This document shows positions 1 through 53,886 of a DNA stretch of 53,886 nucleotides, piece after piece. Source of the stretch: Synechococcus sp. PCC 7335 (lineage in GTDB: Bacteria > Cyanobacteriota > Cyanobacteriia > Phormidesmidales > Phormidesmidaceae); assembly GCF_000155595.1 (NCBI RefSeq), contig NZ_DS989904.1, positions 2,043,400 to 2,097,285 on the forward strand, in the 5' to 3' direction. Every line of letters begins with the position of its first letter. Within the stretch, counting starts at the first letter, position 1. Under the pieces are notes generated by a model that saw only the letters and a program-made list of their open reading frames with translations, made no database searches and had not been told where the DNA came from. Made by a program: the position numbers and the translations under genes.

Positions 1-150
1 ACACAAGGCTCTGAAACGTTTGCCGTGTAGCGACCGGGAAAGATGTGGTCCATATTTACCTACCTTTGTTTAGCCGTTTTTGTTTGATTTTGATCCTGGC
101 TCTATAAAGTTACTTCAAGCCAAGGAACGTCATGTTTGATAACTTTGTTT

Positions 151-219
151 ACATCGTCAACATTGAATTGATCCAAGATTAGCGCACCTATGTTTATGAT
201 GTCAACATCTGTATGATAA
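151..219. promoter_or_regulatory. Candidate operator/promoter region upstream of the tetR-family gene
   Basis: The first 247 bases hold no gene I can support. Two similar motifs sit close together, TCGTCAACATT near 154-164 and ATGTCAACATC near 199-209, the second within an imperfect palindrome GATGTCAACATC. On the minus strand TTGACA (200-205) with a weak TAATCT about 18 bp downstream could be a divergent promoter for a gene outside the window. TetR-family regulators often bind such repeats beside their own gene, so an autoregulatory operator is an inference. No convincing plus-strand -35/-10 pair is visible. Confidence 0.25.
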
Positions 220-247
220 TGAGCCTACGATGGGAGTTAGAGATGCC

Positions 248-853
248 ATGGCAAAGAAGCAGTCCTATCATCACGGAGACTTGCGGCAGGCATTGGTGAG
301 CGCTGCCTTGGCACTTTTGCAAAAAAAGGATGTGCAAAGTCTTTCGCTGCGTGAGGTCGCTCGTGAAGCCGGGGTCTCGCATGCGGCGCCATATCGACAC
401 TTTGAAGATAAGGCGGCGCTGTTGGCGGCGATCGCAGCGGAAGGCTTTACCAAATTTGGTGAGTATCTACAAAATGCAGTTGACCAGACCCCTAATCAAC
501 CTGTTGAAAGCTTGCTGGCAACAGGCGTAGCCTATGTCCGCTACGCGCTAGATCATCCGATTCATTTTCGGATAATGTTCAGTCATTACCCGCCTAACCA
601 ACCGATCGATAGTTCGCTGTATGAGGTATCTACTAGCACCTTTCAAATTCTGGTAGATATCATCGCGGCTGGACAGAGTGCGCAAATTATCCGCATGGAT
701 CAAGACGCTGAGTTTCTGGCCTTGGGAAAGTGGTCGTTAGTTCATGGCATTGCCATGCTGCTACTTGACGGCATGCTCACTACTCAGAGAGATGCTCAAC
801 TGGCCCTTGCGGAATCGCTGGTAAGAGATAGTTTGGTTAGCTTGACGATTTAG
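248..853 (+). CDS. TetR/AcrR-family transcriptional regulator
   Basis: A 201-residue DNA-binding repressor-type protein. The N-terminal helix-turn-helix is clear (SLSLREVAREAGVSHAAPYR at roughly 30-55, followed by HFEDKAALL), as in TetR proteins. The remainder, with the stretch YALDHPIHFRIMFSH, resembles the ligand-binding C-terminal domain of the WHG type. An upstream in-frame ATG exists at 230, but the ATG at 248 has GGGAG about 11 bases ahead and the protein then starts MAKKQSYHHGDL, a usual TetR start, so 248 is preferred. Ligand and targets are unknown. The gene it controls may have been downstream, but an IS element now begins 7 bp after its stop codon, or to the left outside the window. 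Confidence 0.85.
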   Translation: MAKKQSYHHGDLRQALVSAALALLQKKDVQSLSLREVAREAGVSHAAPYRHFEDKAALLAAIAAEGFTKFGEYLQNAVDQTPNQPVESLLATGVAYVRYALDHPIHFRIMFSHYPPNQPIDSSLYEVSTSTFQILVDIIAAGQSAQIIRMDQDAEFLALGKWSLVHGIAMLLLDGMLTTQRDAQLALAESLVRDSLVSLTI

Positions 854-858
854 ATTGA

Positions 859-869
859 TATAGCCATCC
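859..869 (+). repeat. Left terminal inverted repeat of the IS630 element
   Basis: TATAGCCATCC, an exact reverse complement of 2043-2053. The outermost TA is the presumed target-site duplication. Confidence 0.85.
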
Positions 870-952
870 GGTATAAAAAGCGAAAAGCTGCACTAGCGGT
901 CGAACTAACCCGAACAAGGAGAAATAGAATAGGGTTAGCAATGCTCTAATGC

Positions 953-1486
953 GTGGTTACAGCGATGGATAAGGCGTTTGTTCGAGAGACTGCGGCTGTT
1001 GATAAAGTTGAGCAGATAGCCGAGCTCAAAGCGTTCATCCGTAAGGAACGAGATGCGCGTCAGGTGAAGAAGGCGCTGGCGGTCAAACTGTTGTACGAAG
1101 GGCACGGCTATCAAGGCGTCGTCGATGTTCTGAATGTATCGCTCGGCGCTATCAGCGAATGGAAGCAGTTGTACGAAGCGTCCGGGCTAGCTGGGTTTGT
1201 TCCCCAGCACAAGGGCAAGAAGAGCTTTCTAAGTGGTGCTGAGAAAGCAGCGGTGCTGGCTTGGCTAGGTAGCAAACGTATCTGGACGCTCGGCGAGCTA
1301 GAGAGTCATCTGGCAGAAGACTACGATGTGGTCTATGCCTCGAAACAGAGCTACTACGACCTGTTCGAGTCAGCGGGTATCACCTGGAAGAAGACAAGCA
1401 AAGTCAACCCGAAGGGCGATGCTGAGGCGGTGGCGGCAAAAAAGCCGACATCGAGCGCTGCTTGGCGCACTACCGAGACGAGATAG
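953..1486 (+). CDS. IS630 transposase, first frame (DNA-binding part)
   Basis: This 177-codon frame starts at GTG 953, with an ATG four codons later at 965. It encodes the helix-turn-helix/winged-helix N-terminal half of an IS630 transposase: segments such as LLYEGHGYQGVVDVLNVS and GAISEWKQLYEASGLAGF look like a homeodomain-like DNA-binding unit. The frame ends at 1486, overlapping the catalytic frame by 25 bp. The heptamer A AAA AAG at 1438-1444 lies in exactly the right frame for a -1 slip into the second frame, so the natural product is probably a fused protein of about 363 residues as well as this short form. This short protein alone could act as a repressor, as in other frameshifting IS elements (inference). 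Confidence 0.85.
   Translation: MVTAMDKAFVRETAAVDKVEQIAELKAFIRKERDARQVKKALAVKLLYEGHGYQGVVDVLNVSLGAISEWKQLYEASGLAGFVPQHKGKKSFLSGAEKAAVLAWLGSKRIWTLGELESHLAEDYDVVYASKQSYYDLFESAGITWKKTSKVNPKGDAEAVAAKKPTSSAAWRTTETR
1438..1444 (+). other. Programmed -1 ribosomal frameshift site (A AAA AAG)
   Basis: In the first transposase frame the codons read GCA-AAA-AAG, giving the X XXY YYZ heptamer A AAA AAG. A -1 slip leads into an open frame that continues AAA-GCC-GAC-ATC-GAG and joins the catalytic frame without a stop codon. A sequencing error that broke one frame is the alternative, but the classical heptamer and the standard IS630 layout argue for a real signal. Confidence 0.75.
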
Positions 1487-2043
1487 GGCGTGGGCAGCTC
1501 AGAGTGCTGTTCATGGATGAATGTCACCTGATGAGTGCTGACCTGGAAGGCTACGTTTGGGGTACTAGAGGTCAGCGCGTCGAGGTGCCGATTGTGAACG
1601 AACGCGACCGGCAAACTTACTACGGTGCGCTCGACTTGCTGAGCAAGCGCGTGTTGTTTGGGGCTTACGGCGCTGGCAACACGGCTAACACCATCGCCTA
1701 CTTGCGGTACTTACAAGTGCAGTTCCCACAGCAAAGACTACTGTTGCTATGGGATGGGGCGAGCTACCATAGAGCTCATGAGATTCGAGACTTCCTAGCA
1801 CGGACCAACGACGGCCTACCAGCGTCGCAGTGGCCGATTCACTGCATTCAGTTTGCGCCCAACGACCCGACTCAGAATCCGATTGAAGATGTTTGGCTAC
1901 AGGCAAAGAACAGTGTGCGACGATTGGCAGGACTGAAGCCATCATTCAAAGGCGTCAAGTTCTTGTTCGAGCAATTCTTGTCGCTGGAAGTCTTCGACTT
2001 TCCCAAGATGCACATGTACGGCTCGTTTTCACAAATCATCTAG
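1462..2043 (+). CDS. IS630 transposase, second frame (DDE catalytic domain)
   Basis: The catalytic half, drawn from the first ATG in this frame. It contains the DDE triad of IS630 transposases: D in VLFMDECHLM, D in LLLLWDGASYH, and E in PNDPTQNPIEDVW, the last two separated by the spacing normal for this family. It is most likely translated by -1 frameshifting from the upstream frame rather than from its own ATG, because the open frame runs upstream of 1462 to the slippery site and no ribosome-binding site is evident. The stop codon TAG (2041-2043) touches the right terminal repeat. Confidence 0.85.
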   Translation: MAHYRDEIGRGQLRVLFMDECHLMSADLEGYVWGTRGQRVEVPIVNERDRQTYYGALDLLSKRVLFGAYGAGNTANTIAYLRYLQVQFPQQRLLLLWDGASYHRAHEIRDFLARTNDGLPASQWPIHCIQFAPNDPTQNPIEDVWLQAKNSVRRLAGLKPSFKGVKFLFEQFLSLEVFDFPKMHMYGSFSQII

Positions 2044-2053
2044 GATGGCTATA
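2043..2053 (+). repeat. Right terminal inverted repeat of the IS630 element
   Basis: GGATGGCTATA, the exact reverse complement of the left end at 859-869, ending in the presumed TA target duplication. Confidence 0.85.
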
Positions 2054-2195
2054 GTTTCTTATTGCCGGGCACGCATTTTCTATTAGAGGCTTCACACACC
2101 ACACCTAATTGCTTGATATAGGATGGATATACCTCAAAAAGCACATGTGTAATTTCAGAAAGTTGCTCTTTAGAGCAGTCTGCTTGTAGCCTTCT

Positions 2196-3167
2196 ATGTC
2201 ATCTGTATCAAAGAATTCCGCATCAAAGAATTCCACTCTTTCCAATCTCTCTGCACACTGGCCCTCCAAAGTCTGCCTGCGGTTGGGGCTGACGCTAGCA
2301 GCTTTGTCTTTAGCCTGTACGAATGGGCAGAACGCTACTGCGCTGGGAAGTGGAATGGAAGAGAATGCTTCACCGCTTTCACAGGAAGAGGCGATCACTC
2401 AAAATGAACCGGGTATTGAGACAGACTCTGCTAACGCTGATGTATTAGAGGCGATCGCCTCTTCCCAAGTCATCTACCTTGCAGAAACCCACGATAGCAG
2501 GGCCGATCACATCGCTCAACTCAACATCATCCAAGCGCTAGATCAAACGAATGCGATCGCTATCGGTCTAGAAATGTTTCAGCGCCCTTTCCAGTCCGCT
2601 CTAGATGACTACCTAGCTGGCGACATTACTGAAGCAGAGCTAGTAGAGCAGAGCGAATACGAAACCCGTTGGGGCTTTGATTGGGAGTTCTATGCGCCGA
2701 TTGTTCGCTATGCCAAAGATAACCAAATTCCGGTGATTGCATTAAACACACCGACAGAAGCGACTAGACAAGTTGCCCGCGAAGGGTTAGAAAGTTTAGA
2801 TGAAAATCTGCTGAAGTACGTTCCACCGATTGCTGAGCTCGATACCACTAATGAAGCGTATCGAGCTTCTGTTGCCCAGGTCTTTGGCGCTCATGGTCAT
2901 GGCAGCAGTCTCAACTTTGAGAATTTTTTTGCAGCGCAAGTACTGTGGGATGAAACAATGGCTGAGAGTGTCGTCATGCAGCTAGAAAAAGAGCCTGAGC
3001 GGCAGATGGTTGTCTTAGCAGGTGAAGGCCATATCGCCTTTGATTACGGCATTCCTAGCCGCGTAGAGCGTCGCCTTCCCGAGATTGATCAGGCTAGCGT
3101 TCGGCTAAGTACGGTTGATCAACCCACGACGCCTAACTTTACCGATTTCGTTTGGATCACGCCCTAG
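2196..3167 (+). CDS. ChaN-like lipoprotein (Tiki/EreA-like fold)
   Basis: A 323-residue predicted lipoprotein. A hydrophobic stretch LTLAALSLAC ends in a lipobox with the modified cysteine near residue 41, so the protein should be membrane-anchored outside the cytoplasm. From about residue 90 it matches the ChaN family (DUF399): VIYLAETHDS, AIGLEMFQRPFQ, YLAGDITEAELVE, RWGFDWEFYAPIV and VVLAGEGHI are family hallmarks. ChaN of Campylobacter binds haem and is linked to iron uptake; whether this one does is not shown. The N-terminus holds a 15-bp direct repeat (ATCAAAGAATTCC twice, near 2208-2236) giving the repeated SKNS. It stands alone between the IS and convergent rlmN. Confidence 0.8.
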   Translation: MSSVSKNSASKNSTLSNLSAHWPSKVCLRLGLTLAALSLACTNGQNATALGSGMEENASPLSQEEAITQNEPGIETDSANADVLEAIASSQVIYLAETHDSRADHIAQLNIIQALDQTNAIAIGLEMFQRPFQSALDDYLAGDITEAELVEQSEYETRWGFDWEFYAPIVRYAKDNQIPVIALNTPTEATRQVAREGLESLDENLLKYVPPIAELDTTNEAYRASVAQVFGAHGHGSSLNFENFFAAQVLWDETMAESVVMQLEKEPERQMVVLAGEGHIAFDYGIPSRVERRLPEIDQASVRLSTVDQPTTPNFTDFVWITP

Positions 3168-3206
3168 ATAGCGCTGGCGGTCAGGACTAGGAAATAGAGC
3201 TAGAGA

Positions 3207-4325
3207 CTAAGAAGCAGTCGAAATCGTCTCTGCGGCTTTTGATGCTCGCAACTGACCACAAGCGGCGTCTTTTTCTAAGCCACGAGAATAGCGAACGCTA
3301 ACGGCAATTCCTTTATCTTTGAGCTGCTGGGTAAAGCCTTCGACTCTTGCTCTGCTAGGGCGCTGGTAGTCCACTTCGCTGATTGGGTTGTACGGAATCA
3401 GATTCACATGACTTTGAAAGCCGCGTAGTTCTGAGGCCAGCTCTGCGGCGTGTTCTGAGCGATCGTTCAAATCAGCTAGCAAAATATACTCAAACGTGAC
3501 TCGGCGACCCGTCATCTTGACATAGTCTCGGCACTCGTCTAGCAGCGCTGAAAGGGGATACTGCTTAGCGCTAGGAATTAGCCGAGTGCGTAGTGCCTGG
3601 TTGCTAGCGTGCAAACTGACGGCGAGGGTAATCTGCATTTGCTGTTCGGCTAACCTGCGAATATGGCCTGGAATGCCTACCGTCGATACAGTCATCATCC
3701 GCTGACCGATGCCGATATCTTGGTTGAGTGATCGCACCGCACCGATCACCGCCTCCGTATTCAGCAAAGGCTCACCCATGCCCATAAAGACAATGTTGCT
3801 CACCCGCCGCTGGAAGTCTTCTTGAACCGTTAGTACCTGATCGACAATCTCATAGGTTTCTAGGTTGCGTGTAAAGCCACCTTTTCCCGTCGCGCAAAAG
3901 TCACAGCCCATCGGACAGCCGATCTGCGAAGAGACGCAGACAGTCAGACGCTTATCAGACGGGATGCCGACCGCTTCTATAATCAGCCCATCTCTAAGCC
4001 TAAGCAGGTATTTGATAGTGCCATCAGGCGATTCGGAGCGGTGGTGAATATGTGATCGCCCTACTGGAAAGCCGCTTACCTCAGCGCGCCATTTTTTTGA
4101 AAAGACCGTTACCTCGTCTAATGAGCGAATTCCCTTCTGATAAATCCACTGATGTAACTGTTTGCCCCGGTATGCAGGCTGCCCATGCTGTATCACCCAT
4201 TCAGTTAAAGCTTCAATAGAGCGGCCCAACAGCGGTACTACGGCTATCTCTTGGGGCGAGTCATCATCCGATCTTGCATTATCAGATTTTGATTCAAGCT
4301 GAGGCTCTGTAGTCGCTGCTAACAT
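3207..4325 (-). CDS. rlmN: Dual-specificity 23S rRNA/tRNA adenine-C2 methyltransferase RlmN
   Basis: A radical-SAM enzyme that methylates C2 of A2503 in 23S rRNA and of A37 in some tRNAs. The 372-residue protein has the CX3CX2C cluster motif CPMGCDFC with cysteines at 137, 141 and 144. The two catalytic cysteines are also present: C130 (LTVC) and C356 (KDAACGQL), at the same distances as in E. coli Rlm[17 protein letters not shown] and [10 protein letters not shown] are further family motifs. It starts 18 bp behind the slipin gene on the same strand, so the two are probably cotranscribed. Confidence 0.95.
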
Positions 4326-4343
4326 TGGGTTCCTATCTTGCTT

Positions 4344-5132
4344 TTATTCTTTGATTCTAACGTCGCCGTCATTCATTAGATCGACTAGCCCTTCAGTCAG
4401 CGCCCTGGGGTCCATAAATAGCACTTTGGAATTGTCACTTTCCCCAATCTTTTGGTTAGCTGCGACGTAGCGTTGAGCTAATAGATAGTGCAAGACTTCT
4501 TTACCGTTACCAGTGTTGGCGATCGCCTCAGAGAGCAAACGCATCGACTCAACGTCCGCCTGTGCTTCAGAGATCTTGGCATTCTTCTCGTAGATAGCTG
4601 CTCGCTCTTTTTGCATGGCATCGAGCACGTTCTGCGGCGGATCTAGCTTTTGAATCTCGACCCGATTGACTTTCAAACCCCAAGGCTCGGTTGCTTGATC
4701 GAGTTCCCTTAGCAAGGCACGGTTGATCCTATCGCGAGATGAGAATAGGCTTTGAAAATCCATCTTACCGACTTCAGAGCGCAGCGTTGTGGTGACTAGC
4801 TCGCTCATCGCGAACTCGACATCCTCGATCGCATAGTAAGTCCGCTCTAGGTCATAGATTCGCCAGTAGATAATGGCATCGACTTCTAGGTTTACGCTGT
4901 CTTTAGTGATGGCCCTTTGTGGCTCAATATCAAGGGTCTGTTCTCGCAGAGAATCTTCTAGCACCACAGATTCTACTACCGGCACAATTATATTCACCCC
5001 AGGGCCAAGCTTACGATTGTATTTGCCCAATCGTTCTACTAGGGCTGCATTGCCTTCTTTAATGATTCGTACTGAACTAACAGTGTATCCAGCGATCAGA
5101 AAAGAAAGAATGGCCAGAATTGACGAAACCAT
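4344..5132 (-). CDS. SPFH/Band 7 (slipin/stomatin-like) membrane protein
   Basis: A 262-residue membrane scaffold protein of the stomatin/QmcA group. An N-terminal hydrophobic anchor (about 1-22) is followed by the Band 7 domain: RIIKEGNAALVERLGKY, LGPGVNIIVPVVESV, REQTLDIEPQ and TKDSVNLEVDAIIYW are typical. The distal region (ERAAIYEKNAKISEAQADVE) should form the coiled coil that drives oligomerisation. Such proteins organise membrane microdomains and often partner with proteases. No NfeD-type partner is next to it. It is the first gene of a probable two-gene unit with rlmN. Confidence 0.9.
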   Translation of the reverse strand: MVSSILAILSFLIAGYTVSSVRIIKEGNAALVERLGKYNRKLGPGVNIIVPVVESVVLEDSLREQTLDIEPQRAITKDSVNLEVDAIIYWRIYDLERTYYAIEDVEFAMSELVTTTLRSEVGKMDFQSLFSSRDRINRALLRELDQATEPWGLKVNRVEIQKLDPPQNVLDAMQKERAAIYEKNAKISEAQADVESMRLLSEAIANTGNGKEVLHYLLAQRYVAANQKIGESDNSKVLFMDPRALTEGLVDLMNDGDVRIKE

Positions 5133-5481
5133 GAGTGAAGACTCTACAAGTGTGCTCTTTGAGTAGCACGTTTGATTAAGAAAGTATATCCCTATCGCTT
5201 GAATATGTGAGATTTCTCGCGAAGGGACCTACAGCGATCTTTTGACGATCTGCTAAGCATCTGTTGAAATCAGCTCACAAAAAGCGGGCATAGTAAGCCT
5301 ACCGAGACAAAGTTGAGCGCATAGTCAAGTGGGGCTGTATGCCTATTCTGTCAGTTAGGTGGGTTCGTCAGGCGGGTTTACGCTCGCTGGCGGTTACGGT
5401 CTCTATTGTCCTAACTCATCTGATAGCTGCACCTAAGCGTTTCAATCGTCCTAAATACCAGCATCTTCACTTTGAGAGATT
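5133..5481. other. Divergent intergenic region, no gene seen
   Basis: A 349-bp gap between the divergent slipin and small secreted protein genes. It must hold both promoters. I see no convincing -35/-10 pair, RNA gene or strong hairpin. The segment near 5335-5400 has loosely repeated GGCGG/GGTGGG-type motifs only. Confidence 0.4.
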
Positions 5482-5874
5482 ATGAACCTTCATGCTGCCC
5501 AAACTTGCATATCTGGGTTTCGGCTCGGTGCGCTTGGTCTATCAGTAGGCGTATCCACAAGCGTAGCTAGCTGGCTAATCACTGAGCCCGCCGCCCTAGC
5601 CCAAGTCTATACTGCCGATCCTGTTTGCTACCTTCACGGGGCTGACGGTCGGCAACATGATCTCACTGCGCTATGCAGCAGCTTCGGTACAGAAGCCGTT
5701 CCTACGAATCAAGATTCAGTAGAAACAGACCCCGAGACAAATCCTGGAACAGGCGTCGAGGTAGATCAGCTCAGCAACCCGCCAGCCTTAGAAGATACCA
5801 TGCGTGCTATTGACGAGGCCACTCGCCTATTAGACTTACCCAACCTATTAGATTTAACTAACTCTGATAGCTGA
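5482..5874 (+). CDS. Small secreted protein of unknown function
   Basis: A 130-residue protein I cannot assign to a named family. The N-terminus (FRLGALGLSVGVSTSVASWL, then PAALAQ) looks like a signal peptide cleaved near residue 40. Just after it is the pattern CYLHGADGRQHDLTALC: two cysteines framing a short Gly/Asp-containing segment, a motif I associate with small exported cyanobacterial proteins. The rest is acidic and Pro/Thr-rich and probably disordered, ending in a Leu-rich helix (ATRLLDLPNLLDL). It is flanked by divergent slipin and convergent histidine kinase genes, so it is likely monocistronic. Periplasmic location is inferred. Confidence 0.6.
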   Translation: MNLHAAQTCISGFRLGALGLSVGVSTSVASWLITEPAALAQVYTADPVCYLHGADGRQHDLTALCSSFGTEAVPTNQDSVETDPETNPGTGVEVDQLSNPPALEDTMRAIDEATRLLDLPNLLDLTNSDS

Positions 5875-6003
5875 CGATAGCTGATCGGTTACAACCCATT
5901 CATCTCTGGGGCTCACCAGTGTCAGTGTCGATTGCATCTTCGGGCACCAGTGCTGCATGAGTAGCAAAGTGAACGATATTGAAGTTGTTCGAAGCTTCTA
6001 AAT

Positions 6004-7704
6004 TCAAGCCGCTGAATGAAGCAGAGGCAGCTCAACGATGAAAACTGTCTGATTCATACCGCTATCGACAGTGATAGTACCTTCTAGATGCTCTACTAGC
6101 TTCTCGATCAAAGCTAACCCTAGTCCTGTACCGCCTTGCTTCCAAGGATCGGCGCTAGGGACTCGATAAAATTTGTCAAAAATGAGATCGCGCTCCTCCT
6201 CTGCAATCTCTACTCCCGTGTTGGTCACGCAGATTTTCATCGAATGGGGCTCACCGGTTATCTCAACTTGAATAGAATGCTCAGGCGGCGTATATTTGCA
6301 GGCATTGTTGATGAGCTCTGTGATAATTCGTTCAACGCTGGCCAAATCAGAAATCAGCTCGGGCAGATCTTCTTTGATTGTGAGGGTAAGTTCCTGTTTG
6401 CGGCTATTCGTTCTAGGTTTGAAGCCGTTAACTATGCCGGGCAACCAACTAGAGATTTTGATAGGCTGGATCATCATGGGATGATTACCAACATCTAAAC
6501 GCTGAAGGTCGAGCAGGTCATTGACGAGGCTAATTTCACGTTCGCATTCTTCGTTCAAAACGCTGTAATAGCGGGCTAGTCGTCCCCTCTTAGCCAACGG
6601 TTTTTTTAGCTCTTCTTCGTCCATGCCGTATTCCTGCTTCAAGGTGATACCCAGCATTTGTATGGCGACTCTCATACTGGTCACAGGCGTACGTAGCTCA
6701 TGAGAAACGGTGCTTAGAAAGTCATCTTTTAGCGTATTGACGTGTTCTAGCTCGCGGACTTGCGATTGAGATTCTTGGTAGAGTCTGGCTTGGCGAATGG
6801 CTATTCCGCACTGGTTGGTCACCTGCTGCACCAACCGAATCTCTGATTCAGAGAACCATCTGTCCTTATCGTTAATCAACCACAGGTCACCTAGCACAAC
6901 TCTATCATCCTCAATCGGCGCGGCAAACATCGACACTCGCCCCCGCTCCGGGTTAGGAAAAATAGAGCAAAACTGCAAATACTGACCTGCTAGTAATAGT
7001 TGATAAACCTCGGGGTAAGCCTCTAGAGACGATACTCGACCGCGCATGGGTGCTAATCCTGCTGCGCATTCATGTAATACCGTTGAGGTGCCCTGCTCTA
7101 AATCGTAAAGCGCTGTGTTAGCAGCTTTTGCATTCAGCACTTCTACTAGTTCATTAACTGCTGTTTGCAGAATCTGCTGCTCATCAAGGCTTTCTCGAAC
7201 GCGATCAGTAATTCGCTTCAGCGTAGATTCTAGCTGTTGAGCCTTACGTAGCTTGGCTTGATTCGACTCTAGCCGTTTATGAAGAAGATTGTTATTTTCA
7301 CGTATACAGGCTAGCGCTGTCATATCTTGTAGCGTATTAACCAATGCAACAGTGGTTTCGCCTCCAGACTGAATGCCCAAGTCGGCTGTACTGAACAGTC
7401 GGCGATGTCCCACCAGATGCTGCGTACCATCGGTGGTCTCGAACAACAGCGGTGTTTCGCTCTGCCGAGCGCTGTCGAAGAATAGCTTATCTTGCTGAGT
7501 GAGCTGCCTTGCTAGCTGCTGGGGCAAAAAGTCGGCTTCACTGCGACCGATGATCGCCTCCGCGGGCAGACCGATTAGCGCTGCGCCAGGTTCGTTCACA
7601 TAGAGCCATTTGTGGTTAGCCGTTTTTACATAGACAGGCTGAGCGATCGCATCCAACAGTTTCCACACAGCTATCGATTCAGACGGACCAGTTGATAAGT
7701 TCAT
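6004..7704 (-). CDS. PAS-GAF sensor histidine kinase
   Basis: A 566-residue soluble sensor kinase. A PAS domain lies at about 10-130 (LLDAIAQPVYVKTANHKWLY, ALIGLPAEAIIGRSEADFLP), a short coiled coil at about 135-165, and a GAF domain at about 165-310. The dimerisation/phosphoacceptor helix is FLSTVSHELRTPV with H335. The ATP-binding domain has the N box (ELINNACKYTPP) and G2 box (GGTGLGLALIEKLVE). The G1 box reads VTNTGVEI, with Asn in place of the usual Asp, a variant seen in many cyanobacterial kinases. No transmembrane segment or response regulator neighbour is visible, so signal and partner are unknown. A perfect TTGACA-GG-TGTCAA palindrome sits 9 bp before the start. Confidence 0.9.
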   Translation of the reverse strand: MNLSTGPSESIAVWKLLDAIAQPVYVKTANHKWLYVNEPGAALIGLPAEAIIGRSEADFLPQQLARQLTQQDKLFFDSARQSETPLLFETTDGTQHLVGHRRLFSTADLGIQSGGETTVALVNTLQDMTALACIRENNNLLHKRLESNQAKLRKAQQLESTLKRITDRVRESLDEQQILQTAVNELVEVLNAKAANTALYDLEQGTSTVLHECAAGLAPMRGRVSSLEAYPEVYQLLLAGQYLQFCSIFPNPERGRVSMFAAPIEDDRVVLGDLWLINDKDRWFSESEIRLVQQVTNQCGIAIRQARLYQESQSQVRELEHVNTLKDDFLSTVSHELRTPVTSMRVAIQMLGITLKQEYGMDEEELKKPLAKRGRLARYYSVLNEECEREISLVNDLLDLQRLDVGNHPMMIQPIKISSWLPGIVNGFKPRTNSRKQELTLTIKEDLPELISDLASVERIITELINNACKYTPPEHSIQVEITGEPHSMKICVTNTGVEIAEEERDLIFDKFYRVPSADPWKQGGTGLGLALIEKLVEHLEGTITVDSGMNQTVFIVELPLLHSAA

Positions 7705-7712
7705 TACGCAAT

Positions 7713-7726
7713 TTGACAGGTGTCAA
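7713..7726. promoter_or_regulatory. Palindrome TTGACA-GG-TGTCAA near the kinase start
   Basis: A perfect 6+6 inverted repeat separated by two bases, 9 bp upstream of the kinase start codon and within the divergent region shared with purN. The position suits an operator for the kinase gene, or a -35-like element in either direction. Binding factor unknown. Confidence 0.3.
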
Positions 7727-7858
7727 GTACTGATAGGATTGTCCGATTGAACTCTCAAAATATAAATCATTCTTGATTTGTTGAATGCTGCCTTAGCATA
7801 TTTCAGTGTATTCACATAGCCCCTATTGTCTTCGTATTATCTCTACTGCTCTAAAGCT

Positions 7859-8536
7859 ATGCCGCTTCTCCAGCCTTCAACTCAGCCCTATGGTTCAGCA
7901 TTGATTTCCCCTGAGACGACGGCCGATCTTGCTGTTGAGTCGGCGCCACTTAGACTGGGTATTATGGCTTCTGGTAGCGGTAGCAACTTTGAAGCGATCG
8001 CCGCTGCTATCACTGCTGGTACGCTCAGCGCCACTATTGAAGTTGTCATTTACAACAATCCGACCGCCAAAGTTGTTGAAAGGGCTCAGCGCCTGGGCAT
8101 CCCCGCCAAGCTGCTTGACCATCGTACTTTCGAGAGTCGAGAGCAATTGGATGAGGCGATTATTAACACTTTTAGTCAGTTCGATGTGAACTGGGTAGTG
8201 ATGGCAGGCTGGATGCGCCGGGTTACACAGCGACTAATTTCTGCCTTCCCAGGCCAGATTCTAAATATTCACCCTAGCCTGCTGCCTAGTTTTCCAGGGG
8301 CCCATGCTGTAGAGCAGGCGCTCAAGGCTAATGTTAAGATCGCGGGCTGCACTGTTCACTATGTGGAGCTTGTGGTCGATAGCGGACCGATTATCATGCA
8401 AGCTGCTGTGCCCGTACTCGCTGATGACACCGTAGAAACGTTGCAAGCTCGAATTCAAGTTCAAGAGCACCTAATCTTTCCGCGCGCAATTGCGCTTGCC
8501 GCTGGGCAGTCTGGTCAATGGACTCATAACGATTAA
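7859..8536 (+). CDS. purN: Phosphoribosylglycinamide formyltransferase PurN
   Basis: The folate-dependent GAR transformylase of purine synthesis, 225 residues from ATG 7859. A TTG 11 codons upstream (7826) is open, but nothing favours it. The family core is complete: LGIMASGSGSNFEAI, the active-site segment ILNIHPSLLPSFPGAHAVEQAL carrying the catalytic Asn and His, and the segment GCTVHYVELVVDSGPIIMQ with its conserved Asp. An N-terminal extension of about 25 residues precedes the fold. purH, encoding the second transformylase of the pathway, is also in this window but 36 kb away. The gene is divergent from the histidine kinase. Confidence 0.93.
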   Translation: MPLLQPSTQPYGSALISPETTADLAVESAPLRLGIMASGSGSNFEAIAAAITAGTLSATIEVVIYNNPTAKVVERAQRLGIPAKLLDHRTFESREQLDEAIINTFSQFDVNWVVMAGWMRRVTQRLISAFPGQILNIHPSLLPSFPGAHAVEQALKANVKIAGCTVHYVELVVDSGPIIMQAAVPVLADDTVETLQARIQVQEHLIFPRAIALAAGQSGQWTHND

Positions 8537-8541
8537 CTTAT

Positions 8542-8585
8542 AGGTCCCTTTGACTAGAGGTTCCTTTGACTAGGTACCTTTGATA
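8542..8585 (+). repeat. Three degenerate tandem copies of AGGTNCCTTTGA
   Basis: AGGTCCCTTTGACT (8542), AGGTTCCTTTGACT (8558) and AGGTACCTTTGATA (8572) lie directly behind purN, with periods of 16 and 14 bp. Farther on, three looser copies of CTTTTGATTGAC/CTTTTGACTGGC/CTCTTGACTGAC occur at about 8654-8690. They look like local slippage duplications in non-coding DNA. Confidence 0.6.
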
Positions 8586-8700
8586 AACTGAGCCTGGTTA
8601 ACCTAAATCAATTGGCTGAGAGAAGCTAAGTGATAGTAGCGTTGATGACACAACTTTTGATTGACCTTTTGACTGGCCTCTTGACTGACATAGGGTTGGT

Positions 8701-8897
8701 GTCACGTCATACGAAGAGTCACGTTGCAAGCTAGTTTGCTGGAATTGAGATGTAAGAATCACTCTAGAAGTGAACTGCCCTCAAGGGTAGTTTCATCTTG
8801 TAGGATTCTTTACCTAGCGAACTAGTACCAAAAAAACTAGTTCATCCCTTTCGGTGATGCTAAAGATTGAACTTGTATAGGATAACTGGCTAGTGAC
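8701..8897 (+). ncRNA. Candidate structured small RNA (6S-like?), strand uncertain
   Basis: This part of the 556-bp gap between purN and the acyltransferase gene can fold extensively. GCTAGTTTGCT (8730-8740) pairs with AGCGAACTAGT (8816-8826) through 11 pairs including G-U. Inside are AAGAATC/GATTCTT and a long hairpin around AACTGCCCT-CA-AGGGTAGTT. GAACTAGT (8819-8826) can alternatively pair with ACTAGTTC (8836-8843) across a loop with six A. An outer GTCAC/GTGAC pair (8701/8893) could close a unit of nearly 200 nt. Size, a long rod with internal loops and closeness to a purine gene recall cyanobacterial 6S RNA, but I could not match its sequence. No U-tract terminator is evident. Confidence 0.3.
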
Positions 8898-9020
8898 CTC
8901 AAAAAGATTCCGCTAGCCTTTCGTCTTTTGAGCTGACTTTTCCATATCTTGGTTCTACTATCTTCGCTTTTGTGTTCGAGCTTTTGCTCAACGGTTCTCG
9001 ACTAACTGTTTTCTATCTAA

Positions 9021-9065
9021 GCTAAGTCCTTCTAACTAAGCTAGGTCCTTCTAAGCTAAGTCCTT
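9021..9065 (+). repeat. Three copies of GCTAAGTCCTT before the acyltransferase gene
   Basis: GCTAAGTCCTT at 9021 and 9055, and GCTAGGTCCTT at 9040, within the 75 bp upstream of the acyltransferase start. They could be direct-repeat binding sites or simple slippage products. Confidence 0.55.
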
Positions 9066-9092
9066 GTCCAACATCTTAGTGCGCTACGCACA

Positions 9093-9803
9093 ATGCCCTT
9101 GACTAATTCTCTTGAACTTTCTAGATGGATGCTTTTTTCTATGGGCATCCGTATTCGTGTACATCAGCTATTTTCCTTGCCGCGATCGCCTTTTTTGGTG
9201 ATTTCCAATCATCGCAGCTTTTTGGATGCACCACTCCTGATGGCTGCGACTGCTCAGCCAGTCCATTTCGCTTGTCATCACTACATGTCTCAGGTCCCGG
9301 TGATGAGTGATATCGTCGATGCGCTAGGCTGTTTTCCGCTCGATGGTCCTAAGCAACGAGGACGAACTTTTTTTAAGCAGGCTACTCATTTTTTACGCTC
9401 ACATCAATCTATTGGGGTCTTCCCTGAAGGCACCAACCCTATGGTTGAAATCCCCCCACCTGATCGAATCAGCGACTTTCATCGGGGCTTTGCTCACCTC
9501 GCTTTGCGCGCACCCGTTGAGGACTTAATGATTGTCCCGGCTGCTATTATTGCTCTAAAGGAAAAGCAACAAGATACCGTTCCCTTGCGTTTGCTAAGTT
9601 GGTTTGATCCTAGTGAGCCTTTGTTTCAGCAAGCAGGACGCCACCCGGCTGTGATCTATCAGGATGTAGCTGTCGTGATAGGAAAGCCAATCTCAACCAC
9701 AAATCTACAAGCGCACTACCACGGAAAGCAAGCCTCGCAAGTGGCCACTACGTTAACCAATACCTGTCAAGATGAGATCCAAACGCTACTGAAGAGCCGC
9801 TAG
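9093..9803 (+). CDS. PlsC-type lysophospholipid/glycerol acyltransferase
   Basis: A 236-residue acyltransferase of the 1-acylglycerol-3-phosphate acyltransferase superfamily. The catalytic HX4D motif is NHRSFLD (H40, D45) and the acceptor-binding motif is VFPEGTNP (E112, G113). The rest (ALGCFPLDGPKQRGRTFFKQ and the hydrophobic core) fits a small membrane-associated PlsC enzyme. The acyl acceptor cannot be read from sequence. It lies 65 bp before a hydrolase gene on the same strand whose plant relatives are fused to an acyltransferase domain, suggesting both act on the same lipids, for example phytol or carotenoid esters (inference). A simple role in phosphatidic acid synthesis is the alternative. 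Confidence 0.85.
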   Translation: MPLTNSLELSRWMLFSMGIRIRVHQLFSLPRSPFLVISNHRSFLDAPLLMAATAQPVHFACHHYMSQVPVMSDIVDALGCFPLDGPKQRGRTFFKQATHFLRSHQSIGVFPEGTNPMVEIPPPDRISDFHRGFAHLALRAPVEDLMIVPAAIIALKEKQQDTVPLRLLSWFDPSEPLFQQAGRHPAVIYQDVAVVIGKPISTTNLQAHYHGKQASQVATTLTNTCQDEIQTLLKSR

Positions 9804-9868
9804 CAGCAGGTAGATTAAAAAGATATCTGTAGAGAGATCGGGTTCAAAGCTCGATTAGACAAGGAAGA

Positions 9869-10702
9869 TTGGATACCATTAAATTTATAAAACCTCACGT
9901 AGGACTAGAAAAAGAGTCGGCGCGATCGCCCTTACAGCCCCTCTTTATCTACTTACCGGGGATGGATGGTACAGGAAAGCTATTTCACTCCCAAGCCGAT
10001 AAACTATCCCATTGGTTTGACCTACGTTGCCTATCACTGCCACCTAGCGAGCTAGCCGACTGGCCGACATTAACTCGCCAGGTTAGTCAACTAATTGATA
10101 ATGAGCTAGGAAAAGATAGCACTCCTTCAGGCAGGAGAAGAGCGGTTTATTTGTGTGGTGAATCCTTCGGAGGCTGTCTAGCAATGCAGGTGCTGACGGA
10201 CTCGCCGTACCTGTTCGAGAAGGTGGTGCTGGTTAATCCAGCGTCTTCTTTTCGGCGATTGCCCTGGATGCAGCTAGGATCGCTAATCACTCATCAGATG
10301 CCTAATCTGATCTATCGCTATGGCGCGCAGGGTCTAATTCCTTTTTTGATAGAACCTTTTCGAGTGAGTAACCGCGATCGCACCGCGCTTGTCAATGCAA
10401 TGGGCTCGGTCCCAGCCAAAACCGCTGCATGGCGCATGAGTTTGCTAGGTAAATTCGATATAGAGCGGCTGCCGTTGGAGCGGATGACTCATCCGGTCTT
10501 GATAATTGCAGGCGGCAACGATCGACTACTCCCTTCTAAGCGCGAAGCGAATAGCTTAGTGGCACGATTTCCCAATGCAAAAAAGACCCTGCTGCCAGAA
10601 AGCGGCCACGCCTGTTTGATCGAGAGCAAAACTGATTTAGCAGAAATCTTACAGACTCATCAGTTTCTTCCTAACGCAAAGGGCTTTAGCTATCAATCTT
10701 GA
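9869..10702 (+). CDS. Alpha/beta hydrolase related to the N-terminal half of plant phytyl ester synthases
   Basis: A 277-residue hydrolase. The nucleophile motif is CGESFGGCLA (S99), with acid D218 (AGGNDRLLPS) and base H247 (PESGHACLIES), so the triad is complete. LPGMDGTGKLF at the oxyanion region, RCLSLPPSELADW, and LVNPASSFRRLPW are strikingly like the hydrolase domain of Arabidopsis PES1/PES2 (from memory, not by search). In those proteins this domain is fused to an acyltransferase; here an acyltransferase gene lies just upstream. The start is TTG 9869, the only usual start codon before the LPGMDG motif; AAGGA lies three bases ahead, which is unusually close. Confidence 0.8.
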   Translation: MDTIKFIKPHVGLEKESARSPLQPLFIYLPGMDGTGKLFHSQADKLSHWFDLRCLSLPPSELADWPTLTRQVSQLIDNELGKDSTPSGRRRAVYLCGESFGGCLAMQVLTDSPYLFEKVVLVNPASSFRRLPWMQLGSLITHQMPNLIYRYGAQGLIPFLIEPFRVSNRDRTALVNAMGSVPAKTAAWRMSLLGKFDIERLPLERMTHPVLIIAGGNDRLLPSKREANSLVARFPNAKKTLLPESGHACLIESKTDLAEILQTHQFLPNAKGFSYQS

Positions 10703-10809
10703 GATCACCCTTGGAAGTTGATGTTTGCCATACCAACTTCCTCTATCCCAATTTCATCTATTATTGAGAAACACCGAAAGAGATTAACGCAGCCTAACCC
10801 TACATACCC

Positions 10810-11520
10810 ATGTCTAGACGACTCCTCTGCTGGTTCCGTCAGTTTGTGTGCTTTAGCGCAACCGTCTTGCTCGCTTTCCAACTGCTCAGTGCCCCTGCCT
10901 TAGCGACTAGCTTGTACAGTATGCCGCAAAGCCCTGATGGGAAGTGGTTCATCGATGAAGCCTCACAGGTCTCACGGTTGAATGAGGGCAAGATTGAAAG
11001 TTCACTCAAGCAGCTAGCTGAGGAAACGGGTAATGAGGTTCGTTTTGTTACGATTCACCGGCTTGACTATGGCGAAACGGTTCAGGATTTTGCCGACGGT
11101 TTAGCTGAGCGCTGGTTTCCTACGCCCGAAGCGCGGAGTAATCAGACTGTGATTGTATTAGACGATGTCACTAATAACATTGGCATTAGCGTTGGTGAAA
11201 GTGCGGCGAAGATTGTAGATGAAGATCTAGCGCAGAGCATTGTTGGCGAGACGATGAAAATACCTTTGCTCAAAGGAAACCAGTACAATCAATCTTTTTT
11301 AGGTGCAACCGATCGGCTCGTGGCTGTGCTCTCAGGAGAGCCTGATCCGGGACCTCCTGAAGCGTATGACGATACCGTTGATGTCGATCGAACCTATGCT
11401 ACTGCTGAGGAAACAGAGGCAACTCGAGGTTCTTCAACGACAGTCGTGATTGTATTATTGATTGCAGCTACGGTCATTCCTATGGCTACTTACTACTGGT
11501 ATATGTCGGTAGGCGGCTAG
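10810..11520 (+). CDS. psb32: Psb32-like TPM-domain protein of photosystem II repair
   Basis: A 236-residue exported protein. A signal peptide (about 1-32, ending PALA) precedes a TPM domain at about 50-175: DEASQVSRLNEG, GNEVRFVTIHRLDYGETV, FADGLAERWFP, TVIVLDDVTNNIGISVGES. The C-terminus has an acidic linker and one membrane segment (TTVVIVLLIAATVIPMATYY). This layout is that of Psb32 of Synechocystis and plant TLP18.3, thylakoid-lumen proteins that assist photosystem II repair under high light. The symbol rests on architecture and motifs. Located 107 bp after the hydrolase gene on the same strand; a perfect hairpin follows its stop. Confidence 0.8.
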   Translation: MSRRLLCWFRQFVCFSATVLLAFQLLSAPALATSLYSMPQSPDGKWFIDEASQVSRLNEGKIESSLKQLAEETGNEVRFVTIHRLDYGETVQDFADGLAERWFPTPEARSNQTVIVLDDVTNNIGISVGESAAKIVDEDLAQSIVGETMKIPLLKGNQYNQSFLGATDRLVAVLSGEPDPGPPEAYDDTVDVDRTYATAEETEATRGSSTTVVIVLLIAATVIPMATYYWYMSVGG

Positions 11521-11572
11521 CGGATAGATAGTTTAGCTACCTTAGGCGCTACGTTTAGCAAGGGTGGCTTTG

Positions 11573-11609
11573 GGTAACCCTATCTAGGGCTGACCTAGAT
11601 AGGGTTACC
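11573..11609. terminator. Perfect 16-bp hairpin behind psb32
   Basis: GGTAACCCTATCTAGG (11573-11588), a five-base loop GCTGA, then the exact complement to 11609. No U-tract follows on either strand, so it may stabilise the 3' end or halt polymerase in another way rather than being a standard intrinsic terminator. Confidence 0.55.
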
Positions 11610-11737
11610 TTAGAGAGAAGAAATCGCTATAGGCAATCCGCTATCCTAGTTAAAGTTTCAGTGCGCTGTTGCATAGCGAAGTTGCGTAGCGACACGGATC
11701 TGCCGCAAGTCACCGCAAAATAGGTCATACATTATTA

Positions 11738-12835
11738 ATGGACTGGTTCAATCGACTGCCGCGCTGGATGGTCTGGGGTTTAGCCTTGCCGCTCTTGACG
11801 CTAAATGGATGGGTAGCACTACAGATCTTTGCCTATTTTCGAACTCAGTTCACTATCTTCTTGACAGCAACGCTGCTCTCTTTTGTGCTGAACTATCCTG
11901 TTCAGTGGCTATCACGATTTCGACTGAGGCGATCGCTAGCTATTTTGCTAGTATTGCTAATTACTGTCTCTGTGCTGGGGGTGCTAGGGGTTATTCTGGC
12001 ACCACCGCTAGTTGAGCAACTCAATGAGCTGTCTGGACGGTTACCGTCTTGGATAGACTCTAGTACGTCCCAAGTGACTGCTTTTCAGAATTGGGCAGTT
12101 AGCCTCAACCTGCCAATTGATCTTTCTCGGCTATCGACCCAGCTTCAAACCAGAATCACTACCCAGGTTCAGACCATCAGTGCCAGCATTTTGGGGCTGT
12201 TGCCAGATGCCATCAGTAGCGTTGTCGATTTGGGTTTGACGGTGGTGCTCACTTTCTACTTGCTGCTGCACGGTGAAAGGCTTTGGGATGGGCTCTATCA
12301 ATGGCTACCAGATTCCTGGAATGCTAGGGCTCGGCCTCTGATCAAACAGAACTTTCAGAATTATTTTTTGGGACAATTTACGGTTGCGATGCTGATGGGC
12401 ACCGCGATGACGATCGCCTTTGTGGTGATTCAGGTGCCGTTCGGTCTGCTTTTTGGGATTGCCGTTGGTGTGATGGCAATCTTCCCCTTTGGCCCGGCGC
12501 TGAGCATTACGATTATTAGCTTCTTAACTGCCTTGAAGAGTATTTGGCTGGGGGTACGGGTGGTAACGGTAGCGGCGGTGATCGATCAAGTGGTGGAAAA
12601 TGCGATCGCCCCTCAGCTCATCGGCGGCTTTGTCGGTCTCAATCCTGTCTGGATTCTTGTCTCACTTTTGCTAGGGACTAAAATTGCAGGCGTGCTAGGG
12701 CTGATTGTGGCTGTGCCAGTCGCTAGCTCGATCAAAAGCATCTTTGAAGATCAAAAGATTCCACCTTCTCCTTCCAAGATGATTGATAAGAGCGAAGGCC
12801 AGCCGTCTGATAGCTCGGCGTTGGCTTCGGCCTAG
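11738..12835 (+). CDS. AI-2E family transporter (PerM/YdiK-like permease)
   Basis: A 365-residue polytopic membrane protein. Two early membrane segments (about 12-33 and 60-90), a periplasmic-type helical stretch rich in Gln and Thr (about 95-150), and four or five further membrane segments form the AI-2E/PerM pattern. The family signature near FGLLFGIAVGVMAIFPFGP and the ending VVENAIAPQLIGGFVGLNPVW is present. Family members export diverse small molecules or sodium; the substrate here is unknown. The tail after residue 340 is hydrophilic. Confidence 0.88.
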   Translation: MDWFNRLPRWMVWGLALPLLTLNGWVALQIFAYFRTQFTIFLTATLLSFVLNYPVQWLSRFRLRRSLAILLVLLITVSVLGVLGVILAPPLVEQLNELSGRLPSWIDSSTSQVTAFQNWAVSLNLPIDLSRLSTQLQTRITTQVQTISASILGLLPDAISSVVDLGLTVVLTFYLLLHGERLWDGLYQWLPDSWNARARPLIKQNFQNYFLGQFTVAMLMGTAMTIAFVVIQVPFGLLFGIAVGVMAIFPFGPALSITIISFLTALKSIWLGVRVVTVAAVIDQVVENAIAPQLIGGFVGLNPVWILVSLLLGTKIAGVLGLIVAVPVASSIKSIFEDQKIPPSPSKMIDKSEGQPSDSSALASA

Positions 12836-12882
12836 CTTCTGTATAAGGGAATCTGTATAGCTAATTCTCGCTTGGTGGCTGC

Positions 12883-13386
12883 TTATAGGCGCTCGGCAAT
12901 CTGCTTCAACCGCTGTAGCTGAGCTTCCATATCCTGCTTGGTCCAGGTAGCTGCAAACTGGTTGAATCCAAAGCTTACTAGTGGATTAGGAATCGTAAAT
13001 TCAAATCGATTTAGCAGCGTTGTTCCATTGGCTTCGGGCTGGCACTCCCAACGATCGCATCCTTCAAAAAATCCGTCAAATCCCCACACGACTAGTCCCG
13101 GTTGACGTTCGATTACGGTGCTATGCAGTGAGGGTGTTAGCACTGGAATCTTCAGCTTGAATTCAAATTCGCTACCTAGGGTCATTTGCCACTCACCCAC
13201 TGGCTCACAGACCAAGGCTGGATTTAGCCACTGATGCATCAGGCGTTGCTCTGTAAAACAACGTTCCACAGTTGTGGAATTCGCTCGGATAAAGATAGAT
13301 TGCTCGTAGACAGTCACAGCGATCGCCCCTCCAAAAACATAGCAGCTCTCCGAAGACAAAGCTGACAGATAATTACCCAGTATCAT
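12883..13386 (-). CDS. SRPBCC-fold protein
   Basis: A protein of up to 167 residues. From about residue 23 (VTVYEQSIFIRANSTTVERC) it shows the START/SRPBCC pattern: the opening strand with per-residue 'I.A....V' spacing, LMHQWLNPALVCEPVGEW, and a final amphipathic helix (DMEAQLQRLKQIAERL). The ATG at 13386 overlaps the end of the transaldolase-like gene by 14 bp; a GTG about 22 codons later would start exactly at the domain, and either is possible. The fold binds hydrophobic ligands or metabolites; no ligand can be named. It is the last gene of the overlapping tldD cluster. Confidence 0.75.
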   Translation of the reverse strand: MILGNYLSALSSESCYVFGGAIAVTVYEQSIFIRANSTTVERCFTEQRLMHQWLNPALVCEPVGEWQMTLGSEFEFKLKIPVLTPSLHSTVIERQPGLVVWGFDGFFEGCDRWECQPEANGTTLLNRFEFTIPNPLVSFGFNQFAATWTKQDMEAQLQRLKQIAERL

Positions 13387-14164
13387 CGGCAGTAATAATC
13401 ACAGCGCTGTTAGCAGCTCTTTCAAACTCAGCAGTCGCCTCAATTGTCTCAGGTACGTCGAAGAAAGCCTGGGCGATCGCATCGGAGAAAGTGAACGTAT
13501 CTAGGCCATGTTCTGCCAGCTCAGGGATATCTTCTATATTGCGAATACTTGCAGTCAACACCCGAGTGGTAGACTTCACGCCCTTTAGCACCTGCTGCAT
13601 CGTCGCTACTTCAGCAAAGCCATCTCGACCACTGTCGTCAATCCGTCCTAAATACGGCGCCACATAGCTAGCTCCGATCGCTGCTGCGATCAAGACCTGA
13701 CGAATGGAGTAGACAGCCGTCAGCGTGACCGGGATACCGGAACGAACTAGCAGCTTGGCCGCTATAGTGCCCTCTCGAGTAGCAGGCAGCTTAACCACGA
13801 TTCGCTGATCGAAGCTGCTAAGTAAATTACCAATATTCAGCAGCGTCGCCGTAGACTCGCCCCAGGCTTGCAGATGAACTTCTTGCATACCTAAATCGAA
13901 GGCCCGCTGGGCTAGCGATTTTAATGTGCTAGGCGTACAGTCAACGCCTGCTCTTTCTAAAAGCAGTGGATTACAAGTCACTCCATAGAACATTCCGGTT
14001 GGCAGCCACCTCTCCCACGCCGCTGTATCGGCGGTATCTAGATAAAGACGCAGATTAGGTAAGCTATCTATCTCACCATTTTCTAAAGTGCTTGCTCCTA
14101 AAGTGCTTGCACTTGAAGTGTTGGTTTTTGAAGGGCTCATTTCTGAAGTATTTAAAGGCCTCAT
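13373..14164 (-). CDS. Transaldolase-family (fructose-6-phosphate aldolase-like) protein
   Basis: A 263-residue member of the short transaldolase/FSA group. After a 30-residue Ser/Thr-rich leader the barrel starts with LRLYLDTADTAAWERWLP, then GVTCNPLLLERAG, the Schiff-base lysine region IVVKLPATREGTIAAK, GIPVTLTAVYS and YVAPYLGRIDDSGRDG, which are family motifs. The start at 14164 overlaps the tldD stop (ATGA), implying translational coupling; an internal ATG eight codons on is the alternative. The leader contains short DNA duplications (CTAAAGTGCTTGC-like, 14087-14113). It is much shorter than the main cyanobacterial transaldolase, so it is probably not the pentose-phosphate enzyme; the substrate is unknown. 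Confidence 0.82.
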   Translation of the reverse strand: MRPLNTSEMSPSKTNTSSASTLGASTLENGEIDSLPNLRLYLDTADTAAWERWLPTGMFYGVTCNPLLLERAGVDCTPSTLKSLAQRAFDLGMQEVHLQAWGESTATLLNIGNLLSSFDQRIVVKLPATREGTIAAKLLVRSGIPVTLTAVYSIRQVLIAAAIGASYVAPYLGRIDDSGRDGFAEVATMQQVLKGVKSTTRVLTASIRNIEDIPELAEHGLDTFTFSDAIAQAFFDVPETIEATAEFERAANSAVIITADDTG

Positions 14165-15552
14165 TCACTCTCTCCTCCAATGACAACGTCTTTTATCCTC
14201 AAGCTCGGACCTCCGCAGCCGACGGCCAACCCACTCTGTCCGCCTTTACCACAGCCGCCTGACTCATCCCAGTAAAAGTCATCGCCGATCGCCTCAATGT
14301 TAGCCAGTGTGCTAAAAACATTGCCTGATAGCGTCACGTCCTGTATAGGTTCAGCGACTTCGCCTTTGCGAATCATCCAGGCTTCACCAGCAGTAAAGGT
14401 AAATAGCTCACCGTTGGTCTGTCCGCCAATCCAGTTACGCGCGTAGATCCCTTCGTCGATTCCAGAGAATAGATCGGTGACAGGTGTTTCGCCGCGCTCA
14501 ATCCAGGTATTTGTCATCCGGACTAGCGGTGAATAGTGATAGCTTAAGCAGCGAGCATTTCCTGTTGGTGCTTCACCTAGCTCCCCGGCAGTTTCGCGAG
14601 AATGTAGTCGACCGGTTAACACACCGTCTTTGATTAGCTGAGTGGTTGTAGCGGGTGTGCCTTCGTCATCGTATAAGTAGCTCCCGCGATGCCCTAAAGG
14701 GGCCGCACCATCAAAAATTTGTAGGTTCTGCGGACCAAATCTTCGTCCGAGAGACATCGTTTCTAGTAGCTCTGGATTCTCATAGATCATGTCGGCTTCA
14801 GACAGATGGCCAAAGGCTTCATGGACGAATAACCCGCTAAGTATAGGGTCAATGACGATGGTGTAGATGCCCCCTTTAGCTGGAGGCAGCGTCAGGGCAT
14901 TGACGGCGCGATCACCTGCTGCTTTTACCTGGTCCTCTAGCCCTAATACATCTTCATAGGCACGCCGAGATCCTACCGTTTCCCGACCAGTTTGTACTTT
15001 CTCACCCTGTCTAGCCGTTGCTGAAAACCGCATCTCTAGATCGGTCCAGCTTTGTTCGATTAACGTGCCTTCTGAAGTGGCGATTAAAACCTGCTGATAG
15101 CTGTCTTCGTAGCGTACGGCCGTTGAAATAATCTCAGGATGCTCTCCCTGTAGGACGTCAATATAGTGATGGCATAGTGTTTTTTTATCAGCTAGTGAAA
15201 TATCTCTTGGATCTGTTCCTGTTAGCGGCAGCCTGCAGGTGGTCTGAATGATATCGATAGGGGCTAGCTGAGTGGTATCTCCTCCAACCAATCGGGCAGC
15301 TGCGATCGCATCTTCCATCCGGGCTGATAAATCACTCAGTCGGTTAAAGCTCGCAAATCCCCAACCGCCTCTATAGCAAGCGCGAACCTGTCCGCCGACA
15401 GCAACTCCCTCACTTAGCGCCTCCAATGCCTCTGCTCGTAGCCGAATCTCGCAACCCTGTGACTTTTCCAAACGCACCGCCAAGTAGTCCACCCGGTGCC
15501 GATGTCGAGCAATCAAATCACTCACTTGATCCTTAAAGCTCTCCATACTCAA
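14161..15552 (-). CDS. tldD: TldD-type metallopeptidase
   Basis: A 463-residue protein of the TldD/PmbA family, the zinc-containing protease subunit. HEAFGH at residues 244-249 is the HEXXXH metal site specific to TldD, absent from PmbA/TldE. YDDEGTPATTTQLIKDGVL, GNARCLSYHYSPLVRMTNT and the Gly/Cys-rich end SGGCGKGGQSGLAVGCGGPS are all TldD motifs. In E. coli TldD-TldE degrades unfolded peptides and matures microcin B17. The PmbA partner is not beside it; instead the next two overlapping genes encode a transaldolase-like and an SRPBCC protein. Start at ATG 15552; another ATG lies two codons on. Confidence 0.9.
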   Translation of the reverse strand: MSMESFKDQVSDLIARHRHRVDYLAVRLEKSQGCEIRLRAEALEALSEGVAVGGQVRACYRGGWGFASFNRLSDLSARMEDAIAAARLVGGDTTQLAPIDIIQTTCRLPLTGTDPRDISLADKKTLCHHYIDVLQGEHPEIISTAVRYEDSYQQVLIATSEGTLIEQSWTDLEMRFSATARQGEKVQTGRETVGSRRAYEDVLGLEDQVKAAGDRAVNALTLPPAKGGIYTIVIDPILSGLFVHEAFGHLSEADMIYENPELLETMSLGRRFGPQNLQIFDGAAPLGHRGSYLYDDEGTPATTTQLIKDGVLTGRLHSRETAGELGEAPTGNARCLSYHYSPLVRMTNTWIERGETPVTDLFSGIDEGIYARNWIGGQTNGELFTFTAGEAWMIRKGEVAEPIQDVTLSGNVFSTLANIEAIGDDFYWDESGGCGKGGQSGLAVGCGGPSLRIKDVVIGGESE

Positions 15553-15697
15553 CCCTCTTATACTGAATCGGATGTCGATTAACTTTATCTGTTGCCGATA
15601 TTTACCGCAGCATTCTTCTGCACCTCTCTATCTCCCCTACCACTCATTATTCGTATTAACATAAAGCTTATCCCCTTCTTACGAGAGGAATGCACCT

Positions 15698-16258
15698 ATG
15701 ACTGGTGAACTTGGCTACTCCCTACCTCCCGCTATTCGGCGCATCGCTGCGAACTTCAAGCGAGTTGGTTGGGCAAGTGTGTGGGTGCAGACTGTCATCG
15801 GCGTGATTGCCAGCATCTTGTTCGTATTCAACGCGTTAGAGCCTAACACTGGTTTTTCTAGCGCCTCTGCTGATCTGTTTACTACGATCGGACTATTAAC
15901 TATCTTTGTCAGTGCATTTTGGGGTTTTCGCTACGTTCTTTTGGGCCGTAAACTCAGCACTACTAACCCCGACTTACGACCCAAGCCGAAGGATGCCATC
16001 AGAGCAATTCGTATTGGTATTTCTATCAGCCTGATTGGGATGTTGATTACTATCTTTGGGGCTGAAGTTGTCATTGCCGATCTGTGGACCCGATCGCTGC
16101 GGCAGGTGGCTACTTTTGGTGCGCTTAGTCAGGATTCGTCAGCTTTTATCAATGCCGCCGATATCGCCGTCGTCTTCTCAGTGATTAATGCTATTTTCGC
16201 GCACTACGTCGGTCTGTGCGCTTCGATCTGGCTAGAGTATGTCACCAACCGTCAGTAG
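15698..16258 (+). CDS. DUF3611 membrane protein
   Basis: A 186-residue membrane protein with four predicted membrane segments at about 25-47, 62-84, 105-128 and 150-178. The opening LPPAIRRIAANFKRVGWASVWVQ and the loop LGRKLSTTNPDLRPKPKDAI match what I know of DUF3611, a family of cyanobacteria and chloroplasts without a firm function. GAGAGGAA lies 9 bases before the ATG, a good ribosome-binding site. Monocistronic between divergent tldD and convergent DUF924. Confidence 0.8.
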   Translation: MTGELGYSLPPAIRRIAANFKRVGWASVWVQTVIGVIASILFVFNALEPNTGFSSASADLFTTIGLLTIFVSAFWGFRYVLLGRKLSTTNPDLRPKPKDAIRAIRIGISISLIGMLITIFGAEVVIADLWTRSLRQVATFGALSQDSSAFINAADIAVVFSVINAIFAHYVGLCASIWLEYVTNRQ

Positions 16259-16299
16259 CTATCAATAGCTATATGATGTGTAGCTGATGTTACGAAGTG

Positions 16300-16911
16300 C
16301 TAAAAGCGCGATCCAGGCTGCTGTAGAAAGGCCAGTTCTGCTGGCGTGCTCTCGCGACCTAGAATTTCATTGCGATGGGGAAATCGTCCGAATTGTTTAA
16401 TCACGTCTCGGTGCCGCTTTGCATAGTCTAATCCGCCTTTGAGTCCCTTATCTAAGTCGGGAACATCTTCGATCAAGCGCTGCATGAGTTCGACGCAGTG
16501 ATCTTGGTAGTTCATGTCTTCGCTGTGCTCGAAGGGTAAGTACACAAAGAAGCGGTATGCGGGTATCAGGTTTCGATCAAGGCCAGTATCAACTAGATAC
16601 TGAGCCACTTCTAGCGCCTGAGCATCAGTTGCAAAACTGCGTGGTTGACCTCTATATATATTTCGTGGGAACTGATCGAGCAGTAGTATCAGCGCCACTG
16701 CTGAGGATGGCAGTGCTTTCCAATTCTCGTAGACACCTTCGGCGGCTTTTTGGGTATCAGTTAGAAATTGATTACGGATCTGTTCATCAAAGGTCAGATC
16801 TTTGATAAACCAGGCCTTGCGATAGTGGCCGTAGTCTGAGGCGGTAGAATCACCAAACCAAAAAGAAAGAATAGCTTCAACCCGCGATTGAGACCCATCA
16901 AACCCAACCAT
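16300..16911 (-). CDS. DUF924 family protein
   Basis: A 203-residue soluble helical protein. ILSFWFGDS near the start, AWFIKDLTFDEQIR, ALILLLDQFPRNIYRGQPRSFATD and PYRHRDVIKQFGRFPHRN-type motifs (here AKRHRDVIKQFGRFPHRN) define DUF924, an all-alpha TPR-like family with no proven activity. Start chosen at the ATG at 16911. The 296-bp gap beyond holds AATCGTC-TC-GACGATT, an inverted repeat near 16937-16953, but no gene. Confidence 0.88.
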   Translation of the reverse strand: MVGFDGSQSRVEAILSFWFGDSTASDYGHYRKAWFIKDLTFDEQIRNQFLTDTQKAAEGVYENWKALPSSAVALILLLDQFPRNIYRGQPRSFATDAQALEVAQYLVDTGLDRNLIPAYRFFVYLPFEHSEDMNYQDHCVELMQRLIEDVPDLDKGLKGGLDYAKRHRDVIKQFGRFPHRNEILGRESTPAELAFLQQPGSRF

Positions 16912-17207
16912 TTTAGATGCCAGCCTCCTAAGTGATAATCGTCTCGACGATTCTAGATCTCATTTTAGAAACAATAGCTTCTGACAGATTGCAAGCCACT
17001 GACATTTCGTTAAAAGCCTGATTAAACAATCGGTAACATGGTTACGCGAAAGTTTGACCAGGTCAAGAAAGCTTTCCTACTTAGGTGGTACTAGGAACTG
17101 GGTTGTACTAGGAAAGAAACATCACAGAAAATCACGTCCGTGTGAAAAACGATGTCAGTTGTACGTTTTTTGACTTACCCTAAGCCATATATTTCAACTC
17201 ACGTTGT

Positions 17208-17504
17208 ATGTCTATTCTTTCCATTGTGATTGCAGTTGTCCTACTGCTAGCTATCTATTGCTGGTTGACAGGCTATCGACTCCCTATCCAGGGGCGCAGT
17301 GCTAGTGGTCACCGCACTAATAGTATTCCTCGAGAAAGAGGTGTCTCTAGAAGTACCCGTAAGCAGCTATTAAGACTGGTTGGCGGGAATGCCTCAGTCG
17401 CACAGCGTCTAGTGCGCGACGTTAGAGATCGCAATCCCGGTCGGCCGGAACAATGGTGCTGGGAGAAAGCTATCTACGATATTGAGCGCGATCGCAGAGC
17501 TTAG
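17208..17504 (+). CDS. Small membrane-anchored basic protein, unknown
   Basis: A 98-residue protein with an N-terminal membrane helix (SILSIVIAVVLLLAIYCWL) and a basic, probably cytosolic tail. The tail LLRLVGGNASVAQRLVRDVR and NPGRPEQWCWEKAIYDIERD resembles small conserved cyanobacterial proteins that I cannot name; the ending ERDRRA is charged. The start ATG follows a long A/T-rich stretch. It stands alone, with the first copy of the dispersed hairpin element about 245 bp downstream. Codon use and the HIP1 site near its end fit the host. Confidence 0.65.
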   Translation: MSILSIVIAVVLLLAIYCWLTGYRLPIQGRSASGHRTNSIPRERGVSRSTRKQLLRLVGGNASVAQRLVRDVRDRNPGRPEQWCWEKAIYDIERDRRA

Positions 17505-17747
17505 AACTAGTTTCATAAAGCTATTGCAGGTAGCCTATAAGCGATGTCCTTTTAATTCATGTTCTCTTAATAGAAAGCACCTAATCTCGACGACGAACTC
17601 GGGTAGTCTTAAGAACAAGAAAGCCCATATTATCAGGTTTTCTTTATTCACTCTTCTGTTGGGCATACTTACAGCAAAGCGTTTGTAGATCCTAACTTGT
17701 AGATTCTAAATAGCGTCGGAAACTTCGCAGTGTCCGAAACTTAGTAC

Positions 17748-17852
17748 TATAGCTTTGGTCACTTAGCTTACGGCATAGTTACTGGCTATAACCCTTGTGT
17801 TTCAACAGGCTAAGTGACTCGCAAGGCACGAATGCATCCGCGCCTTGCTATA
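17748..17852 (+). repeat. Dispersed two-hairpin element, copy 1
   Basis: A 105-bp element with TATAGC (17748) and GCTATA (17847-17852) at its ends. Hairpin 1 is CACTTAGC (17760-17767) with GCTAAGTG (17809-17816). Hairpin 2 is GCAAGGC (17821-17827) with GCCTTGC (17842-17848) and carries the loop CGAATGCATCCG. It sits in the 394-bp gap before gmd, which otherwise shows no gene, and is about 90% alike to copy 2 in its first 75 bases. Confidence 0.8.
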
Positions 17853-17898
17853 TGTCTACTGTTTATCTGAAAATAGAAAATAGAGGAATATCCTAACG

Positions 17899-18969
17899 AT
17901 GACGCAACCGAAGCGAGCACTAATTACCGGCATCACCGGGCAAGACGGTTCTTATCTGGCCGAACTGTTGCTGAGTAAGGGATACGAAGTCCACGGCATC
18001 ATCCGCCGCACTTCTACTTTTAATACTGACCGGATCGATCATATCTATGAAGATCCTCATAAAGAAGACGCCAAACTCTTCTTGCACTATGGTGATCTTA
18101 ATGATGGCACCATGCTCCGCCGCATTTTAGAGCAAGTCCAGCCAAACGAAGTCTACAACCTTGGAGCACAGTCTCACGTTCGGGTTAGCTTCGACTCGCC
18201 TGAATATACGGTAGATACCGTAGCAATGGGTGCGCTGAGACTGTTAGAGGCCATTCGCGACTACCAACAGCGAACCCGCAGCGAAGTCCGTTTCTACCAA
18301 GCTGGTTCTTCCGAAATGTATGGCAAAGTCCAGCATGTTCCCCAGTCAGAAGAAACCCCTTTCTATCCCCGTAGTCCTTACTCCTGCGCCAAAGTCTACG
18401 CCCATTGGCAAACCATCAATTACCGCGAATCTTACGACATGTTTGCCACCAACGGCATCTTGTTTAACCATGAGTCTCCTCGTCGTGGTGAAACGTTTGT
18501 CACTCGCAAGATTACCCGCGCGATCGCTCGTATCGTTACCGGACAGCAAAAGAAGCTCTACCTTGGCAATTTGGATGCTAAGCGAGACTGGGGCTATGCC
18601 AAAGATTATGTCAAGGCGATGTGGTTGATGCTCCAGCACGACCAGCCAGACGACTTTGTCATAGCCACAGGTGAGACCTACTCCATTCGTCAGTTTCTAG
18701 ATATTGCCTTTCAGCACGTCAATCTTGATTGGACCGATTTTGTCGCTTTTGACGAGCGCTACCTCAGACCAGCTGAGGTAGATTTGCTCATCGGTGATCC
18801 AAGCAAGGCAAAAAGGATCTTAGGCTGGCAACCGGAAGTTAGTTTTGAAGAGCTGGTAAAACTAATGGTAGACGCCGATTTGGAAGTTGTGAGCGAACAG
18901 CCAGTCACTAGCACTAACGGTAGCTTAAACGCTACTATCCGTCGTCAAATTCTCGGCTCTATATCTTAG
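17899..18969 (+). CDS. gmd: GDP-mannose 4,6-dehydratase
   Basis: Converts GDP-mannose to GDP-4-keto-6-deoxymannose, the first step to GDP-L-fucose. The 356-residue short-chain dehydrogenase has the NADP-binding motif [31 protein letters not shown], the catalytic SSEMYGK and the YXXXK pair in [12 protein letters not shown], and [22 protein letters not shown] lies upstream of the ATG. The second enzyme, fcl, follows 235 bp later, so the pair supplies fucose for glycans or exopolysaccharide. Hairpin element copy 1 ends 46 bp before the start and may lie in the 5' leader. Confidence 0.95.
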
Positions 18970-19049
18970 TCTCCGCCTCGTAGTTTCCGCAAAGCTAGTA
19001 GGGTCTTAGTTCTTAAAAGACTAACGGGACTTGTGGAAAAGTAGACTAA

Positions 19050-19059
19050 TGTGATCACA
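19050..19059. promoter_or_regulatory. TGTGATCACA palindrome between gmd and fcl
   Basis: A perfect 10-bp palindrome followed by GATGTGAG, about 145 bp before fcl. TGTGA/TCACA half-sites are those of CRP-type regulators, but the usual six-base spacer is absent, so a functional site is doubtful. Confidence 0.2.
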
Positions 19060-19204
19060 CTGATGTGAGCAAACTGAGCTTGCAGACATAGCAGATACAT
19101 AACGGTACATTAGGTGATGTGGCGAACCTCGCTGGGTCTACTCATAGCATAGGCTGCAGATATAGAAAAATAGTATTTTGTTCGTTTAATAGCGGTAGGG
19201 ATAG

Positions 19205-20155
<951 letters not shown>

Positions 20156-20191
20156 GTTCATAAAAAATAGAAACAAGTCTTTGAAAACTTC

Positions 20192-20197
20192 TATAAT
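20192..20197 (+). promoter_or_regulatory. -10 box TATAAT upstream of the DUF2996 gene
   Basis: A consensus TATAAT lies 40 bp before the DUF2996 start codon. No clear -35 is seen at 17 bp, so confidence is limited. Confidence 0.4.
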
Positions 20198-20236
20198 TAT
20201 GGCGCAGTGCCCCTAGCGAATTAGCCGCAAAATAGT

Positions 20237-20941
20237 ATGGCAGAAGAGCAAACCCCATCGAACCAGAACGCTGAGAACCAGAACGCTGAGAACATTGTGG
20301 AGGGTGCGAAACCTAAAGATACGGTTGCAGAGACTGCAAAGCCTGATGCCGATGCGAAGAACTTAGAGCAGTCGGACGATAAGAAGTCAGGTGAACCGGT
20401 TGCTAAGGTAAAAGAAGATTCTGGAGAGACTGCTAAGGCTGGTAACCAGCCAGCCGGCAAGACAGTTGGCTCCGGTGGTTCAGCGAAGAAGCCAGCGGCT
20501 AAATCTGAGGCAAAGTCTGGAGATAAAAAGCCAGCAGCGAAGAAGAAAAAACCTCCCAAACTGGAAGATAAGCCATTTAATGAATTTATGGAGCAGCACT
20601 ACTTGCCTAGCTTGAAAGAAGCCATGGCGAAGGAAGGCATTGAAGAGCTGAACCTAGAATTTGCTAAGCGTAAGCTAGAGGTGATGGGCCAAAGTGGTGG
20701 TGATCCCTATTGGCAGGTTCAAGGGCAGTGGACAGAAGCGGGTGAAGGCGATCGCCAATTCAATATCGCTTTTATTGATGAAGATATTTCAGGCCAAAAA
20801 GTATTCACACTGACTTCTAATGGCGCAGTCCCTAGCACGGTTGAGCAATTTATGGGAGATGAGCGGCGAATCACATTAGATCTGATGGTGCTGTATACGC
20901 TACAGCGACTAAACGGTCAGAAGTGGTTGACTCGAAACTAA
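20237..20941 (+). CDS. DUF2996 protein with a charged disordered N-terminus
   Basis: A 234-residue protein in two parts. Residues 1-110 are low-complexity Ala/Lys/Glu/Asp/Pro sequence, probably disordered, and contain a 15-bp direct repeat (NQNAE twice). Residues 112-234 form the DUF2996 domain: KPFNEFMEQHYLPSLKEAM, YWQVQGQWTEAGEGDRQF and the ending LQRLNGQKWLTRN. The family occurs in cyanobacteria and plastids, without a function I can state. The N-terminal tail varies between organisms. Monocistronic by spacing, with its own TATAAT. Confidence 0.8.
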   Translation: MAEEQTPSNQNAENQNAENIVEGAKPKDTVAETAKPDADAKNLEQSDDKKSGEPVAKVKEDSGETAKAGNQPAGKTVGSGGSAKKPAAKSEAKSGDKKPAAKKKKPPKLEDKPFNEFMEQHYLPSLKEAMAKEGIEELNLEFAKRKLEVMGQSGGDPYWQVQGQWTEAGEGDRQFNIAFIDEDISGQKVFTLTSNGAVPSTVEQFMGDERRITLDLMVLYTLQRLNGQKWLTRN

Positions 20942-21179
20942 GTCCTATCGACCTGATATCAACGGGTTCTATGAGCTTTGATAGGGAGCTTTGTTAGGAT
21001 ACCTATGCCTTTGCCGCTATCAGAATCATAACGGAAGGGATAAGTTGAGTAGTAGGTACTTATATTTGGGGGATGATGGTCCCTCCAGCCCAAGTGAGGC
21101 TTCAACAAGTGAGGCTTAAGCTACAAAAGATCAGAAGTGAACAGACTATGAGCGTTGACTGAACTTTCTCTAACTGCCC

Positions 21180-22652
21180 CTACCGTCTATGTTTTTTCTG
21201 TTGCCAGGCATCTTCGTATCGACGTTCGTTTACACTAACTGATTTCTGCAAATCTACTACTGGGTTTGGATAGTCTACCCCTAGTCTGACATTGAATTGC
21301 TTTTGCTCGACTGTCTGTAGTGTCCAAGGCGTATGTACCTTTTTCGCTGGCAGCGTTTTTAATTCTGGTAACCAATGCTTAACGTATTTGCCTTCTGAAT
21401 CATAGTCTTTAGACTGTTTGGGAATGTTGAAGTAGCGGAAACCACGCGCATCGTTCCCAACGCCGGCTGTATAGTTCCAGTTTCCCCAGTTGCTGCAGAC
21501 ATCGTAGTCGATTAGTAGAGACTCAAACCACTCTGCACCCATGCGCCAATCGATTCCTAGATTCTTAGTTAGAAAGCTAGCTACATTCTGACGCCCGCGA
21601 TTAGACATAAATCCAGTTGCCGCTAGTTCTCTCATATTAGCGTCGATCAGCGGATAGCCAGTTTTTCCTTCGCGCCATAGATCAAATCGCTTCCAATCTT
21701 GCTGCCATTCGATCGGTAATCCACGAATTCCTCCCTTACGAAATATCTTGCGACCATACTTCACACAGACAAACCGGAAGTAGTCTCGCCACATTAGCTC
21801 AAATATCATCCAGTAAGTTGAATTGTTTTTCTTTCTCTCTCTTTCGTAGCGCTGGACTTCTTCGTAAACTCTGCGAGGAGAAAGACTTCCATTAGCGAGC
21901 CAAGGAGAAAATTTGGAAGAGTAATCCGCGCCCAACATCCCGTTACGAGTCTCTTTGTACCGCTGAAGTCTATCAGCGTTCCAGAAGTAGTGCTGTAGTC
22001 TATCAAGTCCTTTACTCTCTCCTCCTTTGAACGGAAGAACGCCTTTCTCGTCAATCGGAGTCCGTTCTAATCCGAGATCGGACAGGCTAGGAAGCTCTCC
22101 AGGTTCTATTTCATTAGGAAGAGAGGGTAGTTTTTCTGGGGTTGGAAAGGTTGGGAAAACCTGAGTGTTCTTTTCTATGGCTTTGCGAAACTGCGTGAAC
22201 ACCTCAGGTAGCTGACTCACTTCAAACGGCAGGTCATCAGGATGATATAGCGTTGCACCCCAATAGACCTCTGAAGTGACTTTGAGCTGGTTTAGAACAG
22301 TTTCGAGGCGCTGTTCTACTTCTATTTCTTCTGGAGTGACTTCTTCGTGCCAATAGACAGCGGCGATGTCAAAAGCTTTAACTAAAGCTGGAATCTCTTC
22401 TTCTGGCTTCCCTTGAAGAATAACTAGGTTACTACCACGCGATCGCAATTCTGCTTTCAAAGCCGCCACTGTCTCAATCAAAAACTGAGCCCGATAAGAG
22501 CCTGTCTTCGGAAAACCAAACGAGGTTGCTTGAAACTGTCTAGGATCGAAACAGTAGACAGGGATAATATCTGCGCCTTGCTCTGTAGCCCGATGAAGAG
22601 GCTCGTGATCGTGAAGCCGAAGATCGTTACGAAGCCAGAGAAGGATGCGCAT
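21180..22652 (-). CDS. Cryptochrome DASH / photolyase
   Basis: A 490-residue flavoprotein. The N-terminal antenna domain begins ILLWLRNDLRLHDHEPLHRA with YCFDPRQF; the FAD domain carries GMLGADYSSKFSPWLANGSL, IFELMWRDYFRFVCVKYGRK, GKTGYPLIDANMRELAATG, FMSNRGRQNVASFLTKNLG and DYDVCSNWGNWNYTAGVGND. FMSNRGRQN and the end QSKDYDSEGKYVKHWLPEL are characteristic of the DASH class, which repairs pyrimidine dimers in single-stranded DNA. A second, unrelated-class photolyase gene lies 4.7 kb to the right. Confidence 0.93.
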   Translation of the reverse strand: MRILLWLRNDLRLHDHEPLHRATEQGADIIPVYCFDPRQFQATSFGFPKTGSYRAQFLIETVAALKAELRSRGSNLVILQGKPEEEIPALVKAFDIAAVYWHEEVTPEEIEVEQRLETVLNQLKVTSEVYWGATLYHPDDLPFEVSQLPEVFTQFRKAIEKNTQVFPTFPTPEKLPSLPNEIEPGELPSLSDLGLERTPIDEKGVLPFKGGESKGLDRLQHYFWNADRLQRYKETRNGMLGADYSSKFSPWLANGSLSPRRVYEEVQRYERERKKNNSTYWMIFELMWRDYFRFVCVKYGRKIFRKGGIRGLPIEWQQDWKRFDLWREGKTGYPLIDANMRELAATGFMSNRGRQNVASFLTKNLGIDWRMGAEWFESLLIDYDVCSNWGNWNYTAGVGNDARGFRYFNIPKQSKDYDSEGKYVKHWLPELKTLPAKKVHTPWTLQTVEQKQFNVRLGVDYPNPVVDLQKSVSVNERRYEDAWQQKKHRR

Positions 22653-22869
22653 TTGAAGTGAAATAGACGAGTTTTGTAGCTATAGCAATCTGCAACTTAG
22701 CTCAACCCATTACTAGAAGCGGTAACCCTTATCCCGTAAAGCGCTAAGCCCATAGCAAGCCGCTAATACATCAGCGATATGCTGGATCTCATAGTACGAC
22801 AGTGCTATCTGCTAACCCTCTCTACTTAGGCATAAAGCGCAACCATTAACCATCTTCTAGTGCAGTGTT

Positions 22870-23853
22870 TTAGCGCAGCGTTACCTCGTTCATCTTGGAT
22901 TCAATCTTGGCTTGAATAGTCGTAGGAATATCCGAAAGGAGATCATAGCCAGTGGCAATTTCAATGCGATCAACCGTAGTACGATAGGGCAGCCAATTAT
23001 CTTCGATGCGATCGCTATTTGGCATGTCGACAGCGATCACCTGCGTGCGCCGGGTCACCTCATCTTCGGTGGAATCCATCACTACCATTACCTTCCATAG
23101 CCGACCTGGAATAGTTGCTTTACCGACCGATCCTTTATCACCATAGACTCCACCAATCACGTATAGCGACTTGCCTTGTTGATGAACTAGGTCGCGTCCA
23201 TATTCTTCTAAGGCGCGCCATGGTCCCCGATTGTTTTCCTGGGCCTGCGGAAAAATATTGCTCATCAAGAAAGTGATTGAGTTGTCTTTTGATGTTGAGG
23301 TGCGATCGCCTGATGCGACCATATGGCCCCGATCGTAGCCGCTACGTTTATACTCGGTAGGGGTCACCTGATAGAATCCTTGAGGCAACCCACCATCCAC
23401 GCGAAAATCATCTTGCCGGCTGCTTTTGCCTAACCAGCGGGGGGCGACCCACCAGCTAGCCCAATTCAAGAGATTGCGATCGCGACTGTAAGAGAGCACA
23501 TACTGATCTCGCTCAATCAACAAGTTGTTAGGATCTTCTTGTCCAGCGTTACTTGGATTACCGAGACTTAAATGCTCATTGTTTGAGAAATAAGTCGCTG
23601 GACCCAAGCTTACATCGGTTTGAGGTAGCTGTTCGCAAGCTAGTCCATTTCCGTCTCTATCTAGGCCATAGTAATCAGATGGAAAAGATGATAGAACGGT
23701 TTGAGCAAGCTGTTGATTTTTGAAATCTCCACAATCACAGTAGCTATCAACACAAGGGGGCAAGCTAGCGTAAATGTCTGGTTTATCAAACTGGTCGCAG
23801 CTAGATAAACTAATGGCAAGCAGTATGAATGCGCTTTTTAGTAATCTCTTCAC
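22870..23853 (-). CDS. Lipoprotein DNA/RNA non-specific endonuclease
   Basis: A 327-residue exported nuclease. The N-terminus ends in a lipobox (LLAISLSSC, C19). Residues 35-75 (CDCGDFKNQQLAQ, GLDRDGNGLACEQLP) resemble an excalibur calcium-binding motif. Residues 110-320 are the beta-beta-alpha-Me nuclease domain: GLPQGFYQVTPTEYKRSGYD, the catalytic DRGHMVASGDR with H177, SNIFPQAQENNRGPWRALEE and YVIGGVYG. The best-studied relative is NucA of Anabaena. Predicted to be anchored in the outer membrane or periplasm, where it could scavenge or defend against DNA. Monocistronic, divergent from sodN. Confidence 0.92.
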   Translation of the reverse strand: MKRLLKSAFILLAISLSSCDQFDKPDIYASLPPCVDSYCDCGDFKNQQLAQTVLSSFPSDYYGLDRDGNGLACEQLPQTDVSLGPATYFSNNEHLSLGNPSNAGQEDPNNLLIERDQYVLSYSRDRNLLNWASWWVAPRWLGKSSRQDDFRVDGGLPQGFYQVTPTEYKRSGYDRGHMVASGDRTSTSKDNSITFLMSNIFPQAQENNRGPWRALEEYGRDLVHQQGKSLYVIGGVYGDKGSVGKATIPGRLWKVMVVMDSTEDEVTRRTQVIAVDMPNSDRIEDNWLPYRTTVDRIEIATGYDLLSDIPTTIQAKIESKMNEVTLR

Positions 23854-24090
23854 CCAATCAACCCCTCGATATAACAGCCTTATCCACCACTAACCCACAA
23901 CCGAAAACAGTATATTTGAACCATTTTTCTTTTGTACTACAAGCGCATTCGGTGATTATGACTGGCTCTACCAAACAATGCCCGATCACAAACAGTAATT
24001 AATCAAAAGGCTTAACGGCTTCCTTAATAGTTCATCCACGCAAAAGCTTGAGCGGTATACTAAATCCGTACAGTTTTTTAGATTTCACCT

Positions 24091-24564
24091 ATGCTCAGTA
24101 CAGTTATTTCCGCGCTAAAGGCTTTGTTCCCGGCCCCTGAAGTTCAAGCTCATTGCGATGGCCCCTGCGGTGTGTACGATCCGTCTTCTGCTCGCATTGC
24201 TGCAGAAGCAGTCGTTTCTATGACAAAGAAGATATTAGACCTAGAGCACCCTGAAGGTGGTGATACTCAAGCCATGGCATCTTACCAAAACACCATGTCT
24301 CGGTTTATCGCTATCAAAGAAGAACAGGCTCAAATTACCAAAGATGAGCTGTTGATTCTATGGACTGACTATTTTAAGCCCGTTCATTTAGAGAAATATC
24401 CTGATCTACATGATACTTTCTGGAAAGCTGCGAAGCTCTGCTCTGCATGCAAAGTGGAAGTTAGCACTCAGCACTGTCAAGAACTCATGGACGCGGTTCA
24501 GAAGATCCATAACATCTTTTGGGAGACTAAGAGCCGTGATGTATCTTGGTATACCGCTAGTTAG
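24091..24564 (+). CDS. sodN: Nickel superoxide dismutase precursor
   Basis: A 157-residue NiSOD precursor. A leader of 20 residues precedes the nickel hook HCDGPCGVYDP; after cleavage the ligands are His1, Cys2 and Cys6 (H21, C22, C26 here). The rest is the four-helix bundle with QNTMSRFIAIKEEQAQITKDEL, LWTDYFKPVHLEKYPDLHD and TFWKAAKLCSACK. The enzyme removes superoxide in the cytosol. The maturation peptidase gene sodX follows 211 bp later, behind a strong terminator, which would make sodN the more abundant transcript. Confidence 0.96.
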   Translation: MLSTVISALKALFPAPEVQAHCDGPCGVYDPSSARIAAEAVVSMTKKILDLEHPEGGDTQAMASYQNTMSRFIAIKEEQAQITKDELLILWTDYFKPVHLEKYPDLHDTFWKAAKLCSACKVEVSTQHCQELMDAVQKIHNIFWETKSRDVSWYTAS

Positions 24565-24603
24565 TGAGTCAGTAAGCATACATCTGTAACAATAGACAAA
24601 GAG

Positions 24604-24642
24604 GTTCTGCAATCGATTAAACGATGTTGCAGAACTTTTTTT
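24604..24642 (+). terminator. Intrinsic terminator of sodN
   Basis: GTTCTGCAATCG pairs with CGATGTTGCAGAAC (one bulged G) and seven T follow (24636-24642). A textbook rho-independent terminator 40 bp behind sodN, upstream of sodX. Confidence 0.92.
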
Positions 24643-24775
24643 GTAAGGGTTCTAAACAACATACAACAGGTTGTTCGATCTCTCAGGTAGGATAATTCAG
24701 TCAATAACTGCTTCAATAGCGATAGCTTCTATAGTTCGCGGCTATGGAATTTTGTAGTCATAAAGTTTTACGCTC

Positions 24776-25117
24776 ATGAAACTTAGGCGCGATTGGAAGG
24801 AGATTGGATTTTGGACATTGGGCAAGCGGTGGCGGTTTCGAGTCACAGGAAATTCGATGTTACCCACTCTCCATTCTGGTGAAGACGTACTGGTACATCC
24901 TCTTTCTAGAACGGTTAGGCTCTTCCCAGGAGACATCATTATCTGTCGTCATCCACAAAGGCCTAGCATTAGGTTGGTAAAGCGGGTAACGGAAGCTTTC
25001 TATGATGGCAGCTGCTATGTGCTTAGTGACAATAAATCTGAAGGTAGCGACAGTCGCTCTTTTGGCGTAGTTGCTCGTGAGTTAGTTATCGGCAGAGTGA
25101 CTAGTCGATTAATTTAG
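24776..25117 (+). CDS. sodX: Ni-SOD maturation protease SodX
   Basis: A 113-residue S26-type signal peptidase-like protein that removes the NiSOD leader. The serine motif is GNSMLPTL (S27) and the general-base lysine lies in SIRLVKRV (K69); PGDIIICRHP and the ending FGVVARELVIGRV are normal for the family. It has no membrane segment, in line with a cytosolic substrate. Location directly behind sodN settles the assignment. A GNAT gene follows 7 bp later. Confidence 0.92.
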   Translation: MKLRRDWKEIGFWTLGKRWRFRVTGNSMLPTLHSGEDVLVHPLSRTVRLFPGDIIICRHPQRPSIRLVKRVTEAFYDGSCYVLSDNKSEGSDSRSFGVVARELVIGRVTSRLI

Positions 25118-25124
25118 GGAGAAG

Positions 25125-25616
25125 ATGATGTCGGCATACAAAATTAGACTAGCTACGCCCAGGGATGTCATGGCTATTTTTGAGCTGGTCACTGCGCTTA
25201 GCGAGTATGAAAAGCTAGCTCATGAAATGGTCGGGACGCCAGAAGATTTGCATCAAGGGTTGTTCGGGAAAAAGCCTGTTGCCGAAGCTATTGTTGCCGA
25301 GTCCGATGGAAAGACGGTAGGATTTGCGCTTTACTTCTACAACTTTTCTACCTTCTTAATGAAGCCAGGAATCTATCTAGAAGATCTTTTTGTATCGCCC
25401 GACTATCGCCGTCAAGGAATTGCAACAGGACTGTTAAACTATCTAGCCAACCACGCGGTAGAACAGGGATGCGGCCGCCTGGAGTGGAGCGTTTTAGACT
25501 GGAATGAAGACGCAATTAGTTTCTACAAAAAGATAGGCGCAGTACTTATGGAAGAATGGACAGGATGTCGGCTTGCTGGAGAAGCGCTGCTTGGTTTCGC
25601 CAAAGCAGACAAATGA
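25125..25616 (+). CDS. GNAT N-acetyltransferase (diamine-acetyltransferase-like)
   Basis: A 163-residue acetyltransferase. The acetyl-CoA loop is VSPDYRRQGIATGLLNYL; the opening KIRLATPRDVMAIFELVTAL and the segments GFALYFYNFSTFLMKPGIYLEDLF and LEWSVLDWNEDAISFYKKIGA closely resemble the spermidine/spermine (SSAT-like) branch. Substrate not certain: polyamines or thialysine are the likeliest. It starts 7 bp behind sodX with GGGAGAAG as ribosome-binding site (ATG 25125 or the adjacent 25128), so cotranscription with sodX is likely. Confidence 0.85.
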   Translation: MMSAYKIRLATPRDVMAIFELVTALSEYEKLAHEMVGTPEDLHQGLFGKKPVAEAIVAESDGKTVGFALYFYNFSTFLMKPGIYLEDLFVSPDYRRQGIATGLLNYLANHAVEQGCGRLEWSVLDWNEDAISFYKKIGAVLMEEWTGCRLAGEALLGFAKADK

Positions 25617-26159
25617 GTCTTTCTACATAGCCTTACCTAGAGACTGTTGTCTTTAGTCCCTTCTTAGCAACAACCGCCCTAGTCCTGGCGATGGTTGAGC
25701 AGGCAAAGAAAGCTAGGCAAATAAGCTTCATACCCTAGCTGTTCAACTTGACGTAAATCAACTTGACGGAAAACAGTACAATTACGACTCGACTGATTGA
25801 GTGTTGGTTGAATTGAGTACTTATCGCTTTGGTCACTTAGCTTACAGCATAGTCATTGGCTACAGCCCCTGTGTTTCAACAGGCTAAGTGACTCGCAATA
25901 TACGAATGCATCCGCACATTGCTATTAGCTAAGCTGCACAGTTGATTCTTTGTAGTCAGCAATCCGTGTTTGGCCAACGCATTTCAAAAGTTGTTGTTGA
26001 GTTCCAAGAGTGAGTCCAAACATACTAACTCTTCACGTTTCACCGCTTCGTTTGGTAGTTTTCTATTTTCTATGGGGTTTATCCCGAAAAAAGAAGGTGT
26101 TCATTCTAGTCTGGATACATACAGCTACGGTAGATTCACCATAGAACCCCTTAGTCTTT
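25617..26159. other. Long intergenic region with hairpin element copy 2
   Basis: A 543-bp region between the GNAT gene and the kinase-like gene. Apart from the hairpin element at 25822-25926 I see no RNA gene or clear promoter. A TTG-started frame at 25970-26218 (82 codons) is open but has no recognisable domain and overlaps the next gene; I do not call it a gene. CAACTTGACG is repeated at 25743 and 25758. Confidence 0.5.
25822..25926 (+). repeat. Dispersed two-hairpin element, copy 2
   Basis: A 105-bp copy very close to copy 1. Its left end has TATCGC instead of TATAGC and its right end GCTATT. Hairpin 1: CACTTAGC (25834-25841) with GCTAAGTG (25883-25890). Hairpin 2: GCAAT (25895-25899) with ATTGC (25918-25922) around CGAATGCATCCG. 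Against copy 1 both arms of hairpin 2 changed (GCAAGGC/GCCTTGC to GCAAT/ATTGC) and pairing of the outer stem is kept. Confidence 0.8.
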
Positions 26160-27260
26160 ATGAAGCGCTACGACATCATTCATCAGACAAGCAGCCAGAT
26201 GATCGGTCACTTGATTAAGCCAAGAAGTCTCAAGACAGAATCGCTTCAGGCAACTGAGCGATCGCTAACAGCGCGACTAAACCAAAAAACATCTTGTTAC
26301 CGCCTAGAAAAATGCCTAAGCCAAGAAGTCGGTAAGAGAACTTTTCTGGCAACAGATATTCATTCAAACTTACAAACGATTGTCAAGCTGCTTTTATATT
26401 ACCCAGACCCCCAAAAGAAGGAGATAGAAGAGACGTTATTACAGTTGCAAGAAGCGGGTTTACAGCCTTATCAGTTACCAGCAACACTTCCCTATATAGA
26501 ATCCTTTGAAGTAGAAACAGCATTAGGGCCAGCATTAGCCTTAGTCAAACCACTGGTCAAACCATACGTTCAGACCACGGAGCAATCTATATCTACAAGA
26601 AAACGCCGCAAAGCTGCCCTGTCCTCGCATCAGGCATTTCCTGTACCACAAACAGCCTATGCAGACTTTAAAGTGAGCGCTGTTTCAGATAGCCTATCTA
26701 TTCGATGTTTAGAGTCTCGCATCTGTACAGGCATCGTTGCTGAGGACGCAGGCGAAAGCTTAAAAAATTGGCTATTGGCGGTTGTCGGTACTGTTACCTT
26801 TGTTGGCGGTGCCGTTGCCATGACTGGCTCTATTGCCATAGGTGTTTTTGTCGCCGTGCTACTTCCGCTTTTGTTTGAGTGCATCATTACTCTAGAGCAC
26901 AAGCAAAGAACAGTACGGAGGCAGGCGATCATTAGACTTAGTCGCAAATCTAGCGGGCGTACCTTCTTGAGCCTCACAACTGCCTTGATGCCGAAGCTGA
27001 ATGGAGTGAGGAAGGAGAATGCACCGCTACTTGAGAGTCAACTTCACTATTCTCGTCTGTCAGTGAAAGCGGTCACAGTCGCCCCTGCTTTTTTCTTCTT
27101 CCTCAACGACTGGAACTTATTGGGTGCCAAGCTAACGTTCACTTTCTATAATCACGATGCCCCTAGCCCCTGCCTTTGTGTGGTTGGCAGCTATCAAGAA
27201 ATTCGCTGGATTCAGCGTCATCTTTTACGGTGGGCAAAGGCAGATAGTCCAAGCGCGTAA
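26160..27260 (+). CDS. Degenerate kinase-like membrane protein, unknown function
   Basis: A 366-residue protein that I cannot name. Residues about 45-125 (CYRLEKCLSQEVGKRTFLAT, TIVKLLLYYPD, LPYIESFEVETALGPALALV) look like the N-lobe of the protein kinases common in cyanobacteria, with a lysine in VKLL but no proper glycine loop. No HRD catalytic loop or DFG motif follows. Instead there is a hydrophobic double segment at about 205-240 (GTVTFVGGAVAMTGSIAIGV and on) and a C-terminal domain of about 120 residues ending in QRHLLRWAKAD. It thus seems to be a kinase-derived, non-catalytic membrane protein. ATG 26199 is an alternative start. Confidence 0.65.
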   Translation: MKRYDIIHQTSSQMIGHLIKPRSLKTESLQATERSLTARLNQKTSCYRLEKCLSQEVGKRTFLATDIHSNLQTIVKLLLYYPDPQKKEIEETLLQLQEAGLQPYQLPATLPYIESFEVETALGPALALVKPLVKPYVQTTEQSISTRKRRKAALSSHQAFPVPQTAYADFKVSAVSDSLSIRCLESRICTGIVAEDAGESLKNWLLAVVGTVTFVGGAVAMTGSIAIGVFVAVLLPLLFECIITLEHKQRTVRRQAIIRLSRKSSGRTFLSLTTALMPKLNGVRKENAPLLESQLHYSRLSVKAVTVAPAFFFFLNDWNLLGAKLTFTFYNHDAPSPCLCVVGSYQEIRWIQRHLLRWAKADSPSA

Positions 27261-27314
27261 GGCTGATAGATAGCTCGCGTTACACTAGAACTGAACTCAA
27301 ATTATAGAGATTTT

Positions 27315-28832
27315 ATGACGGTTGGTATTTGGGTGTTAGGCGATCAGCTTTGGTGTGCTCAGTCGGCGATCGCTAGCTGTGAAGCAAACAAATCTGATAC
27401 GCCAATTATCTTGATCGAATCAATCGACTATGTAATAAAGAGGCGATACCATCAGCAGAAGCTAGTGCTAATTTGGTCAGCAATGCGCCACTTTGCCGAG
27501 GAATTAAAGGCAGAAGGCTGGCAAGTAACCTACAAGATAGCCACGACCTTTCAAGCACCGCTCGAAGAATGGATCGAGCAAAACAACATCGACGAATTGC
27601 GGGTAATGGAACCCGCAGATCGTCCGTTTGCAGAGTGGTTAGATGCGATGTCGCTAGACTGCGAGATTGTTCAAACACAGAACAATCATTTTCTATGGTC
27701 TACAGCAGAGTTTGAATCGTGGGCTACATCTCGTAAAAGCCTTTTAATGGAGTCGTTTTATCGAGAAGGGCGAAGGCGGTTTGATATTTTGATGGATGGC
27801 AAAAAGCCAGTAGGGGGTCAGTGGAACTTCGATAAGGAAAATCGGAGACCGCCGAAAGGAACGATTTCACCGCCAAAGCCACTGACGTTTGAACCAGATG
27901 AGATTACGCAAACCGTGATGAAAACGGTGAAAACGGCTGACTATTCAACGTTCGGCGAGTCTGATAGTTTTGGTTGGGCGGTGACAAGAGAGCAGGCGTT
28001 GCAGGTGCTAGACAATTTTGTGCGCGATCGTCTTACTACCTTTGGACCGTATCAAGATGCGATGGTCACTGGCGAAGATACAATGTGGCATGCGATGCTA
28101 TCACCCTATCTAAACATTGGACTATTGCAGCCGATGGAGGTAATTGATGCAGTCATTGCTGCCTACGAATCTGCTGCTAATTCAGACCATCCTATTCCAC
28201 TTAACAGCGTGGAGGGCTTTATTCGTCAGGTTCTCGGCTGGCGCGAATACATGCGCGGCATCTACAACCACGTAGATGCTGACTATCCTTCGCGCAATTA
28301 TTTTGAGCATATTCATTCTCTACCCGATTTTTTTTGGACTGGTGACACCAAGCTAAACTGTCTCCACCAGACCATCAACACGCTCAAACGCACTGGCTAT
28401 GCCCACCATATTCAGCGGCTAATGATCCTTGCCAACTTTTCTTTGATCTCGGGCCTTTCCCCTCAACAAGTAGAAGATTGGTTTCATGCTGCCTTCATTG
28501 ACGGCTATGACTGGGTGATGCAAACCAACGTGATTGGCATGGGCCTTTTTGCGGATGGGGGCATGCTAGCGACGAAGCCCTATGCATCTAGTGCAAACTA
28601 CGTGAATAAGATGAGCGACTATTGTAAAGGGTGCAGCTATGACAACAAAGCTCGAATAGGCGAGAACGCTTGTCCATTCAACTTCTTCTATTGGGATTTC
28701 TTAGATCGTCATAGAGAGAAACTGAGTTCTCAGGGACGAATGAACTTTATCTTAAAGAACCTAGATCGAATGACAGCAGAAGAACTATCTGAAATCAAGC
28801 AGCTTGCCAACCATTGGCGCGAAGATAATTGA
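27315..28832 (+). CDS. Fe-S bacterial cryptochrome/photolyase (FeS-BCP, PhrB class)
   Basis: A 505-residue photolyase of the class that carries a [4Fe-4S] cluster. The four cluster cysteines are C349 (KLNCLHQ), C437, C440 (YCKGCSYD) and C453 (ENACPFN), each one residue before the corresponding position in Agrobacterium PhrB (350, 438, 441, 454). GIWVLGDQLW, RRRFDILMDGKKPVGGQWNF, LGWREYMRGIYNH and NVIGMGLFADGGMLATKPYA are family motifs. PhrB repairs (6-4) photoproducts and uses a lumazine antenna, and this enzyme probably does the same. It overlaps nothing; a lipoprotein gene follows 49 bp later. Confidence 0.93.
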   Translation: MTVGIWVLGDQLWCAQSAIASCEANKSDTPIILIESIDYVIKRRYHQQKLVLIWSAMRHFAEELKAEGWQVTYKIATTFQAPLEEWIEQNNIDELRVMEPADRPFAEWLDAMSLDCEIVQTQNNHFLWSTAEFESWATSRKSLLMESFYREGRRRFDILMDGKKPVGGQWNFDKENRRPPKGTISPPKPLTFEPDEITQTVMKTVKTADYSTFGESDSFGWAVTREQALQVLDNFVRDRLTTFGPYQDAMVTGEDTMWHAMLSPYLNIGLLQPMEVIDAVIAAYESAANSDHPIPLNSVEGFIRQVLGWREYMRGIYNHVDADYPSRNYFEHIHSLPDFFWTGDTKLNCLHQTINTLKRTGYAHHIQRLMILANFSLISGLSPQQVEDWFHAAFIDGYDWVMQTNVIGMGLFADGGMLATKPYASSANYVNKMSDYCKGCSYDNKARIGENACPFNFFYWDFLDRHREKLSSQGRMNFILKNLDRMTAEELSEIKQLANHWREDN

Positions 28833-28881
28833 TCCAACTTATACCCACACTGAAGGCATCTATAACAAGGTATCTATAACA

Positions 28882-29397
28882 ATGAACAGTTCCTTAAAGG
28901 TCAAGCTCACCTCGGTAGGTCTTACTTTCCTGATAGTGGGTTTGGCGAGCTGTGGCACTCAATCTGTGACCAAAGGAAGTTCAGCGGTCACAGAATCGTC
29001 AGTAGATGAGACGCCTGCTAGCGTTATCGCTGTAGAAACTACAGAAGAAGCCTCAGGCTATCTTTTTTCGGTGACGGTGCGTAGTCCTGATACGGGATGT
29101 GACCGCTATGCAAACTGGTGGGAAGTCATCACTGAAGAGGGCGACTTGATCTACAGACGCACGCTCGCTCACAGCCATATTGAAGAGCAGCCCTTTACGC
29201 GATCAGGCGGGCCAATTGAATCTGATCTTGTGACCGCTCAGCCTGTGATTGTACGAGTTCATATGCATCCAGATGGCTATAGCGATCGCGCTATGTCTGG
29301 CACGGTTGGTGAAACGTTTCGTCAAATCACCCTCCCAGCTGATTTTGCGGCAGAACTAGCTGAATCCAGTCCTTGGCCCAAGGGCTGTGCGTTTTGA
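28882..29397 (+). CDS. Predicted lipoprotein of unknown function
   Basis: A 171-residue lipoprotein starting at ATG 28882; a longer frame reaching back into the photolyase gene is unlikely because the lipobox LIVGLASC (C24) would then be too far in. The mature part has a Ser/Thr-rich linker and a compact domain with GYLFSVTVRSPDTGCDRYANW, WEVITEEGDLIYRRTLAHSH, and VIVRVHMHPDGYS. Two further cysteines (in DTGCDR and PKGCAF) may form a disulfide. The pattern recalls cyanobacterial envelope proteins, without a function I can state. Same strand as the photolyase; convergent with the helicase. Confidence 0.65.
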   Translation: MNSSLKVKLTSVGLTFLIVGLASCGTQSVTKGSSAVTESSVDETPASVIAVETTEEASGYLFSVTVRSPDTGCDRYANWWEVITEEGDLIYRRTLAHSHIEEQPFTRSGGPIESDLVTAQPVIVRVHMHPDGYSDRAMSGTVGETFRQITLPADFAAELAESSPWPKGCAF

Positions 29398-29416
29398 AGA
29401 GTAGCTCAGTAGATAG

Positions 29417-32077
29417 TTAATCAGGCGTTTCATTAACTGGAAATCGGTTGATTAGATAGGCAGCCTGCCTAGCATTACTGCGAACGGATTCAGAAAGATA
29501 GGGGACATGAGGAATCTGGGAAAGAAAGTCTAGGGTCCGGCGCAATAGCCTGACAACATCGCCTTCGTCGAGGCTGGTATTGTCACAGAGTACTTGCCAT
29601 TCTGTTTCGAGCGCCCACTGTTCTACAAGAGCAATTAAGTCTTCTTCTAGCCAGACTGGAATTTGAATATCTTGTCTTCTTTGTGCTTGAAAGATACGTC
29701 GTCTAAGACTGCGTAAACCGCCAAGCGCTTCTAATACTGGCCGAGTAGCGTGATAGCGAATCCAAGTGTCAGATCTATTGTTTTCCATCAAGATACCAGC
29801 GCAAGCAGCAGCAAACTGCTGTGGCTCTAGGGCGTCAAACTCTCCAGAAGCAAGAGCCATGCCCAGCCAGAGTTCGTTATCGCCACGAATGGCGGCGCAT
29901 AGCTGACCCATCTCAGTCGGAGTATTTTCTTCTAAACACTCAAAGTCTTCGAGCACCTGCATCAGGCTGACGAATTCTAGCCAATAGTGATGCGTGTAGT
30001 TTTCGTATTTTTGCAGACGATCGCGTCTTTCTTCTTCCAGTTTGAGCAGTCGTTTCTGTTGCTTGACAACTGCCTTTGGATTCTCTAATTGTGCCACCGG
30101 ATTCTGCGCCAGCTTTTGAGCGACAGCTGCAGCTTTCTCTTGTTGTTCTTTGACTTCAGGTGCCTGCGTTTCTATTGCCGTGATCTCAGGTATTTTCGCG
30201 GCTACAGCCGCGGATACTTCGTTCCCTTTACGCGATTTTCCGGGTGAATAGATTAGATCTACAGGCGGAGTGAGGTCGTCTGCTGCGCGAAGGCGACTTC
30301 CTGCTGTACCAGCGGACCTCTCAGGGAGTGCCGCCACATCTTTTACGGTCGCTACATACCAGCGGTTATTCGCTCCTAAGCAGACCAAGAAGGGAAACTG
30401 CCCTGGCCCGGGTACTTTACTCACTAATACAGCCGGTAGTGGCGTCGCTACTTTAATATTCTTGCCTTTTAAAGAAAGAACTGTACCTGCCATCGCGAAG
30501 GAAATAGCGACTGGCTCTAGAGTACCAATGCTTTCTTCTGCCTGCTGCTGTAGAATTTTCAACAACCTTTCTTCTTCTCGTAGCCAACCTCGTAGTTTTT
30601 CATACTCAGCCAGCGCTGCCTCATCGATATAAGCTAGCTGATCTTGTAGGACGGCAATATCTTGTTCTAGCTTGGCGATCGCCTTTTTCTGAGGCGCTAA
30701 GTGTAGCGTTGCTAGATACTGCCCAAAACTCCTTTCAATGAGCTCTTGAGCTTCTTCGGCTGTGTGAACTTGCAGCAGATTTAGCACCATGCCATAGCTT
30801 GGTGTGAACTGACTTACTAGCGGATCTGGTGGCGCTAGGGCTAGGCTCGCAGCTTCCTTTGCGCCTTCAAAAGGAGATTCTACAGTTACCACATGGCCTT
30901 CTACATCCATGCCCCGTCGTCCTGCTCGCCCCGACATTTGCAAAAACTCGGATGCGTGCAGCAATCGGTGACCGCTATCAGTGCGCTTAGAGAGGCTCGC
31001 AATCACAGTTGTCCTTGCCGGCATGTTGATACCTGCTGCTAGCGTCTCAGTTGCAAAGACAACCTTAATGAGTCCTGCTTGAAAGAGTTCTTCTACCAGG
31101 CTCTTCCAAGCCGGTAATATTCCAGCATGATGGGCGGCGACGCCACGATACAACGGTTCTAGCTGATTGGTGCGAATCGCTTCCGGGTTGCGTTCAACAA
31201 AGCGATCAATTCGCCGTTTCAACAACTCAGCTTCAGCGGCGCTCACTAAGTTCATACTAGCTACAGCCTGTACCGCCTTATCGCATCCCTTGCGGCTGAA
31301 GATAAAGTAAATAGCAGGTAGCATATCTTTGGCTTGGAGCTGACTCACCACCCCTGGAAGCGTCGCACCCGCCTTTTTCTTTTGACCACGCTGTCGGCGA
31401 GGGGGTTTGCGATAGTTCTTTAGCCGAGGATGAATGCTCGTCTTCTGATTATTGAGGAGCGGGAAAATGCCCTTTTCTACTGCAAAGTGAAAGTTTAGCG
31501 GAACCGGACGATAGTCCGAATAGATTAGCCGGGTAGGCCCATGGACTTCGTTGATCCAATCAGTGAGCTGGCCGCCATTTTCGATGGTGGCAGAGAGGCC
31601 TACTAGCTGAATTTCTGGAGGACAGTAGATAACCGATTCTTCCCAGACAGTGCCCCGTTGGCGGTCGTTCATGTAGTGACACTCGTCTAATATGACTGCC
31701 TGCACATCTCGCAGGGATGTGCCTACTTCACCAATAGTGGTGCCGTAGAGCATATTACGAAAAATCTCCGTAGTCATGACGACTACAGGCGCCTCTCGGT
31801 TAACAGAGCTATCGCCTGTGAGCAGACCCACACTTTCTTCACCAAACGCTTGCTGAAAATCTCGTAGTTTCTGATTAGAAAGTGCCTTTAGAGGCGTTGT
31901 GTAGAAGACGCGACGCCCCATCTCTAGGGCACGGTGAATAGCATATTCACCTATAAGGGTTTTGCCAGAACCGGTAGGTGCGCAGACGATAATAGACTGA
32001 CCTTGGTTTAAAGCTGCGATCGCATCTATTTGGAAGTCGTCTAACCGAAAAGGAAATAGGGTTTCAGGCGCTAACAC
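29417..32077 (-). CDS. Ski2/Mtr4-like DExH RNA helicase
   Basis: An 886-residue superfamily II helicase. Motif I is CAPTGSGKTLIGEY, motif II DECHYM, motif III GLSATIEN, motif V ETLAAGINMPARTTV and motif VI QMSGRAGRRGMD. A central insertion of mixed helices and beta elements (about 400-640) is followed by the C-terminal DSHCT-like helical domain (about 700-880). Relatives occur throughout cyanobacteria and in chloroplasts (ISE2), where they act in RNA processing or decay. Single gene, divergent from htrA across a 337-bp gap. Confidence 0.92.
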   Translation of the reverse strand: MLAPETLFPFRLDDFQIDAIAALNQGQSIIVCAPTGSGKTLIGEYAIHRALEMGRRVFYTTPLKALSNQKLRDFQQAFGEESVGLLTGDSSVNREAPVVVMTTEIFRNMLYGTTIGEVGTSLRDVQAVILDECHYMNDRQRGTVWEESVIYCPPEIQLVGLSATIENGGQLTDWINEVHGPTRLIYSDYRPVPLNFHFAVEKGIFPLLNNQKTSIHPRLKNYRKPPRRQRGQKKKAGATLPGVVSQLQAKDMLPAIYFIFSRKGCDKAVQAVASMNLVSAAEAELLKRRIDRFVERNPEAIRTNQLEPLYRGVAAHHAGILPAWKSLVEELFQAGLIKVVFATETLAAGINMPARTTVIASLSKRTDSGHRLLHASEFLQMSGRAGRRGMDVEGHVVTVESPFEGAKEAASLALAPPDPLVSQFTPSYGMVLNLLQVHTAEEAQELIERSFGQYLATLHLAPQKKAIAKLEQDIAVLQDQLAYIDEAALAEYEKLRGWLREEERLLKILQQQAEESIGTLEPVAISFAMAGTVLSLKGKNIKVATPLPAVLVSKVPGPGQFPFLVCLGANNRWYVATVKDVAALPERSAGTAGSRLRAADDLTPPVDLIYSPGKSRKGNEVSAAVAAKIPEITAIETQAPEVKEQQEKAAAVAQKLAQNPVAQLENPKAVVKQQKRLLKLEEERRDRLQKYENYTHHYWLEFVSLMQVLEDFECLEENTPTEMGQLCAAIRGDNELWLGMALASGEFDALEPQQFAAACAGILMENNRSDTWIRYHATRPVLEALGGLRSLRRRIFQAQRRQDIQIPVWLEEDLIALVEQWALETEWQVLCDNTSLDEGDVVRLLRRTLDFLSQIPHVPYLSESVRSNARQAAYLINRFPVNETPD

Positions 32078-32414
32078 GAAGGCATTTAGAGTAAGGGAAC
32101 CCCTCTATTGTGCCAGTGACAGGAAAAGTCGGGGAAAATTAGCTCTCGATGTGAGTCTTCAGTGAGATATCTGCATTCATCAGCCTAGGAGATAGGGCAA
32201 TTTCCCTTTGCGCTTGCGGCTTTCTCAAAGGCCTCCTGACTCTCGCTCGGTATCTTAGCGGTGATGTCTAAGTGAATTTGTGTCACTTCTGGCTCTTTGC
32301 CCTCAGTCGTCGGCAAGATTTACGAGCTTCATACAATTGCCACATCATTGTCACTCCGTTGTCAAAATCGCTAGATATCTTGAGAATGTTCCCTAGAAAA
32401 TCAAGCCGTAAGCT
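32078..32414. other. Divergent helicase/htrA intergenic region
   Basis: A 337-bp gap that must contain the promoters for both flanking genes. A TTGTCA at about 32371 with no good -10 is all I see for htrA. GGGCAATTTCCC-type weak inverted repeats occur near 32195, but I see no RNA gene. Confidence 0.35.
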
Positions 32415-33638
32415 ATGACAGCCAATCATTCTGAACACGTTCCAAGCAAGCATTCTTCTAAACGTAGCATTGCAACTTCTTTGGCACTGGTTCTATTAGG
32501 TGCAGGCACAGCTACGGCAGGCACCTATGCCGCGATGGGTCCACTGAACCAAACTGCAAATAAGGCCGCTATCGTCGAGTCATCTGACCATCCCGAGCCT
32601 ATGCCAGTTAGCTTAACAGTACCGGCCGAAGCCACCTCAGTTGCTGAGGTTGTTCAGGCTGTAGGACCAGCGGTTGTCCGAATCAATGCTTCTCGGACAG
32701 TTACTCAGAATGCGCCTAATGTCCCTGAGAGTTTTCGTCGTTTCTTTGGTGACCAGTTTCCCTCGCAGATGCCTCGAGAAAGAACGCGAAACGGCGTTGG
32801 CTCTGGTTTCATTGTCAGTGAAGATGGTCAGATCTTGACTAACGCTCATGTGGTAGAAGGTGCAGATACTGTGCAGGTAACGCTGAAGGACGGTCGTACG
32901 TTTGAAGGCACGGTACTAGGCAGCGATCCAGTGACAGATGTGGCAGTGATTGATCTTGATGCAAATGATTTGCCTACGCTGGCTGTCAGTGAGGCAGAAC
33001 TGCTGCCTGGAGAAGTTGCGATCGCCATTGGTAATCCACTTGGCCTAGACAATACAGTAACTGTCGGCATCGTCAGCGCCACCGGACGCACCAGCGGTCA
33101 AGTAGGCATCCCTGATAAGCGCGTAGACTTTATCCAAACAGACGCAGCCATCAATCCTGGGAACTCCGGTGGGCCATTGCTCAACGCTCGTGGCGAAGTA
33201 ATTGGGATGAACACAGCTATCATTCAGGGGGCAAATGGCATTGGGTTCGCGATTCCAATCGATGCAGTACAGCGCATCTCTACCCAGCTAGTTGCGGATG
33301 GCAAGGTAGATCATCCCTTTATCGGGATTAGGATGGTGAACCTGACTCCTGAGGTGCGTGACTCGATTAATCAAGATCCTAATAATGGCTTTAGCGTTGC
33401 TGCTGATAGCGGCGTGTTAGTCGCCGAAGTAGTTCCTGGTTCACCCGCGGCTAGAGCAGGCGTAAGATCTGGCGATGTCGTTAGTCAAGTGAACGGCGAA
33501 TCTATTTCGACTGGCCAAGAGGTTCAGCAAGCGGTCGAAGATAACGGTCTAGACAGAGAGTTGCGCTTAAATATTGATCGCAACGGTGATAATAGGACAC
33601 TATCGTTGCGCCCGCAGCCGCTGCCTGCCCAGAGTTAG
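32415..33638 (+). CDS. HtrA/Deg-family serine protease with one PDZ domain
   Basis: A 407-residue periplasmic or lumenal protease. An N-terminal membrane/signal segment (about 18-42) precedes the trypsin-like domain with the triad H145 (TNAHVVEG), D175 (DPVTDVAVI) and S251 (INPGNSGGPLL). One PDZ domain occupies about 300-405 (GVLVAEVVPGSPAARAGVRS, GDVVSQVNGE). Cyanobacteria have three such proteins, HhoA, HhoB and HtrA, which degrade damaged proteins under light and heat stress; I cannot tell which this is. Divergent from the helicase. Confidence 0.94.
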   Translation: MTANHSEHVPSKHSSKRSIATSLALVLLGAGTATAGTYAAMGPLNQTANKAAIVESSDHPEPMPVSLTVPAEATSVAEVVQAVGPAVVRINASRTVTQNAPNVPESFRRFFGDQFPSQMPRERTRNGVGSGFIVSEDGQILTNAHVVEGADTVQVTLKDGRTFEGTVLGSDPVTDVAVIDLDANDLPTLAVSEAELLPGEVAIAIGNPLGLDNTVTVGIVSATGRTSGQVGIPDKRVDFIQTDAAINPGNSGGPLLNARGEVIGMNTAIIQGANGIGFAIPIDAVQRISTQLVADGKVDHPFIGIRMVNLTPEVRDSINQDPNNGFSVAADSGVLVAEVVPGSPAARAGVRSGDVVSQVNGESISTGQEVQQAVEDNGLDRELRLNIDRNGDNRTLSLRPQPLPAQS

Positions 33639-33661
33639 CCTTTTTGTTGATCAACAGAAAC

Positions 33662-33762
33662 AGCTATTGAGCGGGCTATTGAGCAATAGCTTTCTTTCCT
33701 CACACCAAACTTAATCCCCACACCATGGCCGTGACCTGCTCTAGCAGGGTTGCGGCTTTTCT
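33662..33762 (+). ncRNA. Hairpin - CCTCACAC - terminator module behind htrA (possible small RNA or 3' UTR)
   Basis: Three elements in order: a hairpin AGCTATTG (33662) with CAATAGCT (33684-33691), a single-stranded stretch with TTTCCTCACAC (33695-33705), and a terminator-like hairpin from GCCGTGACCTGCT to AGCAGGGTTGCGGC followed by TTTTCT (33728-33762). Yfr1, a cyanobacterial small RNA, has two hairpins flanking an unpaired ACTCCTCACAC; nine of its eleven bases match. It may equally be the htrA 3' end only. The terminator part is well supported, the small RNA is not. Confidence 0.35.
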
Positions 33763-33872
33763 ATAGCGCGTTTGTTACCTAACGAAGTACACCAGCACAC
33801 GGAATAAGAGAGTACGTGGTGGAAGTAGATCTAAGTGTTCACACAAAGACGTTTGCACGGTAGGGAAAAATA

Positions 33873-34883
33873 GTGAAAAACTGGCTTTGGGCACTCTGTG
33901 CGTTTGGTTTAGTAACGATAAGCTGTGGCGATCCACAGACTAGCAACCCATTGATTTTGGCACCACCTGTTGATCCGACTGGCGCTGAAAGCGACGCCGA
34001 AATCACCCCAGGCGACGCTGACGTTGAGCAGAATGAGCCTCAGTCCCAGCAAGGCGCTTTTCTATCTGTCTCTAGCGCAGCTAAAGCTGAAACGGCTCAT
34101 AGCATAGGGTCACTGACTGAGCTGGAGATTCGATACGACACACCTAGCTTAGATAATGCTACCCTTGCTAGCGGTCCCATAGAGGTCAAAGTTTCTTATA
34201 CTGCTCGCGAAGACATTACCGCAAAGAATCGTCCGCTGTTAAGATATGAGATTTTTTATCAGGGTGAGCTGAGTGTAAAGGACTATGCGATCGCGCTTGG
34301 CAGTGGCAATGTCTCAATTGGAGATTTTGACCAAGACGGCGGTATGGAAGTCGCTATTCAAGGATTTACTGGGGGTGCACACTGTTGCGTATCGACCACT
34401 GTTTACAGCTGGCGTGGTGATGGCTTTAACAAACTCAGCCTAGACGAGACGCTCAGTGGAGAATTTGAGGATATCGATGGTGATGGTTCGTTTGAATTTG
34501 TCACGATTGATAGTGACTTTCTCGCAAAGTTTTCTAGCTATGCCGGCTCAGTGGCACCGCCAATGGTTTTTTCTCTAGTTGAGGGTAACTTTGTCAACTC
34601 GACTCGAAATTATCCGCACTATATCTACTCAAAAATTGCAGATCTCGAGCAGCGAAACCAACAGGACATGAACGCTCACGGCTTACTTGCTGCCTATGTG
34701 GCGAATAAATCTTTAGTGGGTGAGTATGAGTCGGGCTGGTCATACATGCTCGCCCACTACAACCAAGATCCACCCCTGGACTTGGGCATGAGCATTCGCA
34801 GTCAACGTGGTGAGGTGATTGGTCATCACCCTGATTTTCCAACTGCGCTTAAAGCCTTTTTGATAGAGCAAGGTTATTGGTGA
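33873..34883 (+). CDS. Lipoprotein with FG-GAP/VCBS-like repeats
   Basis: A 336-residue predicted lipoprotein starting at GTG 33873. The lipobox is LVTISC (C18), followed by a disordered acidic linker to about residue 80. The centre carries calcium-loop-like repeats, IGDFDQDGGMEVAIQGFTGG with a neighbouring CC pair, and DIDGDGSFEFVTIDSDF, as found in FG-GAP or VCBS beta-propeller blades; only about two are recognisable. The helical C-terminus (GLLAAYVANKSLVGEYESGW) ends in LKAFLIEQGYW. Function unknown, probably at the cell surface. Behind it lie a GTCGCG-CTC-CGCGAC hairpin and element copy 3. Confidence 0.7.
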   Translation: MKNWLWALCAFGLVTISCGDPQTSNPLILAPPVDPTGAESDAEITPGDADVEQNEPQSQQGAFLSVSSAAKAETAHSIGSLTELEIRYDTPSLDNATLASGPIEVKVSYTAREDITAKNRPLLRYEIFYQGELSVKDYAIALGSGNVSIGDFDQDGGMEVAIQGFTGGAHCCVSTTVYSWRGDGFNKLSLDETLSGEFEDIDGDGSFEFVTIDSDFLAKFSSYAGSVAPPMVFSLVEGNFVNSTRNYPHYIYSKIADLEQRNQQDMNAHGLLAAYVANKSLVGEYESGWSYMLAHYNQDPPLDLGMSIRSQRGEVIGHHPDFPTALKAFLIEQGYW

Positions 34884-34886
34884 TAG

Positions 34887-34901
34887 GTCGCGCTCCGCGA
34901 C
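34887..34901. other. Compact hairpin GTCGCG-CTC-CGCGAC
   Basis: A perfect 6-bp GC-rich stem with a three-base loop, 3 bp after the lipoprotein stop codon. No U-tract, so transcript stabilisation or partial termination is possible. Confidence 0.4.
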
Positions 34902-34925
34902 AGAATATACACTTTGTCGCTTTTC

Positions 34926-35052
34926 TATAGCTTTCGCTACTTAGCTCTACACATTTTCTAGGGCTGAAACCCTTGATGCCTAAATAGCTAAGTGGTCAGC
35001 AGTGACCGTAGGCTTTGCCTTCTCGCAGAGTATGCATCCGGTCATTGCTATA
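34926..35052 (+). repeat. Dispersed two-hairpin element, copy 3 (longer variant)
   Basis: A 127-bp copy with TATAGC (34926) and GCTATA (35047-35052) ends. Hairpin 1 is ACTTAGCT/AGCTAAGT with an inner AGGG/CCCT. Hairpin 2 is longer than in the other copies: GCAGTGACCG (34999-35008) with CGGTCATTGC (35039-35048), one G-T pair, enclosing TATGCATCCG. The stem sequence differs from copies 1 and 2 on both sides but remains paired. Confidence 0.75.
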
Positions 35053-35059
35053 TATCAGC

Positions 35060-35113
35060 TTTCCTCACACTACCGCCGCCTTCTGCTACTACTGTTTAGC
35101 GCGGCGGTTTTCT
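35060..35113 (+). terminator. TTTCCTCACAC followed by an intrinsic terminator
   Basis: TTTCCTCACAC (35060-35070) is the same 11-mer seen before the htrA terminator. It is followed by ACCGCCGC (35072-35079), a 21-base loop and GCGGCGGT (35101-35108) with TTTTCTT. Probable terminator of the lipoprotein transcript, which would then include element copy 3. Confidence 0.7.
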
Positions 35114-35153
35114 TGCGATCACATTTAATAGAATCTAAGTAGCCGCGGAGTCC

Positions 35154-36251
35154 TCAGGCTGCGAGATCTGGAAAGACCTTTCGCACGGCTGGATGCACTA
35201 ACCGATGTTCTTCCACGTTCAGCGCGCTCTGCAATCCTTTTCCAACCGCCGATGGATGCTTGAGCGCACCCATCCCCAACTCTGCTAGCTGGATAACGTA
35301 CGGTAGCGTGCTGTTATTTAGCGCTTGTGTTGCGGTCCAGGGCACTGCTCCTGGCATGTTAGGTACGCCATAGTGCACAACCCCTAACTCTGTATACACC
35401 GGATCGCTATGGGAGGTTACCTTCAAAGTCTCAATACAGCCACCTTGATCTACGGCGACATCTACAATCACAGATCCGGCCCGCATCTTGCTTACCATCG
35501 CTTTGGTCACTAGTGTAGGGGCTTTCCGATTAGGGACCAGTACTGAACCCACTACCAAATCAGCATCAGTGACAGTGGCGGAAATATTGGGCGTATTGCT
35601 ATACAACAGATTGACTCTGGAGCCGAACAAAGTTTCTAGATAGGAAAGACGCTCTACGCTAATGTCGATGATGGTCACTTGAGCGCCTAATCCGACCGCC
35701 ATTTTTGCAGCTTCCGTACCGACTACGCCGCCACCGAGGATCGCTACTTTACCTGAACTGACACCGGGTATTCCACCGAGTAAAACGCCGCGTCCACCTT
35801 GTTGTTTCTCTAGGAACCGAGCTCCAAACTGTACAGATAATCTGCCTGCAATTACACTCATAGGCATCAGTAGTGGAAGTGTGCCATCCTTTTCGACGCT
35901 TTCATACGCGATCGCACTAACGCCACTTTCGATTAGCCGTTCGGTTAGATTCCTGCCGGCAGCCAAATGCAGATAGGTAAAGAGTAGCTGTCTATCCTGA
36001 ATCAGCTCATATTCTGCAGGTAGAGGCTCTTTTACCTTAACGACCATCTCTTGCTGCCAAGGTTTTAGAGCATCGGCAGCGATCCTCCCTCCCGCTTCTA
36101 CATAGTCCTCATCGCTGAAGCCAGCACCAACGCCTGCTTGGGTTTCGACTGTGACGCTATGACCGCGATCGCATAGCTCTTTTACACTCGCTGGACTTAG
36201 CCCCACCCGAAACTCTTGATCCTTAATTTCTTTCGGAACGCCAATATCCAT
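35154..36251 (-). CDS. ald: Alanine dehydrogenase
   Basis: A 365-residue NAD-dependent enzyme that interconverts L-alanine with pyruvate and ammonia. The N-terminal signature is DIGVPKEIKDQEFRVGLSP, with MVVKVKEPLP and YLHLAAG supplying substrate residues. The NAD-binding fold starts GKVAILGGGVVGTEAAKMAV. VVDVAVDQGGCIET and YGVPNMPGAVPWTATQALNN complete the family set. A hairpin lies between it and psaL, so it is probably transcribed separately from the photosystem I genes. Confidence 0.95.
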   Translation of the reverse strand: MDIGVPKEIKDQEFRVGLSPASVKELCDRGHSVTVETQAGVGAGFSDEDYVEAGGRIAADALKPWQQEMVVKVKEPLPAEYELIQDRQLLFTYLHLAAGRNLTERLIESGVSAIAYESVEKDGTLPLLMPMSVIAGRLSVQFGARFLEKQQGGRGVLLGGIPGVSSGKVAILGGGVVGTEAAKMAVGLGAQVTIIDISVERLSYLETLFGSRVNLLYSNTPNISATVTDADLVVGSVLVPNRKAPTLVTKAMVSKMRAGSVIVDVAVDQGGCIETLKVTSHSDPVYTELGVVHYGVPNMPGAVPWTATQALNNSTLPYVIQLAELGMGALKHPSAVGKGLQSALNVEEHRLVHPAVRKVFPDLAA

Positions 36252-36307
36252 TATTTCAATTCCTGTGAATCCTTAAAAGATTTCATTCTATACATATTTA
36301 GACTGAG

Positions 36308-36337
36308 TACCCCTCGGATCGTTTGATGCGAGGGGTA
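36308..36337 (-). terminator. Hairpin behind psaL
   Basis: TACCCCTCG (36308-36316) pairs perfectly with CGAGGGGTA (36329-36337) around a 12-base loop. It lies downstream of psaL and upstream of ald on the minus strand. There is no strong U-tract, so it is a probable 3'-end or processing structure. Confidence 0.55.
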
Positions 36338-36402
36338 GCCAAATGTATTAGGGGAAATCATACACACTGAGTGCATACAAGAATTGTCTAATAGATTACT
36401 TA

Positions 36403-36891
36403 CTAAGCGCCTGCTATCGAGCCTAATAATAGTGGCAGATTCGCGCTCAAAAAGTATGCAAAAATAGCACCCCCAATGCCACCGATTAGGAAGCTGCCAG
36501 CGAACTCGCTCCAGCCTTCATCAGTGCTCAAAGCTTCGGGTGGTTGATAAGGCAGCGTATTCCGAGAAATCTCGGAGCTGACATCGGCACCACCGTAGAT
36601 AGACAAACAGACGGTCAAAATCAGCACTAGACCGATAGCGCTAAGCAAACCCGTGATCCCAAGTACATCCGTGTCTCTAAGCGGACCTAGTAGCGCAAAC
36701 GGACCATACAGTAAATAGCCGTGGGCCATACCTACTTCTAAACCCCGTCGCTGAGCGGAAAGCCCAGTACGATAGGCCGGTAGGTTTTCGAGAAAAGCTT
36801 TAGACAACCCAGACGAGTTTAAAGGGGTTTCTAAATTACCGATTTGTGGATCGCCCTCATAGGGCTTGATAAAATTTGATGATGCTGGCAT
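36403..36891 (-). CDS. psaL: Photosystem I subunit XI, PsaL
   Basis: A 162-residue membrane subunit needed for trimerisation of photosystem I. The N-terminal part has IKPYEGDPQIGNLETPLNSS and RRGLEVGMAHGYLLYGPFAL with the chlorophyll-binding region, then LLSAIGLVLILTVCLSIYG and a final membrane helix (FAGSFLIGGIGGAIFAYFL). Length and motifs are normal. It is the third gene of psaF-psaJ-psaL on the minus strand, 79 bp behind psaJ. Confidence 0.96.
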   Translation of the reverse strand: MPASSNFIKPYEGDPQIGNLETPLNSSGLSKAFLENLPAYRTGLSAQRRGLEVGMAHGYLLYGPFALLGPLRDTDVLGITGLLSAIGLVLILTVCLSIYGGADVSSEISRNTLPYQPPEALSTDEGWSEFAGSFLIGGIGGAIFAYFLSANLPLLLGSIAGA

Positions 36892-36970
36892 ATCTAATTT
36901 CTTAGTTCTCCAAACTTACTCAACACAACTGCGTAATCACTAAAACAAACTATCAAAAGCTGTCCAAAGC

Positions 36971-37096
36971 CTAAGGATGCAGAAGTAGGTCAGGAAAGAA
37001 CCGGTTGAATTCAATCAAAATGCCCGCTGTAATCACCATCCAAACGGTGGCAATGACAGGAGCGGTCGAAAGATATTTCAAAAGATTACTGCTCAT
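36971..37096 (-). CDS. psaJ: Photosystem I subunit IX, PsaJ (41 residues)
   Basis: A very small gene between psaF and psaL. The protein starts [15 protein letters not shown], has one membrane helix ([20 protein letters not shown]) and ends DLLLHP. This is PsaJ, the single-helix subunit that stabilises PsaF. An AGGAGGAGT ribosome-binding site lies 6 bases before the ATG. Gene order psaF-psaJ is the standard cyanobacterial one; psaL following close behind is a less universal addition. Confidence 0.97.
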
Positions 37097-37255
37097 AGAT
37101 ACTCCTCCTTGGAGTTCAGTTCTCTGTTTTCTTGTCGATTTCTGGCTTAAAGTCCTTTGGACAACGCGCTATATTCATACCAAAGTTTGCCAAACAAAGA
37201 CTGTAGACAAACCTTGGCAAAGGTTATCTAGCTAGAGTTATCTAGCTGGGATTAT

Positions 37256-37756
37256 CTAGCGAGGAGAGACTGTAATCTCTTCTTTCTTGGCAAACATCTC
37301 GCCAGATGTGATCTCTTTAAATGCTAAAAGTGGCCAAGTGGCACCACTTAGAGAGCACTTGATAGCCAAGGGCACATCGATAACGATCTCTTTTTCTTCA
37401 GGAGACTTCTCGCTACGGACTGCAATGACATAAGACCGACCGGCCCAGCCAATCCAACCAGCAATCAGTAAGAACAGTAGGCTCGGAATCAAAAACTCAC
37501 CCGCGTGAGCCAAATCGCCGTCAACAACTAAGTGGGGAAGTCCTTCAGGGCCACACAGAAGGCTGGTGTTACCATAGAACTCAAAACGGGCTTTTGCCTC
37601 ATCTGTGGGAGCAGCAGCAGCGCGTTTTTGGAAGGCGGCTGACTCGTTGCAAGGAACTAGACCTGCTACATCGTCACCTGCAATTCCGGCGGTCGCTGGA
37701 GCAGCAAAACCAAGGGAAAGACAGAGAACTAAAGCCAGAGCAAACAACCGTCGCAT
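37256..37756 (-). CDS. psaF: Photosystem I subunit III, PsaF precursor
   Basis: A 166-residue precursor. The start at 37756 gives [20 protein letters not shown], a signal peptide for export to the thylakoid lumen, with GAGAGGAAAC upstream; a longer open frame to 37930 is not supported. The mature protein has [38 protein letters not shown], a membrane segment ([20 protein letters not shown]) and [18 protein letters not shown]. PsaF docks plastocyanin or cytochrome c6 in some phototrophs. First gene of psaFJL, divergent from tsaD, a common cyanobacterial arrangement. Confidence 0.96.
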
Positions 37757-37921
37757 ATATAGGTTTCCTCTCTCATTACTAGAAGCTTTGAGTAAGCCCA
37801 TAGTTTGATAAAACTGCACAAACAGCACTTCATCAAAAATCCACAAGCCTAACCCAGCTTGTAGGCAATCATACTCCTCGGATGAGAGCTCCGTAAAGAA
37901 AGCACCGTAACGCTTTACATC

Positions 37922-37950
37922 CCGATACATTCCTCGACATATTCTGTCAA
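37922..37950 (-). promoter_or_regulatory. Candidate psaF promoter
   Basis: On the minus strand TTGACA (37945-37950) is followed after 17 bases by TATCGG (37922-37927). This would give a leader of about 160 nt for psaFJL. The -35 is consensus, the -10 is poor. Confidence 0.35.
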
Positions 37951-38029
37951 GAACCTCTGAACAACGCCTTAAAGCCGTCTATCCAAAGACAGATAACTTA
38001 CGATTGAACGACTAAACAACGACTGAACT

Positions 38030-39226
38030 ATGGTGGCTCAATCCTCTTCTTCCTCTGAAAAACAATCTGCCGTAGCACGCGCTATAGCAAGGACTGAAGA
38101 ACAAGTTATAGAGTACTCAGCAGAAGGCCCTAGTCAGCCACAGGGTCAATCACAGACGACTATCTTAGCTATCGAGACAAGTTGCGATGAGACAGCAGTA
38201 GCCATTGTGCAAGGTAGAACAGTACTAAGCAGCATCGTGTCTTCACAAATTGAGACACATCAGCGCTACGGTGGGGTTGTTCCTGAGGTTGCCTCTCGGG
38301 AGCATGTGGGGATGATTGGCAATGCGATCGCTCAGGCACTGTCTCAGTCAGGCTTAGATTGGACTCAGGTGGATGCGATCGCCACTACCTGTGCTCCCGG
38401 CCTAGTTGGTGCGTTGATGGTAGGAATCACCGCCGCTAAAACCCTGGCGATGGTCCACAACAAACCTTTTCTAGGGGTTCATCACCTAGAAGGTCATATT
38501 CATGCTTCTTATCTAGGTGATCAAGACCTGCAGCCACCTTTCTTATGTCTATTGGTTTCGGGTGGACATACGAGTTTGATCCAGGTACAGGATACGGGTA
38601 GCTATACTATTCTAGGAAAGACCCGGGATGACGCGGCTGGTGAGGCATTTGACAAGGTGGCTCGGCTGCTTGGGCTAGGGTATCCTGGTGGCCCGGTGAT
38701 CGATCGACTCGCAAAGCAAGGGAATTCCAAAGCCTTTGTGTTGCCAGAAGGAAAAATTTCGCAGCCGAACGGTGGGTTCCATCGCTATGACGCTAGCTTT
38801 AGCGGCTTAAAGACGGCAGTGCGGCGGCTCATTGAGAAATTGCAGACTGAGGCGTCAGCCAGGAAAGGCGAGGTACCGACAGCGGATGTGGCAGCCAGCT
38901 TCCAATTTACAGTCGTCAAAGCGCTGGTAAAGCGAGCCATTGCCTGTGCTACCGATTATGGATTAGACACGATTGTGGTCGGCGGTGGGGTTGCGGCTAA
39001 TAGCGAGCTTAGAGAAACATTGAGTAGAGCTGCGGCAGAGTACGGAATTAGAGTGCTGTTTCCACCGATGAAATACTGCACGGACAATGCAGCTATGATT
39101 GCTTGTGCAGCAGTGGCACAGTTTAATAGAGGCATGCGATCGCCCCTTACCCTTGGCGCTCAGTCAAAACTATCCCTTACAGATATCGACAAACTCTATG
39201 CGTTCGAACAAAAAGCTTTGGACTGA
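38030..39226 (+). CDS. tsaD: tRNA threonylcarbamoyladenosine synthase subunit TsaD
   Basis: Transfers the threonylcarbamoyl group to A37 of tRNAs reading ANN codons, with TsaB and TsaE. The 398-residue protein has an extra N-terminal tail of about 43 polar residues before the usual start TILAIETSCDETAVAIV. The metal-binding motif is HHLEGHIHA; LVSGGHTSLIQV, GEAFDKVARLLGLGYPGGP and VGGGVAANSELRE are also family motifs. The 3' end overlaps the convergent hydrolase gene by 31 bp. Divergent from psaF. Confidence 0.95.
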   Translation: MVAQSSSSSEKQSAVARAIARTEEQVIEYSAEGPSQPQGQSQTTILAIETSCDETAVAIVQGRTVLSSIVSSQIETHQRYGGVVPEVASREHVGMIGNAIAQALSQSGLDWTQVDAIATTCAPGLVGALMVGITAAKTLAMVHNKPFLGVHHLEGHIHASYLGDQDLQPPFLCLLVSGGHTSLIQVQDTGSYTILGKTRDDAAGEAFDKVARLLGLGYPGGPVIDRLAKQGNSKAFVLPEGKISQPNGGFHRYDASFSGLKTAVRRLIEKLQTEASARKGEVPTADVAASFQFTVVKALVKRAIACATDYGLDTIVVGGGVAANSELRETLSRAAAEYGIRVLFPPMKYCTDNAAMIACAAVAQFNRGMRSPLTLGAQSKLSLTDIDKLYAFEQKALD

Positions 39227-40191
39227 AGGACTGAGTGAATGATTTGCGCTACCTTCTCCGGCTGCTCGATCATAGCCATATGGCCGCAGTTGGCTATCTC
39301 AGAGACAATTTGACCCCTAGCAAAGCCTGAATGAAAGCTAGCCAAATAATCAACATAGCGCCGAGGCATTACGGTATCTTCGGTAGCTGTGATGAAGTGG
39401 ACTGGCTGAGCAAGGGCGCTAATAACTTGGGGCAATAGATAGACTTCTGCTGCGGTTGTAGATTCTAATAAAGCGCCGCTGGCAGCTTGCGCATTGGCTC
39501 GAACAAAATCACGAATACGCTGCTGTCCCCAGCTAACTGATAGAGGTTGCTTAACCATTAAGCGAGCAAATAGTCTTGGTAACAAGGGCAGCTGAGCTAG
39601 CCAGTTAGGTCGAAACTTGAGCATCTGTTGACCTGCTGCTCGAAATTTCTTGAACTCGTTCTCTATATACACGCCGCCTCCTGCATTAATGCAGATAACG
39701 CCTTTGATTCGCTCCGGTAGCAGATAGGCAGCCCAAAGCGCAATGCTGCCGCCTAACGAATGTCCTAGTAGCCATACCTGGTCAATGTCTAGCTGGTCAA
39801 GTAGAGATTCTAGATCTTTGGCATAGGCAGCCAGACTGTAGGTAGACGCCTGATATGTCTCACTTTTTTGGCTCCTGTGTAACCCAAATAAAGAACGCCC
39901 TGCTGGTAGCTCGATTACCTGGAAGCTAGTATCTAATTGTTCATGAGATAGATCACTCGGCAGGACTGACTCCCCAAATCCACGCATGTCGTAAGTCAAG
40001 CAGCGATAGCTCAGCGAGAGAGTTTGAACTAAAGGCTGCCAATAGGTCCTGCTAAGCAGCCAGCCGTGGATAAAAACGAGGGGATAAGATCTGTCGCTAG
40101 TCTGGACGATCGAAGAATTTGTTTGCGATCGCGCCTGGGTGAAGTCGTAGGCATGGGGAACGCCTCTGATACTTTCTGTGAGCATGTCCAT
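39196..40191 (-). CDS. Alpha/beta hydrolase
   Basis: A 331-residue serine hydrolase. FIHGWLLSRTYWQPLV is the oxyanion region, TYDMRGFGES the usual loop, LLGHSLGGSIALWAAY the nucleophile elbow, ITATEDTVMPRRYV the acid and NCGHMAMIEQPEKV the catalytic histidine. A cap domain lies at about 180-260. The fold covers esterases, lipases and haloperoxidase-like enzymes; the substrate is unknown. It is convergent with tsaD and overlaps its last codons by 31 bp on the opposite strand. Confidence 0.85.
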   Translation of the reverse strand: MDMLTESIRGVPHAYDFTQARSQTNSSIVQTSDRSYPLVFIHGWLLSRTYWQPLVQTLSLSYRCLTYDMRGFGESVLPSDLSHEQLDTSFQVIELPAGRSLFGLHRSQKSETYQASTYSLAAYAKDLESLLDQLDIDQVWLLGHSLGGSIALWAAYLLPERIKGVICINAGGGVYIENEFKKFRAAGQQMLKFRPNWLAQLPLLPRLFARLMVKQPLSVSWGQQRIRDFVRANAQAASGALLESTTAAEVYLLPQVISALAQPVHFITATEDTVMPRRYVDYLASFHSGFARGQIVSEIANCGHMAMIEQPEKVAQIIHSVLQSKAFCSNA

Positions 40192-40294
40192 ATGCTAACG
40201 CTTCATTGGTGTAGAAGTGATTCTGTTGCTTCAGTTGTCTACCTGAGTAGGCATTCTTAGCACCGCGAATCCAGGCGCGTCTCGCAACGCCTCC

Positions 40295-40338
40295 AGTTGA
40301 AACACTCAATAGTTGTGAAACGCTCAACAGTTGAAACG
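40295..40338 (+). repeat. Short tandem repeat of AGTTG(TG)AAACRCTCAA
   Basis: Two and a half degenerate copies, at 40295, 40311 and 40329, in the gap between the divergent hydrolase and GNAT genes. No function apparent; possible regulatory direct repeats. Confidence 0.5.
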
Positions 40339-40458
40339 AAAAAAATGTCTCTGCTAACACTTATCATCGATAAAGTGGGATCAATAAGTGAGCAGTCAAA
40401 CGATATACTTTTATAAAGCGCTGCTTGACTCGATCTTAACTCTACTTAAATTTTATGC

Positions 40459-40977
40459 ATGGGGTTCTGGAAAAGCCTGTTCACCACCTCTGATGTTGCT
40501 ACAGCCTCCAAGCAAACTGCTGGTGACGGTTATATCGCAGAAGCTAAGAGCATTGACGACAGCCGAATCTTCTTTAGCACGGATCGCACCATCGATCTCT
40601 ATGAGTTAGAAGAGCTATGTGACGCTGTAGGCTGGTCTCGCAGACCTATTCGCAAGGTCCGTAAAGCAATTCAAAATAGCTTTCTTGTGATTACGATGTG
40701 GGAGCAAAAAGGCAACCGCAAAAGACTAATTGGGTTTTCAAGAGCAACCTCAGATCATGCGTTTAATGCCACCATATGGGATGTTGTTGTCCATCCTGAG
40801 TTTCAAGGTAAGGGGCTAGGTAGAGCCTTGATGAAGCAGCTGATCAAAAAGCTACGTAGTGAAGATATCAGCAATGTAACGCTTTTTGCCGATCCAGACG
40901 TGGTTAATTTCTACAAGCAGCTAGGCTTTATGCCCGATCCTGAAGGAATCAAAGGCATGTTCTGGTATCCAGATTAG
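40459..40977 (+). CDS. GNAT N-acetyltransferase, plastid NSI/SNAT-like
   Basis: A 172-residue acetyltransferase. The acetyl-CoA loop reads [58 protein letters not shown] and [20 protein letters not shown] closely resemble chloroplast NSI/GNAT2, the serotonin or lysine acetyltransferases of plants, and their cyanobacterial homologues (from memory). In plants these act in state transitions and melatonin synthesis; the bacterial substrate is uncertain. Adjacent on the same strand to another GNAT 26 bp downstream, giving a probable two-gene unit. Confidence 0.85.
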
Positions 40978-41003
40978 TTTATTCGTTTGGCCAGAAAAGA
41001 ATT

Positions 41004-41615
41004 GTGTTCTCAGGGCAAATTGAGTTCAATCAGGCTAGTAGAAATGAAGACATCGCCCCTCTTGGTTTGACCTGTTGCCTTAGCAAGCAGCTTAGCTTGC
41101 GCCCGCTAGCGCTAGCGGATACAGAGGCGCTTTTTGCCCTAACTGATGCCAACCGCAGCTATCTGAAGCAATGGTTACCTTGGTTAGATTCAAACCTGAG
41201 TTCGAAAGATACTCGTGCTTTTATCGAACAGAAGATCGAAAAGGCGCATATAGGTCAGGAGCTAGTGTCTGCCATTTGCTACGACCATATAATCGTTGGG
41301 CTGATAGGGCTTCACGATATCAGTTGGAATAACCGTTCGGGCAGCATTGGCTATTGGCTAGATGCCGCTCATCAGGGTAAAGGCATAATGACCTTAGCCT
41401 GTCAATCCATGATGGATTATGGTTTCACGACGCTGAATCTTAATCGAATTGATATCTGCTGCGCCGTGAACAACGATCGGAGTGAAGCTGTTGCTAAAAG
41501 GCTAGGGTTGACTTATGAAGGCACTCTAAGAGAGGCAGAGTGGCTCTATGATCACTTTGTAGATCTGAAGGTACATTCTATGCTATGCCACGAATGGATT
41601 TCACGGTTAAGCTAG
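41004..41615 (+). CDS. RimL/RimJ-type GNAT acetyltransferase
   Basis: A 203-residue acetyltransferase of the ribosomal-protein-serine type. LSLRPLALADTEALFALTDA, YLKQWLPWLDS, GSIGYWLDAAHQGKGIMTLA and NLNRIDICCAVNNDRSEAVA, then KRLGLTYEGTLREAEWLYD, are RimL/YdaF hallmarks. The start is GTG 41004, 26 bp after the preceding GNAT; translation could begin a little later because the first 25 residues fall outside the domain. The substrate may be a protein N-terminus, an antibiotic or a small molecule. Confidence 0.88.
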   Translation: MFSGQIEFNQASRNEDIAPLGLTCCLSKQLSLRPLALADTEALFALTDANRSYLKQWLPWLDSNLSSKDTRAFIEQKIEKAHIGQELVSAICYDHIIVGLIGLHDISWNNRSGSIGYWLDAAHQGKGIMTLACQSMMDYGFTTLNLNRIDICCAVNNDRSEAVAKRLGLTYEGTLREAEWLYDHFVDLKVHSMLCHEWISRLS

Positions 41616-41719
41616 CTATGTGAAAACCTACTAATGTAGAAGTCCCCGGATGGGTTTAGCTCTACTTGTTGGGTTCAGTTGTTGGGTTCAGCGCTACTGC
41701 TAACTCAAACCTATCAGCA

Positions 41720-42130
41720 TCAATCTATCATCTGCTGAGCTTGCTGAATCCAGCTAGCAACCATACCCACATCAGGAGCTAAATCAGCCCGCCGAAAAAG
41801 TTGTACCTGTAGTCGTAATAGCTGTGGATGCAGACGCTGAACCGTCATTGTTGCCAGTTGTTGCGGAGTACTGACCCCGGCGTGTAACAACAGGCCACAG
41901 TACTGACAGCCTACGCTTGGGATTCTCGCTAGGTTAGCCAAAGCTGTCCACTTGTTGATGTGTTTAATACTTGTACTAAGCTGTTTGGATAGCTGCTGTC
42001 TTTGAACGACGCTATTGCCTTTGCGCAACAGCTCAAACGTTGTCAAAATACCTATCTCATTTAGTTGCCGAACCTGTCCCTTCGTCAGTCCGGGCAGTTG
42101 ATCGAGAGGATGGTTAATAGAGGTCACCAT
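41720..42130 (-). CDS. DUF4332 helix-hairpin-helix-like protein
   Basis: A 136-residue helical protein. LPGLTKGQVRQLNEIGILTT and IPSVGCQYCGLLLHAGVSTP each look like a helix-hairpin-helix motif, and the DUF4332 family combines two such units. This suggests DNA contact or protein scaffolding, with no proven function. It is on the opposite strand to the flanking GNAT and tRNA genes. Confidence 0.75.
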   Translation of the reverse strand: MVTSINHPLDQLPGLTKGQVRQLNEIGILTTFELLRKGNSVVQRQQLSKQLSTSIKHINKWTALANLARIPSVGCQYCGLLLHAGVSTPQQLATMTVQRLHPQLLRLQVQLFRRADLAPDVGMVASWIQQAQQMID

Positions 42131-42225
42131 ACAAAGGTTTGTTCTTTTCTGTTCCGTATAGCCTAATTACTTCTATCATTTCACCAGGCGCCGAAAAGGC
42201 TAATAACCCATGCTAGTATGAAGGC

Positions 42226-42299
42226 CGGGATGTAGCGCAGCTTGGTAGCGCGCCTGCTTTGGGAGCAGGATGTCGCAGGTTCGAATCCTGTCATCCCGA
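42226..42299 (+). tRNA. tRNA-Pro(UGG)
   Basis: A 74-nt cloverleaf. Acceptor CGGGATG pairs with CATCCCG, the discriminator is A, the anticodon stem CCTGC/GCAGG holds loop TTTGGGA with anticodon TGG (42260-42262), and the T arm is GCAGG-TTCGAAT-CCTGT. CCA is not encoded. Confidence 0.97.
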
Positions 42300-42439
42300 T
42301 AGCCACGACTCAAGCAGTGATTCAAACTAGATAGCTAGCTGTGCCAATTATTCTTATTGTCTACCGTCGCTTGAGCAATTTCGGACGGCTCGACATGATA
42401 AGGGTGAAAACATGGTGGTATAGGTATATATAGAAATTT

Positions 42440-43156
42440 ATGAAGCTGTCTATTCGTCGCATTTTCGCGCAGGTATTGGCTATCGGCACTCTGGGTCTAG
42501 GACCAATGGCCATAGGATTGCTAAGTGCTCCGGTCTTAGCCTTATCAGAAGAGCAAATTGTTCAGCAGCGCGAAGCAGTCTTGTCCTTCATTCTAGAAGA
42601 TGAGGAAGGGCCTATTGCTGGACCAGATGGCATTTTAGTCTTTGTAACTTTGCAAAGTGCCAGCGACTATATCGCTGCAAATCGACTAGAAGACACCGAT
42701 ACCATCAAAGTAATTCCGACGAACCTAGAGCGTATCCACCAGGTCGCTGAGGAAATCGAGGGGGAACCTTTACGGATTACCTTGGTGCCTGAAGAAGCAG
42801 AAGTAGAGAATGCTCGTGACATCGACCCAGACTATCAAGGTGGTGTGCCTTTGTTCTATGCCCAGCTGCCTAATGGCGCTTTCGCACCGCTTTGGCAACC
42901 TGATGGCGAAGTGGTCTTTCCTTTATACTTTTCTCGCTCCGATTTGGATGAGTCTTTAGCTCGTTTGCCTCAAGAGGAGCTAGGCATCGAAGTTGCGGTA
43001 ATTCCACTTCAGGTGATTTTGCAAGAAATCCATACCAGCGACAACGAAGATCTTAGCCGGATACGGATGCTATCTCCTCAAGTGGTCGATGCTATCAGAG
43101 CTGCTAGCGAAGAAGCTGAGAATACTGCTCCGTCGGATGAACCTGAGGCTCAGTAG
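42440..43156 (+). CDS. Tic22-like protein
   Basis: A 238-residue exported protein. A signal peptide (about 1-36, PVLALS) precedes a domain with GILVFVTLQSASDYIAANRL, VPLFYAQLPNGAF, VVFPLYFSRSDLDESLARLP and GIEVAVIPLQVILQEI, the pattern of Tic22. In cyanobacteria Tic22 is periplasmic and lumenal and helps outer-membrane protein biogenesis; in plastids it belongs to the import machinery. The highly acidic tail is normal for this family. Preceded by tRNA-Pro with 140 bp between. Confidence 0.82.
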   Translation: MKLSIRRIFAQVLAIGTLGLGPMAIGLLSAPVLALSEEQIVQQREAVLSFILEDEEGPIAGPDGILVFVTLQSASDYIAANRLEDTDTIKVIPTNLERIHQVAEEIEGEPLRITLVPEEAEVENARDIDPDYQGGVPLFYAQLPNGAFAPLWQPDGEVVFPLYFSRSDLDESLARLPQEELGIEVAVIPLQVILQEIHTSDNEDLSRIRMLSPQVVDAIRAASEEAENTAPSDEPEAQ

Positions 43157-43458
43157 GGTTCTTGTAGCGAGGTGATCGCAGACAGTCTAAGCTCACCGTC
43201 GCAGAGATCATCACCACTAGAATGAGAATACTGCTATCAACCCCAAAGTCTCTGCAAGGGCACAGGTGAGCGTGAGTGGAAAACGGAGGTACTCTATAGC
43301 CAGTTTGCCAGCTAAATTCTGGTGATATGCAGGTTCGCCATAGTGCATATTAGCCACAGCAAAGAGCGGTTGTAACTAGAGAGTGGCTGTGACTAAAGAG
43401 CGGTCATGGCATGCCTTTGGGCCAGCTCTTTCACACTATAGCTAGCGACGAATGTCAA
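43157..43458. other. Convergent intergenic region
   Basis: A 302-bp gap between convergent genes. It contains a degenerate tandem run AGAGCGGTTGTAACTAG / AGAGTGGCTGTGACTAA / AGAGCGGTCATGG (about 43363-43410). No gene, RNA or clear terminator seen. Confidence 0.4.
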
Positions 43459-43953
43459 CTAAATACTCTTTTGCCTTTGCTCCTCCTGATACTTTCTAAA
43501 CACCCATATGCAGATGATATTAATTACCAGCGTCATGCTGATACTAGTGACTGCGGACCACTGGTAACCCATCTTGTGGATGATATGCCAGGGAAGCATA
43601 AAGAGAGCAACGTATGTTAGAGAATGCAGTCGCTTCCAGTTCTTTCGAAGCTTGCGTATACTCCAGTTGTTAGAGGTGACAGCTAGTAGCGCGAAAATAA
43701 ACATGAGTGAGAGACCGCTGATACTTTTGCGGTAGAACTCCACTTTTGAGATGTCCGGATCATGATGGTAGAGGACAAAACATGCATGTAGAACCGATAG
43801 CACGAATGTCCAAATGCCAATCTCACGGCGATTCTTTTGAAGAATTCTACTGAAGGCGGTATACCTGAAGGCTGGAAAAGCGACCTTCAAGTTACTTGGT
43901 AAGAGCGTAGCCACATAGGTCAGCGTTGCGATAAAACCTAGCGTATTATCCAT
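43459..43953 (-). CDS. Ferric-reductase-like haem membrane protein (MsrQ-like)
   Basis: A 164-residue membrane protein with four or five helices, belonging to the ferric reductase-like transmembrane superfamily. Histidines that could bind haem lie in LSVLHACFVLYHH and WKRLHSLTYVALFMLPWHII. RREIGIWTFVLSVLHA is typical of the MsrQ/YedZ and NOX-like branch. No MsrP partner is adjacent and no flavin/NAD domain is fused, so it is either an electron-transfer subunit or a free-standing b-type cytochrome. Confidence 0.78.
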   Translation of the reverse strand: MDNTLGFIATLTYVATLLPSNLKVAFPAFRYTAFSRILQKNRREIGIWTFVLSVLHACFVLYHHDPDISKVEFYRKSISGLSLMFIFALLAVTSNNWSIRKLRKNWKRLHSLTYVALFMLPWHIIHKMGYQWSAVTSISMTLVINIICIWVFRKYQEEQRQKSI

Positions 43954-44262
43954 TTGAGATACCCCAGCGAGTTTTAGGTGGTTGCCAATTTGCTCTATCC
44001 GTCAAACGGGCTTGTAAAACCGTTCGACGAGGCAAAGTGGTTAGCTAACGTATGAAGGCGCCCAGTACTAGTGGTATTTGATACTTTTAGAGTTCGGGCG
44101 CACGTAGGTGAGCATATTATTGACAGCTACCGTCTCGAACTCTCGTTTAGTGCGCTTAGTATCTTTAATATGTGCCAATGGGTATACGGCGTCGTTCAGA
44201 TAGAGAATCGTATTCACGTCCTCTTGTCCCAAGTTCTCGCTAGTGTTCCTGGTTCAAAGCCA
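43954..44262. other. Intergenic region with an inverted repeat behind purH
   Basis: A 309-bp gap. CGTCAAACGG (44000-44009) and CCGTTCGACG (44020-44029) form a ten-base stem with one mismatch around a ten-base loop. No U-tract follows on the minus strand. It could end the purH transcript. Nothing else is recognised. Confidence 0.4.
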
Positions 44263-45828
44263 TCAATGAAGAAAATGCCGCGTTCCTGTGAAGACCATAA
44301 TCAGCCCTAGCTCATTGGCAGCGGTGATTGACGCTTGATCGCGAATGCTGCCACCAGGCTGTACGATTGCCCGAATCCCTGCAGCGGCCGCTGTTCTGAC
44401 AGAATCATCAAAAGGAAAGAAGCCATCGCTCGCTAGAATCGCGCCTTCAGCTCGATTGCCTGCTTGCTCTAAAGCGATCTTAACCGCGCCCACTCGGTTC
44501 ATTTGCCCGGCGCCAACGCCGAGGGTAGTATTGTCACGGGCAATCAAGATAGCATTGGACTTCACGTGCTTGACAACTCGCCAAGAGAAAAGTAGTTGGG
44601 CAAGCTCAGCTTCGCTAGGTTTCTTTTTAGTGACAATGTTCCATCGAACCGGATCTTCAGGTAGATCGTTAGCGGCTTGGATAAGAAACCCGCCTGCGAT
44701 CGCTTTTACAGTCTGTGCTGGTCCGGATGCTAAATTTGGCAGCACTAATATTCGTAAGTTTTTCTTCTTCGCTAGGATTGCTTCAGCCTGTTCACTACAC
44801 CCTGGTGCGACCACGCATTCTAGGAACGTCTCTGTTAGAGCCTGTGCCGTCTGGGCATCGATTGATTGATTGAGCGCAACAATGCCGCCAAAGGCAGACA
44901 CATTGTCGGCGTTAAACGCTTGCTGATATGCCGTTGATAGCGAGTCGGCAACAGATACCCCACAAGGATTCGTGTGCTTTAAAACAGCAGCAGCAGGGCG
45001 TTCATTTCCTGGAAACTCGGCAATAATCCGGCGAGCCGCTTCTAGATCAACTAGGTTGTTGTAGCTGAGCGCTTTACCCTGTAGCTGTTTGGCCGCTGCC
45101 CAGCCACTAGCGATCGCCCCGGTCTGATACCAGCCGGCGCTCTGATGGGGGTTCTCGCCATAGCGGAGGGTCTGCTTCAAGTGACCGTTGATGGCGTAGC
45201 TAGCGGGTAGAGCAGCCGCTGCGTCTGGTTGATTGGCTAGGGTTTTCTGCTCAGTAAGGTATCGGGCGATCGCACAGTCATAGTTCGCGGTATGCCAGAA
45301 TGCTTGCTGGGCGCAGGAAGCACGAAACTCTTGGGATGGCTTGCCCTGATTTGCTTTAGCTACTGTCAGATAGTCATCATATTGGTTTGGGTTGCACAGC
45401 ACAGTGACGTACTGATGATTCTTAGCTGCCGCTCGAATCATCGTCGGGCCACCGATATCGATTTTCTCAATTGCTGCTGTCAAGGTGACATCAGGCTGAG
45501 CGACTGTTTGCTCGAAAGGATAAAGATTGACGACGACTAAATCGAAGGCGCGAATGTCATTGTTCGTCAGATCGTCTCGGTCCATTGGCTGATCTGGTCT
45601 GGCTAATATACCACCATGAACTTTTGGATGTAGGGTCTTGACGCGCCCACCTAGAATTTCGGGAGAGCCTGTGTAGTCAGCTACTTTAATGACTGGAATA
45701 CCCGCGTCGCTAATCGCCTTTGCAGTGCCACCGCTACTAATAATTTCAAAATCAAGATCTTCGGTGAGCGACTTGGCTAACTTAATCAGACCAGTTTTAT
45801 CTGAAACACTTAGCAGGGCAAGGCGGGA
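44263..45828 (-). CDS. purH: Bifunctional AICAR transformylase/IMP cyclohydrolase PurH
   Basis: Last two steps of IMP synthesis, 521 residues from ATG 45828. An open frame runs 32 codons further upstream, but MSRLALLSVSDKTGLIKLAK is the standard family start. The IMP cyclohydrolase (MGS) domain has ISSGGTAKAISDAGIPVIKV and GRVKTLHPKVHGGILAR; the transformylase domain has RYGENPHQSAGWYQ, the catalytic LKHTNPCGVSVADS, SAFGGIVALN and SDGFFPFDDSVRTAAAAGI, ending GTRHFLH. Divergent from an esterase gene. Confidence 0.96.
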   Translation of the reverse strand, partial: SRLALLSVSDKTGLIKLAKSLTEDLDFEIISSGGTAKAISDAGIPVIKVADYTGSPEILGGRVKTLHPKVHGGILARPDQPMDRDDLTNNDIRAFDLVVVNLYPFEQTVAQPDVTLTAAIEKIDIGGPTMIRAAAKNHQYVTVLCNPNQYDDYLTVAKANQGKPSQEFRASCAQQAFWHTANYDCAIARYLTEQKTLANQPDAAAALPASYAINGHLKQTLRYGENPHQSAGWYQTGAIASGWAAAKQLQGKALSYNNLVDLEAARRIIAEFPGNERPAAAVLKHTNPCGVSVADSLSTAYQQAFNADNVSAFGGIVALNQSIDAQTAQALTETFLECVVAPGCSEQAEAILAKKKNLRILVLPNLASGPAQTVKAIAGGFLIQAANDLPEDPVRWNIVTKKKPSEAELAQLLFSWRVVKHVKSNAILIARDNTTLGVGAGQMNRVGAVKIALEQAGNRAEGAILASDGFFPFDDSVRTAAAAGIRAIVQPGGSIRDQASITAANELGLIMVFTGTRHFLH

Positions 45829-45991
45829 CATGGGCGATTTTTTTGAGCTACGGGACAGGTTTAAAGCGTACAGGCTTTGGGGAGCGAGTGGGAGGGCCCA
45901 GTCAGGAGCAAGACATTTATGCACAAGCCGACTGTGAGGACTTTATGATTGATTGGGCTTGTGTCTAGTTTGTGCCTAAGAGATTGGAACG

Positions 45992-46639
45992 ATGGTAGAG
46001 CAGTTGAGTTTGAATGCGATCGCAATTACGCCAGAAGGCGCAGGCGAACAGCTGATTGTTTTGCTTCACGGCTGGGGGGCAAACGCTCAGGACGTGGCCG
46101 GAGTGATCAACGCAATCAATATGGTAAGCTCGCCGACTCGGGCCTTATTGCCAGATGCTCCGTTTACCCATCCGATGGTACCAGGAGGACTTGCTTGGTA
46201 TAGCTTTCCAGCAAACTATGACTTTCGCAGGGCACATAATTTTGAGGCACAGGCTGATTTACGCGAGAGTCGCCAGCGGCTTTTGTACTGGATGCGTTCA
46301 TTGCCTGAAAAGACTGGTATCCCTCTCGAAAAAACCATCATGGGCGGCTTTTCACAAGGCGGTGCAATGACCTTAGATATCGCGCCTCAGCTACCTTTAG
46401 CTGCCATGCTTATCCTCAGTAGCTACAGTCATGCCCCTATTCCTCCGTGCATTACTCCGCGTCCAATTTTGCTAGTTCATGGCAGACAAGATCCTGTCGT
46501 ACCGCTAGCTAGAGCACTGGAGGCCAAATCTCAGCTAGAAAGTCAGGGGCTCGCTGTGACCTATCACGAATTTGATATGGGCCACGAAGTTTCTATGGAT
46601 GCGCTTAAAGTAGCCAGTCAGTTTTGTTTATCTCTTTAA
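45992..46639 (+). CDS. Phospholipase/carboxylesterase-type alpha/beta hydrolase
   Basis: A 215-residue esterase of the acyl-protein thioesterase/carboxylesterase group. LIVLLHGWGANAQDV is the oxyanion region, MGGFSQGGAMTLDIA the nucleophile elbow, VHGRQDPVVPLA the acid and DMGHEVSMDAL the histidine. Its size and minimal fold match YpfH/CinIII-type enzymes. Substrate unknown. Divergent from purH, 67 bp apart in shared promoter space. Confidence 0.87.
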   Translation: MVEQLSLNAIAITPEGAGEQLIVLLHGWGANAQDVAGVINAINMVSSPTRALLPDAPFTHPMVPGGLAWYSFPANYDFRRAHNFEAQADLRESRQRLLYWMRSLPEKTGIPLEKTIMGGFSQGGAMTLDIAPQLPLAAMLILSSYSHAPIPPCITPRPILLVHGRQDPVVPLARALEAKSQLESQGLAVTYHEFDMGHEVSMDALKVASQFCLSL

Positions 46640-46793
46640 CGTTTAACTCTATTTAGTTAATAGACTCTGTAAAGGCGCAGCGAGAAAGACTACACTTGAA
46701 GCACATTCTGTAGCTAGCCGTGGATACATCTGTCTGCTCGCTAGTCGCTTCATGCCAACTCTGTTCATACCAGCTTGTAGGGAATGGGCCACC

Positions 46794-47069
46794 ATGCAAT
46801 CCACTGAATCACTTCACACTAGCGCGCACAACGAGGCAGCTGTCAACTCAGCCCCCCAGGCCAACAATCATATCTGGTCTCAAGATATTGCCCAGATGAC
46901 ACCAGAAGATGTGGCGCAGCTCGCTCAAAGACTAGAGCAAGACGAATATGTCACTCCGTTTGAAGGGCTACAAGACTGGCACCGCCTGCGAGCTGTTGCT
47001 TTCCAACGCTCAGAGCTGGTAGAACCCTACATGCACTTACTCGACCTCGAAGCTTTCGACGAGTCGTAG
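46794..47069 (+). CDS. DUF2555 protein
   Basis: A 91-residue protein. The conserved part is the C-terminal 60 residues, [18 protein letters not shown], then [20 protein letters not shown] and [17 protein letters not shown], which I recall as DUF2555 in cyanobacteria. The first 30 residues are polar and variable. ATG 46794 is preferred over 46752. It ends 22 bp before coaBC on the same strand; this pair is commonly adjacent in cyanobacteria, which suggests cotranscription. Confidence 0.75.
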
Positions 47070-47091
47070 GCACTGCTACCTATTGCTACCT

Positions 47092-48399
47092 ATGTCGTTG
47101 CAGGACCCTGCTTCAATCAGTCTGCCCGCAAAAGTCAGCCCGATAGAGAGCAGCTCTGTAACTAGTGAGCCAGCTAGTGAGCCTTCGAAGATCTTGATAG
47201 GTATAACTGGTGGCGTTGCTGCGTACAAGCTGTGCGAAGTGACCTCAACGCTAGCAAAAGCTGGGGTCGAGGTTAGAGTGCTGATGACGCGGCAGGCTCA
47301 AAGCTTTGTCAGCGCGCTTACGTTTGCGGCGCTGTCTCGGCATCCGGTCTATACAGATGACGATTTCTGGTCTGCTAAGCAGGCGAGGCCCTTACATATC
47401 GAGTTAGGTGAATGGGCTGATGTTTTTATCATCGCTCCCTTAAGCGCGAATACGCTAGCTAAGCTAGCTCATGGACTGGCCGATAATCTGTTGACAAATA
47501 CAGTGCTAGCCTCAACCTGTCCGGTTCTGCTCGCACCTGCTATGAATACAGATATGTGGCGGCAAGTGGCCGTTCAACGCAACTGGCAGCAGCTAGAGAC
47601 CAACAAGCAAGCATCGCGATATCACTCGGTGGGGCCTAATTCAGGGCGACTCGCGTGCGATCGCATTGGTACCGGACGGATGGCAGAGCCGACCGAAATC
47701 GTCACCACGATCTACTCCTTGCGCCACACCAAAGGGCGAAGAGATTTACTAGGGAAACATTTGCTAATCAGCGGTGGCACTACCCAAGAGTACTTAGATC
47801 CCGTTAGGTTCATAAGTAATCCAGCGACGGGTCGCATGGGAATTGCTTTGGCCCAAGCTGCTCACCATAGAGGGGCAGGGGTTACTTTAGTCCACGGGCC
47901 GCTTACAGAAGAACTCACAAACACTATTCCGATTCCTATTCGCACCATTGCTGTCACTACCGCTGAGGAAATGGAGCGCGCAATGCTTTCAGCGCTGCCG
48001 TCGGCCGACTGGACGATCATGTCTGCCGCGATCGCCGATGTTCGTCCGACGAAAACTGTTGCTCACAAGCTGCTGAAGCAAGATCTACCGACCCATCTAC
48101 CTTTATCTACCGTTCCAGATATCGTTGCCCAGCTCGCCAGCCAAAAATCGCAAAGCCAACGAATTGTCGGCTTTGCCGCTCAAACAGGCGACATCGTCAC
48201 GCCAGCGCGTGACAAGCTCAAAAGGAAAAACTTAGACGCTATCGTAGCAAATCCTATTGATAAATCAGATAGTGGGTTTGGCAGTTCCAACAACCAGGCC
48301 ACGATTCTTTTAGCAGATGGTCGGCAGAGACAGGTTGCTCATTGCAGCAAATTATCGTTAGCTCATCAGCTCTATGACTACTTATTAGACGTTTTCTAA
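47092..48399 (+). CDS. coaBC: Bifunctional phosphopantothenoylcysteine synthase/decarboxylase CoaBC
   Basis: Two steps of coenzyme A synthesis in one 435-residue protein. The flavin decarboxylase (CoaC) part begins [20 protein letters not shown], with the family motifs [10 protein letters not shown] and [14 protein letters not shown] (active-site cysteine). The synthase (CoaB) half has [43 protein letters not shown] and [17 protein letters not shown] 30-residue polar N-terminal extension precedes the fold. ATG 47092 preferred over 47083. Confidence 0.95.
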
Positions 48400-48526
48400 T
48401 ATTGAATCTGATATGAATCTGAACTGAACTAGAGTCTCGAGTAGAGAGCTGACAACTGAATCAAAACAGAGCTTATCAAGCAAGCTGTATAGTTGACGAC
48501 AAACCTCATAAATCCCCAGGAACATC

Positions 48527-48630
48527 TATAGCTTTGCGTACTTTGCTTACTACATCACGAAAGCTTACAGCGCTTTGTGTTGTATGAAATGGACATAGCA
48601 ATTGCCCGAATGCGTCCGCGCATTGCTATA
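48527..48630 (+). repeat. Dispersed two-hairpin element, copy 4 (diverged)
   Basis: A 104-bp copy in the 397-bp gap after coaBC. Ends are TATAGC (48527) and GCTATA (48625-48630). Hairpin 1 is largely lost. Hairpin 2 survives: GCAAT (48598-48602) with ATTGC (48622-48626) around CCGAATGCGTCCGCGC, with one A-to-G change in the conserved loop. The rest of the gap shows no gene. Confidence 0.65.
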
Positions 48631-48796
48631 TCTGCAAACCTAGTCATCGCAATAACTGATTGCTCATGTTGCTAGCTTCATACGAGAGGGAGCAATCTCT
48701 AAGATTGTGAGAAGTCGCTTGTATAAATTACCAACTCTTTCAACACAGTTTATATGATGGCCATAGCTTAGACGGTAGTTATCCCGAGTTTTTGGC

Positions 48797-49570
48797 ATGG
48801 TTCACACGAAGATAAAAGGCCAGTCAGTTATTAGTTTGCGTAGAGACTATCGGCAGGCAAGCGGACTTTTGGGTAGTATATTGACTGGCTTCAGGCAGCG
48901 AGAACTTTCATTTGAGCAGCGCCAGGTCGAGCTCACTGTCCAAGATATTAATTGGGGTCTGCCTTCACCTGCTGTCACTAGTAAAGTCAAGAGGTTAGTT
49001 GATATTGTTGGCGCCGTGGTTGGATTAGGTCTCGTTGCTGCTTTATTAATTCCGATTGCGATCGCCATCCAGATCGATCATCCTGGTCCTATCTTCTTCA
49101 GCCAAACTCGGTACGGCTATAGAGGTCGTCCTTTTCGCATCTGGAAATTTCGCTCCATGATCCCAGATGCTGAGGCCAAAAAGCACACTGTCGAAAATGA
49201 AGCCAAAGGACTGATCTTCAAAAATGAAGCAGACCCACGCATCACCCGCATCGGACGATTTCTTAGACGCACTAGCCTAGATGAGCTGCCCCAGTTTTTC
49301 AACGTTCTAACCGGCGATATGAGCCTGGTCGGAACGCGACCACCCGTACTTAACGAGGTTATACAATACAATCGCTATCACTGGCGGCGTCTCGCTGTTA
49401 AGCCAGGTATGACTGGACGGTGGCAAACTAGCGGCCGCTCTAGCATTAAGGATTTTGAACAGATCGTCGAGATGGATTTAGACTATCAGGCCAACTGGTC
49501 TAACTGGCTAGATATACAAATTATCTTCAAGACAATTGCTGTCGTCTTCGACCATAAAGACGCTTGCTAG
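48797..49570 (+). CDS. Polyprenyl-phosphate sugar-1-phosphate transferase (WbaP/PglC-like core)
   Basis: A 257-residue initiating sugar transferase for polysaccharide synthesis. One membrane helix (VDIVGAVVGLGLVAALLIPI) precedes the catalytic domain: GPIFFSQTRYGYRGRPFRIW, KFRSMIPDAE, IGRFLRRTSLDELPQFFNVL, GDMSLVGTRPPVLNEV and VKPGMTGRWQTSGRSS. It lacks the four-helix N-terminal part of long enzymes, as in PglC, but has an extra 75-residue N-terminal region. With gmd/fcl in the same window it may serve exopolysaccharide, though they lie 29 kb apart. Confidence 0.9.
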   Translation: MVHTKIKGQSVISLRRDYRQASGLLGSILTGFRQRELSFEQRQVELTVQDINWGLPSPAVTSKVKRLVDIVGAVVGLGLVAALLIPIAIAIQIDHPGPIFFSQTRYGYRGRPFRIWKFRSMIPDAEAKKHTVENEAKGLIFKNEADPRITRIGRFLRRTSLDELPQFFNVLTGDMSLVGTRPPVLNEVIQYNRYHWRRLAVKPGMTGRWQTSGRSSIKDFEQIVEMDLDYQANWSNWLDIQIIFKTIAVVFDHKDAC

Positions 49571-49602
49571 TCATCTACGAACAGTTATCTACGAGTAGTC
49601 AA

Positions 49603-49689
49603 CGGAGAGGGGGGGATTCGAACCCCCGTTAGGTTTGACCCTAAAACAGTTTTCGAGACTGCCGCATTCAACCACTCTGCCACCTCTCC
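49603..49689 (-). tRNA. tRNA-Ser(CGA)
   Basis: A class II tRNA with a long variable arm. On the minus strand the acceptor GGAGAGG pairs with CCTCTCC, the discriminator is G (complement of 49603), the anticodon loop is CTCGAAA with anticodon CGA, and the T arm is GGGGG-TTCGAAT-CCCCC. CCA is not encoded. Confidence 0.95.
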
Positions 49690-49750
49690 AGATGGTTCTA
49701 CATCTTACACTGATTTCTTGAGAAGTCTGTGCTTAGCTCTAAGAACAGAC

Positions 49751-51298
49751 CTAGAACAAAGCTGCGTAGTCATCGCCAGGTGCGAATTGCTCCCGCCGCC
49801 TTAGCCAGATACAAATGGCCATATACACGAGGTAGCTAACTACTACATGCCATCCTTCTATGCCAGTGAACTCAAGTGAACTGCCAGGAAGCTGATTAAA
49901 TTGATCAACTACCCAAATCAAAATATGGATTGGATAGTAGAGGGTAGAAGCGATGAAGCTACCGATGAGCGGAACGGGAATTGCTGCGATCGCGCTGATA
50001 AACCCACCCATACTAATCAACGTTACCAACGGTGTTGTGATTCCGTTTAATAAGACGCTATACGTTGGCAGTACTTGAAAATACAGTAGCTGAAGCGGAA
50101 TCGTCCATAGATAGGCTGCGATCGGAACAGCTAGAACCATTGCTACTGATACCGGCAGCCAGTCTAGTAGCTGTATAAGCCGAGGTACCGTCAATATCAG
50201 CCCTAATGTTGCTACTACACTGAGTTGAAATCCAATATCCCATATCCACTGAGGGTTGAAGAGCAAGATGAGTACCGCTGCCAACAACAGTCCACTTAGC
50301 GGATTGACCTTGCGCGATGTTGCTAGTCCTAGCAGCATTCCACCCCCCATTACTGCCGCTCGAACCACGCTAGGCTGTAGTCCAGTTAAACCAATGTATA
50401 CAATTAGTGCTATTGCACCCGCGATCGCCTGCGTCTGCGCCCTTTGAGATTTCACACAGCATAGTACTAAAGTCAGGATCAAAGAAACGTGGAAGCCAGA
50501 AGCTGCTAGCGTATGTGCCAATCCTGCTGAAATAAAACTATCTCTAACCTCAAAGGGTAAATCTACTGCCTTTCGTCCTAGGGTCATTGCACTTAGCAAG
50601 TTTCCAGCCGGCTCATCTAACCACCGATTCTGCGCCGAAACAATCCGCGCTCTCAACTTCCATAAGGCCGACTGTGGCGGCTCTTGATTGGGTAGAAACT
50701 CTATCCAAAAAGTTCTGAAGCTAGCAAAACAACCCTGCCGAACTAGATAGTCCCCAAAGCCACTAGCCTGCGCTGACTTTAGTTCTTCAACCGCAGAAAT
50801 TTTTCCTCTTAGCTCTATCAGCTTGCCAGGATAGAGTCTTTTGCTTGGTGCTAGTGCTGCGCTCACATATAGCTTGCCACTAGCAGACCGGGGCGCTTCA
50901 ATCGTATTCTTCGTTCCTACTCCTCTGACAGACTGCACTTCTAAGAAAAACTTAGCCTTTTGATTGCGGCTTGTTTGCGGTGTTTGTAAGACTTTCCCGA
51001 GGACTCGTCGCTCATGATCGGAAGCAAAGTGGCTAATATCGTTAGCGGCTGGCTGAGGGGATCGCGCTATGCAATAGCTCGCTGCTATCAGTCCAACTAG
51101 TCCTGCTATCCACCACTGCCTTCTAGTCGGCCCCATTCGCCAGATACGAGGAACTATCAGACTACAAAGAACACCAAGACAGAAAATGCTACATCCAGCC
51201 ACAGACACCCAACCTAAGATGCGTACCTCTGTAATTCCGGTTGCCAGTAGGCCCAGAATGTATGCCGCCGCAATGGCCAAACCGCCCCAAGGCGTCAT
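49751..51298 (-). CDS. comEC: ComEC/Rec2-type competence membrane channel
   Basis: A 515-residue membrane protein for DNA uptake. It starts at ATG 51298; the longer frame to 51397 lacks support. Three helices near the N-terminus flank a DUF4131-type soluble domain (ASGKLYVSAALAPSKRLYPG), then the Competence domain follows: LSAMTLGRKAVDLPFEVRDS, the hallmark GLAHTLAASGFHVSLILTLV, and many helices, ending in GWHVVVSYLVYMAICIW. No C-terminal metallo-beta-lactamase domain is present, so the protein is shorter than Bacillus ComEC. It suggests natural transformability, but no other competence genes are in the window. Confidence 0.88.
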   Translation of the reverse strand: MTPWGGLAIAAAYILGLLATGITEVRILGWVSVAGCSIFCLGVLCSLIVPRIWRMGPTRRQWWIAGLVGLIAASYCIARSPQPAANDISHFASDHERRVLGKVLQTPQTSRNQKAKFFLEVQSVRGVGTKNTIEAPRSASGKLYVSAALAPSKRLYPGKLIELRGKISAVEELKSAQASGFGDYLVRQGCFASFRTFWIEFLPNQEPPQSALWKLRARIVSAQNRWLDEPAGNLLSAMTLGRKAVDLPFEVRDSFISAGLAHTLAASGFHVSLILTLVLCCVKSQRAQTQAIAGAIALIVYIGLTGLQPSVVRAAVMGGGMLLGLATSRKVNPLSGLLLAAVLILLFNPQWIWDIGFQLSVVATLGLILTVPRLIQLLDWLPVSVAMVLAVPIAAYLWTIPLQLLYFQVLPTYSVLLNGITTPLVTLISMGGFISAIAAIPVPLIGSFIASTLYYPIHILIWVVDQFNQLPGSSLEFTGIEGWHVVVSYLVYMAICIWLRRREQFAPGDDYAALF

Positions 51299-51439
51299 GT
51301 TCCTAGCTCCAAGCGTGCTTTTCTTTCTATAGAGAGCCCATCTACTAACTATGTATCCGCTATCTGTAAAAAAGAGACCCTGGAGTACGTTCCCCAAAGC
51401 CTCTTATAAAGCGCGCTTTTCTTTTTGGTTCAAATAGAC

Positions 51440-51940
51440 CTAGATAGATAGTCCTAGCTGGGCACCAAAAAATGCGTGGATGACCAATGTTACTAGGGCT
51501 GCACTGCCAATGTAGGCGTGGGCTGATCGAAGAGCCCGCTTGCCTTTGCCAAACTTAGTTGCTGCGATCAAAGCATTGGTCGTTAGAAGTGCGATCGCTC
51601 CCATTCCTGTCACAAAATGTGAGCTTTCCAAAATTGGCTTACCTTGCATTACCAGCGATAAGAGCCCGCCTGTTGCCCCTATCACGATAAGCAGATACAT
51701 CAGGGGTGCAATCTTCGCATGAGCCTGCTTTTGCTCAACCGCAACTCCCGTGTCAGTTGCCAAACGCCCCTGCCATCCGGCATACGCCGCCGCTCCGCCC
51801 ATCACAAATACCACAATCGCCATCATAACTGGATGACCCCAATGCACGATCGGCTCTGGCAAGCCGAACTGGGCAAACCAGGCCCCAATTGGCTCTAAAT
51901 AGGCTTTCAAAGCTATATCCACAATCTTGATCCTCAGCAA
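51440..51940 (-). CDS. DUF4079 membrane protein
   Basis: A 166-residue membrane protein with four helices, VMMAIVVFVMGGAAAYAGW, IAPLMYLLIVIGATGGLL, MGAIALLTTNALIAATKFG and AALVTLVIHAFFGAQLGLSI. Histidines at VHWGHPV, SSHFVTG, RSAHAY and VIHAFF could bind haem, in the manner of cytochrome b561-like four-helix bundles. This is the DUF4079 pattern, found in cyanobacteria and plants. Function unknown. It lies downstream of glyQ on the same strand. Confidence 0.78.
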   Translation of the reverse strand: MLRIKIVDIALKAYLEPIGAWFAQFGLPEPIVHWGHPVMMAIVVFVMGGAAAYAGWQGRLATDTGVAVEQKQAHAKIAPLMYLLIVIGATGGLLSLVMQGKPILESSHFVTGMGAIALLTTNALIAATKFGKGKRALRSAHAYIGSAALVTLVIHAFFGAQLGLSI

Positions 51941-52003
51941 TACGAAAGATACTTGATACCTCTTGACACAGGCTAATCGAAGCCTAGAGTGCTTTCGGTT
52001 TAT

Positions 52004-52894
52004 CTATCTTGCTGTCCTATCAGAGGTCTGCTTCAACAGGGGAAACCCCAGCTTTTCGCGCTGCTCGTAATACAGCTGAGCTACTCGTCTAGCAAGTCCT
52101 CTTACCTGGCGGATGTACCGTGTCCTTTCTGTTACCGAGATTACGCCTCGCGCATCTAGCAAATTGAAGGTGTGCGAACACTTTAGAACATAGTCATAGC
52201 TCGGTAGCACCAACCCTTTTTCCATTAGTTGTTCAGCTTCTTGCTGATACAGTTCAAACAGCTTAAATAGTAATTTTGAACTGGAAGCCTCAAAGTTGTA
52301 CGTAGAGTTTTCAATCTCTGCCTGCATATACACATCTCCGTACGTCAGCCCATCATTCCATTGAATCTTCGCCATCGCATCTACTTCTTGTAGATACATC
52401 GTCAGCCTCTCTAATCCATATGTAATCTCAATAGAAACCGGCCGACAATCTAATCCCCCACACTGCTGAAAATAAGTGAATTGTGTCACTTCCATTCCAT
52501 CTAGCCAAACTTCCCAACCCACACCCCACGCTCCGACAGCCGCATCTTCCCAGTTGTCTTCTACAAACCTAATATCGTGGTCCTCAGGCATAATCCCTAA
52601 CGCCCTCAAAGACTCTAAATACAGTTCTTGAATATTGCTAGGAGAAGGCTTAATCAGCACCTGATACTGGAAGTAATGCTGATAGCGGTTAGGATTTTCT
52701 CCATACCGACCATCTGCAGGGCGTCTACAGGGCTCGACGTAAGCAACCGACCAAGGCTCTGGGCCAATTGCTCTTAGAAATGTATGTGGGCTTTTGGTCC
52801 CAGCCCCTTTCTCAGTGTCGTAAGGCTGCATGACCAAACATCCTTGCTCAGACCAAAACTCGTTCAAAGTAGCAATAACGGACTGAAAATTCAC
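52004..52894 (-). CDS. glyQ: Glycyl-tRNA synthetase alpha subunit
   Basis: A 296-residue catalytic subunit of the tetrameric glycyl-tRNA synthetase. [64 protein letters not shown]-type [20 protein letters not shown] and [20 protein letters not shown] cover the class II active site. The beta subunit (glyS) is not adjacent and not in the window; split loci are usual in cyanobacteria. Divergent from the rRNA operon. Confidence 0.96.
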
Positions 52895-53019
52895 TTAGCT
52901 TCTCCCAGAAGTGCTTTCAACACCCTATACAGTCTCTACCTACTCGCCGCTAATGTATAGACGCCAAAAAAACAAGTAAACATGTAGGCATATAGCTGAC
53001 TCCTAGATAAGTAACCTCA

Positions 53020-53064
53020 AAAGAGGAAGAAGCCAAAGGTTTTTCCTTTGGCTTCTTCCTCTTT
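53020..53064. other. Perfect 20-bp hairpin between glyQ and the rRNA promoter
   Basis: AAAGAGGAAGAAGCCAAAGG (53020-53039), five T, then its exact complement to 53064. It lies upstream of both divergent genes, about 95 bp before the rRNA -35. No transcript is known to end here, though the loop and flanks are T-rich on the plus strand. It may be a bidirectional insulator or terminator. Confidence 0.6.
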
Positions 53065-53158
53065 AAGACCGACTTACGTCGCCTGTAGGATTATGTAGTT
53101 TTAAATCCCATACGTAGAGAGGGATACAGGCGTTTTCGACTTTTTCTACAGAAACTAG

Positions 53159-53188
53159 TTGACACTCGTTGTATTAGAGCGTTATATT
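53159..53188 (+). promoter_or_regulatory. rRNA operon promoter
   Basis: TTGACA (53159-53164), a 17-bp spacer, then TTATAT/TATATT (53182-53188). A near-consensus sigma-70 promoter about 225 bp upstream of 16S rRNA, giving a leader of normal length. Confidence 0.75.
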
Positions 53189-53411
53189 CATTAGGCGCTG
53201 AAGGGAGGAAGCGACGCGAGAGCGGCGCCCTGGAGGCGATAAGTAGCACCTAGAAAAGAGAATAGTTTAGAGAATTATGAATTAACGAGACCCTCGTTAA
53301 AGAAGTAAATTGTTTTCGAGGATAGCATAGTTATTTTCGAAATGCAATGTAAGGATAGCTAGTAAATAGCTTGAGTTTGAGACAAACTGAGTTCTTTTAG
53401 AGAATTCACCT

Positions 53412-53886
<475 letters not shown>

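Follow-up and report, generated by a model that had tools for sequence, protein, structure and literature searches.

The open reading frame at 26160..27260 (+) of the window, by which we mean the whole stretch of 53,886 nucleotides from Synechococcus sp. PCC 7335 analysed here, raises the question of whether half a protein kinase can persist as a protein with a job of its own. It encodes 366 aa, laid out as a kinase N-lobe remnant, a linker and a split tail domain that holds a membrane hairpin, and an orthologue is present in all seven genus genomes. The ATG start is supported by the orthologue of LEGE 11477, where 17 of the 21 first residues are identical; residues 1-21 are conserved and a variable linker (residues 22-45) follows. 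The N-lobe remnant comprises residues 46-134 (26295..26561, +), that is, strands 1-5 up to the hinge. A fast-evolving linker (residues 135-162; 26562..26645, +) occupies the position at which homologous kinases carry their C-lobe. The tail domain starts with PQTAYADFK (first part, residues 163-200; 26646..26759, +), is split by the hairpin (approximately residues 201-247; 26760..26900, +) and ends with its second part (residues 248-366; 26901..27257, +) on the closing motif GSYQEIRWIQRHLLRW. An earlier note on this DNA had described a double membrane segment, and indeed a 19-residue Kyte-Doolittle scan gives two hydrophobic stretches that form one nearly continuous block at ~203-247, where two structure models of low confidence both place two helices. 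A structure prediction from two sequences (the window protein and L033) reached a pLDDT of 33 for the whole protein and of 39 for residues 163-366.

The relation to kinases becomes visible when whole genomes and profiles are searched. In a genome tblastn, residues 44-134 align with kinases at E values down to 1e-11. Matches at E <= 0.01 were found in 28 of 58 genomes (its own included), residues 44-134 recurring against ORFs that are mostly of kinase length, and 22 of the 23 loci recruited in this way (L009-L030, L032) contain an HRD motif. L030 proved to be an unrelated chance match and was removed from the kinase counts; 35 ORFs had been chosen partly by their HRD motif, and the count among them was therefore excluded as evidence. 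When 16 kinase N-lobes (four from this genus) are combined in a profile, the five N-lobe-bearing orthologues are all matched at E values of 6e-19 to 5e-16 (Z set to 5000), the window protein at 5e-16 over profile positions 18-108, which reach from strand 1 as far as the hinge. The N-lobe pattern that the earlier note had seen in the N-terminal part is thus a kinase N-lobe by homology. The beta sheet with the glycine-loop region of a Hanks-type Ser/Thr kinase (PF00069) is recognisable, judged by sequence: the glycine loop holds one Gly (SQEVGKRTFLA), a form near that of homologous kinases, and the beta-3 lysine is present as Lys76, with a counterpart in G002. It is replaced by Asn in G004, Glu in G005 and Asp in G006. 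In the N-lobe-only forms the alpha-C region has either diverged or gone missing, and in the alignment of the window protein the FEREA-like segment of homologous kinases, with the alpha-C glutamate, is not recognisable. As for the catalytic half of PF00069, the 366-aa sequence contains neither HRD nor DFG, as had been noted earlier, nor any other C-lobe motif, and it has no Pfam Pkinase match. We are close to certain that the window gene descends from a protein kinase and is not a look-alike. Going by its homologies, the source is a cyanobacterial Hanks-type Ser/Thr kinase with a kinase domain followed by a split tail domain holding a membrane hairpin.

The seven orthologues, which share the same C-terminal part and are all open frames, have lost different amounts of this kinase. 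The fullest is that of G006 (L043), whose open frame of 593 aa still includes a C-lobe (Pfam Pkinase E 3e-13 across profile positions 47-198 of 263), so that the search for homologues retaining this lobe, which the earlier note had proposed, yields a syntenic one. Its catalytic motifs are gone, with HRD turned into HRA and DFG into NLG besides the Asp in place of the beta-3 Lys. Four species have N-lobe-only forms, namely G000 (the window's genome, 366 aa), G002 (394 aa), G004 (352 aa) and G005 (407 aa, with four undetermined residues), in which the protein is cut just after the hinge and continues with a variable linker and then the tail. The orthologues of G003 (246 aa) and G001 (260 aa) are kinase-free; they have no N-lobe and an alike short N-terminus. 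On the genus tree, which is star-like, neither a single clade of the four N-lobe-only species (p 0.19) nor one of the two kinase-free species (p 0.42) is rejected. Read from these sequences, the genus lineage has lost the catalytic motifs, six of the seven orthologues are without the C-lobe or the whole kinase domain, and the tail is retained. The missing N-lobe in G001 and G003 means that this part is dispensable in part of the genus.

The C-terminal domain leads back to kinases as well. With a profile of 22 kinase tails (some of them near-duplicates), hmmsearch found all seven orthologue tails at E values from 9e-11 to 5e-6, calculated for just these 7 sequences, and on this set size the tail homology to active kinases is put at E 3e-8; hhalign of orthologue tails against kinase tails gave a probability of 94%, and in the reverse search with the orthologue profile only 8 of the 22 kinase tails pass the HMMER inclusion threshold. 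The orthologue profile has exactly one strong copy per genus genome (E <= 1e-74), which holds by construction since the same sequences built the model, and it matches weakly in 9 of 56 other family genomes; five of these nine matches (L051-L054, L056; other genera) share an ORF with an HRD/DFG kinase domain. Class-wide, a combined tail profile that contains the window protein matches 74 places in 52 of 96 genomes (3 of this genus). All 16 long tail-bearing ORFs sampled, hand-chosen from the upper half of that match list, have both HRD and DFG. Only six of the 74 matches lie in open frames <380 aa, two of which belong to this genus; the remaining four are a broken kinase (L115), a fragment (L116), a kinase-free protein (L117) and a 37-aa piece at a contig end (L118). 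L115 (G143:C60) is a kinase of the same family in two frames broken at the tail, with HRD and DFG still present. L117 (G113:C44), of 357 aa, probably has several membrane helices; it carries the same kinase tail domain and seems to be a second case in which this domain escaped from its kinase. By profile homology, the C-terminal domain of the window protein is the tail that ordinary cyanobacterial Ser/Thr kinases carry; the earlier note was right about its size of ~120 residues, and its statement that the domain could not be identified is superseded.

Searches of Pfam, NCBIfam and PDB with the tail domain gave chance-level matches only, among them UbiA, which we rejected as a chance-level match on the membrane helices. 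The domain begins with a P-start and two strands, continues with an optional membrane hairpin and further strands and closes with an E-x-x-W helix, and the window protein has all of these elements. In a 23-row alignment of the 7 orthologues and 16 kinase tails from a list of 20, with L009, L020, L026 and L034 excluded as divergent, only P1, E185 and W188 (domain numbering) are invariant. This alignment omits L002 and L035, which the 22-tail profile took in, and L010, L023, L025, L029, L003 and others are in neither set, although L023 and L029 seem tail-bearing. The hairpin is missing from 4 of the 16 aligned kinase tails (L013, L021, L022, L028) and hence seems to have been inserted into a soluble domain, which it splits. 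A PH-like fold has seven strands and a closing helix arranged as a split barrel. In the tail, the two low-confidence models show two strands, the hairpin, approximately five strands and a helix, an order that fits, and our guess from these models is that the tail may be PH-like. A 2007 survey attributes ‘long unidentified C-terminal domains’ to 107 cyanobacterial ‘cbSTKI-other’ kinases, and it set aside 17 proteins in which catalytic parts are missing (PMC2176072). The kinases with this tail would be that subfamily, a match of names that we infer.

Both retained parts carry a signal of constraint. Between the window protein and its LEGE 11477 orthologue, the N-lobe has a pN/pS of 0.25 (0.14-0.40) and the linkers one of 0.75 (0.53-1.02), the value being 0.24 for residues 243-366 and 0.42 for residues 163-242; the comparison was also computed in a Jukes-Cantor version. 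Four other window genes are more conserved (dN/dS 0.02-0.07), so the remnant protein is to be seen as fast-evolving but constrained. Beyond the LEGE 11477 distance synonymous sites are near saturation, and identity was used instead. For the N-lobe, residues 163-242, residues 243-366 and the linkers, in this order, identity amounts to 48%, 29%, 28% and 21% between G000 and G004, to 41%, 38%, 29% and 8% between G000 and G005 and to 57%, 56%, 45% and 26% between G004 and G005, whereas between G000 and G006 it is 31%, 44%, 33% and 18%. Among the more distant N-lobe-only forms no segment is better conserved than the N-lobe, but against G006 it does not lead. Going by the substitution ratios, it is under purifying selection in the window's species. 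The earlier note had suggested that a kinase might have decayed and been fixed for a new role. The decay is borne out by the N-lobe homology, the C-lobe in G006 and the kinase tail, and the fixation by purifying selection; the new role is presumptive.

The gene order of G006, namely nuclease, nickel SOD, signal-peptidase-like ORF, GNAT, kinase-remnant gene, photolyase-related gene and helicase (where signal peptidase and helicase are presumed labels), is the same as in the window, so the C-lobe-bearing and the N-lobe-only forms share one place. In G001 the upstream genes are retained with other ORFs between them, and the photolyase-related gene lies on another contig. In the locus stretches examined, SOD and GNAT were not found in G003, nor SOD in G005. 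The nickel superoxide dismutase gene of the window (24091-24564; Pfam Sod_Ni, E 1e-50) is found upstream of the remnant gene in the locus stretches examined for 5 of the 7 genomes. Because the GT25-like and photolyase-related genes directly adjoin in the outgroup G011 (L066), the kinase-remnant gene seems to have come to the locus within the genus, or to have been lost elsewhere. A motif-pattern scan within 1.5 kb of the photolyase-related gene, or to the contig end, found no kinase motif at any of 24 other-genus loci (L066-L089), L068 and L069 showing just a VFDFG string and no HRD, so that insertion of the gene in the genus ancestor is probable. The GT25-like glycosyltransferase gene is an open frame beside the remnant gene in G002-G005, lies a few kb off in G001 and was not found in the G006 locus stretch examined. 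In the window it consists of relics at 25685-25813 and 25901-26032 (-), the second with stops, with a repeat of ~104 bp between them. Near the beginning of the window, 953-1486 and 1462-2043 are overlapping ORFs that we take to resemble the two frames of an insertion-sequence transposase.

This repeat is also the hairpin element behind which the gene had been said to lie. The hairpin is a real sequence with 10-nt perfect arms that ends ~235 bp before the start codon, and given its composition there is nothing unusual about its fold (z -1.2). It is a copy (25822-25925) of a ~104-bp interspersed repeat with inverted ends that has at least 23 copies in its own genome, each of at least 78 nt and with 85-93% identity, as counted from the 40 of 60 candidates that were scored; another copy lies at 17743-17851. 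A link between the repeat and the kinase-remnant gene was looked for and not found, and a search for an RNA element, promoter or terminator gave nothing clear of chance. The hairpin is an interspersed repeat that appears unrelated to the kinase remnant.

What might such a protein do? As the remaining kinase piece looks conserved, it probably has a non-enzymatic job, and we propose that the window protein may be a membrane-anchored module that docks without catalysis, perhaps on intact kinases. The protein would sit in the membrane by its hairpin with both ends cytosolic and would act without catalysis. The tail domain would perform the part common to the seven orthologues, be it anchoring, or sensing or binding at the membrane, and the N-lobe sheet would have been retained as a surface for docking, intact kinases being its most plausible partners. 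Contact might be made via the face by which the N-lobes of bacterial kinases dimerise, and would tether or modulate the intact kinases. From what is accessible of the two reports, N-lobe dimerisation activates bacterial kinases (PMC3601408) and a pseudokinase has constraints at its N-lobe dimer interface (PMC12599244), hence an isolated N-lobe could touch intact kinases. Going by this analogy, we consider docking of the N-lobe on kinases possible but doubtful, and it is still less probable, indeed rather unlikely, that the N-lobe sheet is a free-standing selected module, tethered to the membrane, that works in trans upon intact kinases in a non-catalytic way, either as their activator or as a decoy. 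Against docking count the missing N-lobe in two of the seven orthologues and the distribution of active kinases. Co-occurrence with one partner active kinase was not visible among the seven genus genomes; the closest active kinases are found in G001, whose remnant gene has no N-lobe, and none at E <= 1e-3 in G004 and G006. Kinase descent, a selected N-lobe, an anchoring tail and an N-lobe that docks without catalysis form the best explanation as a whole, to which we would give somewhat less than an even chance.

It might be possible that only the tail matters and that the N-lobe is a folded leftover which caps or stabilises the protein and binds nothing. The tail is present in all seven orthologues and the N-lobe in five, and a kinase-free tail protein (L117) exists elsewhere. 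This reading is at odds with N-lobe identities that exceed those of residues 243-366 in the comparisons of G000 with G004 and G005, a degree of conservation that a passive cap would not require; in the comparison with G006 this does not hold. We regard a passive N-lobe as a serious possibility, if one that we rather doubt. A decaying pseudogene whose remainder is debris would agree with the varying amounts of kinase missing across the genus and with the adjoining glycosyltransferase gene, which has truly decayed into two relics around a repeat insertion. Yet all seven orthologues are open frames, the same post-hinge junction is found in four species, and pN/pS is ~0.25 in the N-lobe and residues 243-366 compared with 0.75 in the linkers, so decay of the gene as a whole appears improbable to us.

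Two further explanations concern the kinase piece itself. A cut at the lobe boundary is what a split kinase would have, its N-lobe being completed in trans by a C-lobe made elsewhere. No bare C-lobe is found, though, among the 17 Pkinase matches (15 over the cut-off) of its own genome, which is 95% complete: 14 start at profile position 1 to 17, and of the three that start beyond position 60 one (L102) is an HRD kinase domain with residues before the domain, and the others (L105, L106) presumably are ABC1/UbiB-type kinases, which they resemble. In addition, G004 has Asn and G005 has Glu in place of the beta-3 Lys, which means that the handling of ATP is not conserved, and a split kinase is very improbable. 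A separate family that merely resembles a kinase N-lobe, the second reading of the earlier note, could appeal to the single-sequence searches of Pfam, NCBIfam and PDB, in which the window protein has no kinase match. It has to be given up, however, in view of the N-lobe profile, the syntenic orthologue with a C-lobe and the kinase tail in common, and we regard it as refuted, with hardly any probability left to it.

One small genus holds at one locus a dead form with a C-lobe, an N-lobe-only form and a kinase-free form, and active kin are found elsewhere in the family. With an N-lobe remnant under selection, the question of whether half a kinase can serve as a functional regulator becomes open to test; if the remnant is passive, the locus would be a tidy but modest example of domain loss. 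The tail domain is widespread in cyanobacterial kinases, is without a Pfam model and outlives its kinase. A bacterial N-lobe-only protein is not described among the literature matches listed, which leave most subscription journals outside their scope, and the words pseudokinase and N-lobe are absent from the searched text of a 2025 review on cyanobacterial Ser/Thr phosphorylation (PMC11863333).

Pseudokinases usually retain both lobes. Those of the bacterial Ser/Thr type are generally known to keep the two-lobed fold, which G006 has as far as its sequence tells, whereas the window protein has one lobe. Like the bacterial Ser/Thr pseudokinases in the accessible part of PMC12599244, the window protein is kinase-derived and catalytically dead by sequence, and the G006 orthologue is an example with a C-lobe. 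The cyanobacterial CP1 pseudokinases of the same source, as described there, are without membrane regions and have a link to a COG3899 domain, and the window protein is unlike them. Kinases of the PknB/PknD type dimerise and are activated via the lobe that the window protein retains (PMC3601408, in the part seen), which serves as an analogy for the proposed mechanism only. A close likeness is to the cyanobacterial Hanks-type Ser/Thr kinases that have a long C-terminal domain: the N-lobe type is common to both (GRRTFLA.D, then VVVKLLLF) and the tail domain is the same, 12 of the 16 aligned kinase tails also having an insert of the membrane type, but the window protein is without the C-lobe and every C-lobe motif.
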